Shown: in pieces, positions 1 through 64,000 of the stretch
How the letters are laid out: each line of letters starts with the position of its first letter
How positions within the stretch are numbered: position 1 is the stretch's first letter
Assembly (NCBI RefSeq): GCF_027307225.1
Contig: NZ_DAHUXJ010000149.1
Coordinates: 1 to 64,000, forward strand
Length of the DNA stretch: 64,000 nucleotides
DNA from: Bradyrhizobium sp.
GTDB lineage: Bacteria > Pseudomonadota > Alphaproteobacteria > Rhizobiales > Xanthobacteraceae
Direction: 5' to 3'
Translations under genes and position numbers: made by a program
Notes under the pieces: model-generated
The model's input: only the letters and a program-made list of their open reading frames with translations
What the model was told of the DNA's origin: nothing
The model's database searches: none

Positions 1-398
1 CCGTTGGAGCCCTTGAAGCTCGGATCGTCCATGATCATTTTCAACGTTTCTTCATTGGACTGTCCGAGTCCGAGCCGCTTGGCTTCTTCATCCAACGTGG
101 TCTCAGCAATGGTTTGCTGCAGCACCTGCCGGTCGATACCGAGGGCGCGGGCCTGTTCGTTCGAAAGCGGACGATGGAATTGGCGACCGATCTGTTGCAG
201 GCGGTCGGTGAAGATCCGGCGGAATTGCTCGGTCGATATCTCCGTGTGCCCAACCTTGGCCAACGACGACTGTCCAAAGCCCCTGAAAATGTCGGCGATG
301 CCCCAAATGCCGAAACTGACGATCAGGACGCCCATCACGATGGCCATGATAATTTTGCCGAGCCAGTTTGATGAGGCTTTGCGTATTCCTCGAAGCAT
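1..398 (-). CDS. PpiD/SurA-N-type periplasmic folding protein, N-terminal part (runs off the window)
   Basis: The first 132 codons of a gene that continues beyond the left edge, so it is absent from the ORF track. The protein begins MLRGIRKASSNWLGK, then has one hydrophobic segment (about residues 15-38, containing MAIVMGVLIVSFGIWG), then a helical region with the SurA-N pattern (TEQFRRIFTDRLQQIGRQF). This is the layout of PpiD-like peptidyl-prolyl isomerases: an inner-membrane anchor with a periplasmic chaperone domain that helps outer-membrane and secreted proteins fold near the Sec exit. The PPIase domain itself would lie outside the window. It is transcribed divergently from tpiA with about 245 bases between the starts. 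The family call rests on the N-terminus only. Confidence 0.82.
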   Translation of the reverse strand, partial: MLRGIRKASSNWLGKIIMAIVMGVLIVSFGIWGIADIFRGFGQSSLAKVGHTEISTEQFRRIFTDRLQQIGRQFHRPLSNEQARALGIDRQVLQQTIAETTLDEEAKRLGLGQSNEETLKMIMDDPSFKGSN

Positions 399-644
399 TG
401 GGTCCAACTTGTTGGCAGGAGGGAACCGAAGGCTGCCCGCGGGAATTCGTTTTTCGAATGCCACAAAAGAGCGTCACCGGATTGATAACGCATCATAAAG
501 TGGTGGCCACTCCCTCGCAACCAGCGCATTGCTGCAATTGAGAGAGTTAACGTCCGCACGATGGCGCCTGGCCCGATCTGGCCGAGTTTGATGGGCTCTG
601 CTAGCGATTGTCCTGACTTTGGTCCCTTGAAGGAACTTTCGGAT

Positions 645-1403
645 ATGAGCCCCACCATTCGGCCATTGGTCGCCGGCAACTGGAAAATGAACGGCCTGCA
701 TTCCTCGATGGCCGAGTTCGAAGCCATGATCGCTGGTGCCCCGCAGGTGGCGGGGAAGGCGGACCTTCTGGTTTGTCCGCCCGCCACGCTGATTTCAGCT
801 TTTTCCGCGAAATTGGTCGGCTCTCGGGATATCGGAATTGGCGGCCAGGACTGCGATCCGAAGGTCTCTGGCGCCCACACGGGCGATATATCTGCCGAAA
901 TGCTGGCCGATGCGGGCGCAAGCGCGGTCATTGTCGGCCACTCGGAGCGTCGAGCGGATCACGGCGAAAGCGATGCCTTGGTGCGGCAGAAGGCGGAGGC
1001 CGCTTGGCGCGCGGGACTTCTGGCCATCGTCTGCATCGGCGAAACCCAGAGCCAGCGCGATGCCGGGCAGACGCTGGAGATTTGCCGCGGCCAGCTTCAG
1101 GGCTCGCTGCCGGATGGGACCCGCGCGGACAACCTCGTGGTGGCCTATGAGCCGATTTGGGCCATCGGCACCGGCTTGACGCCGACGGTCAAGGATGTGG
1201 AGCAAATTCATCAGTTTATAAGGGAGACGTTGGGCACCCGGTTTAACGGAGAGGGTGCCCGGATGCGCATTCTCTATGGCGGCTCGGTCAAACCGTCCAA
1301 CGCGCGGGAATTAATGGGGGTCGCCAACGTGAACGGCGCGCTGGTTGGCGGGGCAAGCCTGAAAGCCTCCGACTTCCTTGCGATTGCGGCTGGCTGCCCC
1401 TAA
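645..1403 (+). CDS. tpiA: Triose-phosphate isomerase
   Basis: Interconverts dihydroxyacetone phosphate and glyceraldehyde 3-phosphate in glycolysis and gluconeogenesis. The 252-residue product has normal family length. The catalytic lysine is in GNWKMNG (Lys14), the electrophilic histidine in VGHSERR (His99) and the general-base glutamate in [11 protein letters not shown] (Glu169). The phosphate-binding YGGSVKP loop is near the C-terminus. I start at the ATG at 645, which is preceded by AAGGA about ten bases upstream. The ORF-track start at 561 would add 28 residues with no family counterpart. secG follows about 120 bases downstream on the same strand, a common bacterial order. Confidence 0.97.
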
Positions 1404-1527
1404 CTGGAAGTAGGGTGGTGCCGGGGGTGACAATGCCCCGTGCAATCGTGTAACACCCCGCCCAAATCTATCCCCGCAAAACCGAAACCGGCTGCCGGAC
1501 AGCTTCGGTTTGCGACGAAAGGTCGAC

Positions 1528-1899
1528 ATGCAGACTGTCATTATCGTAATCCATTTGATGATCGTCGCGACGCTGATCGCGACCGTCCTGCTGCAAAAAT
1601 CGGAAGGCGGCGGCCTGGGCATGGGTGGCGGCGCGGGCTTCATGTCGAGCCGCGGTACGGCCAATCTGCTGTCGCGCACGACCGCTGTGTTGGCGACCGG
1701 CTTTTTCTTGACCAGCCTGCTCTTGTCGTGGCTTGCCAGCTACGACCGCAAGCCAAGCTCGATTCTTCCAGCGTCGCAGTCGCAGTCCGGGACTCCGGCG
1801 ACGCCATCGAGCGGAGGCGTTCTGGATTCGTTGAAGAAATCCGAGCAGCAGCAAACTCCGCCCGCGCCGTCAGGCCCGGAAGCGCCGCACTCGCAATAA
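1528..1899 (+). CDS. secG: Preprotein translocase subunit SecG
   Basis: Small inner-membrane subunit of the SecYEG channel that stimulates SecA-driven export. The 123-residue protein has the family pattern: a first membrane helix (MQTVIIVIHLMIVATLIATV), the cytoplasmic loop LLQKSEGGGLGMGGG, then GTANLLSRTTAVLATGFF leading into a second helix, and a Ser/Pro/Gln-rich tail as usual in Rhizobiales. The start at 1528 (MQTVII) is chosen because GAAAGG precedes it and family members begin there; the track start at 1510 adds MRRKVD. It lies between tpiA and pyrG. Other Sec and Tat genes occur elsewhere in the window (yajC-secDF, tatABC). Confidence 0.93.
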   Translation: MQTVIIVIHLMIVATLIATVLLQKSEGGGLGMGGGAGFMSSRGTANLLSRTTAVLATGFFLTSLLLSWLASYDRKPSSILPASQSQSGTPATPSSGGVLDSLKKSEQQQTPPAPSGPEAPHSQ

Positions 1900-1920
1900 G
1901 CGAAATTCGCAATAAAGCGG

Positions 1921-1943
1921 GAGGGCCATGCAGCGTGGCCCTC
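1921..1943. terminator. Inverted repeat after secG, possible terminator
   Basis: Eight-base arms GAGGGCCA and TGGCCCTC around a seven-base loop, 21 bases after the secG stop. No clear T-run follows, so intrinsic termination is only a possibility. Confidence 0.35.
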
Positions 1944-2070
1944 TACCGTGCTGCATCAGCAGTCTATATCAAGCCGCTGATATCTCTTTAATTTTGGCGT
2001 CACCCACAGGCCGTGAAAATTTCGCGGCGAAGAGCCTTTTCGTTTTGGCGAATCGGACCTGTGGCCTTAA

Positions 2071-3714
<1,644 letters not shown>

Positions 3715-3807
3715 TGCCGTGCGTCGGGGGCCTTTGACGGGCCCGCCGATTGTTGCGAAAAGACGCTCCCTCGCCATTACAAAAACAAGGTCAAAGGGAG
3801 TACGTCG

Positions 3808-4134
3808 ATGATCTATGAAACCCGCGTCTATCGCTGCGTGCCGGGCCGGCTGCCCGCGCTGCTGAAGCGCTTTGAGACCATTACGCTGAAGCTCTGGGAA
3901 AAGCACGGCATTCGCCAGGCCGGCTTTTTCACCACGCTGGTCGGTGAATCCAATCAGGAGCTGACCTATCTGCTCGCCTGGGAATCGCTTGCCGACCGGG
4001 AAAAGAAATGGGCGGCGTTCCAGAGCGATCCGGAATGGATCGCGGCACGCGCCAAGACCGAGGCCGACGGGCAGATCGTCGACAACATCGTCAATCAATT
4101 GCTGGTGCCGACCTCGTTCTCCTCCGTGAAGTAG
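3808..4134 (+). CDS. NIPSNAP-family protein
   Basis: A 108-residue protein with the NIPSNAP pattern: an N-terminal strand MIYETRVYRCVPGRLPALLKRFE and a tryptophan-rich core YLLAWESLADREKKWAAF. NIPSNAP domains adopt a ferredoxin-like dimeric alpha/beta-barrel fold; their bacterial function is not known. AAGGGAG sits at good distance before the ATG. The following VOC gene starts 24 bases downstream, so the two are probably co-transcribed. Family assignment is good; a biochemical role cannot be given. Confidence 0.8.
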   Translation: MIYETRVYRCVPGRLPALLKRFETITLKLWEKHGIRQAGFFTTLVGESNQELTYLLAWESLADREKKWAAFQSDPEWIAARAKTEADGQIVDNIVNQLLVPTSFSSVK

Positions 4135-4158
4135 CATCAAAGGGCGCAAGGTCCCGCC

Positions 4159-5034
4159 ATGCCCCAAGGTCTTGACCATATCGTGCATGCCGTCCGTGAC
4201 GTGGACGCGGCAGCGGAATTCTATGTCCGCGCCGGGTTCACGGTGGGCGGGCGCAATCGCCACCCTTGGGGGACGCATAATCGCATCGTGCAGTTGAAGA
4301 ACTGCTACATCGAAATTCTCGAAGTCGCCGAACCCGAAAAGATCGTGGCCCACAGGGCGCGATTTTTCTCGTTCGGCGCTTTCAGCCGCGATTTCCTCGC
4401 TTACCGCGAGGGCTTTTCGATGGTCTTGCTCAATAGCCGGGATGCGGCAGCCGATGCGCGCGCCTTCGAGGCAATTGGCATCGGTGCGTTCGATACATTC
4501 GATTTCACCCGCGAAGGCAAGAGACCCGACGGCAGCACGGTCAAGCTGGCTTTCTCGCTGGCCTTTGCGGCCGAGCCGAATTCGCCCGATCTTCGCTTCG
4601 CCACATGCCAGCATTATTTTCCGGAAAATTTCTGGAATCCGGCGTTTCAGAACCATGCCAACGGGGCCCGGCGCGTGCCCGGCGTCGTGATGACTGCTGC
4701 GGATCCGGTAAGCCATCAGAGTTTCCTTGAGGCCTATACGGGAGTGAAGATTGTCGCTTCGAGCGAGGATGGCGTAGCCGCGCACACGAAGAATGGCGAT
4801 ATCGTTATTCTTAATCCTTCAGCGGCTGGCGATCTCCTGGGATTCCCCGTCAAGACAAGCGGCGAGGGGATCGTGCTCAGCGCCATGCGCTTTACCGCCG
4901 CCGACCTGAGCCGGGCCGAGGGCTTGCATCGGAAGAACGGACTGGCGGTGCGGAGAAACGGGGAGAGGTTGATCATCCCGCCAGATGAGGGCTTTGGTGC
5001 AACCCTGATATTCGAGGCCGCAAAAGAGAGTTGA
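4159..5034 (+). CDS. VOC (glyoxalase/dioxygenase-fold) protein
   Basis: A 291-residue protein starting MPQGLDHIVHAVRDVDAAAEFY, the typical opening of a vicinal-oxygen-chelate module with a first metal-ligand histidine (His8). A further conserved-looking segment is GRNRHPWGTHNRIVQL, followed by CYIEILEV with the acidic ligand. The second half (around residues 170-285, RVPGVVMTAADPV onward) looks like a second, weaker VOC module. Members of this Rhizobiales group are usually annotated as glyoxalase-like without a known substrate. It sits directly behind the NIPSNAP gene and about 50 bases before kdsA. Confidence 0.75.
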   Translation: MPQGLDHIVHAVRDVDAAAEFYVRAGFTVGGRNRHPWGTHNRIVQLKNCYIEILEVAEPEKIVAHRARFFSFGAFSRDFLAYREGFSMVLLNSRDAAADARAFEAIGIGAFDTFDFTREGKRPDGSTVKLAFSLAFAAEPNSPDLRFATCQHYFPENFWNPAFQNHANGARRVPGVVMTAADPVSHQSFLEAYTGVKIVASSEDGVAAHTKNGDIVILNPSAAGDLLGFPVKTSGEGIVLSAMRFTAADLSRAEGLHRKNGLAVRRNGERLIIPPDEGFGATLIFEAAKES

Positions 5035-5083
5035 TCCCAGTCTCCGCGCCCGGCATGGTCGCCCGTGAACAGGACAAAAGGCT

Positions 5084-5929
5084 TTGAAACCAGTCGCTTC
5101 CGCAGCAGAGATCGTTGACGTTGGCCCGGTCAAATTCGGCAATCGCCTGCCGATCTCGATCGTCGCGGGCCCGTGTCAGCTCGAGAGCCGCACGCATGGG
5201 CTTGAGGTGGCGACCGCGCTGAAGGAAATTTCTGATCGTCTGAAGGTCGGCCTCGTCTACAAGACATCCTTCGACAAGGCCAATCGAACCAGCGCTTCCG
5301 CAGCGCGGGGAATAGGTCTGGCGCAGGCATTGCCGATCCTTGCAGAAATACGCGCGTCGGTGGGATTGCCTGTCCTCACCGACGTGCATGAAGCCACCCA
5401 ATGCGCCGAGGTCGCCCAAGCCGTCGACGTCCTGCAAATTCCGGCGTTCCTGTGCCGGCAAACCGATTTGCTGCTGGCCGCTGCCGCCACCGGCAAGGTC
5501 GTCAACGTCAAGAAGGGACAGTTCCTCGCGCCGTGGGACATGGCCAACGTCGTGACCAAAATTACGGGCGCCGGCAATTCGAAGGTGCTTGTCACCGAGC
5601 GGGGCGCCTCGTTCGGCTACAACACTTTGGTGTCCGATATGCGCGCACTGCCGATCCTGGCGCGTACCACGGGTGCGCCGGTCATTTTCGATGCGACCCA
5701 TTCGGTGCAGCAGCCCGGCGGCAAAGGCACGTCATCGGGCGGCGAGCGCGAGTTTGTGCCGGTTCTGGCGCGCGCAGCTGTCGCGGTCGGCGTCGCCGGC
5801 GTCTTCATCGAGACCCATCCCGACCCGGATCACGCGCCATCCGACGGACCCAACATGGTGCCGCTGCGCGAGTTCGAAGGCCTGCTGCGAAAGCTGATGG
5901 CGTTCGACAAGGTCGCCAAGAATGCCTGA
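5084..5929 (+). CDS. kdsA: 3-deoxy-8-phosphooctulonate synthase (KDO-8-P synthase)
   Basis: Condenses phosphoenolpyruvate with arabinose 5-phosphate to KDO-8-phosphate, the precursor of the inner-core sugar of lipopolysaccharide. The 281-residue protein shows family motifs IVAGPCQLES, YKTSFDKANR, VLTDVHEATQ, LCRQTDLLLAAA, NVKKGQFLAPWDM and FDATHSVQQPGG. The start is TTG at 5084, preceded by AGGACAAAAGG; no ATG occurs before the conserved core. It lies between pyrG and eno. The next reading frame downstream is the truncated MFS-like start at 5955. Confidence 0.96.
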   Translation: MKPVASAAEIVDVGPVKFGNRLPISIVAGPCQLESRTHGLEVATALKEISDRLKVGLVYKTSFDKANRTSASAARGIGLAQALPILAEIRASVGLPVLTDVHEATQCAEVAQAVDVLQIPAFLCRQTDLLLAAAATGKVVNVKKGQFLAPWDMANVVTKITGAGNSKVLVTERGASFGYNTLVSDMRALPILARTTGAPVIFDATHSVQQPGGKGTSSGGEREFVPVLARAAVAVGVAGVFIETHPDPDHAPSDGPNMVPLREFEGLLRKLMAFDKVAKNA

Positions 5930-5954
5930 AAACAATGCCTGAGAGCGTGATGCG

Positions 5955-6077
5955 ATGATGCCGCAGACCGTGCCGCGGCGGCGTAATCGCATGCCGCCCG
6001 CGATCAACATCATCGCGATCGCGACCTTTGCGGCAAGCCTCTCGGCCCGCGCGCTCGAGTTTAACCCAGCGACTTGA
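5955..6077 (+). pseudogene. Truncated 5' end of an MFS transporter-like gene
   Basis: A 40-codon frame starts 25 bases after kdsA. It encodes a basic stretch (VPRRRNRMPPA) followed by a hydrophobic run INIIAIATFAASLSARAL. From memory, this resembles the first membrane helix and loop of MFS permeases in Rhizobiales, which usually continue DPVLP and about 360 more residues. Here the similarity stops at about codon 35, and the next bases are the stop codon end of a lysR gene on the opposite strand. The simplest reading is a permease gene whose remainder was lost when the yeiH-lysR segment arrived. The short length makes this uncertain. Confidence 0.45.
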
Positions 6078-6936
6078 GCAGCGCGTCTTCGGCACGGCTG
6101 ACGTGCCGCTCCTTGTGGCGCAGGATGTAGAACGATCGGCGCGGCAGGCCGAAGCGGACCCGGTGGAGCGTCCTGGCGGCGATCGACCGCGCCGCCACCA
6201 GGTCCGAGATGGCCGTGGCCGCCTGGCCGGCCTCGACCGCAGACCGGACCGCTTCGTTGGATGGAAACTCCAGCGCTATCGGAAGATCGGACAGTTCAAG
6301 TCCGTTCGCGCGAAGCCCGGCTTCGAACATGGACCTCGTGCCGGATCCAGCTTCACGCAGCACCCATGTGGTCGTCGGCAAGTCCTTCGCGGAGACTTTC
6401 GGTCGACCGGCCCACGGGTGCCGGCTACCTACGGCCAGGATCAGGCTGTCGCCGTCAATTCTCTCCGCGGTCAGGAGATCAGCGTCGATTTCTCCCTCGA
6501 TAAAGCCGAGATCGGCACCGCCTTGCAGCACCGCCTGCGCGACCTGTTCGGTATTGGAAATCGTCAGCCGCAAATCGATGCCGGGATAGTCAGCGTGAAA
6601 CGCCTGGATGCGGCTCGGCAGCCAATAATTTCCGACCGTCTGGCTTGCAGCGATGGAAAGTGAGCCACGCTTCAAGCCGGCAAGGTCGTTGAGAACCTGC
6701 GTCGCGTCCCTCGCGCGGGTCAGCACCGCCCGGGCTTCGATGAGAAAATCCTTTCCGGTCTGGGTCAGCGCAATGCCCCGGCCGACACGGTCGAACAATT
6801 TGATGCCGTAACGCGCCTCGAGCGCCGCGATTGCAGCGCTCGTGGCGGACTGGGTGAGATTGAGTTCGTTCGCGGCTCGCGTGACGTGCTGCTTTTCGGC
6901 GACGGCAACGAAGATGCGCAGCTGTTCGAGGGTCAT
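6061..6936 (-). CDS. LysR-family regulator, YeiE/CysB-like
   Basis: A 291-residue transcription factor. Residues 1-60 form the winged helix-turn-helix (MTLEQLRIFVAVAEKQHVTRAANELN), and the rest is a LysR substrate-binding domain with ISNTEQVAQAVLQGGADLGFIEGE and TTWVLREAGSGTRSMFE. The gene lies six bases downstream of yeiH on the same strand, so the exporter and its probable regulator form one operon. In E. coli the YeiE regulator and the YeiH membrane protein are likewise neighbours and are linked to sulfite/sulfur stress. That a sulfur oxyanion is the effector here is inference from the pairing. Confidence 0.85.
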   Translation of the reverse strand: MTLEQLRIFVAVAEKQHVTRAANELNLTQSATSAAIAALEARYGIKLFDRVGRGIALTQTGKDFLIEARAVLTRARDATQVLNDLAGLKRGSLSIAASQTVGNYWLPSRIQAFHADYPGIDLRLTISNTEQVAQAVLQGGADLGFIEGEIDADLLTAERIDGDSLILAVGSRHPWAGRPKVSAKDLPTTTWVLREAGSGTRSMFEAGLRANGLELSDLPIALEFPSNEAVRSAVEAGQAATAISDLVAARSIAARTLHRVRFGLPRRSFYILRHKERHVSRAEDALLKSLG

Positions 6937-6942
6937 TCGTCC

Positions 6943-7995
6943 TCATCCAAACAGTTTGACCAGCATGAGACTAAAGCTCGCAATGAACAGGAAGGCGAGG
7001 GCGCCTAACAGCGCCGGCCGGATGCCCCTTGCCATGAGCTTGCGAAGGTCGGTTTCCAGCCCCATCGCCGCAAGTGCGACAGACAGCAGGAATGTCGTAA
7101 CGGCGGCGATCTCGGCCCTGTCGGCGGCAGGAACCGTGATCAGGCTGTTCAGTCCGACCACGGCGACGAAGCCAAGCACAAACCACGGCATGGGTAGCCG
7201 CGATGAAGCGGCCGAGGCCGAAGCTCGCGTTGAGGCGCTACGGGATGCAAGCCAGCCCAGCACGATCACGACAGGCGCCAGCAGGACGACCCGCGACAGC
7301 TTTGCGATCGTGCCGAATTCCCCGGCCGACTTCCCATACTGGAACGCTGCGGCGACCACTTGCGCGATCTCGTGGATGGAAGCGCCAGACCACAATCCAA
7401 AGGCGTGCGGATCGAGATGCAAGAGTGTCGGGAGAAGCGGGTAGGCGAACATCGCGACCGACCCAAAGATCGTCACGCAGGCGACCGCATAGGCGACATC
7501 CTCATCATCCCCGTTGGTCACCGTATTCGTGGCGATGACGGCGGAAGCACCGCAAATCGAGGTGCCGGCCGCAATCAACTGCGCCAGTTTTCGTTCGACG
7601 CCCAGCAATCGTCCCAGCGAAACCGTGAAGACGAAGGTGGCGAGAAGCGTGGTGGCGACGATGAGAAAGCCGCGCTCGCCGACGTCGATGATCTGGCTGA
7701 CGGTCAGTTGAAACCCGAGCAAAATGATGCCGAGGCGCAGGAGTCGCCGCATGCTGAAGGCGACCCCGGCTTTGGCGATGACCGGCGTGCCGACAAGATT
7801 GTGAAGGGCGGTGCCAATCAGGATCGCCAGGATCAGGGGACTGAACGCCGTCAATCCTGGCAACTCGCGCAAACCATAGGCAGATGCAGCGACCACGGAT
7901 ACCATCAGCAGTCCCGGAAGGACGGCCAGTGCGCGCCTGACATGCGGTGTAACGGGATCGGCATTGGATGCGAGCGATGAGGCGCGATCGGTCAT
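6943..7995 (-). CDS. yeiH: YeiH/UPF0324 family putative sulfate exporter
   Basis: A 350-residue polytopic inner-membrane protein with about ten hydrophobic segments. Family marks include [30 protein letters not shown], the conserved [13 protein letters not shown] loop and [14 protein letters not shown]. Members are thought to export sulfur oxyanions; direct transport evidence is limited. I start at the ATG at 7995, preceded by AAGGAG, rather than 8046, which adds 17 unlikely residues. The upstream region is strikingly AT-rich and carries a LysR-type palindrome. The gene heads a two-gene operon with the lysR gene. Confidence 0.85.
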
Positions 7996-8068
7996 GTTGG
8001 GCTCCTTGTTCTTGCCCAACGACCATCGCGGTGTTCGATCGTTCAATCCAACAGATTATAATCGTTAT

Positions 8069-8087
8069 ATCAATCGATTTATTTGAT
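8069..8087. promoter_or_regulatory. Inverted repeat ATCAA-N9-TTGAT upstream of yeiH, candidate LysR operator
   Basis: Perfect five-base arms with nine bases between, in an AT-rich stretch 74 bases upstream of the yeiH start. Dyads of this size are typical LysR-regulator sites, and a lysR gene is the second gene of the operon. Binding is inferred. Confidence 0.4.
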
Positions 8088-8106
8088 TAATATTGCGTCC
8101 TGGAAA

Positions 8107-8898
8107 CTATGCCAGGGCCTCACGAAAGAACGCGATGACTTCGTCGACCGCCGCCCGGGTCGGCTCGCCCGGCGCATCGATGAGGTCTCCGGTAAAGACC
8201 GAATGCGGTGGCTTTCCGCGGGCCTTCATGCCGCCGGGATGGCCGGCGCTGTCAGGCAATTCGGAGCCAGAAAAGGCGTCGCCAAAGGTAGTGCGTAGCG
8301 TTGCGAACCGCGGCGCCTTGCAGAGCTCGTCGCCTTCGAAGCGATAGCCGCGCAGCTTCAATCCCTGCCGTGTCCGGGCAACGACCTGCTCGAGATCGCG
8401 AAGAGCGATATCCAGTGCCGCGGCGGAAAGCGCCGGCGCGCCGGGCTGCGCGAGAACCGGCGCCAGCACGACGGGATCGAGCGCCATCGACAGAGCAAAG
8501 CCGCCTGTGACGCACATGCCGATAGCTCCGACACCGGGGCCTCCGCACTCCTGGTGGGCGAGGCGCGCCAGCGCGCGCAGCCAGTCCGTTACGGGGCTCG
8601 ACGTGTTGGCGCGCAGGATGGTGAATTCGCGTGAAATGCAGAGTGAGACGATCCGCGCCACGGAGGGCTTCTCGATATTGCTCGCATCGGGCTCGCCGAA
8701 CAGGATCGGGGCATAGACGCGGAAACCCGCATCACGAACCCATCGGCAAAACCGCGCAAGAGTTGGCGTGAAGCCGTAGATTTCGTGAACAACAATGATC
8801 GCAGGACCGCCAGTCCCCGTCACAAGGACCGGCTTGGTTTTGCCGAGCAGGCTGATGTCGCGTCTGGTGAAGTCGGTGATATCAGGCGTCAATTCCAT
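8107..8898 (-). CDS. Dienelactone hydrolase family protein
   Basis: A 263-residue alpha/beta hydrolase. The nucleophile elbow reads GMCVTGG with Cys129, the cysteine nucleophile characteristic of dienelactone hydrolases. An oxyanion and active-site region precedes it (IIVVHEIYGFTPTLARFCRWV), with Glu39 at the position of the conserved Glu of the family. Candidate Asp and His residues lie in the C-terminal part (HSVFTGDL). Substrates of such hydrolases vary, so no pathway is assigned. Its stop codon lies about 40 bases beyond the AT-rich yeiH promoter region. queF follows upstream on the same strand, about 50 bases away. Confidence 0.8.
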   Translation of the reverse strand: MELTPDITDFTRRDISLLGKTKPVLVTGTGGPAIIVVHEIYGFTPTLARFCRWVRDAGFRVYAPILFGEPDASNIEKPSVARIVSLCISREFTILRANTSSPVTDWLRALARLAHQECGGPGVGAIGMCVTGGFALSMALDPVVLAPVLAQPGAPALSAAALDIALRDLEQVVARTRQGLKLRGYRFEGDELCKAPRFATLRTTFGDAFSGSELPDSAGHPGGMKARGKPPHSVFTGDLIDAPGEPTRAAVDEVIAFFREALA

Positions 8899-8949
8899 GT
8901 CATCACCCCGTCGAGCTGCCAGTCTAACGAAACACCAACGAGCGGCATT

Positions 8950-9438
8950 TCATCCGCGACCGCGGTAGGGCGCCACGCCCTGATCAGGAATCCACATTCC
9001 CTTCGGCAGGGTACCGGTCTGCCAGAATACGTCGATCGGAATGCCGCCGCGCGGGTACCAGTAGCCGCCGATCCTGAGCCATTTCGGCTTGATCTCCGCG
9101 GCGATCCGCTTGCCGATCATGACCGTGCAATCCTCATGAAAGGCACCGTGATTGCGGAAACTCGCGACATAGAGCTTCAGCGACTTCGATTCCAAAAGCC
9201 ATTGGCCGGGGACGTAGTCAATCACGAGATGAGCGAAATCAGGCTGTCCGGTGACCGGGCATAGCGATGTAAATTCCGGCGCGGTAAAGCGCACGACGTA
9301 ATTGGTGTGTCTCTGCGGATTAGGCACGTGGTCGAGCCTGGCGGCCTCGGGCGTTGAGGGCCATTCGACGGCGCGGCCGAGCTGTAAATCGGACCGCTGG
9401 ATTGCGGATTTTGGGGCCCTTCGTGGCTTTCTGGACAT
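8950..9438 (-). CDS. queF: NADPH-dependent 7-cyano-7-deazaguanine reductase
   Basis: Reduces preQ0 to preQ1 in queuosine tRNA-modification synthesis. The 162-residue length marks the short, unimodular YkvM-type subgroup. The catalytic cysteine is in [15 protein letters not shown] (Cys60), with the acid/base aspartate at Asp67. The QueF signature LESKSLKLY is followed by [11 protein letters not shown]. The ATG is preceded by GGAGACC. It is divergent from eno across 133 bases. No other queuosine gene is in the window. Confidence 0.95.
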
Positions 9439-9526
9439 AATTGGTCTCCGTTGTGCACGTTTTAGCCAATTCGAGTTTTCCCGTCACGGGCAAGGCAACC
9501 TTTTCCGCCCCATTCGCTTGCTGTAG

Positions 9527-10855
<1,329 letters not shown>

Positions 10856-10928
10856 AAGGCCGCCAGGGGCTTGTGTTTCGCAGCCAGCGCGAGATCATCA
10901 GCCCAAAGAAACCTAACGGGAGGACGTG

Positions 10929-12068
10929 ATGAGCGCCGATGGCAAAAGCGGTTTGCAGCTTCGTTCGTTGATCAAGAAAAGCGGCGAACTCGAAATATCG
11001 CTGGTTGATGTCCCGACACCGGAGCCAGCGGCCGATGAGGTCGTGGTCCGGGTCGAGGCAGCACCGATCAACCCGTCCGATCTTGGACTTCTCGTCGGCG
11101 CCGCCGATATGAGCACCGTGAAAGCGGGCGGGACCACGGACGCACCCGTCATCACTGCGCGCGTGCCTGAGGCAGCGATGCGGGGAATGGGAGCGCGTCT
11201 CGATCAATCCATGCCGGTCGGCAACGAGGGCGCCGGCGTCGTGATCAGAACCGGATCGTCCGATGCCGCAAAGGCGCTGATGGGCAAGAACGTCGCGATG
11301 ATCGGCGGCGCGATGTATGCGCAATACCGCACGATCAAGGCCAGCGATTGTACCGTGCTCCCGGAAGGCACGACGCCCGCCGAAGGCGCTTCCTGGTTCG
11401 TCAATCCGCTGACGGCGCTTGGCATGGTCGAGACCATGCGGCGCGAAGGTCACAAGGCGCTGGTGCATACGGCTGCCGCTTCCAATCTCGGGCAGATGCT
11501 CAACAAGATCTGCCTCAAGGACGGTGTCGCGCTGGTCAACATCGTTCGCAGTTCCGAGCAGGCCGAAATCCTGCGCAGGATCGGCGCCAAACATGTCGTT
11601 GACTCCAAGTCGCCGACATTCCTGAACGACCTGACCGACGCGCTCGCCGAAACCGGTGCGACCATCGCGTTTGATGCCATCGGTGGCGGCAAGCTAGCGG
11701 GGCAGATTCTCGGCTGCATGGAGGTGGCGATCAACAAGACGGCGAAGGCCTATAGCCGTTATGGGTCCAACGTGCACAAGCAGGTCTATATCTACGGCTC
11801 GCTCGATCCCGGTCCGGTTGAGTTGAACCGGTCTTTCGGAATGGCCTGGGGCGTCGGCGGCTGGCTGTTGTTTCCGTTTATCATGAAGGTCGGACCGGCC
11901 GAGGTGACGAGCCTTCGCCAGCGCGTTGTTTCCGAGCTGAAGACCACGTTTGCGAGCCACTACACGCAGGTCGTCTCGTTGCAGGAAGCGCTCCAGCTCT
12001 CTCATCTTGCCGTCTACGGTAAGCGCGCCACCGGTGAGAAGTATCTGATCAACCCCAGTAAGGGCTGA
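10929..12068 (+). CDS. MDR-family (zinc-type alcohol dehydrogenase-like) NAD(P)-dependent oxidoreductase
   Basis: A 379-residue medium-chain dehydrogenase/reductase-like protein. Residues 1-150 form the GroES-like part with VDVPTPEPAADEVVVRVEAAPINPSDLGLL and NEGAGVV. A Rossmann fold follows (KALVHTAAASNLGQML, then a segment ending GAKHVVDSK). The zinc-ligand cysteines of true alcohol dehydrogenases are not evident, so it is closer to quinone-oxidoreductase-like members. I prefer the ATG at 10929, four bases after GGGAGGAC's purine core region, over the adjacent GTG at 10926, which is too close to that Shine-Dalgarno. Substrate unknown. Confidence 0.78.
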   Translation: MSADGKSGLQLRSLIKKSGELEISLVDVPTPEPAADEVVVRVEAAPINPSDLGLLVGAADMSTVKAGGTTDAPVITARVPEAAMRGMGARLDQSMPVGNEGAGVVIRTGSSDAAKALMGKNVAMIGGAMYAQYRTIKASDCTVLPEGTTPAEGASWFVNPLTALGMVETMRREGHKALVHTAAASNLGQMLNKICLKDGVALVNIVRSSEQAEILRRIGAKHVVDSKSPTFLNDLTDALAETGATIAFDAIGGGKLAGQILGCMEVAINKTAKAYSRYGSNVHKQVYIYGSLDPGPVELNRSFGMAWGVGGWLLFPFIMKVGPAEVTSLRQRVVSELKTTFASHYTQVVSLQEALQLSHLAVYGKRATGEKYLINPSKG

Positions 12069-12138
12069 TCGTTCTCGATTGGGTTACCAGCATAGCAAGG
12101 AGTTATCGGGGTACATTATCAAACAGGGGGATACGTCC

Positions 12139-12528
12139 ATGTCCACGGACCTGAAATACCTGGCTTTTACTGCCATCCTGACGGCCTCGTTATGGATTCC
12201 CTATATCGCCTGCCAGGTCATGACGAACGGCAATCTGACCCCGCAGAATTATGTCGACCCCTCACCCCGAAAGGTCCCGTTGTGGGGGATGCGCGCGAAC
12301 CGCGCTCACCTGAATGCAGTGGAGACACTCGCGCCGTTCGCGGTGCTGGTGATTGTTATTCACCTCGCTGGCAAGGCCAACGCCACGACAGCTTTCTGGG
12401 CGATTGTCTTCTTCTGGACCAGGGTGGTCCACGCCGTCGTCTACTGGGTCGGCATTCCGTATGTGCGGACGCTGAGCTTCACGCTGGGCTATATCGCGGT
12501 TCTCGGCTTGTTCTGGGAACTCCTGTAG
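12139..12528 (+). CDS. MAPEG-family membrane protein
   Basis: A 129-residue protein with four hydrophobic segments: LAFTAILTASLWIPYIACQV, the region around LNAVETLAPFAVLVIVIHLAG, TTAFWAIVFFWTRVVHAVVYW, and TLSFTLGYIAVLGLFWELL. The sequence RANRAHLNAVETLAPF matches the MAPEG (membrane-associated eicosanoid/glutathione metabolism) consensus. Bacterial members are often glutathione-transferase-like, but the activity here is unknown. The ATG at 12139 has CAGGGGG upstream; the longer track start adds a hydrophilic stretch. The gene is followed by a very long hairpin. Confidence 0.8.
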   Translation: MSTDLKYLAFTAILTASLWIPYIACQVMTNGNLTPQNYVDPSPRKVPLWGMRANRAHLNAVETLAPFAVLVIVIHLAGKANATTAFWAIVFFWTRVVHAVVYWVGIPYVRTLSFTLGYIAVLGLFWELL

Positions 12529-12589
12529 CAACCGATCTGCAAGGATTGACGGGGGGGTTGGGGTGGCTCAGGCCGGCGGGCCTAAAGTC

Positions 12590-12650
12590 GTACCTAGTCC
12601 AATGGGAGACCCCCCGGCAGAGCCGGGGGGTCTCCCATTGGACCAGGTAC
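12590..12650. repeat. Near-perfect 29-base-arm palindrome with a 3-base loop
   Basis: The left arm starts GTACCTAGTCCAATGGGAGA and ends CCCCCCGGC; the right arm is its complement with a single mismatch (TAG versus TGG). Only AGA separates them. There is no T-run on either side, so it is not a classical intrinsic terminator, although it would form an extremely stable RNA hairpin between the MAPEG gene and the next gene. It may be an extragenic palindromic repeat. Confidence 0.9.
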
Positions 12651-12744
12651 GCCAAATTGACTTGCCTTTGTATGGCGGGGGGAGAAGATTCGCGCCCGCA
12701 ATCACGTGAGAAAACCCTCAAGCAAAACCTAAAGGGGGAAAGCC

Positions 12745-13743
12745 ATGAATGATCTGAGCCGCCGCAACCTGCTGGCCGGTGTTGCCGCCATCGGCGCCGC
12801 ATCCGTCCTTCCGCTTGCCTCGGAAGACGCCCATGCGACCGCATCTGCGGCTACCGACCAGGCGCCGGGCTTCTATCGCTACAAGGTCGGCAGCATCGAA
12901 TGCACGTCGATCAACGACGGCGCGCGCACGTTTCCGCTGCCGGACAACTGGGTCACCAATGTCAGCAAGGATCAGGCGATCGCGGCTGCGGAGGCCGCCT
13001 ACATGCCGAAGGGCATGGTGACGGTGCCGTTCAATCCGCAACTCATCAATACCGGCAGCAAGCTCATCCTGCTCGACTGCGGCAATGGCATCTCGGCTCT
13101 CAATGCGACCAAGGGTCAGGCCGGCCGCTTGTTGCAAAATCTTGCCGCGGCCGGCATCGATCCCAAGAGTATCGACGCCGTCGTCGTGTCTCACTTGCAT
13201 CCGGACCACACCAACGGCATCCGCGCCGCCGACAATTCGATGGCATTCCCGAATGCCGAGATCATGGTGCCGGCGAAGGACTGGGATTTCTGGATGAGCG
13301 AGGAAAATGCCGCCAAGGCTCAATCCAATCCGATGATGAAGAACTACTTCGCCAACGTGAAGAAGATCTACACCGGCATCGAAAAGAACGTGACGAAGTA
13401 CGATTGGGACAAGGAAGTTGTGCCGGGTCTGACGTCGATCGGCACGCCCGGTCACACACCGGGACACACTTCGTTTGCGCTGGCTTCGGGTAACTCGAAG
13501 ATCCTGATCGCGGTCGACGTGACCAATATCCCCGAGTTCTTCCTGCGCAATCCGGATTGGCACGTTGCCTATGACGCCGATCCCGAACTCGCCCAGAAGA
13601 CCCGGCACAAGTTCTATGACATGGCCGCGGCGGAAAAGGCGACCGTGGTCGGCTTCCACTTCCCGTTCCCCGCGGTCGGTCACGTCGAGAAGGACGGCAA
13701 CGGCTATCGGCTCATTCCGGTCGCTTTCAATCCGGTGCTTTAA
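12745..13743 (+). CDS. Tat-exported metallo-beta-lactamase-fold protein
   Basis: A 332-residue protein. The N-terminus SRRNLLAGVAAIGAASVLPLA is a twin-arginine signal, and processing would leave a periplasmic enzyme. The metallo-beta-lactamase metal motif is VVSHLHPDHTNG (HxHxDH, around residues 150-156), with further ligands in GTPGHTPGHTSF and AVDVTN, and a late GFHFPFP histidine. Such proteins include quorum-quenching lactonases and other hydrolases; the substrate is unknown. A strong AAGGGGGAAAG precedes the ATG, and a clear terminator follows. Export through Tat fits the tatABC genes at 32-34 kb. Confidence 0.82.
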   Translation: MNDLSRRNLLAGVAAIGAASVLPLASEDAHATASAATDQAPGFYRYKVGSIECTSINDGARTFPLPDNWVTNVSKDQAIAAAEAAYMPKGMVTVPFNPQLINTGSKLILLDCGNGISALNATKGQAGRLLQNLAAAGIDPKSIDAVVVSHLHPDHTNGIRAADNSMAFPNAEIMVPAKDWDFWMSEENAAKAQSNPMMKNYFANVKKIYTGIEKNVTKYDWDKEVVPGLTSIGTPGHTPGHTSFALASGNSKILIAVDVTNIPEFFLRNPDWHVAYDADPELAQKTRHKFYDMAAAEKATVVGFHFPFPAVGHVEKDGNGYRLIPVAFNPVL

Positions 13744-13767
13744 GCCTGAATTGTTCCAGGCTTTCCC

Positions 13768-13800
13768 ATCAGGCCGCCTCCGGGCGGCCTGATTTTTGTT
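13768..13800 (+). terminator. Intrinsic terminator after the MBL-fold gene
   Basis: Eleven-base arms ATCAGGCCGCC and GGCGGCCTGAT around TCCG, followed by TTTTTGTT, starting 25 bases after the stop codon. Textbook rho-independent form. Confidence 0.92.
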
Positions 13801-13910
13801 CGGGAAAATGTTTCAGAAACGCGTGGTACCAATTCATGCACTTGCATCTTTCGCAGAGGTCGCTAGGTTGACTTAGAAAGCAGCCCAGCGCTTCCAGCAA
13901 AGGAAACACC

Positions 13911-14468
13911 ATGTCGAGCCCGCACCACATCCTCGTCCTCGCCGGCAGCCTCCGCAAGGAGAGCTTTACCCTCAAAATCGCCAATGCACTGGCCAAACTG
14001 GCGCCGCCTGCGCTGAGGCTCGACGTCGTCATGCCGCACGGGATTTCTTTCTTCAACCAGGATCTGGAGGCGAACCCACCGGCCGACTGGCTCGCTTTCC
14101 GCGAGCGGATTCAGAAGTCGGCGGCCGTGATCTTTGTGACGCCCGAATATAACCGCTCCATTTCGGGCGTCTTGAAAAACGCCATCGACGTCGCTTCGCG
14201 GCCCTACGGCAAGAGTTCGTTCCTCGGCAAGCCTGTCGGTATCATTTCCAATTCGCCAGGGCCGCTCGGCGGCGTTTCCGCCGCCAAGCACTTGCAGAAT
14301 ATTCTGCCGGGCATTTCCGGCCCGATCATGGGGCAGCCCGAGATGTATCTGAATGGCGTGGGCGATGCCTTCGATGAAAAGGGCCACCTCATCAAGGAAT
14401 CCCTGCAGAAGGTGCTTCAGCAATATCTGGATGCTTTCGCCGCCTTCGTCGAAAAGCAGAACGGATAG
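13911..14468 (+). CDS. NADPH-dependent FMN reductase family protein
   Basis: A 185-residue flavodoxin-like reductase. The FMN phosphate loop is at the start (HHILVLAGSLRKESF). The family signature TPEYNRSISGVLKNAIDVAS lies around residues 81-100, and GKPVGIISNSPGPLGG follows. Relatives include the ChrR/YieF quinone and chromate reductases, which carry out two-electron reduction and limit oxidative stress; the natural substrate is not determined. AAAGGAAAC precedes the ATG. It is isolated from the previous gene by a terminator. Confidence 0.88.
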   Translation: MSSPHHILVLAGSLRKESFTLKIANALAKLAPPALRLDVVMPHGISFFNQDLEANPPADWLAFRERIQKSAAVIFVTPEYNRSISGVLKNAIDVASRPYGKSSFLGKPVGIISNSPGPLGGVSAAKHLQNILPGISGPIMGQPEMYLNGVGDAFDEKGHLIKESLQKVLQQYLDAFAAFVEKQNG

Positions 14469-14551
14469 GCGAGGCCCGTTTGGGTTCGAGCTTTCGCGGG
14501 TTTCGGGGCACGCTTAGGATTCCCTTAACCCCGCGGGCGCATCTTGCGCCC

Positions 14552-14869
14552 ATGGTATCGCGCAGACGTCTCAAGTCGTTTCTGACAGGTTTTGCCCTCT
14601 ATTCGATGGCGGCGGGAATGATCGGCTATTTCTGGGTCAACGCCTACACCGGAAGATATGGGTTGAATGCACGGCAGGAACTCGATCAGGAAGTCATCAC
14701 GCTGACGGCTGAACTGGCGCGTCTGAAAAAAGAGCGCAGCGAAGGCGAACAACGCGTCTCGCTGTTGCGCTCCGACCGGCTCGACCCTGATATGCTCGAC
14801 GAACGCGCGCGCTACCAGCTCGATTATGCCGACCCGCACGATCTCATTCGGATAATCCATTCGAATTGA
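14552..14869 (+). CDS. ftsB: FtsB/DivIC-type septum formation protein
   Basis: A 105-residue bitopic protein: a short basic cytoplasmic start (VSRRRLKSF), one membrane helix (LTGFALYSMAAGMIGYFWV), then a coiled coil (LDQEVITLTAELARLKKERSE) and the ERARYQLDYADPHDLI tail typical of FtsB. FtsB forms a complex with FtsL and FtsQ in the divisome. The upstream neighbour is an unrelated reductase and the downstream one is the PDH cluster; eno lies further upstream, as in many alphaproteobacteria. The start at 14552 is chosen over 14480, because the extra residues are not conserved-looking. Confidence 0.88.
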   Translation: MVSRRRLKSFLTGFALYSMAAGMIGYFWVNAYTGRYGLNARQELDQEVITLTAELARLKKERSEGEQRVSLLRSDRLDPDMLDERARYQLDYADPHDLIRIIHSN

Positions 14870-14890
14870 TCTTCAAATTACAAATTTCTC

Positions 14891-14904
14891 CGAAATAGAT
14901 TTCG
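14891..14904. promoter_or_regulatory. Dyad CGAAAT-N2-ATTTCG upstream of pdhA
   Basis: A 14-base palindrome in an AT-rich stretch about 125 bases before pdhA. It could be an operator or part of the promoter region; no matching regulator is identified. Confidence 0.25.
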
Positions 14905-15027
14905 AAAATGTCGCGCCGCATTGCAGTGCGGCATGACGAGATATTTCCGGCTTACGCAAATCCTTTCAAGGCGGTTGGACTTGAGCTAGACAAAGCAAAT
15001 TCGCTTCTCTTCACTCCGGAAAACGCC

Positions 15028-16044
15028 ATGGCCCCTCCCAAAAAAAGCGCCGCCAATGAAACCGCTGAGGAGCAGGGGGCGCCGCCTCCCTTCACCAGGG
15101 AACAGGAGTTAAAGGCGCTAAGGGACATGCTGCTGATCCGCCGGTTCGAGGAAAAGGCCGGTCAGCTTTACGGCATGGGGGCGATCGGCGGCTTCTGCCA
15201 CCTCTATATCGGTCAGGAAGCGGTCGTCGTCGGTATGCAGATGGCCTTAAAGAAGGGCGATCAAGTCATAACAGGATACCGTGACCACGGGCATATGCTC
15301 GCGTGCGGGATGGATGCCAAGGGCGTGATGGCTGAATTAACCGGACGCCGTGGCGGCTATTCCAAGGGCAAGGGCGGCTCGATGCACATGTTCAGCAAGG
15401 CCGAGAATTTCTACGGCGGCCATGGCATCGTCGGCGCGCAGGTGTCGCTCGGCACGGGGCTCGCATTCGCCAACCGTTATCGCGGCAACGATTTTGTCAG
15501 CCTGGCCTATTTCGGCGACGGCGCCTCCAACCAGGGCCAGGTCTATGAGAGCTTCAACATGGCGGAGCTCTGGAAACTGCCGGTGATCTACGTCATCGAG
15601 AACAACCGTTACGCCATGGGCACCTCGGTGACGCGCTCATCGGCCCAGACCGATTTCTCCAAGCGCGGCGCTTCCTTCAACATTCCGGGCGACCAGGTCG
15701 ACGGCATGGACGTTCGTGCGGTCAAGGCCGCTGCCGACAAGGCGGTCGCCTGGTGCCGCGCCGCCAAGGGGCCGTACATCCTGGAAATGCAAACCTATCG
15801 CTATCGCGGCCATTCGATGTCGGATCCGGCGAAATATCGCACCCGTGAGGAAGTCGAAAAGGTGCGTCACGATCAGGATCCGATCGAACAGGTCCGCAAC
15901 CGTTTGCTTGCGGCGAAGATGAGCGAGGACGAGTTGAAGAAGATCGATGCAGAGGTTCGCCAGGTCGTCAATGAGGCGGCGGATTTCGCGCAGCACGATC
16001 CCGAGCCGGACGTGTCCGAGCTTTATACCGACGTCTATCGATAA
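15028..16044 (+). CDS. pdhA: Pyruvate dehydrogenase E1 component, alpha subunit
   Basis: With PdhB it forms the thiamine-diphosphate E1 enzyme that decarboxylates pyruvate and acetylates the lipoyl groups of E2. The 338-residue protein has the ThDP motif AYFGDGASNQGQVYESFNMA (GDG...N) and downstream VIENNRYAMGT, plus RYRGHSMSDPAKYRTREEV, the region equivalent to the regulated loops in mitochondria. The start MAPPKKSA at 15028 matches relatives; the longer frame from 14908 is rejected. The gene opens the tight pdhA-pdhB-pdhC-lpd cluster. Confidence 0.97.
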   Translation: MAPPKKSAANETAEEQGAPPPFTREQELKALRDMLLIRRFEEKAGQLYGMGAIGGFCHLYIGQEAVVVGMQMALKKGDQVITGYRDHGHMLACGMDAKGVMAELTGRRGGYSKGKGGSMHMFSKAENFYGGHGIVGAQVSLGTGLAFANRYRGNDFVSLAYFGDGASNQGQVYESFNMAELWKLPVIYVIENNRYAMGTSVTRSSAQTDFSKRGASFNIPGDQVDGMDVRAVKAAADKAVAWCRAAKGPYILEMQTYRYRGHSMSDPAKYRTREEVEKVRHDQDPIEQVRNRLLAAKMSEDELKKIDAEVRQVVNEAADFAQHDPEPDVSELYTDVYR

Positions 16045-16079
16045 GCGTTCGTAGCGCGGCTTAAAATTGCGGAGTTGAT

Positions 16080-17468
16080 ATGCCCATTCAAGTTCTCATG
16101 CCTGCGCTCTCGCCGACGATGGAGAAAGGCAACCTCGCCAAGTGGCTGAAGAAGGAAGGCGAGACGATCAAGTCGGGCGATGTGATCGCCGAGATCGAGA
16201 CCGACAAGGCGACGATGGAAGTCGAGGCGACCGACGAGGGAACGCTCGGCAGGATCCTGATCCCGGAAGGCACCGCGGACGTTGCCGTGAACACGCCGAT
16301 TGCAACCATCTTGGCCGACGGTGAAAGCGCGTCCGACCTCGCCAAGGTGCCGGCCCCCGCGGCCGCGAAACAAGAGAAGCCCGCCGATGCGCCCGCTGCA
16401 CCGGCGGCGAAGAGCGAACCCGCCGCCGCTCCGGCGGCGCCGAGCGCTGTTGCTCCGCCCGATCCGGAAATTCCCGCCGGCACCGAGATGGTGACCATGA
16501 CCATCCGCGATGCGTTGCGCGATGCCATGGCGGAGGAAATGCGGCGCGACCCGGACGTGTTCCTGATGGGCGAAGAGGTCGCCGAATATCAGGGCGCCTA
16601 CAAGGTCAGCCAGGGACTGTTGCAGGAGTTCAGCGCCCGGCGCGTGATCGATACGCCGATCACCGAGCATGGCTTTGCCGGCATTGGCGTTGGCGCGGCG
16701 ATGAGCGGCCTGAAGCCGATCGTCGAGTTCATGACCTTCAATTTCGCCATGCAGGCGATCGACCAGATCATCAATTCGGCGGCGAAGACACTCTACATGT
16801 CGGGCGGCCAGATGGGCTGCGCCATCGTCTTCCGCGGCCCGAATGGCGCGGCCGCCCGCGTCGCCGCCCAGCACAGCCAGGACTACGCCGCCTGGTATTC
16901 GCAGGTCCCGGGCCTGAAGGTGATCGCGCCGTTCTCGGCTGCCGATTACAAGGGCTTGCTGAAGGCGGCGATCCGCGATCCCAACCCGGTGATCTTCCTC
17001 GAGAACGAAATGCTCTACGGTCACACCGGCGAGATACCGAAGCTGGACGACTATGTGATCCCGATCGGCAAGGCGCGTGTGGCGCGAACTGGCAACCACG
17101 TGACGATCATCTCGTGGTCCATGGGCATGAGTTACGCGCTGAAAGCCGCCGACGAGTTGGCGAAGGAAGGCATCGAGGCCGAGATCGTCGACCTCAGGAC
17201 CATCCGCCCGCTCGATACCGAGACCATCGTCGCATCGGTCAGGAAGACGGGACGCGCCGTCACCGTCGAGGAAGGCTGGCAGCAGAGCGGTGTCGGCGCC
17301 GAAGTCGCAGCAAGGATCATGGAGCACGCCTTCGACTATCTCGATGCGCCGGTGACGCGCGTCTCGGGCAAGGATGTGCCGATGCCTTACGCGGCCAACC
17401 TGGAAAAGCTCGCACTGCCTTCGGTGGCCGAAGTGGTCGCGGCGGCCAAAGCTGTTTGTTATCGCTGA
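16080..17468 (+). CDS. pdhB: Pyruvate dehydrogenase E1 component, beta subunit, with N-terminal lipoyl domain
   Basis: A 462-residue protein. Residues 1-80 form a lipoyl domain with the lipoylated lysine in [11 protein letters not shown] (Lys43). A flexible Ala/Pro-rich linker follows to about residue 135. The rest is the E1-beta transketolase-type domain ([45 protein letters not shown]). A lipoyl domain on E1-beta is known from alphaproteobacterial PDH complexes and is absent from most others. The lipoyl part is very similar to that of the next gene. GGAG precedes the ATG, 35 bases after pdhA. Confidence 0.97.
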
Positions 17469-17486
17469 CTGAGCGGGGCCTAGCAC

Positions 17487-18833
17487 ATGCCGATCAATAT
17501 TCTGATGCCCGCACTGTCGCCGACGATGGAGAAGGGCAATCTCGCCAAGTGGCTCAAGAAGGAAGGCGATCAGGTCAAGTCCGGCGACGTGATCGCGGAG
17601 ATCGAGACCGACAAGGCGACCATGGAGGTCGAGGCGGTCGATGAGGGCACCATCGCGAAGATCCTCGTGCCTGAAGGCACCCAGGACGTCGCCGTCAACG
17701 ATGTGATCGCGGTGCTGGCCGGCGATGGCGAAGATGTGAAATCCGCCAGCGCATCGGCGGCCGCAAAGCCCGCACCGGCACCGGCCAAGACTGAAGCTCC
17801 TCCGCCAAAGCCGGCATCGCCAGCGCCGGCTGCCGCGCCAGCTCCGCAACCCGCCGCAGCACCTCCGCAGCAGGCGGTATCCCCCGCACCACAGGCCAAT
17901 GGCCAAGGGCGCACCTTCTCGTCGCCGCTCGCGCGGCGCCTGGCCAAGGAAGCCGGCATCGACGTTGCGCGCATCGCCGGTACGGGTCCGCATGGTCGCG
18001 TCATCGCGCGCGACGTCGCGGAGGCCAAATCCGGCAAAGGGCTCAAAGCGCCGGCGGCGATACCGGGCGCGGGACCCGCACTCGCACCGTCGATGTCGGA
18101 CAAGCAGATTCTCGCGCTGTTCGAGCCGGGCAGCTACGAGATCGTGCCGCATGACGGTATGCGCCGCACGATTGCGCAGCGACTCACGGCTGCGGTGCAG
18201 ACCATTCCGACGTTCTATCTCACGATCGACTGCGAGATCGGCAAGCTCGTGGCCGCGCGCGAGGAGATCAATGCGGCCGCGCCGAAGGACAAGGAGAAGA
18301 AGCCGCTCTACAAGCTCTCGGTCAATGACTTCGTCATCAAGGCGATGGCGGTCGCGTTGCAGAAGATTCCCAATTGCAATGTGAGCTGGACCGAAGGCGG
18401 CATGGTCAAGCACAAGCACTCGGATATCGGAGTTGCGGTCGCCATGCCAGGCGGCCTGATCACACCGATCATCCGCAAGGCCGAAACCAAGACGCTGTCG
18501 GCGATCTCGAACGAGATGAAGGACTTTGCCGCCCGCGCGCGGGCCCGCAAGCTCAAACCGGAAGAATACCAGGGCGGCACCACGGCCGTGTCCAATCTCG
18601 GCATGTACGGCATCAATCACTTCACCGCCGTGATCAATCCGCCGCACGCCACGATCCTGGCGGTCGGCACCAGCGAGGAGCGTCCCGTTGTGCGCGGCGG
18701 CAAGATCGAGATCGCCCAGATGATGAGCGTGACGTTGTCGTGCGATCACCGCGCGATCGACGGAGCGCTTGGCGCCGAGTTGATCGGCGCCTTCAAGACG
18801 CTGATTGAAAACCCCGTGATGATGATGGTGTGA
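17487..18833 (+). CDS. pdhC: Dihydrolipoyl acetyltransferase (PDH E2)
   Basis: Core-forming subunit of the PDH complex that transfers the acetyl group from lipoate to CoA. The 448-residue order is: lipoyl domain (residues 1-80, Lys43 in ETDKATME), Ala/Pro linker, peripheral-subunit-binding domain (about 148-185, [19 protein letters not shown] and GPHGRV), second linker, then the catalytic domain ending with [14 protein letters not shown], which holds the active-site His and Asp. It starts 18 bases after pdhB, and its stop codon is nearly fused to the lpd start. Intact. Confidence 0.97.
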
Positions 18834-18835
18834 CG

Positions 18836-20254
18836 ATGGCCGACACATCCTTTGACGTCATCATCATCGGTTCGGGTCCCGGCGGTTACGTCACTGCCAT
18901 TCGCGCGGCGCAGCTTGGTTTAAAGACTGCGATCATCGAGAAATCCTATCTCGGCGGCATCTGCCTGAACTGGGGCTGCATTCCGACCAAAGCACTGCTG
19001 CGTTCGGCCGAGATCTACCACTATATGCAGCACGCCAAGGATTACGGCCTGTCTGCCGAGAAGGTGGCCTACGATCCCAAGGCGGTCGTGCAACGCTCGC
19101 GTGGCGTCTCCAAACGCTTGAACGACGGCGTCGGCTTCCTGATGAAGAAGAACAAGGTGACGATCATCTGGGGCGAGGCGTCGATCGACGCGCCCGGCAA
19201 GATCAGCGTGAAGAAGTCCGCCGTCGAAGCGCCCAAGGGCGCGCTCGGCGAGGGCGCCTACCAGGCCAAAGACATCATCGTCGCCACCGGGGCGCGGCCG
19301 CGCGTATTGCCGGGGCTCGAGCCCGACAAGAAGCTGGTCTGGACCTATTTCGAGGCCATGGTGCCGGACAAAATGCCGAAGTCGCTGCTGGTGGTCGGCT
19401 CCGGCGCGATCGGCATCGAGTTCGCCTCGTTCTTCCACACCATGGGGGCGGAGGTCACCGTCGTTGAGGTGTTGCCGCAAATTCTCCCCGCGGAAGATGC
19501 GGAGATCGCCGGCCTCGCGCGCAAGCGCTTCGAGAAGCAGGGCATCAAGATTCTCACCAGTACCAAGGTGACGAAGCTTGAGAAGAAGAGCGATAGCGTG
19601 GTCGCTACCATCGATGACGGCAAGAAACCCCAGACAGTCGAATTCGATCGGGTGATTTCAGCCGTCGGCGTCGTCGGCAATATCGAAAACTTGGGCCTGG
19701 AAAAACTCGGCGTCAAAACCGATCGTGGCTGCATCGTCGTCGACGGCTTTGGCAAGACCAACGTGCCCGGCATCCACGCCATCGGCGACGTCGCCGGTCC
19801 GCCGATGCTGGCCCATAAGGCCGAACATGAAGGCGTGATTTGTGTCGAGGCGATCAAGGGCCTTCATCCGCATGCGCTCGACAAGAACCTGATCCCCGGT
19901 TGCACCTACTGCAATCCGCAGGTGGCCTCCGTCGGCCTTACCGAAGCGAAGGCAAAAGAGGGCGGACGTGAGATCCGCGTCGGCCGCTTCCCCTTCGTCG
20001 GCAATGGCAAGGCGATCGCGCTCGGCGAAGATCAGGGCCTCGTCAAAGTGGTCTTCGACAAGAAGACCGGACAATTGCTTGGCGCCCACATGATCGGTGC
20101 GGAAGTCACCGAATTGATCCAGGGCTATGTGGTGGCGATGAACCTCGAGACCACCGAGGAAGAGCTCATGCATACGGTGTTCCCGCATCCGACCTTGTCG
20201 GAGATGATGAAGGAAGCAGTGCTGGATGCGTATGGGCGTGTGCTGAACATCTAG
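18836..20254 (+). CDS. lpdA: Dihydrolipoyl dehydrogenase (E3)
   Basis: Re-oxidises dihydrolipoate using FAD and NAD+. The 472-residue protein has the FAD-binding start VIIIGSGPGGYVTAI, the redox disulfide in GGICLNWGCIPTKALL, an NAD-binding GSGAIGIEFASF and the C-terminal interface motif HPTLSEMMKEA with the catalytic His-Glu pair. The ATG at 18836 (MADTSFDV) is preferred over the GTG at 18830, which overlaps the pdhC stop. It is the last gene of the pdh cluster, probably translated with pdhC by coupling. Confidence 0.97.
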   Translation: MADTSFDVIIIGSGPGGYVTAIRAAQLGLKTAIIEKSYLGGICLNWGCIPTKALLRSAEIYHYMQHAKDYGLSAEKVAYDPKAVVQRSRGVSKRLNDGVGFLMKKNKVTIIWGEASIDAPGKISVKKSAVEAPKGALGEGAYQAKDIIVATGARPRVLPGLEPDKKLVWTYFEAMVPDKMPKSLLVVGSGAIGIEFASFFHTMGAEVTVVEVLPQILPAEDAEIAGLARKRFEKQGIKILTSTKVTKLEKKSDSVVATIDDGKKPQTVEFDRVISAVGVVGNIENLGLEKLGVKTDRGCIVVDGFGKTNVPGIHAIGDVAGPPMLAHKAEHEGVICVEAIKGLHPHALDKNLIPGCTYCNPQVASVGLTEAKAKEGGREIRVGRFPFVGNGKAIALGEDQGLVKVVFDKKTGQLLGAHMIGAEVTELIQGYVVAMNLETTEEELMHTVFPHPTLSEMMKEAVLDAYGRVLNI

Positions 20255-20593
20255 CCCGAGTCGGGAGCCCGAGCGGTCCCGTTGCAGTGTCTATTCGACG
20301 CAGTCGGCCACCGGCTGGCTGCCGTCGCAGTACGAAACCCAGTCCTCCCGGAAGGCTTGGCCTTCAAATAATACCTAGAAATGGTGGCTTTACCGCAACG
20401 GTTGTGTCGTGGTTGCAACACTTCCCGAACATTTAACCCTCATCCCGGCTCCTGCACCGTTGCGCCGCTTTTTAGCCACACCCCTCCATGAGATCATAAA
20501 TGCAGAAGATTTTGAGGCCCCGGTAATCGCCGCGGCGGTGGCAATGGTCCACCGATCGACCTGATGCGAGATGGCCGGGAAAACAGGTTCGCG
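20255..20593. other. 339-base gap between lpdA and ilvD
   Basis: No supported gene. On the minus strand at 20293-20378 a 27-codon frame ends GQAFREDWVSYCDGSQPVADC and then two residues and a stop. It has no start codon and looks like the tail of a decayed small protein gene. A short hairpin AAGGC-TTG-GCCTT lies near 20352. The right part should contain the ilvD promoter. Confidence 0.5.
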
Positions 20594-22318
20594 ATGGACG
20601 CCAAGACCGACATCAAGAAGCGACTGCCGAGCCGCCACGTGACCGAGGGGCCGGAGCGGGCGCCGCATCGCTCCTACCTCTACGCCATGGGGCTGACGAC
20701 CGAGCAAATCCATCAGCCGTTCGTCGGCGTCGCCTCCTGCTGGAATGAGGCCGCGCCCTGCAATATCGCGCTGATGCGCCAAGCTCAGGCCGTGAAAAAG
20801 GGTGTCGCGGCAGGCGGCGGCACGCCCCGGGAGTTCTGCACCATTACCGTGACCGACGGTATCGCGATGGGCCATGACGGCATGCGGTCGTCGCTGCCCT
20901 CGCGCGAATGCATCGCCGATTCCGTCGAACTGACCATCCGCGGCCACGCCTATGACGCGCTGGTCGGCCTTGCCGGCTGTGACAAGTCGCTGCCCGGCAT
21001 GATGATGGCGATGCTGCGGCTGAACGTACCGTCGATCTTCATCTATGGCGGCTCGATCCTGCCCGGCAATTTCCGTGGTCAGCAAGTCACCGTGCAGGAC
21101 ATGTTTGAGGCGGTCGGCAAGCACTCGGTGGGTGCGATGTCGGATGCGGACCTCGATGAAATCGAGCGCGTGGCTTGCCCCTCCGCCGGTGCGTGCGGCG
21201 CACAATTCACCGCCAACACCATGGCGACCGTGTCCGAAGCCATCGGCTTGGCGTTGCCGTATTCGGCCGGTGCTCCGGCACCTTACGAAATTCGCGATTC
21301 CTTCTGCATGGCCGCCGGCGAAAAGATCATGGAGCTGATCGCCAAGAACATCCGCCCGCGCGACATCGTGACGCGCAAGGCGCTGGAAAATGCGGCTGCC
21401 GTGGTTGCGGCATCCGGCGGATCGACCAATGCAGCGCTGCACCTGCCGGCAATCGCCCATGAGTGCGGCATCAAATTCGATCTGTTCGACGTTGCCGAGA
21501 TTTTTAAGAAAACGCCATATGTCGCAGATTTGAAGCCAGGTGGCCGTTATGTCGCCAAAGACATGTTCGAGGCTGGCGGCATACCGCTTCTCATGAAGAC
21601 ACTGCTCGACAATGGCTACATGCACGGTGACTGCTTGACGGTCACGGGGCGGACCATTGCCGAGAACCTCCGGAGCGTGAAGTGGAACCCGCACCAGGAC
21701 GTGGTGCGGCCTGCCGACAAGCCGATCACGGTAACTGGCGGTGTGGTCGGCCTGAAGGGTAACCTCGCGCCGGAGGGAGCGATCGTGAAGGTCGCGGGCA
21801 TGACCAACCTGAAATTCTCAGGTCCCGCCCGCTGCTTCGATCGCGAAGAGGATGCCTTTGAGGCGGTCCAGAAGAAGACTTACAAGGAAGGTGAGGTCAT
21901 CGTCATCCGCTATGAGGGGCCCCGCGGTGGCCCCGGGATGCGCGAAATGCTTTCGACGACGGCGGCGCTGACGGGCCAGGGAATGGGAGGCAAGATCGCC
22001 CTCATCACCGACGGCCGGTTTTCAGGCGCCACACGCGGCTTCTGCATCGGCCATGTCGGGCCGGAAGCTGCCGTCGGCGGTCCGATCGCACTGTTGCGGG
22101 ACGGCGACATCATCGAGATCGACGCGATCGTCGGGACTCTTAACGTAAAATTGACCGACGCGGAACTCGCTCAGCGCAAGACAGTATGGAGGCCTCGCGC
22201 GACTAACCATACGTCAGGTGCTTTGTGGAAATACGCCCAGCAGGTCGGGCCGGCAGTGGCTGGCGCTGTCACCCACCCGGGCGGAGCGCACGAGAAGTTG
22301 TGTTATGCGGACATTTGA
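20594..22318 (+). CDS. ilvD: Dihydroxy-acid dehydratase
   Basis: Third common step of valine, isoleucine and pantothenate-precursor synthesis: dehydration of dihydroxy-isovalerate/methylvalerate using an iron-sulfur cluster. At 574 residues it has the usual Bradyrhizobiaceae length. Family cysteines are in [23 protein letters not shown] and [17 protein letters not shown], and the C-terminal [19 protein letters not shown] is typical. The start at 20594 ([16 protein letters not shown]) is chosen over 20564. The last 14 bases overlap the start of the exoR-like gene. Confidence 0.97.
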
Positions 22319-23108
22319 GCGCATCGCATTTGCTCTGATTTTAGGGGCCGCACCGGTGGCCACTCCCGGATTCGCCTTCGATGGCTCTCCAGTGAATCAG
22401 AACTCGACCATTCCAGTGGTTTCGACGCCGTCAGGCGCTGCGGTAACCCTGAAGAAGGGCGCGCCATCCGGCATCGACGGTTCGGCGTCGGCCTATGCTG
22501 CCGAAACGGTCACGCAGTGGAAGCTCGGTCGCATGTACGCCGACGGCAACGGCGTGGCGCAGGACGATCTGCGGGCCTTCGAATATTTTAGCGGAATCGC
22601 CAACACCCATGCCGAAGACAATCCGTCGGCGCCGCAGGCCGCGATTGTCGCCAACGCGTTCGTGGCGCTTGGACGGTATTATCTGAGCGGTATCCCGAAT
22701 TCGAAAATCAAGCCGGACACCGAGCGGGCGCGTGAGATGTTTTCCTACGCCGCGTCCTATTTCGGAAACGCAGACGCGCAATACGATCTCGCCCGGCTCT
22801 ATCTGAAGAGCGCCGGGACCTCCCGCGACGACTTCCGCTACGGCACGCGTTGGCTGTTCCTGGCTGCACAAAAGGGCCAGCATCAGGCCCAGGCGCTGCT
22901 TGGCCAGATGCTGTTCAACGGCGATCAGCTGCCGAAGCAGGCCGCGCGCGGATTGATGTGGCTGATGCTCGCGCGCGATAGCGCGACCCCGGATGAGACC
23001 TGGATCAGGGACAGCTACAACAAGGCGGTTGCCAAGGCATCCGATGACGACCGCACCATGGCGCTGCAAATGGTTGAGCGTTGGGTACGAACCGGCGGCA
23101 GAGACTAG
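22305..23108 (+). CDS. exoR: ExoR-like Sel1/TPR-repeat periplasmic protein
   Basis: A 267-residue protein with a signal peptide ([20 protein letters not shown], likely cleavage after GFA) and several Sel1-type repeats: [43 protein letters not shown] and [11 protein letters not shown]. Length and repeat spacing match ExoR, the periplasmic repressor of the ExoS-ChvI two-component system that controls exopolysaccharide and motility in rhizobia. The start ATG at 22305 lies inside the end of ilvD, suggesting translational coupling. The ORF-track start at 22218 would place 29 extra residues before a clear signal sequence. That it acts on an ExoS-ChvI system here is inference. Confidence 0.72.
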
Positions 23109-23222
23109 TGTGACGAATTTGAAGTTACTGCCCGTTTCGCCGCGGGTTCGTAACAGGAATTTCAAAGTCAGGGCCGCCCTGGAAAACCAATAGTCGCTCG
23201 AGCTCCCTTGATTCCGAAGTTG
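23105..23222. repeat. Degenerate copy of the bulged paired-palindrome element (copy C)
   Basis: Between the convergent ends of exoR and xthA. It reads GACGAATTTGAAGTTACTG, then a matching GTAACAGGAATTTCAAAG arm, then CGAGCTCCCTTGATTCCGAA without its partner arm. Order and spacing match copy B (61001-61167) in the same orientation, but the second hairpin is truncated and the first has mismatches. Confidence 0.7.
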
Positions 23223-23244
23223 ATTGAGGGTGGGCAGGTAGGAC

Positions 23245-24036
23245 CTACGCCGTAGCCAGATCGAGATCGATCCACACCGGCACGTGATCGGAGGGCTTTT
23301 CCCAGGCGCGGACATAGCTGTCGACGCCCACATCCTCCAAGCGATCGCTGGCCTGCGGTGACAGCAGGAGGTGATCGATGCGCAGGCCCTGGTTCTTCTG
23401 CCAGGCGCCGGCCTGATAATCCCAGAACGTATATTGGCCCGGTGCGTCGGTGACAGCGCGCAGCGCGTCCGTCAGTCCAAGGCCCAACAGGGATTGAAAG
23501 CTTTCGCGCGTCTGGGTTCGAAACAGCGCATCGTCCACCCACGCGGCCGGATTGGAGACGTCTTCCGGTTTTGGGATCACGTTAAAGTCGCCTGCGAGGA
23601 CAAGCGGCTCTTCCGCTTTAAGTCGCTGCCTCGAATACTCAAGAAGGCGCGACATCCATTTGAGTTTGTAAGGGTATTTGTCGGTATTGGCCGGATTGCC
23701 GTTGGGCAGATAAAGACAGGCGATCCTGATCACGCCCTGCTTGAGGGTCACCACGCCCTCGACGAAGCGCGCATGCGCGTCTTCATCGTCACCGGCAAGA
23801 CCCGACTTTGTCTCATCGAACGGAAGCTTTGATAACAGCGCGACGCCGTTGAAGGTCTTCTGGCCATGCGTGACCACGTTGTAACCGAGGCTTTCGATCT
23901 CCAGCCGCGGAAACGCATCGTCGGTGCATTTGATTTCCTGAAGGCAAACAATATCAGGCGAGCATTCCTTCAGCCAGCTCATCAGATTCTCGATCCGCTG
24001 ACGGACCGAGTTGACGTTCCAGGTGGCGATGCGCAT
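23245..24036 (-). CDS. xthA: Exodeoxyribonuclease III (AP endonuclease)
   Basis: Cleaves DNA at abasic sites and removes 3' blocking groups in base-excision repair. The 263-residue endonuclease/exonuclease/phosphatase-fold protein shows MRIATWNVNSVRQR, CLQEIKCTDDAFP (metal-binding Glu), VLAGDFNVIPKPEDV (catalytic Asp-Asn), LGLTDALRAV, TFWDYQ and the terminal SDHVPVWIDL histidine. It starts 15 bases after erpA on the same strand, so the two are likely one transcript. The end lies close to the repeat copy C. Confidence 0.95.
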   Translation of the reverse strand: MRIATWNVNSVRQRIENLMSWLKECSPDIVCLQEIKCTDDAFPRLEIESLGYNVVTHGQKTFNGVALLSKLPFDETKSGLAGDDEDAHARFVEGVVTLKQGVIRIACLYLPNGNPANTDKYPYKLKWMSRLLEYSRQRLKAEEPLVLAGDFNVIPKPEDVSNPAAWVDDALFRTQTRESFQSLLGLGLTDALRAVTDAPGQYTFWDYQAGAWQKNQGLRIDHLLLSPQASDRLEDVGVDSYVRAWEKPSDHVPVWIDLDLATA

Positions 24037-24051
24037 CTGAAATCGTCTCTG

Positions 24052-24384
24052 TTAAATCGAGAAGCTGGTGCCGCAGCCGCAGGAGGCGGTCGCGTTGGGA
24101 TTGTTGACTCGGAACGACGCGCCGATCAGGTCATCGACGAAGTCGACCTCGGAGCCCGCCAGAAACGGCACCGAGGCCGGATCGACCAGCACGACCGCAC
24201 TGTCGCGGGCAATGACGAGGTCGTCCTCGGCCTGCGCCCGCTCGACGTCGAATTTGTACTGGAAGCCGGAGCAGCCGCCGCCCTCGACGCTGATCCGCAG
24301 CATGGCGCCGTCGCCCTCTTTCCGGAGGATCTCGCCAATGCGGAGGGCAGCCCGCTCGCTGATGGTGAAGGCTGTGGTCATCAT
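24052..24384 (-). CDS. erpA: Iron-sulfur cluster insertion protein, ErpA/HesB type
   Basis: A 110-residue A-type carrier that delivers Fe-S clusters to apo-proteins. The three conserved cysteines are in GGGCSGFQYKF and SCGCGTSF, and the rest follows the family (ISERAALRIGEIL, VDFVDDLIGASFRVNNPNA). Two ATGs open the frame; GGAG lies five bases before the first. The gene is divergent from dgt and upstream of xthA, an arrangement common in Rhizobiales. Which apo-proteins are served is unknown; IlvD and other Fe-S enzymes are possible clients. Confidence 0.92.
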   Translation of the reverse strand: MMTTAFTISERAALRIGEILRKEGDGAMLRISVEGGGCSGFQYKFDVERAQAEDDLVIARDSAVVLVDPASVPFLAGSEVDFVDDLIGASFRVNNPNATASCGCGTSFSI

Positions 24385-24487
24385 GAAGCTCCGATATGCG
24401 CGTATTTATCTCGTAACTGGCCTATCATAGTTAGGTGCAGGGGCCGCGGGAATCAAACCCGCCGGCCCGTTAATGACAGGATATCCC

Positions 24488-25699
24488 GTGTCGGTTGGAA
24501 TGGCTGCCCCTCGCTCGGTCTATGCCTGCGACCCCGATCGCAGCCGGGGCCGGCAGTTCGTGGAGCCGCCGAGTCGGACCCGCAGTCCGTTCCGGCGCGA
24601 TTGCGACCGCGTGATTCATTCTACCGCCTTCCGGCGTCTGAAGCATAAAACCCAGGTCTTCGTGTTCCATGAAGGCGATCATTACCGCACCCGCCTTACG
24701 CACAGTCTGGAAGTGGCCCAGATCGCCCGTGCGCTGGCTCGTCAACTGGGGCTCGATGAAGATCTGACAGAAGCGCTGGCGCTCGCGCATGACCTCGGCC
24801 ATCCGCCGTTCGGTCACGCTGGCGAGCGGGCGCTCGATGCCTGCCTGCACGCCCATGGCGGGTTTGATCACAACGCGCAGACCTTGCGGGTGGTCACTGC
24901 GCTCGAGCACCGCTATCCCGAATTCGACGGGCTCAATCTGACCTGGGAGTCGCTTGAGGGTATAGTCAAGCACAACGGTCCCTTGACGGCGCGCGATGGC
25001 GTGCCGGTCGGCCGCTATCGCGCGCCCGGTGTTCCCGTCGGGATTTCGCAATTTGTGGCGGCCTACGATCTCGAACTGTGGAGCTTTGCCTCGCTCGAGG
25101 CACAGGTCGCCGCGATCGCCGATGACATCGCCTATGACGCCCATGACATCGATGACGGTTTGCGCGCCGGCCTTTTTAAGATCGATGATCTCAAGGCTAT
25201 TCCGCTGATGGCGGTCATCATTGCGGAAATCGAAGCCCATTACCCTGGTCTCGACGAAAGCCGCCGCGGCGCTGAACTCGTGCGCGAGTTGATTTCGCGC
25301 TTGATCGGCGGCGTCGTTTTGGAAACCCGTCGCCGGCTCGAGCAGAGGCAGCCGGCATCAGTCGATGACGTCCGCCACCAGAACGAGGCGCTGATTGCGT
25401 TTCCCGACGATACGGCGCAAGCCGAAGCCGCGATCAAGGCGTTCCTGAAGATCAGGATGTACCGGCACCAGCGGGTGATGCGGGTGATGCAGGACGCCGA
25501 ACAACTCCTCTTCGACCTTTTTGCGCGCTATCAGAGCGATCCGGCCGCCCTGCCGGCCGAATGGCTGCCTGCGGAGAGTCAGCCGGAAACGGAGGCCGAA
25601 CGCGCACGGCGGATCGGCAATTTTATCGCGGGAATGACCGACCGATTCGCGCTGACCGAACATCGGCGGCTTTTTGACTCGACCCCGGATTTACGTTAG
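24488..25699 (+). CDS. dgt: Deoxyguanosinetriphosphate triphosphohydrolase-like protein (HD domain)
   Basis: Hydrolyses dGTP or other dNTPs to nucleoside and triphosphate, shaping the dNTP pool. The HD motifs are [17 protein letters not shown] (first His) and [17 protein letters not shown] (His-Asp), with [14 protein letters not shown] holding the last Asp. I start at GTG 24488, giving 403 residues beginning MSVGMAAPR, because AGGA lies seven bases upstream and relatives start this way. The ATG at 24473 has no ribosome-binding sequence. The gene ends eight bases before argS. Confidence 0.93.
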
Positions 25700-25707
25700 G
25701 CGGCGGC

Positions 25708-27489
25708 ATGGCCGATACACCTCAGACACAACATCTTTTCGCCCAGGTGCTGGCGCGCGTGCAAGCCGTCTGCGCTGCGGAACTAGGGCTGGGCGCGGAC
25801 CTGTCGCGCGTGGTGGTCGAGCCGCCGAAAGACCCGACCCACGGCGACGTGGCGACCAATGCCGCCATGGTGCTTGCCAAGGAGGCGAAGGCCAAGCCGC
25901 GCGACCTCGCCGAAAGGATCGCAGGGCGACTGCGCGCCGAGGAAATTGTCGCGTCGGTCGATGTCGCCGGTCCCGGCTTCATCAATCTCACTTTGAAGCC
26001 AGCAGTCTGGACCGACACGCTGTGCGTTATCATGCGGGCGGGTCGCGCTTACGGGAAAAGCGCCGTCGGTGCAGCGGAGAAGGTCAACGTCGAATACGTT
26101 TCGGCCAACCCGACCGGGCCGATGCACGTCGGGCATTGCCGCGGCGCCGTGTTTGGCGACGCGCTCGCCAGCCTGCTCGAACTCGCCGGCTCTGACGTCA
26201 CGCGCGAATATTACATCAACGATGCCGGCGCCCAGGTCGACGTGCTCGCGCGTTCGGCCTTCTTGCGCTACCGCGAGGCGCTTGGCGAAGACATCGGCGG
26301 GATTCCCGAAGGGCTTTATCCCGGCGACTATCTGAAGCCGGTCGGGCAGGCGTTGGCCGCCGAACACGGCAAGTCGCTTCTCGCCAAACCCGAGAGCGAA
26401 TGGCTGCCGCTCGTGCGCGCCAAAGCGATCGACATGATGATTGAGGCGATCAAAGACGATCTGGCCGCACTCAACATCAGGCATGACGTGTTTTTCTCGG
26501 AGCGCTCGCTGAATGCAGGCGGCCACAGCCGCGTCGCCGCGACGATCGATTTTCTGCGCGCCAAAGGCGACGTCTACGAAGGCCGGCTGCCGCCGCCGAA
26601 GGGCGCGCCTGTCGACGACTACGAAGACCGCCAGCAGACACTGTTTCGCGCGACCGCCTTTGGCGACGACGTCGATCGGCCGCTGCTCAAGTCCGACGGC
26701 AGCTACACGTATTTCGCTTCCGACATCGCCTATCACAAGGACAAGTTCGACCGCGGATTCCACAATCTGGTCGACGTCTGGGGCGCCGATCACGGCGGCT
26801 ACATCAAGCGCGTCGAGGCGGCGATCAAGGCGGTGACCGGCGGCAAGGCCGCGCTCGATGTGAAGATCGTTCAGCTTGTCCGGCTGCTGCGCAACGGCGA
26901 GCCGGTGAAGATGTCCAAGCGATCAGGCGATTTCGTCACCTTGCGCGAGGTTGTCGATGAGGTCGGCAAGGATGCCGTCCGCTTCATGATGCTGTACCGC
27001 AAGAACGATGCGGTGCTTGATTTCGACCTGGCGAAAGTCATCGAGCAGTCGCGCGATAATCCGGTGTTTTACGTGCAGTACGGCCATGCCCGCGGGCATT
27101 CGATCTTCCGCACGGCGCGGGAGGAGGTCTTGCCTGACCTTCCGGCGGAGGAGAGCGCGCGGCTGGCCTACCTTGCTGCCGCTCCGGTCGAGCGGCTCGT
27201 GGATCCGGCGGAACTGAGCCTGCTCAGGAAGCTCGCCGTCTACCCCCGCGCGGTGGAAGCGGCGGCATCGGCGCATGAACCGCACCGAATCGCTTTTTAT
27301 CTGTATGATCTCGCCAGTGAATTCCACGCCTTATGGACCAAGGGGCGCGATTTGCCCTATTTACGCTTTATTAACAATAATGATGCCGAGATGACGACGG
27401 CCCGGCTGGCGATGGTGCAGGGCGTTGTCACGGTGTTGGCGTCGGGCCTCGCGGTCCTTGGGGTCGGCGCGCCAAACGAGATGCGCTGA
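25708..27489 (+). CDS. argS: Arginyl-tRNA synthetase
   Basis: Class I aminoacyl-tRNA synthetase charging tRNA-Arg. The 593-residue protein has the N-terminal additional domain, the HIGH-type motif [15 protein letters not shown], a [12 protein letters not shown] motif, and a C-terminal anticodon-binding DALR domain ([14 protein letters not shown]). The start lies eight bases after the dgt stop with AGG upstream. The following SPOR-domain gene starts about 105 bases downstream. Complete, no missing motif. Confidence 0.97.
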
Positions 27490-27594
27490 TTGACGTGCCA
27501 CCACCCGGGGGAAATTTTTGGGTGGATTCCGGCAGAAGCCGGTTCGTTTCTGAAGGCGGGTTGGCGACTTTCCCCGAGGGGACGCATCACGACG

Positions 27595-29169
27595 ATGGCT
27601 GATCGATATCAGAACAGAGCTTATCCGGCCGGTGACGGCTATGATCGCGGCGCGGGCTCGCGTGGACCCGGCAATGCGGAAAGCGATCCGCTGGCCGAGC
27701 TTGCGCGCTTGATCGGCCAGACCGATCCATTCGGCACCAGGCCCATGAGCCGGGCCAACTTGCCGACGCAGCCGCCGGCGCGACCGTCCGAGCCGGGGCC
27801 CGCCGAGGGCGATTATCAAGACGGCGATCCGGACGGTTATCAGGACAGCTACTACGAGGCCTCGGAGCCGGAGGAGGTACCGCCTCCTGCGCCGCCATCC
27901 TGGATGCAGCGAGCCGCTACGAGACAAGAGGCACCGCCGGCTCCGCGAGAGGATGACTATCCAAACGCGGTACATCCGCTGCACCGTTACGCGGCCGCAC
28001 ATCCTCCTGCCGAGCCGGACTATGACCACGCGCAATACGATCATGGGCAATACGATCATGGGCAGTATGATCACGGAAAGTCCTTTGCCGAGCCCAGTCA
28101 TGAGGCGGATCCGTCGCGCTACGATGAAGCGCTCTACGGCAGCTTCGATTCCGGCACGCAGCACGCCCAGCACGATCAGGGCTATGGCGACGATGGTTAC
28201 GGCTACGAAGACGACCAGCAATTCGAGGACCAGCCAGAACCAAAACGGCGCGGCGACATGATCAAGGTCGCAGCTGTGCTGGCCTTGGCTGTGTTCGGCG
28301 TTGGTGGCGCCTTTGCTTATCGCACCTACACCGGCAGGGTCCGCAGTGGCGAGCCGCCGATCATCCGGGCTGACACCGGTCCGACCAAGATCATTCCTGC
28401 GCAGGCCGATGCGACGGCAAAGGTACCGGATCGAATGGCCATCAGCGATGGCACCGAGAAGATCGTCTCGCGCGAGGAAACGCCGATGGATCCCGGCAGC
28501 GCGAGACAGCCAGGACCCCGCGTCGTATTTCCGCCGCTCACTCAGAACGGAAACGCGCCACTGCCGGCGACAATTACACCGGGTGGGCCGGCCCCGGCCG
28601 CCGGTTCTCCGAACGGGACCTTCACGAACAACGAACCACACCAGGTTCGGACCGTCACGGTTCGTCAAGATGCGGCGAACTCCGGAACGCCGCCGGCTGC
28701 CGCGCCTCCTGCGGCAGCCCCGGCCAGGCCTTCATCGCGCACAGCAGCGGCGAGCCCCATCAGACCGTCCGCCGGCAACCCCAATGCCGCTAACGCGAAC
28801 GGCCCGTTGTCGCTGGCGCCACAGGGTGAGGCTTCAGCGGCGCCGGAGCCGCCGGTTCGGATGGCTGCGACCAATCCCACCCAGATGGTGCCCAGCGCTC
28901 CCAGTCCGGCCGCCGCTGGTGGCGGCTACCTCGTGCAGGTCTCGTCGCAATCCAGCGAAGCCGAAGCTCAGGCATCCTACAAAATGCTCCAGAGCAAATA
29001 TCCGTCGGTGCTCCGATCGCATGCGCCAGTGATCAGGCGCGCCGAGCTTAGCGGCGACAAGGTCGTGTATCGGGCCATGGTCGGCCCGTTCGGGTCGTCT
29101 GCGGAGGCATCGCAGTTCTGCGGTAGCTTGAAATCCGCCGGCGGCCAGTGCCTCATCCACCGGAACTAG
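27595..29169 (+). CDS. SPOR-domain membrane protein
   Basis: A 524-residue protein. The first 220 residues are cytoplasmic, acidic and low complexity, with a tandem QYDHG repeat. One membrane helix follows (MIKVAAVLALAVFGVGGAFAY, about 222-243), then a long Pro/Ala-rich periplasmic linker, and a C-terminal SPOR domain from about residue 440 (GGGYLVQVSSQSSEAEAQAS, GPFGSSAEASQFCGSL). SPOR domains bind denuded septal glycan, so this is probably an FtsN/DedD-like division-site protein. The position between argS and nagZ is standard for Rhizobiales. The stop codon lies in a direct repeat next to element copy A. Confidence 0.85.
   Translation: MADRYQNRAYPAGDGYDRGAGSRGPGNAESDPLAELARLIGQTDPFGTRPMSRANLPTQPPARPSEPGPAEGDYQDGDPDGYQDSYYEASEPEEVPPPAPPSWMQRAATRQEAPPAPREDDYPNAVHPLHRYAAAHPPAEPDYDHAQYDHGQYDHGQYDHGKSFAEPSHEADPSRYDEALYGSFDSGTQHAQHDQGYGDDGYGYEDDQQFEDQPEPKRRGDMIKVAAVLALAVFGVGGAFAYRTYTGRVRSGEPPIIRADTGPTKIIPAQADATAKVPDRMAISDGTEKIVSREETPMDPGSARQPGPRVVFPPLTQNGNAPLPATITPGGPAPAAGSPNGTFTNNEPHQVRTVTVRQDAANSGTPPAAAPPAAAPARPSSRTAAASPIRPSAGNPNAANANGPLSLAPQGEASAAPEPPVRMAATNPTQMVPSAPSPAAAGGGYLVQVSSQSSEAEAQASYKMLQSKYPSVLRSHAPVIRRAELSGDKVVYRAMVGPFGSSAEASQFCGSLKSAGGQCLIHRN
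28033..28077 (+). repeat. In-frame 15-base tandem repeat encoding QYDHG, three copies
   Basis: Two identical units CAATACGATCATGGG followed by a third with three synonymous changes, preceded by a partial unit. It encodes QYDHGQYDHGQYDHG in the cytoplasmic part of the SPOR protein. Exact identity of two units suggests recent slippage. Confidence 0.9.
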
Positions 29170-29364
29170 TGGTCCACCGGAACTAGAGCTCCGATTCCGA
29201 AGTTCACAAGCTATTGCGGCCTTTCCGATGCGAACTTCGGAATCAAAGGAGCTCAAGCAACTTATTGATTTGAGTAGCGGCTTTGAATTTGAAGTTCCTA
29301 TAACGAACTCACGGCGAAACTGATAGGAACTTCAAATTCGCCGCACGTGGTCCACACGAACTAG
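29169..29364. repeat. Paired bulged-palindrome element (copy A) with flanking 18-base direct repeats
   Basis: Hairpin A1 at 29186-29254 has arms GAGCTCC-GATTCCGAAGTTC and its complement, with an extra AAA on the right arm. Hairpin A2 at 29277-29344 has arms GCGGC-TTT-GAATTTGAAG on the left and the complement without the triplet on the right. The two bulges face each other's opposite arms, so the hairpins are inverted relative to each other. The unit is bounded by GTGGTCCACCGGAACTAG (29169-29186) and GTGGTCCACACGAACTAG (29347-29364). It fills most of the gap between the SPOR gene and nagZ. Confidence 0.88.
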
Positions 29365-29422
29365 CGGCGACCGCCCCCGACCGGGTGTTGACCCTCGGAG
29401 GGCCGAGGGCTAATCGGCCTCG

Positions 29423-30442
29423 ATGAAACGACGCGCCTTCATCACCGGCATCGCCGGACCAGAATTGAGCGCCGACGAGCGCACGTTCATCCAGGCGACG
29501 CGGCCCTGGGGTTTCATTCTGTTCAAACGGAACATCGAAACCCCTGAGCAAGTTGGCGGGTTGGTTGCCGAACTGAAGAAATGCGCTGGCCGCAGCGATG
29601 CCCCAGTTCTCATCGATCAGGAAGGGGGCCGGGTGCAGCGCCTCGGACCGCCGCATTGGCCCGTCTATCCGCCGGGAGCGTTATTCAGCGCGCTTTACGA
29701 TGTCGACCCTGCGATCGGGCTCAGAGCGGCGCGGCTGAGCGCACGCCTCATTGCCGCCGACCTGTCCGAACTCGGCATCAGTGTCGACTGTTTGCCGTTG
29801 GCGGACGTGCCTGTTGCAGGCGCCAACGCCGTCATCGGCAATCGCGCGTACGGAACCGAGCCGCCCAAGGTGGCTGCGATCGCACGCGCGGTCACGGAAG
29901 GGCTCGCTGAAGGTGGAATTTTACCGGTTTTGAAGCACATTCCCGGTCATGGCCGGGCCACGGCTGATAGCCATTTGCGGCTTCCCACGGTGGATACGCC
30001 CAGACAAGAGCTCGAAAAGACCGATTTTGCGGCCTTCCAGCCTCTGTCGGACCTGCCGATGGCGATGACCGCACATGTTGTGTTTAGCGCGCTCGACCCG
30101 GTCCACCCGACGACAACTTCTGCGACAATCATCAGCCAAGTGATTCGCGGCGCGATCGGGTTCCAGGGTTTGTTGATGAGTGATGACGTTTCGATGGATG
30201 CGCTCTCCGGATCGATCGGGGAGCGAACGAAAGCCATTTTTGCTGCCGGCTGCGACGTCGTGCTCCACTGCAACGGTGACCTCGAGGAAATGCGCGAGGT
30301 CGCCGCCTGGACGCCGGAATTGTCAGGGAAAGCACTCCAGCGCGCCGAGCAGGCTCTGGCGTCGCGTGGCAACGCGCAGCCGCTCGACCGGGGCGCAGCC
30401 CGGGCCGAGCTTGAAGCGATTATGAACAGCGCGGGGACTTGA
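29423..30442 (+). CDS. nagZ: Beta-N-acetylhexosaminidase NagZ
   Basis: Cytoplasmic glycoside hydrolase family 3 enzyme that removes N-acetylglucosamine from anhydro-muropeptides in peptidoglycan recycling. The 339-residue protein has VLIDQEGGRVQRLGPPHWP, the nucleotide-independent GH3 loop KHIPGHGRATADSHLRLP with the catalytic His-Asp pair, and GLLMSDDVSMDAL with the nucleophile Asp. It is followed seven bases later by scpA, and it pairs functionally with the lytic transglycosylase and NlpD genes elsewhere in the window. The ATG at 29423 has GAGGG about 15 bases upstream. Confidence 0.95.
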   Translation: MKRRAFITGIAGPELSADERTFIQATRPWGFILFKRNIETPEQVGGLVAELKKCAGRSDAPVLIDQEGGRVQRLGPPHWPVYPPGALFSALYDVDPAIGLRAARLSARLIAADLSELGISVDCLPLADVPVAGANAVIGNRAYGTEPPKVAAIARAVTEGLAEGGILPVLKHIPGHGRATADSHLRLPTVDTPRQELEKTDFAAFQPLSDLPMAMTAHVVFSALDPVHPTTTSATIISQVIRGAIGFQGLLMSDDVSMDALSGSIGERTKAIFAAGCDVVLHCNGDLEEMREVAAWTPELSGKALQRAEQALASRGNAQPLDRGAARAELEAIMNSAGT

Positions 30443-30449
30443 GGAGCAC

Positions 30450-31274
30450 ATGACCGCGGAAATTCTCTCGTTCGAAACCGGTCGTCCGGCCGAACTCGCC
30501 GATGGCGAGCCGGCGCTGGTCGTCGACGTTGAAGGCTATGAGGGGCCGCTTGATCTGCTGCTTGCGCTGGCGCGGCAGCAGAAGGTCGATCTCGCCAAGA
30601 TTTCAATTCTGGCCCTGGCCGACCAGTACCTGCAATTCATCGAGGCGGCGCGAAAGATCCGGCTAGAGCTTGCTGCCGATTATCTCGTCATGGCGGCCTG
30701 GCTCGCCTTTCTCAAATCACGGCTTCTGTTGCCGGAGCCGCCGACGGCCGAGGGTCCGAGCGCGGAGCAAATGGCAACCGCGCTTGCCAACCGCCTGCGC
30801 TGCCTGGAAGCCATTCGCGAAGCGTCGAACCGGCTGATGAATCGCCCGCAGCTGCAGCGCGATATCTTCCCGCGCGGCTTTCCCGAAACGATCGCGGAAA
30901 TCCGTCACCCCAGATACACGGCGACCTTGTACGACCTGCTTGCGGCCTATGCCGTGCAACGTCAGCAGACCGTGCTGGCGTCGGTGCATCTTGCCAAGCG
31001 CACGGTGTGGTCGCTCGCCGAGGCGAGAGCGTCCCTGGAGCGGATGGTGGGACTCGCCGAGGATTGGAGCCGCCTCGACGAATATCTTCTCCATTACGTG
31101 GTCGACCCCTCGCAAAAGGCGACCGTGTTTGCATCGAGCTTTGCCGCGGCGCTGGAGCTTGTCAGGGAAGGCGAAGTCGAACTGCATCAGCAGGAGCCGT
31201 TTGCTCCGCTGTTTTTCAGAAAGCGTCCGCCGCTACCGGCGCCCGACACCATGCCCACAGGCGACGCGGGCTGA
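30450..31274 (+). CDS. scpA: Segregation and condensation protein A
   Basis: Kleisin subunit that bridges the SMC ATPase heads in bacterial condensin. The 274-residue protein shows the N-terminal kleisin signature YEGPLDLLLALARQQKVDLAKISILALADQ (split here for length: the EGPLDLLL core is diagnostic) and a C-terminal winged-helix part. GAGGAG precedes the ATG, and the gene begins seven bases after nagZ. Its TGA stop is the first unit of a long TGAG repeat that separates it from scpB. Confidence 0.93.
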   Translation: MTAEILSFETGRPAELADGEPALVVDVEGYEGPLDLLLALARQQKVDLAKISILALADQYLQFIEAARKIRLELAADYLVMAAWLAFLKSRLLLPEPPTAEGPSAEQMATALANRLRCLEAIREASNRLMNRPQLQRDIFPRGFPETIAEIRHPRYTATLYDLLAAYAVQRQQTVLASVHLAKRTVWSLAEARASLERMVGLAEDWSRLDEYLLHYVVDPSQKATVFASSFAAALELVREGEVELHQQEPFAPLFFRKRPPLPAPDTMPTGDAG

Positions 31275-31344
31275 GTGAGTGAGTGAGTGAGTGAGTGAGT
31301 GAGTGAGTGAGTGAGTGAGTGAGTGAGTGAGTGAGTGAGTGAGT
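31272..31344 (+). repeat. TGAG tetranucleotide microsatellite, about 18 copies
   Basis: An uninterrupted run of TGAG units, 73 bases long, starting with the stop codon of scpA and ending 24 bases before the scpB start, just upstream of its AAGGAG. Every frame contains TGA every twelve bases, so it cannot be translated through in plus frames. On the minus strand it reads as a meaningless THSL repeat. Confidence 0.98.
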
Positions 31345-31367
31345 AAGTGGAAGAAGGAGATTGTGCC

Positions 31368-32087
31368 ATGGCAAGCCTGGCGGAAAAGCGCATGGTCGAC
31401 GCCGAGCAGGCCGACAACAATCCGCGGACGCGGCCTGAAGAACTGCGCCTGCTGGAGGCACTGCTGTTTGCCTCCACCGAGCCGCTCGACCAGGCTACGC
31501 TGGCGAAGCGGATGCCCGACGGTGTCGATATCAAGGCCGCGCTGACGCAGTTGCAGGAGGACTATGCTCCGCGCGGCGTCAATCTCGTTCGCATTGCCAA
31601 CAAATGGACGTTCCGTACCGCCGGCGATCTGTCGTGGCTGATGACGCGCGAGAGCACCGAAACGCGGCGGCTGTCGCGCGCGGCGACCGAGATGCTGGCC
31701 ATCATCGCCTATCATCAGCCGGTCACGCGCGCCGAGATCGAAGAGATCCGCGGTGTAGTGACGTCGAAGGGAACGCTGGATGTGCTGCTCGAGACCGGGT
31801 GGATCAGGCCGCGCGGCCGCCGCAAGACTCCTGGTCGTCCGTTGACCTTCGGAACCACAGAAGCCTTTTTGTCGCAGTTCAGCCTTGAGGCGCTTAGTGA
31901 CCTGCCGGGCCTTGAGGAACTGAAGGGAACGGGCCTGCTGGATACGCGCTTGCCGACAGGGTTCACCGTTCCGACGCCCTCCGACGATCCCACCTTGCGC
32001 GAGGATGAAGATCCGCTGGAAGCAGGCGACCTGGAACTGGTTTTGGCTCCGCGGGTCGAACCGGAAACAGGCTCTGAAGGCGAATAA
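31368..32087 (+). CDS. scpB: Segregation and condensation protein B
   Basis: Winged-helix partner of ScpA and SMC in chromosome condensation. The 239-residue protein has the family sections EELRLLEALLFASTEPLD, ATEMLAIIAYHQPVTRAEIEEIRGV and GWIRPRGRRKTPGRPLTFGTT, with an acidic C-terminal tail. The ATG at 31368 has AAGGAG seven to eight bases upstream; the track start at 31347 lies at the edge of the repeat and is rejected. Co-directional with scpA, with only the microsatellite between them. Confidence 0.93.
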   Translation: MASLAEKRMVDAEQADNNPRTRPEELRLLEALLFASTEPLDQATLAKRMPDGVDIKAALTQLQEDYAPRGVNLVRIANKWTFRTAGDLSWLMTRESTETRRLSRAATEMLAIIAYHQPVTRAEIEEIRGVVTSKGTLDVLLETGWIRPRGRRKTPGRPLTFGTTEAFLSQFSLEALSDLPGLEELKGTGLLDTRLPTGFTVPTPSDDPTLREDEDPLEAGDLELVLAPRVEPETGSEGE

Positions 32088-32270
32088 ACGCAGATTTCCC
32101 AGCGATCGGATCGCTGAGGTGCTTGGCCGCAGCGCACGTTAACGGTTCGCCGCGTAACGGGTATTTTACGCGGCCTAAGTCCTTGTTTTTGGCACCCCTT
32201 AAGCCTACGTTCGCTGGATGGCAGGCGGGCGCCGCAGGCGTCCCAATTCGCGTGTTTGGAGGGTTGCAGG

Positions 32271-32504
32271 ATGGGTTCTTTGAGCATTTGGCACTGGATC
32301 GTGGTGATCGCAGTCGTCCTGCTGCTGTTTGGTCGCGGCAAGATTTCCGACCTGATGGGTGACGTCGCCCAGGGCATCAAGGCCTTCAAGAAGGGCATGC
32401 AGGACGACGACAGCACGGCCCAGAAGACCGAGCCTGTGAAGTCGATCGACCACGACGGCTCGCCGCAGGCGGCACGGACGGACGTCGGCAGCAAGGCGGT
32501 TTGA
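32271..32504 (+). CDS. tatA: Sec-independent protein translocase subunit TatA
   Basis: A 77-residue protein with the TatA layout: short membrane helix [20 protein letters not shown], hinge with the [12 protein letters not shown] element, an amphipathic helix ([15 protein letters not shown]), and a charged tail. It polymerises to form the pore for folded twin-arginine substrates such as the Tat-type MBL protein of this window. GGAGGGTTGCAGG precedes the ATG at 32271. First gene of tatABC. Confidence 0.95.
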
Positions 32505-32631
32505 TCCGTCGGGCGCCTCAGCAAGCCGCCTATGATCGTGATCATGCAGGCGGGAAGGCCTGCGGAATATAGACGCGGATGGCCCGGTCTCGGTAACGGA
32601 AAACCTTGGCCTCGCGTGAGCGGAAGCTTTC

Positions 32632-33132
32632 ATGTTCAACATCGGGTGGAGTGAGTACCTCGTCATCGCGGTGATCGCGTTGGTTGCGATCGGCCCGAAG
32701 GAATTGCCCGGCGTTCTGCGCATGGTCGGCCAGTGGGTCAACAAGGCTCGCAAGATGGCCGCCGAATTCCAGGGACAATTCCAGGAAGCGATGCGTGAGG
32801 CCGAAATGGCCGACCTCAAGAAAAGTTTTGATGAGGTCAAGGAAGCCGCCACCGGATTCGCGAGCGGCGACATCATGACATCGCTCCACAAGGACGTCAC
32901 CGCTGCTTTTGGCTCCGATGAAAAGCCCACTGCGGCGGTCGAAGCAAGCTCACCTTCAGAAGCAACGGGCCCTGTAGAAGAAGCGGCGAGCGCCTCCGCC
33001 GAGGTTGCGGCGTCGGAGCCCTTGGCAATCGCCCCAGTCAGCGAGCCGGCTTCGGTGACGCCGGATACTCACGCGGCTGCAGCCGAGGCTACCGAGACTG
33101 CTGAACCTCCACGGGATGCCAAGGCGTCATGA
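32632..33132 (+). CDS. tatB: Sec-independent protein translocase subunit TatB
   Basis: A 166-residue protein with the TatB start [26 protein letters not shown], including the conserved Glu in the membrane helix and the Gly-Pro hinge. A long amphipathic helix follows and then an Ala/Glu/Pro-rich C-terminal extension from about residue 95, as usual in Bradyrhizobium. TatB with TatC recognises the RR signal. Its last four bases overlap the tatC start (ATGA), indicating translational coupling. Confidence 0.95.
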
Positions 33133-33947
33133 GCGACGACGACATCGAGGCCAGCAAAGCGCCGCTGATGGACCACTTGATTGAGTTGCGCTCGCGCCTG
33201 ATCAAGGCGCTGCTTGGCTTTGGTCTCGCGTTCATCGTCTGCTTTTTCTTTGCCAAGTATATCTACAACTGGCTGATCTGGCCTTACGTCTGGATCGCCG
33301 GACCGGAAAATTCGAAGTTCATCTACACGGCGCTTCTGGAATATTTCATCACCCAGTTGAAGGTTGCGCTGTTTGGCGCGGGTTTCATTTCGTTTCCCAT
33401 TGTGGCGGGGCAAATTTATGCCTTTGTGGCGCCCGGCCTCTACAAGCACGAGCGGAATGCTTTCAGGCCGTATCTGATCGCGACCCCGGTCTTCTTCTTG
33501 CTTGGTGCGATGCTCGTCTATTTCGTCGTGCTGCCGATGCTGGTGCGCTTCTCGCTCAGCATGCAGCAATCGGGCGGCACGGACAGCGCGCGGATCGAGC
33601 TTCTGCCCAGGGTCGGCGAATTCCTGTCGCTGACGATGTCGCTGATCTTTGCCTTCGGCGTTGCTTTCCAGCTTCCGGTCATCCTGACGCTGCTGGGACG
33701 GATCGGGCTGATCACGTCCCAACAACTGCGCGACAAGCGGCGCTATTTCATTGTGCTCGCTTTCATTATCGCGGCCGTGCTGACCCCACCAGACGTCTTG
33801 AGCATGTCTTCGCTCGCCCTTCCCTTGGTAGCGCTCTACGAGGGCTCGATCTGGGCCGTGCGTATCGTGGAAAAGAACGCCGCCGCCCGCCAGACCTCGA
33901 CCGTGCCAACGCCGCCGGCGCCGACCACGCCGACACCGGCAGAGTAG
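33129..33947 (+). CDS. tatC: Sec-independent protein translocase subunit TatC
   Basis: A 272-residue six-helix membrane protein, the receptor for twin-arginine signals. Family marks: [15 protein letters not shown] at the N-terminus, the [20 protein letters not shown] loop with the conserved glutamate, [20 protein letters not shown], and [19 protein letters not shown]. The C-terminus has a short Pro/Thr-rich tail. It overlaps tatB by four bases and is followed by serS after 140 bases. Confidence 0.96.
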
Positions 33948-34027
33948 GGACTCATTCCCTGGAAAGATGGATCACCCGCTTTCGCGGACGATGACGGCCG
34001 TGCTAGTTGAGGGCGCACCGTTGTGTA

Positions 34028-34053
34028 GACAGTTAACGCTTTTGCTAACTGTC
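34028..34053. promoter_or_regulatory. Stem-loop GACAGTTA-N10-TAACTGTC upstream of serS
   Basis: Perfect eight-base arms (extended by partial pairing inside) located 34 bases before the serS ATG and its GAGAGAG ribosome-binding sequence. It may be an operator or a leader hairpin controlling serS; no anticodon-specifier features of a T-box are seen. Confidence 0.4.
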
Positions 34054-34087
34054 AACATCGACGATTGAGGCCTGAGAGAGTCCCGCC

Positions 34088-35521
34088 ATGCATGACATCA
34101 AATGGATACGCGAGAATGCCGACGCGTTCGACGCAGCTTTAAAGCGGCGGGGGCTTTCGGCTCTCTCCGCTTCGTTGCTGGCGATCGACGAGAAACGCCG
34201 GGCCGCGATCCTGAGGTCCGAGCAGGCGCAGGCGCGGCGCAACGCGGCGTCCAAGGAAATCGGCGAAGCCAAGAAGGCAAAGGATGAAGCGCGCGCGTCG
34301 AGCCTGATGGCTGAAGTCGCCGAGCTCAAGACGACCATGCCGGAGCTTGAGGCCGCGACCAAGGCTGCGGATGCCGAGCTCGAGACGGCCTTGGCCGCGA
34401 TCCCGAACTTGCCGCTCGGCGAGGTCCCCGACGGCGTCGACGAGCATGGCAATGTTCAGCATCACGTCTTCGGCGCGGCGCGCAATTACGCGTTTGCGCC
34501 AAAGCCCCACGACGATCTCGGCAACGCGCTCGGCTTCATGGACTTCGAGGCCGCGGCAAAACTGTCAGGCGCACGCTTTGTCGTGCTGAAGAAGGGGCTG
34601 GCGCGGCTGGAGCGCGCGATCGGGCAATTCTTGCTCGACCTCCATACCAATGAGCACGGGTACACAGAAGTAAATCCGCCGCTCGCGGTCCGTCAGGACG
34701 TTATGTTTGGTACAGGACAACTTCCGAAATTTAGTGAGGATCAATTTCGTATCGCTAGCGAAATAGAATTGCGAGAGGGTGCACTGCACGACTTTGATAG
34801 GGCAAAAACAGCCGTTTTGGATTATGCAGAAAAATTCGGAATACCTGCAGCAAGAGCTGAGCAGGCGTCGGTAGGCGCTTTCCAATATGAACCGGGCTCT
34901 AGTCGGCGCTGGCTCATTCCCACCGCCGAAGTGCCGCTCACCAACCTCGTCCGCGAATCCATCGTCGACGAGAAGGAACTGCCGATGCGGCTCACGGCCC
35001 TGACGCCGTGCTTCCGCGCCGAAGCGGGCGCTGCAGGGCGCGACACCCGCGGCATGATCCGGCAGCATCAATTCACCAAGGTCGAGCTCGTGTCGATCAC
35101 CACGCCCGAGACCAGCAAGGACGAACACGAACGCATGCTGGCTTGCGCGGAGGAGGTGCTTCGGCGCCTGGATCTGCATTACCGCGTGATGACGTTGTGC
35201 GCAGGCGACATGGGCTTTTCCGCGCAAAAGACCTACGACATCGAAGTGTGGATGCCCGGGCAGGGCGAGGGCGGGGCCTTTCGCGAAATTTCCAGCTGCT
35301 CGGTCTGTGGCGACTTCCAGGCGCGGCGGATGGATGCCCGTTATCGCGGCAGCGACGGCAAGCCGCGCTTCGTGCACACCTTGAACGGGTCCGGCACGGC
35401 GGTCGGCCGCGCCCTGATCGCGATCATGGAGACCTACCAGCAAGCCGATGGCACGATCGCTGTACCCGACGTGCTCCAGCCTTATATGGGCGGTGTAAAG
35501 GTAGTCGCGGCTGATCGATAA
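34088..35521 (+). CDS. serS: Seryl-tRNA synthetase with an atypical insertion in the catalytic core
   Basis: Class II synthetase charging tRNA-Ser and tRNA-Sec. Residues 1-110 form the coiled-coil tRNA-binding arm ([20 protein letters not shown]). The core has motif 1 around GYTEVNPP, the serine-binding TAE loop at Thr279-Glu281 ([12 protein letters not shown]), motif 2 [16 protein letters not shown], and motif 3 [19 protein letters not shown]. The length is 477 against about 430 for E. coli SerRS. The excess lies between QLPKF (residue 215) and WLIPTAEV (275): about 61 residues where E. coli has about 21. The DNA for residues about 192-272 is AT-richer and uses ATA, AGA, AGG, ACA and GTA codons rare elsewhere in the window. 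All catalytic motifs are kept, so the enzyme is probably active. Confidence 0.92.
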
Positions 35522-35641
35522 CGCGATTTGTTTGCGGCGAGCCGCGATCTGCGGTTGCGAAGCCACGGCGCGCGGGTATCTTGGTTTCGGATAGCGCCGA
35601 AGAATTGCGCCCAAATCCATTTTCGCAAACCGACAAAGCCG

Positions 35642-36019
35642 ATGGCCCTGCACCGCGACATCTACTGGGTGGGCAAGCAATGGGCGGTCACCGGCCACGG
35701 CATTCAAGCCTGCAATCAGAAGCAGAAGGGGCAATTCGACATCGCAGGCTCGCACCTATGGGACGATGGCGTTCAGGACGCCGTGCGCAGCCTGAACTGG
35801 GTCAACAAGGAAGATTTCGACAAAGCGGTCGCAGCCGCCCGCAAGCACTATCCCGAGCCGCTGCGAAACGAGCCGTCGCCCGCGCCGCCGGTTTCGCCGC
35901 CCACCCACATGGCCCCCGCGCCTGAAGCTGAGCCGTCGAGGCTTGCTCCCAAATTCGATATGCGGTTGGGCAGCGTGCCGGCCAAACTGCGACCGGTGTG
36001 GCGTGTCCGCCCCCGCTAG
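35642..36019 (+). CDS. Conserved hypothetical protein of Bradyrhizobium type
   Basis: A 125-residue soluble protein starting MALHRDIYWVGKQWAVTGHG, with a Cys in IQACNQKQKGQFDIA, a middle LNWVNKEDFDKAVAAARKHYPEPL, and a Pro-rich C-terminal half (PAPPVSPPTHMAPAPEAEP). I do not recognise a domain. Similar short proteins beside serS-surE are familiar from Bradyrhizobium but lack a function. The start at 35642 is set by the conserved-looking N-terminus; the longer frame from 35528 is doubtful and no strong ribosome-binding sequence is visible at either. Confidence 0.6.
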   Translation: MALHRDIYWVGKQWAVTGHGIQACNQKQKGQFDIAGSHLWDDGVQDAVRSLNWVNKEDFDKAVAAARKHYPEPLRNEPSPAPPVSPPTHMAPAPEAEPSRLAPKFDMRLGSVPAKLRPVWRVRPR

Positions 36020-36171
36020 CGGGCGGACGTGGTCGCGGCTGAAATTGATGGCCCATGACGCGCAGTTGAAGAAATTTTGTAACGAGAACAACGGGTTTGC
36101 CTCTTGGTTGATAGCCGGATAAGACGGCGCCAGCCGCGCCACGGAATCGACCGGAAAGGGCCGCTCGAGCG

Positions 36172-36939
36172 ATGCGAATTTTATGCACCAACGATGATGG
36201 TATTCACGCGCCCGGCCTAAAGGTGGTCGAAGAGATCGCGCGGAAACTGTCCGACGACGTCTGGGTCGTTGCGCCTGAACTCGACCAGTCCGGCGTCTCG
36301 CATTCGCTGTCGCTCAATGATCCCCTTCGTCTGCGCGAGATCGGTCCCCGCCATTTTGCCGTGCGGGGGACGCCGACCGACTGCGTCATCATGGGCGCGC
36401 GTCACATCCTGGGCCAAAAATTGCCGGACCTCGTGCTGTCGGGCGTCAACAAGGGACGCAACGTCGCTGAGGACGTCGTCTATTCTGGCACCATTGCCGG
36501 TGCGCTCGAGGGCACGATCCTGGGCCTGCCGTCATTTGCGCTGTCGCAGGAATTTACGCTGGAGACGCGCGAGAAGCCGTTGTGGGATACGGCCCTGCAG
36601 TTCGGCCCGTCGATCCTGCGCAAGGTGATCGATGCCGGCGTGCCGAAGGACACCGTGATCAACGTCAATTTTCCGGCCTGCGCGCCCGACGAAGTGGCCG
36701 GTGTTCGCGTCACCCGGCAGGGCAAGCGCAATCTGGGTTTCCTGAAAGTCGATCAGCGGCGCGACGGCCGCGGCAACCCCTATTTCTGGATCGGCTTCGA
36801 GCGGTTGTCCAAGGTCGACGTGCCGGCGGAGGGGACTGACCTGTGGGCGCTGGGTGCGCGCTACGTGTCGGTGACGCCGCTGCGGCTTGACCGTACCGAC
36901 GAGGCATTTTCCGCAAACCTCGCATCGACCCTGAAGTAA
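36172..36939 (+). CDS. surE: 5'/3'-nucleotidase SurE
   Basis: Metal-dependent nucleoside monophosphatase (survival protein E). The 255-residue protein has the signature MRILCTNDDGIHAPG with the metal-binding Asp-Asp, VVAPELDQSGVSHSLSL, and VLSGVNKGRNVAEDVVYSGTI with the SGxNxG motif. The order surE-pcm-nlpD matches the E. coli stationary-phase cluster that ends with rpoS; here rpoS is absent and a response regulator gene lies inverted between surE and pcm. Confidence 0.96.
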   Translation: MRILCTNDDGIHAPGLKVVEEIARKLSDDVWVVAPELDQSGVSHSLSLNDPLRLREIGPRHFAVRGTPTDCVIMGARHILGQKLPDLVLSGVNKGRNVAEDVVYSGTIAGALEGTILGLPSFALSQEFTLETREKPLWDTALQFGPSILRKVIDAGVPKDTVINVNFPACAPDEVAGVRVTRQGKRNLGFLKVDQRRDGRGNPYFWIGFERLSKVDVPAEGTDLWALGARYVSVTPLRLDRTDEAFSANLASTLK

Positions 36940-36958
36940 GGCCGAGGCTGCCTGCCGA

Positions 36959-37336
36959 TCAAGCCGCCGTGCGGTTAAGCGCCTGCTCGATCACCCGTCT
37001 CAGCGTCTCGATCTGGAAGGGTTTCTGCAGCGCCGGCCGGTCGCGATATTCTGCCGGAAGTCCCGACGATCCATAGCCAGTTGCGAAGATGAAGGGGCGA
37101 TTGCGGGCCGCAAGGAGCTCCGCGACCGGCGAAATCACCTTGCCGTTGACGTTCACATCGAGGATGGCGAGGTCGAAGTTGGTCGATTGGGCGAGCTCGA
37201 TCGCCTCGCCGATGTCGCCGGCTTCCGCGACAACGGTGTAGCCAAGCTCTTCCAGCATGTCCGCTACCATCATTCTGATCATGACCTCGTCTTCAACGAG
37301 GAATACCGATCTGCCTGATGTCCGCGCCGCGCCCAT
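36959..37336 (-). CDS. Single-domain response regulator
   Basis: A 125-residue receiver domain with no output domain. It shows the acidic pocket ([10 protein letters not shown]), the phospho-acceptor Asp60 in [12 protein letters not shown], the switch Thr in [11 protein letters not shown] and the conserved Lys105 in ALQKPF. Such stand-alone receivers act in phosphorelays or by protein contacts; many in Bradyrhizobium belong to general stress or chemotaxis circuits. No kinase gene is nearby. It lies between surE and pcm but on the opposite strand, and is divergent from pcm. The partner is unknown. Confidence 0.85.
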
Positions 37337-37521
37337 CCGTGGAACCCCTGACTACGTTCGTGCGAGGATCGCAAATATCCACTCCTGGCGCAATCTTGAC
37401 CTGTGTGACGAAAAGTTCGGATGCACTGCGGGAACACGGCTCAGAAGTGCTATGTTTCCTGGAATCGGAATGGCTGTGCCATCACATGTATGGCCGCCGA
37501 CAGGCAAGCTTGCAGACAAAG

Positions 37522-38172
37522 ATGCCAGATCCGCAAAACCCGCCCCAGAAGATGATGTTTCAGCTGAATCTGCGGCGGCGCGGCATCAGCGATCAGGCGG
37601 TGCTTCGCACCATGGAGGCGGTGCCGCGGGACCTGTTCGTCGATCCCGCCGATCGCGCCGACGCCTTTCGCGACATGGCGCTTGGCATTGCCTGTGGGCA
37701 GACGATCAGCCAGCCCTTTGTCGTAGCCTACATGACCGAACAGCTCCAGCTGCAGAAATCGCACCGGGTGCTCGAGATCGGTACCGGTTCCGGCTATCAG
37801 GCGGCCGTGCTGTCGAAGCTGTGCAGCCACGTCCTGACGATCGAGCGCTATAGGACCTTGGCCGACCGCGCCCGGGCGCGGTTAAACGAGCTCGGCTACG
37901 ACAACGTCGAGGTGATGGCGGGCGACGGCTTTGACGTTCCTGAAAACGTCGGCAGTTTTGACCGCATCATCGTGACCGCGGCGATGGAGGAAATTCCAGA
38001 GGCGCTTTCGCAACGGCTCGAACCCGGCGGCATCTTGATTGCACCGGTCGGGCCGCTTCACGGCGTGCAGACCCTCGTCCGTCTGGTCAGGACCGAAGGA
38101 GGCTTCGATCGGAAGCAGCTTGTCGACGTGCGCTTCGTACCGGCGTTACCCGGTATCGCGCGCGAGCTGTAA
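37522..38172 (+). CDS. pcm: Protein-L-isoaspartate O-methyltransferase
   Basis: Repairs isomerised aspartyl residues in aged proteins using S-adenosylmethionine. The 216-residue protein has the substrate loop [19 protein letters not shown] and the SAM-binding [18 protein letters not shown], with [16 protein letters not shown] and the terminal [13 protein letters not shown]. The start at 37522 ([15 protein letters not shown]) is chosen because the 68 extra residues of the track ORF overlap the divergent response-regulator start and look non-coding. It belongs with surE and nlpD. Confidence 0.9.
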
Positions 38173-38281
38173 AACCCCGGATCGGCTGTCCCGCCAACGT
38201 CTTAATTCTTGGGCTTAAGCGGTTATTTACTCGGCGCGTGTTAACTCAAATCAGTATTTTGTTGCGTACGAGTGAGTAACC

Positions 38282-39592
38282 ATGTCCCGTGCCGTCGAGT
38301 TGCTTTGCTCGCGTCGCGTGCCGCAGATCGCGGTGCTGGCGCTGATGTCGATCGGATTTGCTGGTTGCAGCTCCGACATGCAGGGCCGCCTTTCGGAAAA
38401 CCCCTTTGCGTCCAATGAATCGACCGCATCGGTGCCTCCGGCCCCGGTCCAGCGTCGTGACCTGCCGCAATATTCAAGGCCCCAGTCGCAGGTTCAGTCG
38501 CGGGCACTTCCGCCGCCGATTGCCGCGCCGCAGTCCTATTCCACGGCAAACGCAGGCGTTTCCGGCGGTGGCCGTGGCATGGCGTCCTACGCGCCTCCAC
38601 TCCATCCGATCGAGGCCACCGGCAGCGTTCCGCACTCGGTTGCGGCGGTGCATCCGGCCCATGTCACGACCATCATCGTCGGCACCAGTGACACGCTGGA
38701 AATTCTGGCCCGCCGCTACAATGTGACGCCGGCCGCGATCCTTCAGGCCAACGGCTACAAGGGACCGCGCGTGCTGTCTCCGGGGCAGCAACTGATCATC
38801 CCGCGCCCAGGCACCGTTGCGGTTGCCCCCGCCGTGTCCGTGCCCGCCTACAGGCCGGTTACGGTCGCCGCCGCTTCGCCCGTCCATGTCGTCAATCGCG
38901 GCGAGACGTTGATGGCCATTGCGCGCCACAACCACATCTCGGCAGCCGAACTCGCCAGGGCCAACGGTCTCGAGGCGGGTGCAAAGCTCCGGATAGGCAT
39001 GAAGCTCAACGTGCCGACCAGGACATCCGCCGCCACGGCGCCGGTGGCGCGTCCGATGGACGCCCAGGCAGCGCCATTGTCCATGCCCATGACCAGGATC
39101 GCCGCTGTCGCGCCCGATCCACAACAAAAAGCAAGGTTGGCGCAAACGACTGACGTTGCGGAGGCAGCGGCAGTTGCAACGCCGGCGAAAGCCGCCGAGG
39201 CAACTGGCGCGCTGCCGACGTTCCGCTGGCCGGTCCGGGGCAAGGTGATCACGAGCTATGGCGCCAAGACCAACGGCAAAGCCAATGACGGTATCAACGT
39301 GGCCGTGCCTGAAGGCACGCCGGTGAAGGCCGCCGAGGACGGGGTGGTCGCATATGCCGGAAACGAGTTGAAGGGTTACGGCAATCTGGTGCTGATCCGC
39401 CATGCCAACGGCTATGTGACGGCTTATGCCCATGCCAGCGAGCTTCTGGTGAAGCGCGGCGATAGCATCAAGCGCGGTCAGGTCATCGCCAAGTCGGGGC
39501 AGTCGGGCGAGGTTGCATCGCCGCAGCTCCACTTCGAAATTCGCAAGGGTTCAACCCCGGTCGATCCGCTGCAATTCCTCAACGGAGCTTGA
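38282..39592 (+). CDS. nlpD: NlpD/LytM-type lipoprotein with two LysM domains and an M23 fold
   Basis: A 436-residue envelope protein. It begins with a hydrophobic signal ending IGFAGC, a lipobox with Cys29 as the probable lipidated residue. Two LysM glycan-binding domains lie at about 128-175 (SDTLEILARRYNVTPAAILQ) and 200-245 (RGETLMAIARHNHISAAELA). The LytM/M23 domain spans about 310-434 (TYGAKTNGKANDGINVAV-like start, AHASELLVKRGDSIKRGQ). Metal-binding histidines are replaced: NDGINV instead of HxGxD, and PQLHFEI lacks the first His of HxH. It is therefore probably a non-catalytic activator of septal amidases, as known for NlpD and EnvC. It follows pcm. Confidence 0.86.
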   Translation: MSRAVELLCSRRVPQIAVLALMSIGFAGCSSDMQGRLSENPFASNESTASVPPAPVQRRDLPQYSRPQSQVQSRALPPPIAAPQSYSTANAGVSGGGRGMASYAPPLHPIEATGSVPHSVAAVHPAHVTTIIVGTSDTLEILARRYNVTPAAILQANGYKGPRVLSPGQQLIIPRPGTVAVAPAVSVPAYRPVTVAAASPVHVVNRGETLMAIARHNHISAAELARANGLEAGAKLRIGMKLNVPTRTSAATAPVARPMDAQAAPLSMPMTRIAAVAPDPQQKARLAQTTDVAEAAAVATPAKAAEATGALPTFRWPVRGKVITSYGAKTNGKANDGINVAVPEGTPVKAAEDGVVAYAGNELKGYGNLVLIRHANGYVTAYAHASELLVKRGDSIKRGQVIAKSGQSGEVASPQLHFEIRKGSTPVDPLQFLNGA

Positions 39593-40550
39593 TCCGCACG
39601 CCTAGCCGGCCTGCCAGTTCCTGGGTGAACTGCCAGGCCACGCGGCCTGAGCGCGAGCCACGGGTGGTTGACCATTCCAGGGCCTCACGCTCAAGCTCTT
39701 CTTCCGGCAGCTTGATGCCGAAATGGCTGCAATAGCCCTCCACCATCGCCAGGTACTCGTCCTGGCTGCAGCGGTGAAAGCCGAGCCACAAACCGAAACG
39801 ATCCGAAAGCGAAACTTTTTCTTCGACGGCTTCGCCGGGATTGATCGCCGTTGAACGCTCGTTCTCGATCATCTCGCGAGCGAGCAGGTGCCTGCGATTA
39901 GAGGTCGCATACAGGATCACATTGTCGGGACGCCCCTCGATGCCGCCCTCCAACACCGCCTTGAGCGATTTGTAGGACGCATCGTTGCCGTCGAAGGAGA
40001 GGTCATCGCAGAACACGATGACATTGAACGGCGCCTTGCGCAGGACCTCCATCAGGGACGGCAGGCTCTCGATATCCTCACGGTGAATCTCGATCAGCTT
40101 GAGCCGGTCGGCCGGCTTGCGGTCACGATTGATGCTGGCGTGGGCGGCCTTGACCAGAGAGGATTTCCCCATGCCGCGCGCGCCCCACAACAGCGCGTTG
40201 TTGGCGGGAAAGCCGTTCGCGAAGCGTTCGGTATTCTCGATCAGGATGTCGCGCATCCGCTCGATGCCCTTGAGCAGGCCGATATCGACGCGGCTGACAT
40301 GCGGAACGGGCGCGAGCCGTCCTTCGGGGTGCCAGATGAAAGCGTCCGCCCGGTGCAGGGCGTCGCCGCCTTCCGCGCAAGGCGCGGCCGCGGCCAGGTG
40401 GGTCGCGATGGCCTCCAGCGCACCCGCAATCCGTTCCGCCGCATCCTGTCCGGGGGTCGGCGCGGCACGGTTCGCGGGCCGTTGCTGTGAGCCGGACCGC
40501 TGCGCCTTTCGAGCGGCAGGCGTGACTTTTTTTGCGGGCTTTTTCGACAT
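39579..40550 (-). CDS. DUF815-family AAA+ ATPase
   Basis: A 323-residue P-loop ATPase of the DUF815 type (COG2607). The Walker A motif is LLWGARGMGKSSLVKA, the Walker B region is NVIVFCDDLSF, and a sensor-like LYATSNRRHLLAREM follows. The N-terminal 40 residues are basic and low complexity (SKKPAKKVTPAARKA). I start at 40550; the track start at 40610 adds 20 doubtful residues. Its last 14 bases overlap the end of nlpD on the other strand. The cellular role of this family is not established. The divergent neighbour across about 200 bases is yajC. Confidence 0.85.
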   Translation of the reverse strand: MSKKPAKKVTPAARKAQRSGSQQRPANRAAPTPGQDAAERIAGALEAIATHLAAAAPCAEGGDALHRADAFIWHPEGRLAPVPHVSRVDIGLLKGIERMRDILIENTERFANGFPANNALLWGARGMGKSSLVKAAHASINRDRKPADRLKLIEIHREDIESLPSLMEVLRKAPFNVIVFCDDLSFDGNDASYKSLKAVLEGGIEGRPDNVILYATSNRRHLLAREMIENERSTAINPGEAVEEKVSLSDRFGLWLGFHRCSQDEYLAMVEGYCSHFGIKLPEEELEREALEWSTTRGSRSGRVAWQFTQELAGRLGVRIKLR

Positions 40551-40747
40551 CTTTGGCCTTTCCGACGGCGAACCCTTAACGGGCCTTGCGGAGCCTCGCA
40601 AGCGGCCCAAATGAGGGGTCTATGAGGGGGTTAGCGGCGTTGCAATTGGGCGGTTGGCCGCTATAGTCCGCGCCAAATTTGCCTGCCGGACCGGGCTGGC
40701 GCCAGATATGCGCGCCTTCCGGTCACCGCTCCACGAGGATTGAACGA

Positions 40748-41113
40748 ATGCTGATTACCCCTGCGTACGCCCAGGCCGCAGCCGGCGGCGATACCAACAG
40801 TATGTTGATGTCGCTGCTGCCGTTCGCCCTGATCTTCGTGATCATGTATTTTCTCATCCTGCGGCCGCAGCAGAAGAAGGTAAAGGACCACGCGGAACTC
40901 GTGAAAAACATCCGCCGGGGCGACACCGTGGTGACCACGGGCGGGCTGGTCGGCAAGGTGACCAAGGTCGTCGACGACGATCAGATCGAGTTCGAGATTT
41001 CCGATGGCGTTCGCGTCCGCCAGATGCGGCAAATGATCTCCGGCGTTCGCGCCAAGGGAGAGCCGGCCAAGGAGAAGGGCGACTTCGGCAAGGACGAGAC
41101 CGCCGCGGGCTGA
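40748..41113 (+). CDS. yajC: Sec translocase accessory protein YajC
   Basis: A 121-residue inner-membrane protein: PAYAQAAAG start, one membrane helix (LMSLLPFALIFVIMYFLIL), then RPQQKKVKDHAELVKNIRRG and the small beta domain (DTVVTTGGLVGKVTKVVDD). YajC associates with SecDF. GAGGATTGAACG precedes the ATG at 40748; the track start adds 23 residues unlike the family. It heads a yajC-secD-secF run that continues into the Mth938 and squalene-synthase-like genes. Confidence 0.95.
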   Translation: MLITPAYAQAAAGGDTNSMLMSLLPFALIFVIMYFLILRPQQKKVKDHAELVKNIRRGDTVVTTGGLVGKVTKVVDDDQIEFEISDGVRVRQMRQMISGVRAKGEPAKEKGDFGKDETAAG

Positions 41114-41153
41114 AATCAGGCACCGTTTTCTCTGGATCTGACGAGTCAATTCG

Positions 41154-42749
41154 ATGCTGTATTTCACACGGTGGAAAGCGCTGGCGATCATCCTGACCGC
41201 GCTGGTGGTGTGCCTGTGCGCCGTGCCGAATTTCTTTTCGGAAGCACGCGTGAAGACCTGGCCGCTCTGGGCGCAGCGCCATCTGGTGCTTGGCCTCGAC
41301 CTGCAAGGCGGCTCCTATCTGCTGCTTGAAGTCGATTCCAACTACGTCAAGAAAGAGAAGCTCGACGCGGTGCGCGACGACGCTCGCCGCGTGTTGCGTG
41401 AGGCGAAGATCGGCTACACCGGCCTCAACGCGCGCAACGATGCCGTCGAGGTGCACATCTCCCGCGACAACGAGTTGCAACCCGCGCTGGCGAAACTGCG
41501 CGAATTGTCCCAGCCGCTTGGCGGACTGCTCGGTTCCAACGGCCAGCGCAGCCTGGAAGTGACCGACGCTGGCAACGGAACGATTCGTCTGACGGTGCCC
41601 CCGGCGGCCATCACCGCTCGCATCCGCCAGACCATCGAACAGTCAATCCAGATCGTCGAGCGCCGCGTCAACCAGCTCGGCACTGTCGAGCCCGTGATCC
41701 AGCGTCAGGGCACCGATCGCATTCTGGTGCAGGTCCCGGGCCTGCAGGATCCGACGCGGTTGAAGCAGCTGCTTGGCAGGACGGCCAAGATGGAATTTCG
41801 CATGGTCGACGAGGCCGTGTCGCCGGACGCGGCAGCGCAGGGAAGAATACCGCCCGAGGATGAACTCCTGTCTGAAGTTTCCGGGCAAAAGATCGTCATC
41901 AAGAAGCAAGTGCTGGTATCGGGCGGAGATTTAAGCGACGCGCAGACCGGGTTCGATCAACGCTCTGGCGAACCGGTCGTGAATTTCAAGTTCAATTCAG
42001 CCGGCGCGCGCAAATTCGCGCAAGCCACAACCGAGAACGTCGGTCAGCGCTTTGCGATCGTGCTGGATAACCAGGTGATTTCGGCTCCCGTGATCCGCGA
42101 GCCCATCATCGGCGGCCAAGGTCAGATCTCCGGCAGCTTCACGGTCCAGTCCGCCAACGACCTCGCGATCCTGCTGCGCGCTGGCGCGTTGCCCGCCCCT
42201 CTGACCGTCATCGAGGAACGCACCGTCGGTCCGGGCCTCGGCCAGGACTCGATCGAAAAAGGCGAACTCGCGGCCTATGTCGGCTCGATCATGGTGGTCG
42301 TCTTCATGCTCGTGACCTACCGCCTGTTTGGCCTGTTTGCCAACATTGCCGTGGCTATCAACGTCGCGATGATCTTCGGCGTGCTGTCGCTTCTGAACGC
42401 CACGCTGACGCTGCCCGGCATTGCCGGCATCGTGCTGACGGTGGGCATCGCCGTCGACTCCAACGTGCTGATCTACGAGCGTATTCGCGAGGAAATCCGC
42501 GGAGGACGCAATGCGATCTCGGCGATTGACGCCGGTTTCAAGCGGGCGCTCGCAACCATCCTTGACTCGAACATCACAACATTCATCGCTGCCGCGGTCC
42601 TGTTCTACATCGGCACCGGACCGGTTCGCGGCTTCGCAGTGACACTTGGCGTCGGCATCCTCACCACGGTTTTCACCGCGTTCACGTTGACCCGGCTTAT
42701 CGTCGCCACCTGGGTGCGTTGGAAGCGGCCGCAAAGCGTGCCGATCTGA
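41154..42749 (+). CDS. secD: Protein translocase subunit SecD
   Basis: Membrane subunit that uses the proton-motive force to complete protein export. The 531-residue protein has a first helix, a large periplasmic P1 domain (LVLGLDLQGGSYLLLEV opening; RVNQLGTVEPVIQRQGTDRILVQVPG), then five C-terminal helices with the family marks VGPGLGQDSIEKGELAAYVG and GIVLTVGIAVDSNVLIYERIREE. Complete and in a normal gene order between yajC and secF (13-base gap to secF). Confidence 0.97.
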   Translation: MLYFTRWKALAIILTALVVCLCAVPNFFSEARVKTWPLWAQRHLVLGLDLQGGSYLLLEVDSNYVKKEKLDAVRDDARRVLREAKIGYTGLNARNDAVEVHISRDNELQPALAKLRELSQPLGGLLGSNGQRSLEVTDAGNGTIRLTVPPAAITARIRQTIEQSIQIVERRVNQLGTVEPVIQRQGTDRILVQVPGLQDPTRLKQLLGRTAKMEFRMVDEAVSPDAAAQGRIPPEDELLSEVSGQKIVIKKQVLVSGGDLSDAQTGFDQRSGEPVVNFKFNSAGARKFAQATTENVGQRFAIVLDNQVISAPVIREPIIGGQGQISGSFTVQSANDLAILLRAGALPAPLTVIEERTVGPGLGQDSIEKGELAAYVGSIMVVVFMLVTYRLFGLFANIAVAINVAMIFGVLSLLNATLTLPGIAGIVLTVGIAVDSNVLIYERIREEIRGGRNAISAIDAGFKRALATILDSNITTFIAAAVLFYIGTGPVRGFAVTLGVGILTTVFTAFTLTRLIVATWVRWKRPQSVPI

Positions 42750-42762
42750 AGGGAATGCGGCC

Positions 42763-43767
42763 GTGACTCATACCGTTTTGATTGGGCTGGGCATTCTGAT
42801 CGTCGTCCTGACGATTGTCAGCATTTTCGGCATTCTGCCGCCGTTGCGGATCGTGCCGGACAATACCCATTTCGATTTCACGCGCTTTCGCCGCATCAGC
42901 TTTCCGATCTCGGCGCTGCTCTCGATCGTCGCGATCACGCTGTTCTTTACCCATGGCCTGAACTTCGGCATCGACTTCAAGGGCGGCACGCTCATGGAAG
43001 TGAAAGCCAAGTCGGGTGCGGCCGACATCGGCGCGATGCGCTCCACGCTGAGCGGATTGGGCCTCGGCGACATCCAGATGCAACAGTTCGGCGGTCCCGA
43101 CGAGGTCCTGATCAGGGTTGCCGAGCAACCCGGCGGCGATCAGGCGCAACAGGTTGCCGTCCAGAAGGTTCGCGGTGCGCTCGGCGATTCCGTTGAATAC
43201 CGGCGCGTCGAAGTCGTCGGCCCGCGCGTCTCCGGCGAACTGCTGGCCTACGGGATGATCGGGCTGATGCTCGCGATCGTAGGCATCCTGATCTATCTCT
43301 GGTTCCGGTTCGAATGGCAGTTCGCCCTGGGCGCCATGATCGCCAACGTGCATGATATCGTGCTGACGATCGGCTTCATGTCGATCTCGCAGGTCGACTT
43401 CGACCTCACCAGTATCGCTGCCTTGCTGACCATTCTGGGTTACTCGCTGAACGATACGGTCGTCATTTACGACCGAATCCGCGAAATGCTGCGGCGTTAC
43501 AAGAAGATGCCGATGCCGGAACTGCTCAACGAATCCATCAACTCGACGCTGTCACGGTCCATCATTACCCACGTCACGGTGACGCTGGCCCTGCTGGCGC
43601 TGTTGTTGTTCGGCGGCAACGCGATCCACAGTTTCACGGCCGTGATGATGTTCGGCGTCGTGCTGGTCGGCACTTATACGTCGATCTTCATCGCCGCTCC
43701 GATCCTGATCTATCTTGGCGTGGGTACCCACCGCGCCGATACGCCGGATACGCCCGCGAAGAAGTAA
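42763..43767 (+). CDS. secF: Protein translocase subunit SecF
   Basis: Partner of SecD; 334 residues with six membrane helices. Marks are FGIDFKGGTLMEVKAKSG after helix 1, VGPRVSGELLAYGMIGLMLA, and SLNDTVVIYDRIREMLRRY. Translation starts with GTG at 42763, following GAAGGGAATG. The next gene starts 46 bases downstream. In this window secD and secF are separate genes rather than fused. Confidence 0.97.
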   Translation: MTHTVLIGLGILIVVLTIVSIFGILPPLRIVPDNTHFDFTRFRRISFPISALLSIVAITLFFTHGLNFGIDFKGGTLMEVKAKSGAADIGAMRSTLSGLGLGDIQMQQFGGPDEVLIRVAEQPGGDQAQQVAVQKVRGALGDSVEYRRVEVVGPRVSGELLAYGMIGLMLAIVGILIYLWFRFEWQFALGAMIANVHDIVLTIGFMSISQVDFDLTSIAALLTILGYSLNDTVVIYDRIREMLRRYKKMPMPELLNESINSTLSRSIITHVTVTLALLALLLFGGNAIHSFTAVMMFGVVLVGTYTSIFIAAPILIYLGVGTHRADTPDTPAKK

Positions 43768-43813
43768 CGCGGGCGTGATCCCGGAGATCGGGATCCTGTT
43801 TTCGGAAAAGATC

Positions 43814-44209
43814 ATGTCCAAGCTAGCAAGCGAAGGCGCCGACGCGCCACATCTTCCGAGGTCAGCAGCAATCGACGCTTACGGAAAGGGCGGCTTCGCC
43901 TTCGCCGATATGTCGCATCGCGGTTCGCTGCTGTGCTTGCCGGACGCCATCTGGGCTTGGCCGGTGACGAAGGTCGCTGAAATCGACGAGTATTCGTTAT
44001 CGCGCGTGTTTGCTGCCGCAAATCAGATCGATACACTGATCGTTGGCACCGGCACGGAGGTCTGGGTTGCCCCCCGGCATTTGCGGGAGGCATTTCGCAC
44101 TGTCCGTGTCAGCCTCGATATCATGCAGACGGGGCCGGCGATCCGCACCTACAACATCATGATGGGCGAACGGCGGCGAGTAGCCGCAGCGCTGATCGCC
44201 GTGCCATGA
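43814..44209 (+). CDS. Mth938-domain protein, homologue of mitochondrial NDUFAF3
   Basis: A 131-residue protein with the Mth938 (DUF498) fold pattern: AIDAYGKGGFAFADMSHRGSLL, VFAAANQIDTLIVGTGTEVW and VSLDIMQTGPAIRTYNIMMGERRRVAAALI. In mitochondria the homologue NDUFAF3 assists assembly of respiratory complex I. Its link with secDF genes in alphaproteobacteria was noted when the human gene was studied. Start ATG at 43814 with GGAAAAG upstream; the track start lies inside secF. It overlaps the next gene by four bases (ATGA). Confidence 0.82.
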   Translation: MSKLASEGADAPHLPRSAAIDAYGKGGFAFADMSHRGSLLCLPDAIWAWPVTKVAEIDEYSLSRVFAAANQIDTLIVGTGTEVWVAPRHLREAFRTVRVSLDIMQTGPAIRTYNIMMGERRRVAAALIAVP

Positions 44210-45075
44210 GCACATCCGTCGATGACGGCAGCGACGCGGCCGGCCAATGCGCCGAGCTTGTCCGTGCACACGATTTCACCCGTTATGCATCCACGCTGTT
44301 CGTGCCGGCGCCGGCGCGGCGCGCCTTGCTTGCGCTCTATGCCTTCGATGTCGAGATTTGCCGGGTCCATACCCAGGTGAGCCAACCCCTGCCAGGCGAG
44401 ATAAGATTGCAGTGGTGGCGCGATATGCTTGCAGGGCAGGGTCATGGCGGCGTCGAGGGCAATCCGGTTGCCGCCGAACTTCTGTCGGCGATGCGCAGCC
44501 ATCGTCTGCCGGTTGAACGTCTCTCGCGTCTGATCGACGAGCACCTGTTCGACCTCTACAACGATCCGATGCCGACCATGGCCGCGCTCGAGGGGTATCT
44601 CAACGACACCTCTTCGGCCATCTTTTCGCTGGCTGCGGCGATGATGGGACCGCCATCCAGTGAGGTCGAGCACTTGGCACGCCATGCGGGATTGGCGCAG
44701 GGAATGGTTCGGGTGATGGCTTCACTGCCGCTTGATGCCTCGCAAGGCCGGCTCTTTGTGCCGCAGCAGGTGTTTACGAAACATGGCTGCGATCCTGATG
44801 AGCTGTTCGCGGGCAAGCAGGCGCCGAGGCTGCGCGAAGCGTTGAATGACCTGCTGGGTGAAGCACGCGCGCATCTCGATACAGCCTACGCGCTGCTTGC
44901 GTCAGTGATGCCGGATGTTCGGCCGGCGTTTCTGCCGTTGGCGCAAGCCAAACGCGATCTCGCCAGGTTGATGCGGGCCGACAACGATCCCTTTGTGGCG
45001 CGGCCACCATCGCGGCTTGCGGTGCTGTGGACGCTGTGGCGTGCGTCGCGGTCATCGGCCCTTGCGGGACGATGA
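44206..45075 (+). CDS. Squalene/phytoene-synthase-like protein, homologue of NDUFAF6
   Basis: A 289-residue all-helical protein of the squalene/phytoene synthase superfamily (DFTRYASTLFVPAPARRALLALYAFDVEI, IRLQWWRDML). The aspartate-rich motifs that bind prenyl diphosphates in true synthases are not recognisable, so prenyl condensation is unlikely. The closest functional parallel is NDUFAF6, a human complex I assembly factor with the same degenerate fold. It is translationally coupled to the NDUFAF3-like gene, which supports a shared role. Alternative: an uncharacterised isoprenoid enzyme. Confidence 0.78.
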   Translation: MSTSVDDGSDAAGQCAELVRAHDFTRYASTLFVPAPARRALLALYAFDVEICRVHTQVSQPLPGEIRLQWWRDMLAGQGHGGVEGNPVAAELLSAMRSHRLPVERLSRLIDEHLFDLYNDPMPTMAALEGYLNDTSSAIFSLAAAMMGPPSSEVEHLARHAGLAQGMVRVMASLPLDASQGRLFVPQQVFTKHGCDPDELFAGKQAPRLREALNDLLGEARAHLDTAYALLASVMPDVRPAFLPLAQAKRDLARLMRADNDPFVARPPSRLAVLWTLWRASRSSALAGR

Positions 45076-46167
45076 TCAATTCATCCCGGCGGTTTCGAAA
45101 TTGAAGCGATCGCGCAGGTTTTTCCGCGATTCCAGAATGGTATTCAAAAAGGCGCGGTCCGGCTCGCTGGTGATCATGGTCTCGATCAGATCGAGCTGAT
45201 TGGTTGCGACCAATTGCAACAGCTCGATGCGAGGCTGTCCGCTGGAATCGCGCGGCAGCGCCTTGACAACCTGGATGTGCTCCGGCGGTTTGGGCCCGTG
45301 GCCCGCGGCAAGCGCGCCTTTCAGCTCGGTCTCGAGTGCTGTCTGATCGGATTCAACAAAGGCATAAAGGCCCACACCGACCCGGCGATCCGGAAAGGCG
45401 ACGATAGCCGCATCACGAACGGCAGGATTTTTCCGTATCTCCTGCACCAGCACCGGGGCGTCGTTGACCAGGCGACGCCCGCCGCCTTCGCGGTCGGTGA
45501 AATTGAACAGGCCACGGGTGATCGCCTGATAGACCTTTTTCCCGGTTGCGAGCCACAAACTTGCGACGACCGACTTGCGGGTGAGAATCTGACGCTCTTT
45601 CGGGGTCAGCGCTTGCGGCGCATAGCTGCGCTTGTGCTTCAGAAGGTGTCGCAGATCCTCGTAGGCCGCGACACGAAACAGCCAGCTGCGCTTGCGAAAG
45701 CATGCCGCCAGCTGAAAGTCCGTCAGGTAAGCGCGGCCGTCACGTCCGACCAGCCAGTTCTGCTCCTTGGCGAGGTCGTTGTGGCAGACGCCGGCGCGAT
45801 GCAACCGCCGCAAGGCCTCTTTGGCTGAACGGAAATAAGCGACGTCGCCGGTCGGTTTGACCAAGTGTAACGCGACGCCATCGATGAAGCCGCGGACCAG
45901 CGCCTGCCGGCCGCCCCATAGGAGCGGCGGCCCAACATTGAGGTCGCGCACCACCGCCAAGGCGTGACGCTCACGGCGGAACAAATGTCGCGCGAGCAGA
46001 TATGACCACCGGGGCACCTGATCGATCCGGCGCAAGATGGCATCGACCTCGCCATTCGGTGTGCGGAAGCGGCCGCGCTCCACGGACGAAAACACGTCGC
46101 GTTTGAGCAGGACGCCTTCGGTCCATTGCGCCGACAGAATTTCAGCGTCGTGTCTTGCAAAACTCAT
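45076..46167 (-). CDS. Kinase-like domain fused to an AMP-binding-enzyme C-terminal domain
   Basis: A 363-residue two-domain protein. Residues 25-180 resemble a small RIO/lipopolysaccharide-kinase-type fold: a substrate loop AGVCHNDLAKEQNWLV (His-Asn-Asp at 129-131, Asn137) and YLTDFQLA in place of DFG (149-153). The usual beta-3 lysine seems replaced by Arg in AILRRID. Residues 235-325 match the C-terminal subdomain of acyl-CoA synthetases (VQEIRKNPAVRDAAIVAFPD, HIQVVKALPRDSSGQPR), where the catalytic Lys of SGK is Gln. It starts seven bases after trmFO, and a weak GAGC precedes the ATG at 46167. Substrate unknown. Confidence 0.7.
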   Translation of the reverse strand: MSFARHDAEILSAQWTEGVLLKRDVFSSVERGRFRTPNGEVDAILRRIDQVPRWSYLLARHLFRRERHALAVVRDLNVGPPLLWGGRQALVRGFIDGVALHLVKPTGDVAYFRSAKEALRRLHRAGVCHNDLAKEQNWLVGRDGRAYLTDFQLAACFRKRSWLFRVAAYEDLRHLLKHKRSYAPQALTPKERQILTRKSVVASLWLATGKKVYQAITRGLFNFTDREGGGRRLVNDAPVLVQEIRKNPAVRDAAIVAFPDRRVGVGLYAFVESDQTALETELKGALAAGHGPKPPEHIQVVKALPRDSSGQPRIELLQLVATNQLDLIETMITSEPDRAFLNTILESRKNLRDRFNFETAGMN

Positions 46168-46174
46168 GATAAGC

Positions 46175-47605
46175 TCACGCGGCCGCCGCCAGCCGCAAAT
46201 GATCAGCAATCCAGCGATCGATGTCGGCTAGCGCCCGGGCGCTGAGCGCTTGGCGTTTCGCGATGGCCTTTTCGTTGCCGCGCAGCCGCGTTCCATCCGT
46301 CTTTCGTGTCGGCGGGTTGGCGAGCGGCGGAAACAGCCCGAAATTGATGTTCATCGGCTGGAACGAGCGTGGACCATTGTCGATCGTTTCCAGATGACCG
46401 CCGGTGATATGTCCGAGCAGCGATCCTAGCGCCGTGGTTGGAGGTGGCGAGGGCAGCACGCGGCCACGCGCGTCGGCGGCGGCATAAAGGCCCGCGATCA
46501 GGCCGATGCTGGCGGACTCGACATACCCTTCGCAGCCGGTCATTTGTCCCGCAAACCGCAATCGTGAGGCAGCCTTCAGGCGCAGCTGTTCATCCAATAG
46601 CTTTGGCGAGTTCAGAAAAGTGTTGCGGTGGAGGCCGCCGAGCCGAGCGAACTCGGCGTTCTCAAGTCCAGGAATCATGCGAAAGATGCGCTGCTGCGCG
46701 CCATACTTCAGCTTGGTTTGAAAACCCACCACATTGTAGAGGGTGCCGAGCTTATTGTCCTGTCGCAGCTGCACGATCGCGTAGGCCTTTACAGTCGGGT
46801 TGTGCGGGTTGGTCAACCCGACCGGCTTCATCGGGCCATGGCGAAGCGTCTCCGCGCCGCGTTCGGCCATGACTTCGATTGGCAGACAGCCGTCGAAATA
46901 GGGCGTGTTGGTTTCCCATTCCTTGAAGTCGGTCTTTTCACCTGCAATGAGCGCCGCGACGAAATCCTCGTACTGCTCCTTTGTCATCGGGCAGTTGATG
47001 TAATCGGCGCCCGTGCCGCCGGGGCCGACCTTGTCGTAGCGCGACTGAAACCATGCCTTCGACATATCGATGCTGTCGCGATGAACGATCGGCGCGATCG
47101 CATCGAAAAAAGCCAGGGCGTTTTCGTCTGTCAGCTGGCGGATGGCCTCGGCGAGCGGCGCAGAGGTGAGGGGGCCGGTCGAGATGATGACGTTGGCCCA
47201 ATCGGCGGGCGGTAAGCCCTCGATTTCACCGCGCTTGAGTTCGATCAGCGGATGATCTGCCAGCGCTTTGGTGACGGCGGCTGAAAAGCCGTCCCGATCG
47301 ACCGCCAACGCGCCACCGGCTGGCACCTGATGGGCGTCGGCGGCTTGCATAATCAGGGAGGAGAGCCGGCGCATTTCGGCGTGCAATAATCCGACCGCGT
47401 TGTTGGCGGCGTCGTCGGAGCGAAACGAATTCGAACAGACGAGCTCGGCAAAGCCTTCGGTTCGATGCGCCTCGGTCATCCGCTGCGGCCGCATCTCGTG
47501 GAGAATGACGCGGACGCCCGCATTGGCAACCTGCCATGCGGCTTCAGAGCCGGCGAGACCGCCACCGATGATATGGATGGGTTCCAATGAGAGAGTGCCT
47601 GTCAT
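46175..47605 (-). CDS. trmFO: Folate-dependent tRNA (uracil-5-)-methyltransferase TrmFO
   Basis: FAD and methylenetetrahydrofolate-dependent enzyme that makes m5U54 in the T-loop of tRNA. The 476-residue GidA-like protein has the FAD motif [15 protein letters not shown], the conserved [19 protein letters not shown] and a C-terminal FAD-contact region [15 protein letters not shown]. The start at 47605 (MTGTLSLEP) is used; the track start adds 21 unlikely residues. The organism uses this folate-dependent route rather than SAM-dependent TrmA, as is typical in Alphaproteobacteria. The kinase/AMP-C fusion gene follows on the same strand. Confidence 0.95.
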
Positions 47606-47668
47606 GCGGCACAGAGGTAGCGCGTTTCTTCCGTGAGTGGAATGCGCGCGACCGCCTACAAACGACAA

Positions 47669-47687
47669 CGCCCGCCATCGGCGGGCG
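47669..47687 (-). terminator. Hairpin CGCCCGCC-ATC-GGCGGGCG between DUF1127 and trmFO
   Basis: Perfect eight-base GC arms with a three-base loop, 32 bases downstream of the DUF1127 stop on the minus strand, followed by TTGTCGTTTG. Probable terminator of the DUF1127 transcript. Confidence 0.6.
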
Positions 47688-47718
47688 CTATCCGTTTTCC
47701 GTCAGCGGGTTTGAAATA

Positions 47719-47871
47719 TCAGGCGGTGTAATTGCCGGCCGCAACGCGCGGAATATCCGAGCGGTCGAGTCCAATATCCGCCAGTTCCCGGTCGGTGAGC
47801 TGGGACAATTCGGCGACGTTGCGCTGATAGTCGCGGAACGCCTGGATCATTCGGATGAGCGAGAGCAGCAT
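47719..47871 (-). CDS. DUF1127-domain micro-protein
   Basis: A 50-residue protein, too short for the ORF track. It reads MLLSLIRMIQAFRDYQRN, then LTDRELADIGLDRSDIPRVA near the end, which is the diagnostic DUF1127 core (arginine-rich helix then LxDIGLxRxDI). AAGGAG stands seven bases before the ATG, and a hairpin terminator follows. In Agrobacterium and Rhodobacter, DUF1127 proteins affect phosphate/carbon metabolism and small-RNA maturation; a role here is unknown. The 330-base AT-rich upstream region suggests its own promoter. Confidence 0.88.
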   Translation of the reverse strand: MLLSLIRMIQAFRDYQRNVAELSQLTDRELADIGLDRSDIPRVAAGNYTA

Positions 47872-48198
47872 GGGTAGTCTCCTTGAATTCTTGATTCAAT
47901 CTTTCGAAGAGGACTGAATCGTTGATGGCAATATAGATCCCTATACCGCAGTGCAGAAGCCAAGATGCTGCGTTGCAGCTAATCGATATATGCATAGCTA
48001 TGTAAGAATTGATTAACTATTCGGGAAACGGTTCCGTAGACCCCCAGCAGGAATGCTCAGAATATTGCCGAAGTTTCGGCTACTACAGGGCAAAATCGTA
48101 GGTTCCGATCAATTCCGGCGCGGTTTTGATCTGTCGGGTGTATGAATCATATGCATGATAAAAAGTGAATATAAAATCATTGTAAGGAAACGGCTTAG
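47872..48198. other. AT-rich 327-base gap between DUF1127 and the transglycosylase gene
   Basis: No supported gene. The stretch is clearly richer in A and T than its surroundings. The left end should carry the DUF1127 promoter. ORF 48083-48307 on the minus strand is an out-of-frame shadow of the transglycosylase end. Confidence 0.55.
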
Positions 48199-49020
48199 CT
48201 ACGGCGCGTGGGTCAGCTGGGTAGCGAAATAGGCGACGGTGCGGATGTAAACGTCGCTCTTGTTCCATTGCTGGAGCACCGCGAAGTTGGGACTTCCGGG
48301 CTGCCAATCCTTGCCGCGCTGCCAGCCGTAACTCGCGAGAAGGTTTGCGGTGGAAGCAAGCACGTCTGGCGGGCTGCGCAGCAGGTCACGGCGGCCGTTC
48401 GCGTCGAAATCAACCGCGTACTTCATGTAGTTCGACGGCATGAACTGCGTCTGGCCAATTTCGCCGGCCCAGGCGCCGCGCATTTCGGCTGGCGTGAGGT
48501 CACCGCGATCGATGATGCGGAGCGCATCGAGCAATTCGCCCCGAAACATTTCCGAGCGCCGGCAATCATAGGCCAACGTCGCCAGCGATCTCAGCGTCGG
48601 GAACTTGCCGATGTTGACGCCGTAATCGGTCTCGAGGCCCCAGATCGCGACCAGCACCTCGCCGGGCACGCCGTAGGTTTCCTCGATCCGCGACAGGACC
48701 GATCCATACCGTTTCAGCATGTTGGCGCCGCGCGCGAGGCGTGGCGGCACCATGCGGCCGGAAAACTGCTCAAACGTTTGGTCAAAGACCTTTTGCGAGT
48801 GATCGCGGGAGAGCACGCTCTGATCGAGCGTTACGCCGTTCAGGCTTGCAGTGATGGTCGCCTGTGAAATGCCCTTGGATGCGGCTTCAGTCTTGAAATC
48901 ATCAAGCCAGGCCTGAAAGCTGCCAGAACCGCATGGCACGGCCGCATTCGCTGATGCCACCGAGAGAGCGAGACCAATGCCCGCTGCCAGGGCGCAATGT
49001 AGGATCTGGCGATATTGCAA
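48199..49020 (-). CDS. Lytic murein transglycosylase (MltB/SLT-2 type)
   Basis: Cleaves peptidoglycan glycan strands to anhydro-muropeptides. The start is inferred as TTG at 49020, preceded by GGAAGGC, giving a 273-residue pre-protein with signal sequence ILHCALAAGIGLALSVASANA. The track start at 49212 would translate the palindrome copy D as protein. The catalytic glutamate is in AIWGLETDYGVNIG; EIGQTQFMPSNYMKYAVDFD and WQPGSP are further family segments. Unlike many paralogues it has no C-terminal peptidoglycan-binding repeat. Products could feed the NagZ recycling route. Confidence 0.85.
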   Translation of the reverse strand: MQYRQILHCALAAGIGLALSVASANAAVPCGSGSFQAWLDDFKTEAASKGISQATITASLNGVTLDQSVLSRDHSQKVFDQTFEQFSGRMVPPRLARGANMLKRYGSVLSRIEETYGVPGEVLVAIWGLETDYGVNIGKFPTLRSLATLAYDCRRSEMFRGELLDALRIIDRGDLTPAEMRGAWAGEIGQTQFMPSNYMKYAVDFDANGRRDLLRSPPDVLASTANLLASYGWQRGKDWQPGSPNFAVLQQWNKSDVYIRTVAYFATQLTHAP

Positions 49021-49131
49021 GGGAATTGCCTTCCGCGCTGAAGAACGGTCGGGCGTTATGTCGGGCGCAACCGCGGCCAAAACAAGGCTCGCGTGGGACG
49101 TCGCGGAACCATGTGAAGAAACCTGTATTTG

Positions 49132-49207
49132 CTGGTGGTCCTTTGATTCTAAAATTCGCAAAGAAGCCGGCTGCGAACGGATGCGAATGTTAGAATCGGA
49201 CCACCAG
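49132..49207. repeat. Single bulged palindrome (copy D) between DUF2189 and transglycosylase genes
   Basis: Left arm CTGGTGGTCC-TTT-GATTCTAAAATTCGCA pairs with TGCGAATGTTAGAATC-GGACCACCAG; the TTT on the left arm is unpaired. Architecture is the same as hairpin B2, but the stem bases differ at several paired positions on both arms (GGTGGTCC in place of GGAGCTCC, TCTAA in place of TCCGA), i.e. compensatory change. The loop is about 20 bases. Confidence 0.85.
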
Positions 49208-49224
49208 TTCACTTTTGCATCAGC

Positions 49225-50136
49225 TCAGACGCTGTCCTTGCGTCGCCAGGGGAACAGGTTGGCTGGAAAATCCGCGGCCGGGCGTTTTTCGCGCGGCGGA
49301 CGCGGCGGAATCGGCCGTCGATGGGGATCCGGCGCGATCACCTTGCGATAAAGATGCCAGGTCGCGTGACCGAGCAGCGGGACCACGATCGCGAGCCCCA
49401 GAAATAGCGGGATCGATCCTGCCACCAGGAGCGCAGCAACGATCAAACCCCAGGCCGCCATGGCAACCGGATTGGCGGCGACCACGCGAAGCGAGGTCAC
49501 CATGGCCTCGCCGGTCGTGGCGTGGCGATCGAGCATCAGCGGGAAGGAAACCACGCTGATGCACAGCGCCAGCAGCGCGAACAGGAAGCCGACGCCGCAG
49601 CCAACCACGATCAGCCACCATCCCTGTGGCGTGGTCAGGACGCGCCCGACGAAGTCGGGGATCTCGGCGGCGGATGCATAACCGAATGCCGCAACGTAGA
49701 CCGCTTGCGCAACCCCGATCCAGACGACGAACAAGGCCAGCAGCAGCGTGCCGAGGCCAAGCATGGCGCCGAAGGATGGCGAGGAAAACACGTCAAACGC
49801 GTTCCAGGCCGAAGCTTCCTCACCGAGCTCGCGGCGGCGGCTCAGTTCGTAAAGGCCAAGTGCAGCGAAGGGGCCGAGCAGGGCAAAGCCGGCGGCCAGC
49901 GGGAACAACAGCGGCAAGACCGCGTAGCCCATCACGGCCCGCGCAAGCGCCAGGCCAAGCACGGGGTAGATCACGCAGAGGATGATGGCGTGGCTCGGGA
50001 CGGCCTTGAAATCTTCCCAGCCAAGCCGCAACGCGTCGTGCAGATCGGAGAGTCCGATCCGGCGAATGATGGGATCTGCGGTTTCCTGAGCTGGCTGAGC
50101 CAGCGGTGGGGCATTGCCCGAATATTGATTGGCCAT
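49225..50136 (-). CDS. DUF2189 membrane protein
   Basis: A 303-residue protein with about six membrane helices. The N-terminal half contains IRRIGLSDLHDALRLGWEDFKAVPSHAII, the usual start of DUF2189 proteins, and FPLAAGFALLGPFAALGLYELSRRRELGE. Later helices include ALLALCISVVSFPLML. The C-terminus is basic and Pro-rich. Function is unknown; some relatives are annotated as cytochrome-oxidase-linked without proof. AAGGGAG lies upstream of the ATG. It is followed by the palindrome copy D and the transglycosylase gene. Confidence 0.8.
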   Translation of the reverse strand: MANQYSGNAPPLAQPAQETADPIIRRIGLSDLHDALRLGWEDFKAVPSHAIILCVIYPVLGLALARAVMGYAVLPLLFPLAAGFALLGPFAALGLYELSRRRELGEEASAWNAFDVFSSPSFGAMLGLGTLLLALFVVWIGVAQAVYVAAFGYASAAEIPDFVGRVLTTPQGWWLIVVGCGVGFLFALLALCISVVSFPLMLDRHATTGEAMVTSLRVVAANPVAMAAWGLIVAALLVAGSIPLFLGLAIVVPLLGHATWHLYRKVIAPDPHRRPIPPRPPREKRPAADFPANLFPWRRKDSV

Positions 50137-50619
50137 GTTCGCACTCCCTTGACGCGGCGGTTTTGCCTGGACCTCGGAAGAGGACGTACGGCACCGTCCG
50201 CGGGATAATGATCACGATCTGGCCAGACGCGAAGACAAGGAAACCGAACTGGCCATGTCGCGAACTGATGGCGCAATGGTACTCCGATTTGCATGCGTTG
50301 TCTCTCACGCTTCGTTGACGCCGGTTGCAAATCCAATACGCATATATTCGCCTCAATTTGAAACGGTATTCGAGGCAGCTTTGCCGAAAGCTTTCGCGTT
50401 CTTGCTTCGCGGCGCAACAAAGCCCCGGTACATTTTTGGTTACCGCTCGTGTCATTGCGCCGTCATTGCTGCGGTGTTCAGTCAAATCGCCGCGGGCTCG
50501 TTGCATTGGCAAGGTCTGCCGGGAAGACTAAGCTTTCCTTGATCCGGTCGGGGTGCTGCCGGACTGAAGAATAATCTGTTCACGCCGTCACAAAATCCAG
50601 AAATCATCAGGAGCGAGCG
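50137..50619. other. 483-base intergenic region between DUF2189 and DUF3597 genes
   Basis: No convincing gene. Several short ORFs in this stretch lack coding-like composition and ribosome-binding sites. It holds the divergent promoters of the two flanking genes. No strong hairpin or repeat was recognised. Confidence 0.6.
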
Positions 50620-51021
50620 ATGAGTATTTTCGGAAAAATCATGAGCGCGATTTTCGGCACCTCGGCAAGCGCGACCCCGGCGAGCGGTGGCGTAGCTGCG
50701 CCGGCGTCAGGCGGAGCGGCATCGTCAGGCAGCGCGTCTGCTGCGCCTGCGGCACCCGCGCAAAGCGTCGATGTCGCGCCGATTCTGGACAAGGCGGTGG
50801 CGGCGAAGAAGGAAAAGCTGGCATGGCGCACCTCGATCGTCGATCTGATGAAAGCACTCGACATCGATTCAAGCCTCTCCGCCCGCAAGGAGCTCGCCCA
50901 CGAACTCGGCTACACCGGTGATACCAACGATTCCGCCTCCATGAACATCTGGCTGCACAAGCAGGTGATGGCCAAACTCGCCGCCAACGGCGGAAAGCTG
51001 CCGTCCGATGTGAAGTGGTGA
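50620..51021 (+). CDS. DUF3597-domain protein
   Basis: A 133-residue protein starting MSIFGKIMSAIFGTSAS, with an Ala/Ser/Pro/Gly-rich linker to about residue 48, then a helical domain (ILDKAVAAKKEKLAWRTSIV, DSSLSARKELAHELGYTGD, MNIWLHKQVMAKLAANGGK). This matches the DUF3597 family, which occurs widely in Proteobacteria and has no assigned function. GGAGCGAGCG precedes the ATG, and a terminator follows. Single-gene transcript by appearance. Confidence 0.85.
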   Translation: MSIFGKIMSAIFGTSASATPASGGVAAPASGGAASSGSASAAPAAPAQSVDVAPILDKAVAAKKEKLAWRTSIVDLMKALDIDSSLSARKELAHELGYTGDTNDSASMNIWLHKQVMAKLAANGGKLPSDVKW

Positions 51022-51041
51022 CCTGATTTTCACAGGATGCC

Positions 51042-51070
51042 AAAAGGCCCGCCATTTCGCGAGCCTTTTT
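51042..51070 (+). terminator. Intrinsic terminator after DUF3597 gene
   Basis: AAAAGGC pairs with GCCTTTTT across a partly paired loop; the right arm ends in a T-run. It starts 21 bases after the stop codon. Confidence 0.8.
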
Positions 51071-51160
51071 CATGCCTTCGTTGCAGTCGCTCTGGCTTGC
51101 CGGGCCAAGGACCGGACAGTAGATAGCGTGCTCAACATCAACGACAATCCGGAGCACCCT

Positions 51161-51952
51161 ATGGAAACCGTCGATCGCAGGACCTTGCTGGCCACGGGCG
51201 CGCTTGCGCTCGCGGGCACGGCTGCCGGAAGCCGTTCGGCCGAGGCCCAATCGGGACCGAAGCCGATCTTCGACGTGCCCGCGGTGACCATCCCGATCGC
51301 CGGCGAGAAGAACGTGTTTCCGGTTCGCCGCATCTACTGCATTGGCCGCAATTACGCTGCGCATGCGCTGGAGCGCGGCTCCGACCCCACGCGCGAGCCG
51401 CCCTTCTTCTTCCAGAAGCCGACCGATGCAATCCAGAATGTCCCGCCCGACACGGTTGCCGATCATCGCTATCCGTCGCTCACCAGGAATTATCACCATG
51501 AGGTCGAGCTCGTGGCCGCGCTGAAATCCGGCGGCACCAACATTGCGCCGGAGCAGGCGCTTGATCACGTCTATGGTTACGCGATCGGCCTCGACATGAC
51601 GCGGCGCGATCTCCAGAACGGCATGGCCGTGCAGAAAAAACCGTGGGAGATCGGCAAGAGTTTTGATCACGCGGCGGTGCTTGGACCGATCCATTCGGCG
51701 AGCAACACCGGGCATTTCACCAAGGGTGCGATCTCGCTCGCGGTCAACGGCAACGTGCGCCAATCGTCCGATCTCAGCAAGATGATCTGGAGCGTCGCCG
51801 AGCAGATCGCCAAGCTTTCGGAGGCGTTCGAACTGAAGGCCGGCGACATCATCTATTCCGGCACACCGGAAAATGTCGGCCCGGTCGTCAAGGGCGACGT
51901 GCTGCTCTGCAAGCTCGATGGCCTGCCGGACATGTCGATCCGGATCGTGTGA
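51161..51952 (+). CDS. Fumarylacetoacetate hydrolase (FAH) family protein with Tat-like leader
   Basis: A 263-residue protein. The N-terminus METVDRRTLLATGALALAGTAAG is a twin-arginine type leader, unusual for this cytosolic-enzyme fold. The FAH domain shows YCIGRNYAAHALERG, FFFQKPTDAI, NYHHEVELVAALKSGG (metal-binding glutamates), GYAIGLDMTRRDLQ (metal-binding Asp) and IIYSGTPENVGPV. Such enzymes hydrolyse or decarboxylate acylpyruvates and related C-C bonds; the substrate is unknown. GGAGCACCCT precedes the ATG at 51161; the GTG at 51128 of the track lacks one. Confidence 0.83.
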   Translation: METVDRRTLLATGALALAGTAAGSRSAEAQSGPKPIFDVPAVTIPIAGEKNVFPVRRIYCIGRNYAAHALERGSDPTREPPFFFQKPTDAIQNVPPDTVADHRYPSLTRNYHHEVELVAALKSGGTNIAPEQALDHVYGYAIGLDMTRRDLQNGMAVQKKPWEIGKSFDHAAVLGPIHSASNTGHFTKGAISLAVNGNVRQSSDLSKMIWSVAEQIAKLSEAFELKAGDIIYSGTPENVGPVVKGDVLLCKLDGLPDMSIRIV

Positions 51953-51961
51953 CTTGGTTTG

Positions 51962-52040
51962 CGTCATTCCGGGGCGTCCGAAGGACGAGCCCGGAATCTC
52001 GAGGTTCCGGGTTCGACGCGAGCGTCGCCCCGGAACGACG
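51962..52040. repeat. Extragenic palindrome after the FAH gene
   Basis: The outer arms CGTCATTCCGGGGCGTC and its near-complement (one mismatch) enclose an inner palindrome CCCGGAAT-CTCGAG-GTTCCGGG. It resembles a very common dispersed repeat of Bradyrhizobium genomes; that statement is from memory. Confidence 0.75.
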
Positions 52041-52051
52041 CCAGATAAGCA

Positions 52052-52324
52052 TCACCCCACCATATCCGCATATTCCGGATGCTTGCGCAGGTAGTCGACG
52101 ACGAAGCCGCAGGCGCCGATCACCTGGAGGCCGTCGGCACGGATCAGGGCAAGTGTCCCTTTGACCAACTCTGATGCAACGCCGTGGCCGCGCAGCGCGC
52201 GCGGCGTCTCGGTATGCGTGATGACGACGGCCGCGGGCGTGAGGCGGTAATTGGCGAAGGCCATGCCGCCCTCGACATCGAGTTCGAACCGGTTCAGTGC
52301 CTTGTTGTCGCGAACGATGGCCAT
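52052..52324 (-). CDS. GNAT-type N-acetyltransferase, YjdJ/COG2388 group (paralogue 1)
   Basis: A 90-residue minimal acetyltransferase-fold protein. The acetyl-CoA loop is RALRGHGVASELVKGTL, and the tail GFVVDYLRKHPEYADMV is typical of the COG2388 group. Start at 52324 (MAIVRDNKALNRFEL). The adjacent upstream gene is a paralogue with the same length and the same segment order, ten bases away, so this is a tandem duplication. Acetyl acceptors are not known. Confidence 0.82.
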   Translation of the reverse strand: MAIVRDNKALNRFELDVEGGMAFANYRLTPAAVVITHTETPRALRGHGVASELVKGTLALIRADGLQVIGACGFVVDYLRKHPEYADMVG

Positions 52325-52334
52325 GCGGGAAATC

Positions 52335-52613
52335 TCAGCGCACGAGCAGGAGGTCGGCATAGTCGGCATGCTTGTCGATATAGCCTTTGACGAAGGGGCA
52401 TTGCGCGATGACCTTCAAGCCATCGGCTCGCACCTGATCGAGCGCACCCTTCACCAGCTTTGAGCCGACGCCCTTGCCGCCGAGCTCCGGCGGAACTTCC
52501 GTGTGAACAAAAGTGATGACGCCGTCGGCAAGCGTGTAATAGGTCGCGGCGAGATGGCCGTCGACCACGAGTTCGTAGCGATGCTCCGCCTTGTTGTTGA
52601 CGACATCAGTCAT
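52335..52613 (-). CDS. GNAT-type N-acetyltransferase, YjdJ/COG2388 group (paralogue 2)
   Basis: A 92-residue protein parallel to the previous one: NNKAEHRYELVVDGHLAATYY, PPELGGKGVGSKLVKGALDQV for the acetyl-CoA loop, and CPFVKGYIDKHADYADLL at the end. AGGAAAC lies before the ATG. Identity between the two paralogues is moderate by eye, so the duplication is not recent. The gene lies first in the pair on the minus strand and is divergent from the small membrane protein gene. Confidence 0.85.
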   Translation of the reverse strand: MTDVVNNKAEHRYELVVDGHLAATYYTLADGVITFVHTEVPPELGGKGVGSKLVKGALDQVRADGLKVIAQCPFVKGYIDKHADYADLLLVR

Positions 52614-52711
52614 GGAAGTTTCCTGTTATCCGCACCGCATCGATCGGTCTTAACAAAGTGGCGTGAATCTGGTTCAAGCTCAAGCCGGTCATACATCACA
52701 AGGATAAGTCC

Positions 52712-52912
52712 ATGAAAATCATTCTTATGCTTGTCGGCATCTTGCTCCTCATCGCCGCCGGCTTCTATTTCATTTTCCCCGCAGACCAGTTGCCCGGCTT
52801 TCTCCCCGGACACGAAGCCGGCGTGACGCATGTTCACGTCAAGCACGGCGTTGTCGCAGGCGCCGCGGGCATCGTCTTGCTGATCGCCGGCTGGTTCGTC
52901 GGACGCAGGTGA
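52712..52912 (+). CDS. Small two-helix membrane protein
   Basis: A 66-residue protein: helix 1 MKIILMLVGILLLIAAGFYFIF, a short periplasmic loop PADQLPGFLPGHEAG with two histidines later (VTHVHVKHG), and helix 2 VVAGAAGIVLLIAGWFV ending GRR. I do not recognise a named family. It is plausible as a real gene because of its clean membrane pattern, a start with AAGGATAAGTCC upstream, and its position just before the repeat block. Confidence 0.65.
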   Translation: MKIILMLVGILLLIAAGFYFIFPADQLPGFLPGHEAGVTHVHVKHGVVAGAAGIVLLIAGWFVGRR

Positions 52913-52934
52913 GGGCAGCACTGAGCCCCCAAGC

Positions 52935-53099
52935 CGTCATCGCGAGCCCAAGCGAAGCGATCCAGACTGGATTGCTTCCGCCTTCGCGGAAGAACGCTTT
53001 GGCGGACTTCTACCCCGCGTAGCTCGCACAGCGAGCGAAGAGGGGTCGTCGCTGACGCTCCCTTGCGCAAACGTTTCGCGTTTGTCGCAGGCAATGACG
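52935..53099. repeat. Dispersed palindromic repeat with CGTCAT...ATGACG ends
   Basis: Begins CGTCATCGCGAGCCCAAGCG and ends GCAGGCAATGACG, with internal hairpins such as CTTCCGC-CTTC-GCGGAAG and a GCGCAAACG/GCGTTTGTCGC pair. From memory, close relatives of this sequence occur in many copies in Bradyrhizobium and Nitrobacter. No coding potential. Confidence 0.7.
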
Positions 53100-53697
53100 A
53101 ATTAACCTGGCCTGCCGTGCAGATGTGAAACGGCAATGCTTCGCATTCCCGCGGCACAAAACGCGCCCGGATGATGCGAAAAAGGCCCTCATGACGAGGG
53201 CGCAGGGAATGCCGGGCGTTCAAGCTCGCCCGCAGCCTCGTGCGCAAAAGTAAAAAGCACACGAGTTAGTCACCGCAGGTTCGCCGAAACATTCCGGCAT
53301 TCCCCGCGCAATGGTTTGAACGGCTTATTCCACGCTCTTCCCGGCGATCGGGCTTTTTGTCACCGTCGCCAGCGCAATGCGCAAGCATTGTCGCCAACTT
53401 GACGTCAGCGTCGAGACGTCAGAACCACGTGGCTTCGCCGTACACCTCGCATGCGCTCGTCCGTCGCATGTGAGGCGTCCACCGCATCCTGTGCCCAACG
53501 TTCGTGACGATCGCGATACGTCCCTCTTGGCGGGCACGGGATGCGCGGAAAGTGCCCGTGATTTGCCCGACGTCACAAGCGAAAAGGCTGCGACACATTG
53601 GCACGACGGGCAAATCACCTGGCGCAATCGGATTTTGAAACTGTCAACTCATATCTCGCCAAATTCCTTCGCGCGACGAACGAAGCCCAGACAATGA
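53100..53697. repeat. Second part of a mosaic dispersed repeat upstream of minC
   Basis: About 600 non-coding bases directly joined to the previous repeat, rich in short direct and inverted repeats (for example CATTCCGGCATTCCC and GGGAATGCCGGGCG). It recalls a long repeat often mis-annotated as short hypothetical proteins in Bradyrhizobium. ORFs 53325-53627 and 53377-53697 lie within it and are not accepted. The remaining 160 bases to minC look like promoter sequence. Confidence 0.6.
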
Positions 53698-53727
53698 TTT
53701 TGCGGCGCCTCAACCGTTTCCACTTTT

Positions 53728-53757
53728 CGACTCAATTTCGCCCGGCGACTCAATTTC
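53728..53757 (+). promoter_or_regulatory. Two direct repeats CGACTCAATTTC upstream of minC
   Basis: Identical 12-base units 18 bases apart (53728 and 53746), each containing GACTC, a GANTC methylation site of the CcrM type. They lie about 100 bases before the minC start, upstream of an AT-rich likely promoter (CATATTTTAATATTTATTAG). Regulatory meaning is inferred. Confidence 0.35.
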
Positions 53758-53859
53758 ATTGAGCGCGAATCTGAAAGGGTGAGCGGGGGCACACACTGAT
53801 GGATCGCCGGTCGTGCGCCGGCATATTTTAATATTTATTAGAGGCGTGAGCGGATCGTC

Positions 53860-54549
53860 ATGGGTGCGGTTGTGAGGCCAAAGCCGAAGTCCATTCGCTT
53901 ACGCGGGCGATCCTATGTTGCGTTTGTGTTCTTTCCCGTGGTTCCGATCATCGACTGGCTCGACGAGATCGACGTAACGCTGAATCAATCGCCGGGCTTT
54001 TTTGCCGGCAAGCCGATGGTGCTCGATCTTTCCGCGGTTGATCTCAGCCAGAATGCGATTGGCCAGCTTGTCGCAAGCCTGGAACAGCGGGGTCTCCGCA
54101 TCCTCGGTATCGAGGGGGTAGGCGCCGAGCGGCTGAGCGCGAACCTGCCGCCCTTGCTCACTGGCGGCCGCAATGCCGTGGTCTCGAACAGCGAACCGAA
54201 GAAGCCGCCTCCGAAGAAGGCCGCATCCCTGTTGATCGACACACAGGTGCGCTCGGGCCAGTCGGTGGTGTTTCCCGAAGGCGACATCACGATTGTGGGT
54301 TCAGTCAGCTCGGGCGCCGAGATCGTCGCAGGTGGCTCCATCCATGTCTACGGCACGCTGCGCGGCCGGGCGATGGCGGGCATCAACGGCAATCTGACCG
54401 CACGGATCTACTGCCAGAAGGTCGAAGCCGAATTACTCGCGATCGATGGTTATTACCGGACTGCCGAACAGATCGACGCCACCTCGTATGCCGGACCGAT
54501 ACAGGTCTGGCTCCAGGGTGAGGTCGTGGAGATTTCACCACTCAGTTGA
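53860..54549 (+). CDS. minC: Septum-site determining protein MinC
   Basis: Inhibits FtsZ assembly away from mid-cell. The 229-residue protein has an N-terminal domain (RGRSYVAFVFFPVVPIIDWLDEID) with the predicted FtsZ-contact face, a Lys/Pro linker (SEPKKPPPKKAA), and the C-terminal right-handed beta-helix (RSGQSVVFPEGDITIVGSVSSGAEI, GSIHVYGTLRGRAMAGINGN) that dimerises and binds MinD. Order minC-minD-minE with a 24-base gap to minD is standard. Confidence 0.96.
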   Translation: MGAVVRPKPKSIRLRGRSYVAFVFFPVVPIIDWLDEIDVTLNQSPGFFAGKPMVLDLSAVDLSQNAIGQLVASLEQRGLRILGIEGVGAERLSANLPPLLTGGRNAVVSNSEPKKPPPKKAASLLIDTQVRSGQSVVFPEGDITIVGSVSSGAEIVAGGSIHVYGTLRGRAMAGINGNLTARIYCQKVEAELLAIDGYYRTAEQIDATSYAGPIQVWLQGEVVEISPLS

Positions 54550-54573
54550 TTGTATTTTGGGGAGAAATAGAGA

Positions 54574-55389
54574 ATGGCCAAAGTGCTGGTCGTGACGTCA
54601 GGCAAAGGCGGCGTGGGCAAGACGACGTCGACCGCCGCACTCGGTGCGGCGCTCGCGCAGATGGGAGAAAAAGTCGTCGTCGTCGATTTCGATGTCGGCC
54701 TGCGCAACCTCGATCTGGTGCTCGGGGCAGAACGGCGGGTGGTGTTCGACTTCATCAACGTGGTGCAGGGCATTGCCAACCTGTCGCAGGCGCTCATTCG
54801 CGACAAGCGTCTGGAGAATTTGTGGCTGCTGCCGGCGTCGCAGACGCGGGACAAGGATGCGCTGACCGACGAGGGCGTCGGCAAGATCATCGCCGAGCTG
54901 CGCACGAAATTCGACTGGATCATTTGCGATAGTCCGGCCGGAATCGAACGGGGCGCGATGCTTGCGATGCGCTTTGCCGACGAAGCGGTCGTCGTCACCA
55001 ATCCGGAAGTTTCTTCGGTGCGCGACTCCGACCGCATCATCGGAATGCTGGATTCCAGGACCGTGAAGGCCGAGCAGGGCGAGCAGGTGCAAAAGCATCT
55101 GTTGATCACTCGCTACGACACCGGCCGCGCAGCGCGGGGAGAAATGCTTTCGATTGGCGACGTCACCGATATTCTGGCGACGCCGATGCTCGGCATCATT
55201 CCCGAAAGTCAGGACGTCTTGCGCGCCTCCAACGTGGGAATGCCCGTGACACTCAACGACGCCACCAGCGCACCGGCCCGCGCCTATACCGATGCGGCAC
55301 GTCGCCTGATGGGCGCGACCATTCCGGTGCTGGTGCCGGCCGCACGGAAGGGACTGATGAACAGGTTGCTGGGACGGAGGGCCGCATGA
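54574..55389 (+). CDS. minD: Septum-site determining protein MinD
   Basis: Membrane-associated ParA-type ATPase that recruits MinC and is chased by MinE. The 271-residue protein has the deviant Walker A motif [18 protein letters not shown], the switch [17 protein letters not shown] and [14 protein letters not shown]. The C-terminal amphipathic membrane-targeting helix is present ([13 protein letters not shown]). GGGGAG precedes the ATG. The stop overlaps the minE start by four bases. Confidence 0.98.
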
Positions 55390-55673
55390 TGATCTTTCCG
55401 CGGCTGTTCGGCGGCCGCACCGCAACTGCGACTGCCACCGCGCCCGTGGCGCGGGAACGGTTGCAGATTCTGCTGGCGCATGAGCGTGGTCTGCGCGGCC
55501 AGCCGGATTTGTTGGAACTGCTGCGGGGCGAGATTCTGGCCGTGGTCTCCCGGCATGTGACGTTCGATCCGGAAAAGCTTCAGATCAAGATGGACAGAGG
55601 CAACCTCGTCTCGGTGCTGGAAATCGATATCGAGGTGCCCAACAGTGCGGAGGGATGGGCGGTCGCTTCCTGA
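55386..55673 (+). CDS. minE: Cell division topological specificity factor MinE
   Basis: A 95-residue protein that binds MinD, stimulates its ATPase and drives the pole-to-pole oscillation. The N-terminal membrane-binding stretch [10 protein letters not shown] is followed by the anti-MinCD segment [14 protein letters not shown] and the topological domain ([28 protein letters not shown]). Translationally coupled to minD by an ATGA overlap. Confidence 0.97.
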
Positions 55674-55856
55674 CCGAGCGGGGTGGGTTTGGCTTAGCTG
55701 AATCCATCCCGCACGGGTCGGCGGAAGCAATCCAGATTCGATCTCGCGGCGGCATGGGCGGGCTCGACGAAAGTGACGTCATTCGGGGGCGCGAGTGAAA
55801 CGAGCGAACTATGCGCACAATTGCGCACCTGAGAATCCATCACAAAGTTGAACATC

Positions 55857-56142
55857 ATGTCTCGCATTGTACATCCCGGCCGTTTGCTGAAACGAGAAAT
55901 GCTGGCCCGCAAACTCAGCGCCAACCGGCTGTCACTTGATATCGACGTCCCGTCTGGTCGTATCACCGACATTCTCAACTTTCGCCGCGGGATCACAGCC
56001 GATACCGCCGTGCGGCTTGGTCGCTACTTGGCATAGCGCGCAGTTCTGGCTCGACTTGCAGAGCCAACACGACATTGGCGGGGTTGAACGGGAGAAGGGC
56101 GCCGAGATTGCAAGGCGCGTCAGCCCGGCGGATGTGGCGTGA
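55857..56142 (+). pseudogene. Frameshifted HigA-type antitoxin
   Basis: The first frame encodes MSRIVHPGRLLKREMLARKL, an XRE-type helix-turn-helix (LSANRLSLDIDVPSGRITDIL) and RRGITADTAVRLGRYLA, then hits a TAG at 56034. The normal family continuation (SAQFWLDLQSQHDI, then EREKGAEIARRVSP) is present immediately after in the next frame, to 56142. A net loss of about two bases near ACTTGGCATAGCG explains it. No HigB toxin gene is seen upstream or downstream. The first frame alone could still give a 59-residue DNA-binding fragment. Confidence 0.78.
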
Positions 56143-56152
56143 GGCAGGTCAT

Positions 56153-56226
56153 GTAGGGTGGGTAGAGCGAAGCGAAACCCACCAATGGTGAGCACAATGG
56201 GTTTCGCTACGCTCTACCCATCCTAC
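56153..56226. repeat. Palindromic repeat GTAGGGTGGG...CCCATCCTAC
   Basis: Arms GTAGGGTGGGTAGAGCGAAG and the near-complement meeting around CAATGGTGAGCACAA. A common Bradyrhizobium-type extragenic repeat (from memory). Its right end abuts the fragment of an ATPase gene, so it may mark a deletion breakpoint. Confidence 0.75.
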
Positions 56227-56228
56227 GC

Positions 56229-56567
56229 GGGCTGTCGTTCTCGCACGGTGAGGGTTTTATCCGCTTCCTCGAGGAGCGTTGCCAGCGACAGGGCTTCTTT
56301 ATCTTCGACGAGCCGGAGTCGGCTTTGTCGACTAAACGCCAGATGGAATTTTTGAAGCTGCTCCATCGCATGGACAAGTCCGAGCGCTGCCAGGTGATCA
56401 TGAAGACGCACGCACCTATCTTGATGGCCTATCCCGATGCGACGTTATTGCGGCTGACCAAATGCGGGCTGGAGCCGACGACCCCCGAGCAGACCGATCA
56501 TTACAAGGCGATGCGCGAGTTTTTCTATGATCCCAAGGGATTTGTCGAAGCGGCGATCGAGGAGTGA
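56229..56567 (+). pseudogene. C-terminal fragment of an ABC/AAA-type ATPase
   Basis: The open frame begins GLSFSHGEGFIRFLEERC, with SHGE standing for the ABC signature, continues FFIFDEPESALSTKRQMEF (Walker B with the catalytic Glu), then MKTHAPILMAYPDATLLRL (switch His) and a KGFVEAAIEE end. All of the N-terminal part including Walker A is missing; upstream is the palindrome at 56153-56226. Relatives are predicted ATPases of about 240 residues. The 80-residue track ORF starts at an internal TTG. Non-functional as an ATPase. Confidence 0.78.
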
Positions 56568-56592
56568 AGGGCAGAATTCGCAACTCAGATGA

Positions 56593-57783
56593 CTAGTATT
56601 TGCTCAACGTCCACTTACCTGTCTGATCGAAATGCTTGGAGCGCGAATACCCTCCAGTATTCCACAACGCGTCGAAAACCGGTCGGGAAGCACGTTGATA
56701 AGATTCTTCGGCGCCGTATTGCTCGATGACGGCTTCGGGCAGCTCAAGGACGTCCCGGTCGATTTGCGGAGGATCGTCAATGGGCCTAGGTTCAACCCCT
56801 AAACGGGCCCCACGAACCCCTTGCAGCGTCACCATCAGCACAATTGGCGGTGGGACTTCCAGCTGCTGTAAGGCGGCAAAATAATTGGGAAGCTGTTGGA
56901 AAATCCAACGATCAAAAGCTAGGGTCGGTATCCAAACGGCCCCGTCTGTTGGGTCGCCCGTGACGCGAACCTTGACGGCTTCGATCGCTCCGGTCCTGAA
57001 GACTTGTGTATATGAGACGCATTTGTTGTTTGCTCCATGAGACAGGGTTGAAAATCCATCAAAGTTAATGCGCGGCGAGTAACCCATTGTGCCCATGGGC
57101 TTTAAGAGCTCTTGAAGTGTATTAGCTTTTGCAAGGTCGATATTATTTTCAATCCCGAAAGATGAGGCAGGCAAGAGGTGGAGGACGAGGCGGCCATTAT
57201 TTTTTACGAGAGGAGCAATAGCTTCACCAGCATCGATCTTTGCTAAACGCTGAGCACGGAATAAGCGCACCCTGTCCAAGGCCGTTGCCGACGATGTAAA
57301 AAGAACACGTAGCTCTTCTACGCTAAACTCGTACGCGCCCGCCGAGTTTCGACCATAGATGCGGTTGGTATTTCTGGCACTAACGCGATGGGGAGGATTC
57401 CAACTTTTCGGGATTCTTAGCAGAAGCACATAGCCGCCGCCGCCGCTTATTGAGATTGCCTTCATCCGTAGTCCAGAGATGCGCGGTTCTAGGCCGTCTC
57501 GAACCAAGCTTTCTAGTCTCTGTAAGTCCTGGTCAGGGTCACCGCTTAACGCAGATATTGCTGACGGAACGCCGCCCACTTCGTCAATACCGATCGCGAG
57601 ATGACCGCCCGAAGAATTCGCGAAGGAAGAAACGTCTTTCAGAAATTCCTTTACATCGGCGTCGGCGCGGCCATACATGTCTCTCTTGTAGTCGACGAGA
57701 ACGCCTTCAGGCACACCGGCGCTTACCTGTTCGCTTAAGTGAGCTTCCGATATGTTATCGAAGCTGATGCTTGATAGGCTCAT
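56593..57783 (-). CDS. AlbA_2 (Schlafen-like) domain protein
   Basis: A 396-residue protein. The first 180 residues match the AlbA_2/Schlafen-core domain: an acidic-Lys motif VLVDYKRDMYGRADADVKEF, FANSSGGHLAIGIDEVGG, GGGYVLLLRIPKSWNPPHRV and NRIYGRNSAGAYEFSVEEL. The remaining 210 residues are not recognised. AlbA_2 domains occur in transcriptional regulators and, in Schlafen proteins, as nucleases; some accompany phage-defence systems. Its DNA is AT-richer than that of the neighbours, and it stands beside gene remnants, so recent acquisition is likely. No partner gene is seen. Confidence 0.72.
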   Translation of the reverse strand: MSLSSISFDNISEAHLSEQVSAGVPEGVLVDYKRDMYGRADADVKEFLKDVSSFANSSGGHLAIGIDEVGGVPSAISALSGDPDQDLQRLESLVRDGLEPRISGLRMKAISISGGGGYVLLLRIPKSWNPPHRVSARNTNRIYGRNSAGAYEFSVEELRVLFTSSATALDRVRLFRAQRLAKIDAGEAIAPLVKNNGRLVLHLLPASSFGIENNIDLAKANTLQELLKPMGTMGYSPRINFDGFSTLSHGANNKCVSYTQVFRTGAIEAVKVRVTGDPTDGAVWIPTLAFDRWIFQQLPNYFAALQQLEVPPPIVLMVTLQGVRGARLGVEPRPIDDPPQIDRDVLELPEAVIEQYGAEESYQRASRPVFDALWNTGGYSRSKHFDQTGKWTLSKY

Positions 57784-57810
57784 TTTATTGTCTCGTTGAA
57801 GAGCCGTTCC

Positions 57811-60939
<3,129 letters not shown>

Positions 60940-61000
60940 ATCGGGATTTCCACGCGACGCATTCGGGCGCGTCGCCGGAGCAGCGATCAGACGCCAAAGG

Positions 61001-61167
61001 ATAGTGCGGCGAATTTGAAGTTCCTATCGGTATTCACGGCAAGTTCGCAATAGGAACTTCAAATTCAAAGCCGCACTATGATCATTTACTGCTGGAGCTC
61101 CTTTGATTCCGAAGTTCGCATGAGAGGTCGCCGCGACCGCTTGCGAACTTCGAAATCGGAGCTCCAG
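61001..61167. repeat. Paired bulged-palindrome element (copy B), inverted relative to copy A
   Basis: Hairpin B1 at 61001-61079: left arm ATAGTGCGGC-GAATTTGAAG, right arm complementary with an extra AAA before GCCGCACTAT. Hairpin B2 at 61092-61167: left arm CTGGAGCTCC-TTT-GATTCC, right arm complementary without the triplet. The reverse complement of this element aligns along its whole length with copy A at 29186-29344. Confidence 0.9.
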
Positions 61168-61172
61168 TTTCG

Positions 61173-61187
61173 GAACATAGGAAGAAC
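61173..61187. promoter_or_regulatory. Candidate LexA (SOS) box upstream of uvrA
   Basis: GAAC-ATAGGAA-GAAC, an exact match to the alphaproteobacterial LexA consensus GAAC-N7-GAAC. It lies 234 bases before the uvrA start, and the repeat element B stands between. About two such matches are expected by chance in 64 kb on both strands, so position next to a known SOS gene is the main support. Confidence 0.6.
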
Positions 61188-61314
61188 GGGAATCGATTTC
61201 CAGTGCCGCGTGACAACCATCAACGGATTGTTGGGGTGCTGACCGCTGCTGCCACTCCATTCGGCGCGTCTTCTTCGCGCGAACCGGTTCCCGAATACGC
61301 CAATGACGGCAATG

Positions 61315-61341
61315 AAAAAGCCGGCGAAACCGCCGGCTTTT
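61315..61341 (-). terminator. Intrinsic terminator of the omp gene
   Basis: AAAAGCCGGCG pairs with CGCCGGCTTTT around AAAC, ending in a T-run on the minus strand, 22 bases beyond the stop codon. The A-run on the other side makes it potentially bidirectional. Confidence 0.92.
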
Positions 61342-61363
61342 GGAATCGATCAGTTCGCCGCGA

Positions 61364-62101
61364 TCAGTACTTCGCAACGACCGGGCCGCCCCAGCGATAG
61401 TTGACACGCACCGATACCAGATCGGCATCGCCATGCAGCCGATCAGTGCTGACGACCGCACCGGTGTTCGGGTTGGTGAAGGTGGTGTTGTTGGTGGCGA
61501 CGAACAGGTGATCGTACTCAAAAGCCGCCGACCAGTTCGGCGCAAACGAGAATTCGAGGCCGGCGCCGACAGTGCCGCCCCAGCGGTTATCGCCGGATGC
61601 CGTTCCGCTCAGCGTGCCGGCAGTGAGGATGTCGTTGCGATCGGCAACGATCGCTCCGCCGCCCTTGATGTAGAGCAGCGCCGTATTCCAGGCGTAACCG
61701 ACCTGGCCGGTGAACAGGCCGAACGCCTCGACGCGCGAACGGTTGGTATTGCCGGTGATGGAGCTGACATTGCTGCCGTTCAGGCTTGCCCAGTCGCCCT
61801 GGGCATCAAAGCCCCAAACCCATGCGCCGGTTTGCCAGCGATAGCCGGCCTGGCCGCCCGCGAAACCGCCGGACGGGTTGTGGCAGCCTTCCGGGCCGAC
61901 AGCGGGAGCGATTTGATCCCAGCAACTATTCGCTGTACCCCAGCCGCCGTTTAGGCCGACGTAGAAGCCGCTCCAATCGTAAACCGCCGGCATCATTTCC
62001 GGCGCTTTCGTGTAGGTCCGGGCAGGCAAATCAGCCGCCACTGCCGGTGCCACCGCTCCCAAGGCAAGGAGAGCAACAGCGCCCAGCAAAATCCCCTTCA
62101 T
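61364..62101 (-). CDS. Outer-membrane beta-barrel protein (Omp25/RopB-like)
   Basis: A 245-residue pre-protein with signal peptide MKGILLGAVALLALGAVAPA (cleavage after AVAA). The family feature AADLPARTYTKAP is followed by a barrel (YDWSGFYVGLNGGWGTANS, QAGYRWQTGAWVWGFDAQGDW, FSFAPNWSAAFEYDHLF, VSVRVNYRWGGPVVAKY with the terminal aromatic-type end). Typical of the Omp25/Omp31 porin-like group of Rhizobiales. GGAG precedes the ATG at 62101; the track start is upstream of it. It ends at a strong terminator. Confidence 0.88.
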   Translation of the reverse strand: MKGILLGAVALLALGAVAPAVAADLPARTYTKAPEMMPAVYDWSGFYVGLNGGWGTANSCWDQIAPAVGPEGCHNPSGGFAGGQAGYRWQTGAWVWGFDAQGDWASLNGSNVSSITGNTNRSRVEAFGLFTGQVGYAWNTALLYIKGGGAIVADRNDILTAGTLSGTASGDNRWGGTVGAGLEFSFAPNWSAAFEYDHLFVATNNTTFTNPNTGAVVSTDRLHGDADLVSVRVNYRWGGPVVAKY

Positions 62102-62487
62102 CTCAATAGCTCCGGCTTCTTCGTTCGCTTCGCTTGAGGAGAAGCGTTTTGTCCTATCGGTCGAAGGAGCGCCCATCTACCCCTGCTCGGACGCGACACT
62201 ACCGCAGTATGGTCCCAAAGGCCGTCTCCCAAAAGCCACAGTCCGAACCGAACTGCGCCCTGGTGAAGCCGATGATTTGTCGGGCTTTTCAGTGGCCCGA
62301 AGGGCCAAGGACGACCCAATCGAGACTTGCAGGCCGTCCCGGCGCATTTCGGCAAATTGCCCAGGAACAAAACTGGAACATTGCGGCTGGCGGTGCTATA
62401 TGTGGGGATAACACGGGATCCGCGGGCGCGCCCGGCAAGTGAGCGTATAGGGTCTGCCCGGACAAGCGAAGTGAGTGGAGAGCGGCG
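62102..62487. other. 386-base divergent control region between omp and ssb
   Basis: No gene is supported. It carries the promoters of both genes, a hairpin TGGCCC-GAA-GGGCCA near 62294, and a GAAC-N7-GAAC site about 110 bases before ssb. Confidence 0.6.
62365..62379. promoter_or_regulatory. Candidate LexA (SOS) box upstream of ssb
   Basis: GAAC-AAAACTG-GAAC, exact match to the alphaproteobacterial LexA consensus, 109 bases before the ssb start. In Sinorhizobium uvrA and ssb are adjacent, divergent and LexA-controlled; here they are separated but each keeps a box. Confidence 0.6.
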
Positions 62488-62979
62488 ATGGCAGGAAGCG
62501 TAAACAAGGTGATTCTGGTCGGAAATCTCGGCAAGGATCCCGAAATCCGGCGCACCCAGGACGGCCGTCCGATCGCCAATCTCAGCGTCGCCACTTCCGA
62601 GAGCTGGCGCGACAAGGCGACCGGCGAGCGCAAGGAAAAGACCGAGTGGCACCGTGTGGTGATCTTCAATGAAGGGCTTTGCAAGGTTGCCGAGCAGTAC
62701 CTGAAGAAGGGCGCCAAGGTTTACCTCGAAGGCCAGTTGCAGACCCGAAAGTGGACCGATCAGAGCGGTGCCGAGAAGTATTCGACCGAGGTGGTGCTGC
62801 AAGGCTTCAACTCGAACCTGACCATGCTGGACGGGCGTAGCGGCGGAGGCGGCGCCAGCGTTGGCTCCGACGATCAGGGCGGCGGCGATTTCGGTGTCAG
62901 CGGACCCTCGAGTGCGCCGCGCCGGGCGGTGGCCGCCGGCTCTCGCAGCAGCGACATGGACGACGACATCCCGTTCTGA
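62488..62979 (+). CDS. ssb: Single-stranded DNA-binding protein
   Basis: Binds exposed single strands in replication, recombination and repair. The 163-residue protein has an N-terminal OB fold ([46 protein letters not shown]), a flexible Gly-rich region ([18 protein letters not shown]) and the acidic tip MDDDIPF that recruits partner proteins. GGAGAGCGGCG precedes the ATG. It is probably under SOS control through the upstream GAAC-N7-GAAC box. Confidence 0.97.
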
Positions 62980-63089
62980 TCTGGTTTTTCAAGCACGGCA
63001 TCGAATTTCCATCCGAACCCAAGACGGTTGCAGATGGAGTAGCGGTCGTTTGATCCGGTGCTGGATGGCGGCGAGAGGAGACGCGCGAC

Positions 63090-63488
63090 TTGAGCCTCGC
63101 ACCGTTGCTCGATGCGGAGCCTGCAATCCCTCTTCACGCGATGGCCGCGATGGCGGCCTTCGTGCTCGGCGTCATTCAGCTGGCGGGGTCCAAGGGAACG
63201 CTACCCCATCGTACCGTCGGCTGGATCTGGGTTTTGCTGATGCTCGCGGTGGCGCTGAGCTCGTTCTGGATCCATAGGATCAAGCTGTGGGGACCGTGGA
63301 GCCCGATCCACTTGTTGTCGATCTTCACGCTGACGATGCTTCCGCTCGGTGTGTGGTATGCGCACCGCCATCGGGTCGTGGATCACCGGCGCGTCATGAT
63401 CGGGATATTCTCCGGCGCTCTTGTCGTCGCCGGGCTGTTCACGCTCCTGCCAGGGCGCATCATGCATATGGTCGTTTTCGGCCCCTGA
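63090..63488 (+). CDS. DUF2306 membrane protein
   Basis: A 132-residue protein with four hydrophobic helices: AMAAMAAFVLGVIQLAG, TVGWIWVLLMLAVALSSFWI, IHLLSIFTLTMLPLGVWYAH, and GIFSGALVVAGLFTLLPG. The pattern with HRTVGW and HRRVMIG matches DUF2306, a putative membrane family without known function. Start codon TTG at 63090 after GAGGAGACGCGCGAC. It lies between ssb and gyrA on the same strand. Confidence 0.78.
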   Translation: MSLAPLLDAEPAIPLHAMAAMAAFVLGVIQLAGSKGTLPHRTVGWIWVLLMLAVALSSFWIHRIKLWGPWSPIHLLSIFTLTMLPLGVWYAHRHRVVDHRRVMIGIFSGALVVAGLFTLLPGRIMHMVVFGP

Positions 63489-63668
63489 AACCGCGCCCGT
63501 GAAGTGGCTTTTGGGTGTCGGTCCGGAGGCGCGGAATCTGGCGGGTGGACGGCCTGCTAAGTTACTGGAAAAACGAGGGGAAAATCGTCTGCTCCGGGCG
63601 ATCAAGGGGTGGTTTTGCGGCCCCCGATGCGCTATATGATCATGATTCTGATCTGACCGGATTTTCCC

Positions 63669-64000
63669 TTGTCTGAACCTGAAGATACGAAGCCCGGCGA
63701 TCCGCCGGTGCCGTCCGATATTCGTCCCGTTTCCATCCTCGACGAGATGAAGCGCTCCTACCTCGATTACGCCATGAGCGTGATCGTGGCGCGTGCGCTG
63801 CCGGATGCGCGCGACGGCCTGAAGCCGGTGCATCGGCGCATCCTGTACTCGATGTATGAGCAGGGGCACACGCCGGACAAAAAATACGTCAAATCCGCCC
63901 GAGTGGTTGGCGACGTCATCGGTAAATATCATCCGCACGGCGACCAATCGATCTACGACGCAATGGTTCGCATGGCGCAGGATTTTTCCATGCGCGTGCC
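63669..64000 (+). CDS. gyrA: DNA gyrase subunit A, N-terminal part (runs off the window)
   Basis: The first 110 codons of a gene cut by the right edge. The start is TTG at 63669, and the protein enters the family with [40 protein letters not shown], and [20 protein letters not shown]. GyrA breaks and rejoins DNA in the supercoiling reaction; the catalytic Tyr lies beyond the edge. The quinolone-resistance region has Gln at the position of E. coli Ser83 and Asp at 87. ParC is less likely in view of the N-terminal sequence and the gene context with ssb. Confidence 0.92.

Follow-up and report, generated by a model that had tools for sequence, protein, structure and literature searches.

Inverted pairs of bulged hairpins with CTAG feet form an abundant, apparently mobile BIME-like family in Bradyrhizobium

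Copies of the element in the 64-kb window

The window, a 64,000-nucleotide stretch of a Bradyrhizobium contig, contains four copies (A to D) of a palindromic element. The first-pass annotation had described all four, and each exists where it was placed; we slightly corrected the limits and added the CTAG feet, a feature that had been overlooked. The features are as follows.

29183..29349, + strand: copy A, a complete dimer of inverted left and right hairpins around a spacer, with outer feet CTAG at 29183-29186 and CGTG at 29346-29349
29183..29257, + strand: copy A left (L-type) hairpin, CTAGAGCTCC-GATTCCGAAGTTC..GAACTTCGGAATC-AAA-GGAGCTCAAG, with the AAA bulge at 29245-29247
29258..29271, no strand: copy A spacer from L to R hairpin, by covariance-model limits
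29272..29349, - strand: copy A right (R-type) hairpin, GCGGC-TTT-GAATTTGAAGTTCCTAT..ATAGGAACTTCAAATTC-GCCGC, with the TTT bulge at 29282-29284
61001..61167: copy B, full inverted pair, limits including the CTAG feet
61001..61079, + strand: copy B R-type hairpin, with the AAA bulge at 61067-61069
61092..61167, - strand: copy B L-type hairpin, with the TTT bulge at 61102-61104
23105..23182, + strand: copy C, decayed R-type hairpin, covariance-model score 48.6 bits
23196..23221, - strand: copy C remnant, one truncated L-type arm, repeat family D7
49132..49207, - strand: copy D, lone L-type hairpin of a second subfamily, CTGGTGGTCC..GATTCTAA, with the TTT bulge at 49142-49144; R partner missing

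The AAA and TTT positions confirm that the bulges lie on opposite arms within copies A and B, as had been proposed. The R-type hairpin of copy A has GAGTAG as its inner foot instead of CTAG. Run on the window, the covariance model identified exactly 29183-29257, 29272-29349, 61001-61079, 61092-61167, 49132-49207, and 23105-23182. Folding z-scores against dinucleotide-preserving shuffles are -4.9 and -6.4 for A, -10.1 and -7.4 for B, and -6.3 for D, and no shuffle folded as well as any of these hairpins. The first hairpin of copy C has a z-score of -1.7 and the second is truncated.

Copy A is surrounded by three copies of TCCACCGGAACTAG, one of them reading TCCACACGAACTAG (window 29156-29186 and 29347-29365), at and just past the stop codon of the upstream gene. 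They may represent a tandem repeat or the footprint left by an earlier insertion. Elsewhere, the window holds an unrelated near-perfect palindrome with 30-nt arms (12589-12651) and an array of tandem TGAG tetranucleotides where an ORF ends (31272-31349).

Anatomy and copy number

The element is about 165 bp long and joins two unlike bulged hairpins, termed L and R, in inverted orientation 13-15 nt apart; by covariance-model limits this spacing is kept in nearly all pairs. Each hairpin has a 26-bp stem, a loop of about 20 nt, and CTAG at both feet, the two CTAGs being base-paired together. Alignment of copies from the genome fixes the ends at CTAG on both sides. Sequence information drops to background immediately outside these ends, and the flanks are unique. 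Most subfamilies read CTAG-TG...CA-CTAG. Other subfamilies follow the same plan with stems that start TGGTCC/TGGAGT, TGCCCA/TACCGC, or TGCCGC and with bulges of 3-5 nt.

The first-pass annotation had the bulge as invariably three bases. Among parseable hairpins, exactly 3 nt are kept in 71 of 72 left and 62 of 69 right hairpins, so the bulge is conserved in further copies, but across species and subfamilies its length ranges from 2 to 5 nt.

The family extends well beyond the four copies first noticed. A search of the genome, in which 40 of 363 candidates were scored, found about 40 near-full-length copies that are 92-96% identical to copy A, and a single-hairpin covariance model has at least 150 matches in the same genome. 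We identified 340 hairpin units, mostly '+-' pairs and including 81 full-length pairs, in 1.13 Mb of this genome, a sample picked around matches, so that its density is biased upward. Neighboring pairs in tandem overlap by exactly 4 nt in 16 cases, with a single CTAG common to both. The midpoint falls within an ORF of at least 200 aa for only 5 of the 81 full pairs, though 78% of the sequence lies in ORFs of this size. The word CTAG is 4-fold underrepresented, and in 440 kb about half of its occurrences (185 of 363) are hairpin feet of the family.

No autonomous form, in which an L and an R hairpin enclose an ORF, was identified among 53 isolated units in the 1.13 Mb, and no multi-copy long repeats bordered by the hairpins were found. 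The sole candidate for an autonomous element, an ORF at locus L111, does not resemble a transposase.

Conservation of pairing

Across Bradyrhizobium, compensatory change is strong in both stems, and the loops drift. In an alignment from 23 genomes, standard pairs make up 96.4% of pair cells and 21 of the 53 pairs have changed on both sides, a count equaled in none of 500 shuffles. Inside one genome, divergence is 2-4% in the stems and 7-14% in the unpaired loops and spacer. G-U pairs are not clearly in excess over A-C mismatches (21 versus 13), and we therefore see no RNA signature; an Rfam search gave nothing above the gathering score for the element.

Insertion sites and feet

Comparison of orthologous loci identified two sites that are filled in some genomes and empty in others. 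Empty site 1 reads GCGCCCT-CACSAG-GCTGACG, and the filled form, present in 15 genomes including that of the window, reads GCGCCCT-CAC(T/C)AG-[element]-CACCAG-GCTGACG. The site-1 element (G000 C151:58868-59836, where G000 is the window's own genome, and orthologues) lies where the stop and start of two genes, apparently co-directional, overlap, and it alters the C-terminus of the upstream gene. At site 2, the empty form has one CTAG-like word (CTAGG, CCAGG, or CTAAG) and the filled form has CTGG on both sides. Given one CNRG in empty and two in filled sites, insertion adds the pair plus one tetranucleotide. Both empty sites are compatible with either a 4-bp duplication or a carried tetranucleotide, with no duplication. 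We found no paralogous empty sites within the window's own genome.

The outer feet bear on these two options. CTAG occurs on both sides in 56 of the 81 full pairs and on one side only in 22, and the same non-CTAG word occurs on both sides in none of the 81. In young copies, a non-CTAG foot is confined to one of the two sides. Such unmatched feet favor the absence of target duplication.

The two feet of the R hairpin are also coupled. CTAG forms the outer foot of R in 50 of 53 copies with an intact inner R foot, versus 13 of 24 with a broken one (Fisher p = 7e-5); among the higher-scoring, younger copies the coupling weakens to p = 0.03. This pattern matches guide-type choice of target and hints at it, and co-evolution after insertion could partly contribute. 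An A precedes the left CTAG in 37 of 67 cases, compared to a background of 18.5% (p = 2e-11), and on the right side T occurs in 21 of 67; we give the A preference little weight because decayed neighboring hairpins may inflate it.

Site 1 also informs on what happens after insertion. Among its 14 orthologous copies (14 species), 12 of 53 pairs have compensatory changes, which indicates that the inserted hairpins stay paired, unless separate insertions struck this site in several species.

Distribution in the genus

Of 272 genomes searched in the genus, 53 carry the family at E <= 1e-10. Four genomes have high numbers of first-look candidates, which are not confirmed copies: G000 (362), G065 (135), G242 (109), and G223 (96). 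G065 is a closed genome, and its copies, whose stems are only 3.2% divergent, were recently amplified. The exact hairpin pattern was found in GTDB genomes on 8 contigs, 7 of them titled Bradyrhizobium. No copies were found in the plasmids searched or in the viral contigs searched.

Search for a mobilizing enzyme

The first-pass annotation had suggested that a Y1-type transposase (IS200/IS605 or RAYT) mobilizes the element, and that a gene of this kind might carry the same hairpin in its flanks. The window's own genome encodes two RAYTs and one IS200 gene. The RAYTs (L034 and L035) are flanked by GTAG-type palindromes, GTAGGATGGGTTGAGC and GTAGGGCGGGTTAGCC, that are unlike the element in sequence. 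The CTAG hairpin is absent beside the RAYTs at these 2 and at 5 other loci, and from within 1.5 kb of 30 further RAYT loci that partly repeat the first set. The IS200 gene has an ordinary copy of the element about 100 bp away. A RAYT profile matches 209 of 271 genomes but neither G065 nor G223, and Y1_Tnp has no match in closed genome G065. IS630 was considered as a mobilizer and is absent from G065 and G242.

IS481-family elements of about 1045 bp, with 6-bp NCTAGN duplications, were identified at CTAG in G000, G065, and G242, evidence that these genomes harbor enzymes that target CTAG. In G000 they lie at the ends of contigs C1, C54, C130, C18, C19, C100, C59, and C71; other loci are L244, L248, and L251 (G065) and L243 and L247 (G242). 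Their ends (TSTGG..TCARGAGGTTGTCC, from five copies in G065 and G242 plus the contig-end copies in G000) differ from those of the element. The junctions of the element also do not fit a 6-bp NCTAGN duplication: the base before the right CTAG is fixed as A and the left -5 position is A in 55%, and at site 2 the corresponding bases are T (left) and A (right). Just past an IS481 end, at L263, is a short CTAG-footed hairpin, CTAGAGCC-TAT-CTGGTTTTGATT..AATCAAAACCAGGCTCTAG, with a 3-nt bulge. Overall, no mobilizer gene was found among the Y1/RAYT, IS630, and IS481 candidates.

Comparison with known repeats

The closest parallels are the BIME-2/REP pairs and REPINs (RAYT substrates) of E. coli, in which two different bulged palindromes are likewise inverted across a short linker, intergenic, and arranged in tandem arrays, with a conserved tetranucleotide at the foot. 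Like REPs and BIMEs, the element forms high-copy intergenic imperfect palindromes in inverted pairs. Unlike them, it has 26-bp stems and a loop of about 20 nt, no unpaired GTAG or GTGG 5' of the hairpin, no RAYT flanked by its palindrome among the loci examined, and no RAYT in two of the four high-copy genomes (G065 and G223). The E. coli REP foot is an unpaired 5' GTAG, whereas CTAG is paired and present on both sides of each hairpin (PMC8266576, PMC3733652). TnpA-REP needs the unpaired GTAG and, in E. coli, the bulge (PMC8266576).

Within the same genus, the GTAG-3, GTAG-14, CGTC-1, and CGTC-3 REPs (PMC3733652) and Br-REP1 and Br-REP2 (PMC5082802) are also high-copy intergenic palindromes that form dimers. 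The Br-REP1 and Br-REP2 consensus sequences are unrelated to the element (PMC5082802). Alphaproteobacterial CGTC REPs have no known transposase, stems of 8-9 bp, loops of 4-5 nt, and an unpaired tag (PMC3733652). CTAG is absent from the text of both papers (PMC3733652, PMC5082802), and the stem words had no relevant match in the literature searched. The paired CTAG constitutes a third foot class alongside those of the GTAG and CGTC REPs.

The IS481 family resembles the element in its CTAG target (NCTAGN) and is present in three of the four high-copy genomes; it differs in its 6-bp duplication, terminal repeats, length, and encoded transposase. IS608 (IS200/IS605) has terminal bulged hairpins, and its tetranucleotide is chosen by pairing with an internal guide beside the hairpin. 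The IS608 hairpins lie on one strand in the same orientation, whereas those of the element are inverted, and G065 lacks a Y1 gene. Rhizobial RIME is an intergenic mosaic of two palindromes, about 108 bp long, and is likened to the element here by description only.

A model for mobility

Copy number, anatomy, covariation, and precise insertion identify this as a BIME-like, non-autonomous mobile family. Sequence comparison establishes the family, its anatomy and covariation, its precise insertion at CNRG, and its spread. The annotation's observation was right and understated, and its reading as a non-autonomous BIME-like family that moved was also right, given many copies, unique flanks, sharp ends, and filled and empty orthologous sites. 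The moving unit would be the inverted L and R pair plus one CTAG, inserted precisely at a CTAG or CNRG tetranucleotide, with one such word before and two after, and one in common between tandem pairs. The hairpins may be the recognition form, the paired inner CTAG may help to select or verify the tetranucleotide that becomes linked to the outer end, and the chemistry would be carried out by an enzyme supplied in trans that is not among the RAYT/Y1 genes found. For this enzyme, we consider a single-strand, hairpin-reading (HUH-like) reaction somewhat more likely than a double-strand DDE one. After insertion, host selection or template-switch repair could keep the hairpins paired, as at site 1. 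We hold this explanation as a whole, including hairpin recognition, guide foot, and trans enzyme, with middling confidence; counted against it are the missing mobilizer gene, the lack of a detectable Y1 gene in G065 despite its recently amplified copies, and a CTAG that is paired, versus the unpaired GTAG foot of REPs.

Two other kinds of enzyme could be responsible. A possible but rather less probable reading is that a DDE (rve-type) transposase, targeting CTAG and making a 4-bp duplication, moves the element as a MITE, the hairpins being terminal inverted repeats around a short interior. Ends of the form 5'-TG...CA-3' are usual for IS3/IS481-type transposases and match the CTAG-TG...CA-CTAG of most subfamilies. 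The single CNRG of empty sites and two of filled sites, the CTAG/CTAG feet of 56 of 81 copies, and the resident IS481-family elements would also fit. Neither the bulge nor the paired inner CTAG is expected on this reading, which is also at odds with the one-sided non-CTAG feet of young copies, the different ends and duplication of IS481, and the absence of IS630 from G065 and G242. It is improbable that a resident Y1/RAYT transposase acts on the hairpins as REP-like substrates, as the annotation had it: bulged hairpins, inverted pairs, and tandem arrays are indeed like those of E. coli BIMEs, and RAYTs are common in the genus, but a bulged hairpin by itself is insufficient to identify a Y1 substrate. 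The attribution is not supported, given RAYT loci devoid of the hairpin, own RAYTs with GTAG palindromes of other sequence, no unpaired GTAG foot, and genomes (G065, G223) that lack RAYTs or, in G065, any Y1. Conceivably, although we consider it unlikely, a non-Y1 hairpin-reading, single-strand system with the paired CTAG foot as target guide has independently filled several Bradyrhizobium genomes.

Alternatively, mobility could be past and the hairpins now mainly host RNA or DNA elements, with roles at transcript 3' ends, in mRNA stability, or in supercoiling. The almost exclusively intergenic location and the compensatory changes at site 1 would suit such a role. Near-identical copies with unique flanks indicate recent spread and G-U pairs are not clearly above A-C mismatches, and we give this possibility little credence.

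On the preferred, mobile-element explanation, the filled and empty sites narrow the insertion chemistry to one tetranucleotide. An abundant, recently active family in a closed genome without detectable Y1 makes the assumption that BIMEs need a RAYT testable. How palindromes persist once inserted is a further question, prompted by the compensatory changes at site 1.

Solitary hairpins

Some hairpins occur outside pairs. One solitary CTAG-bounded hairpin is a perfect palindrome without a bulge (L103:3127-3199). Single L or R hairpins end exactly at CTAG at L178:4638-4711 and L163:4867-4943, and look as if one half had been lost or had moved alone.
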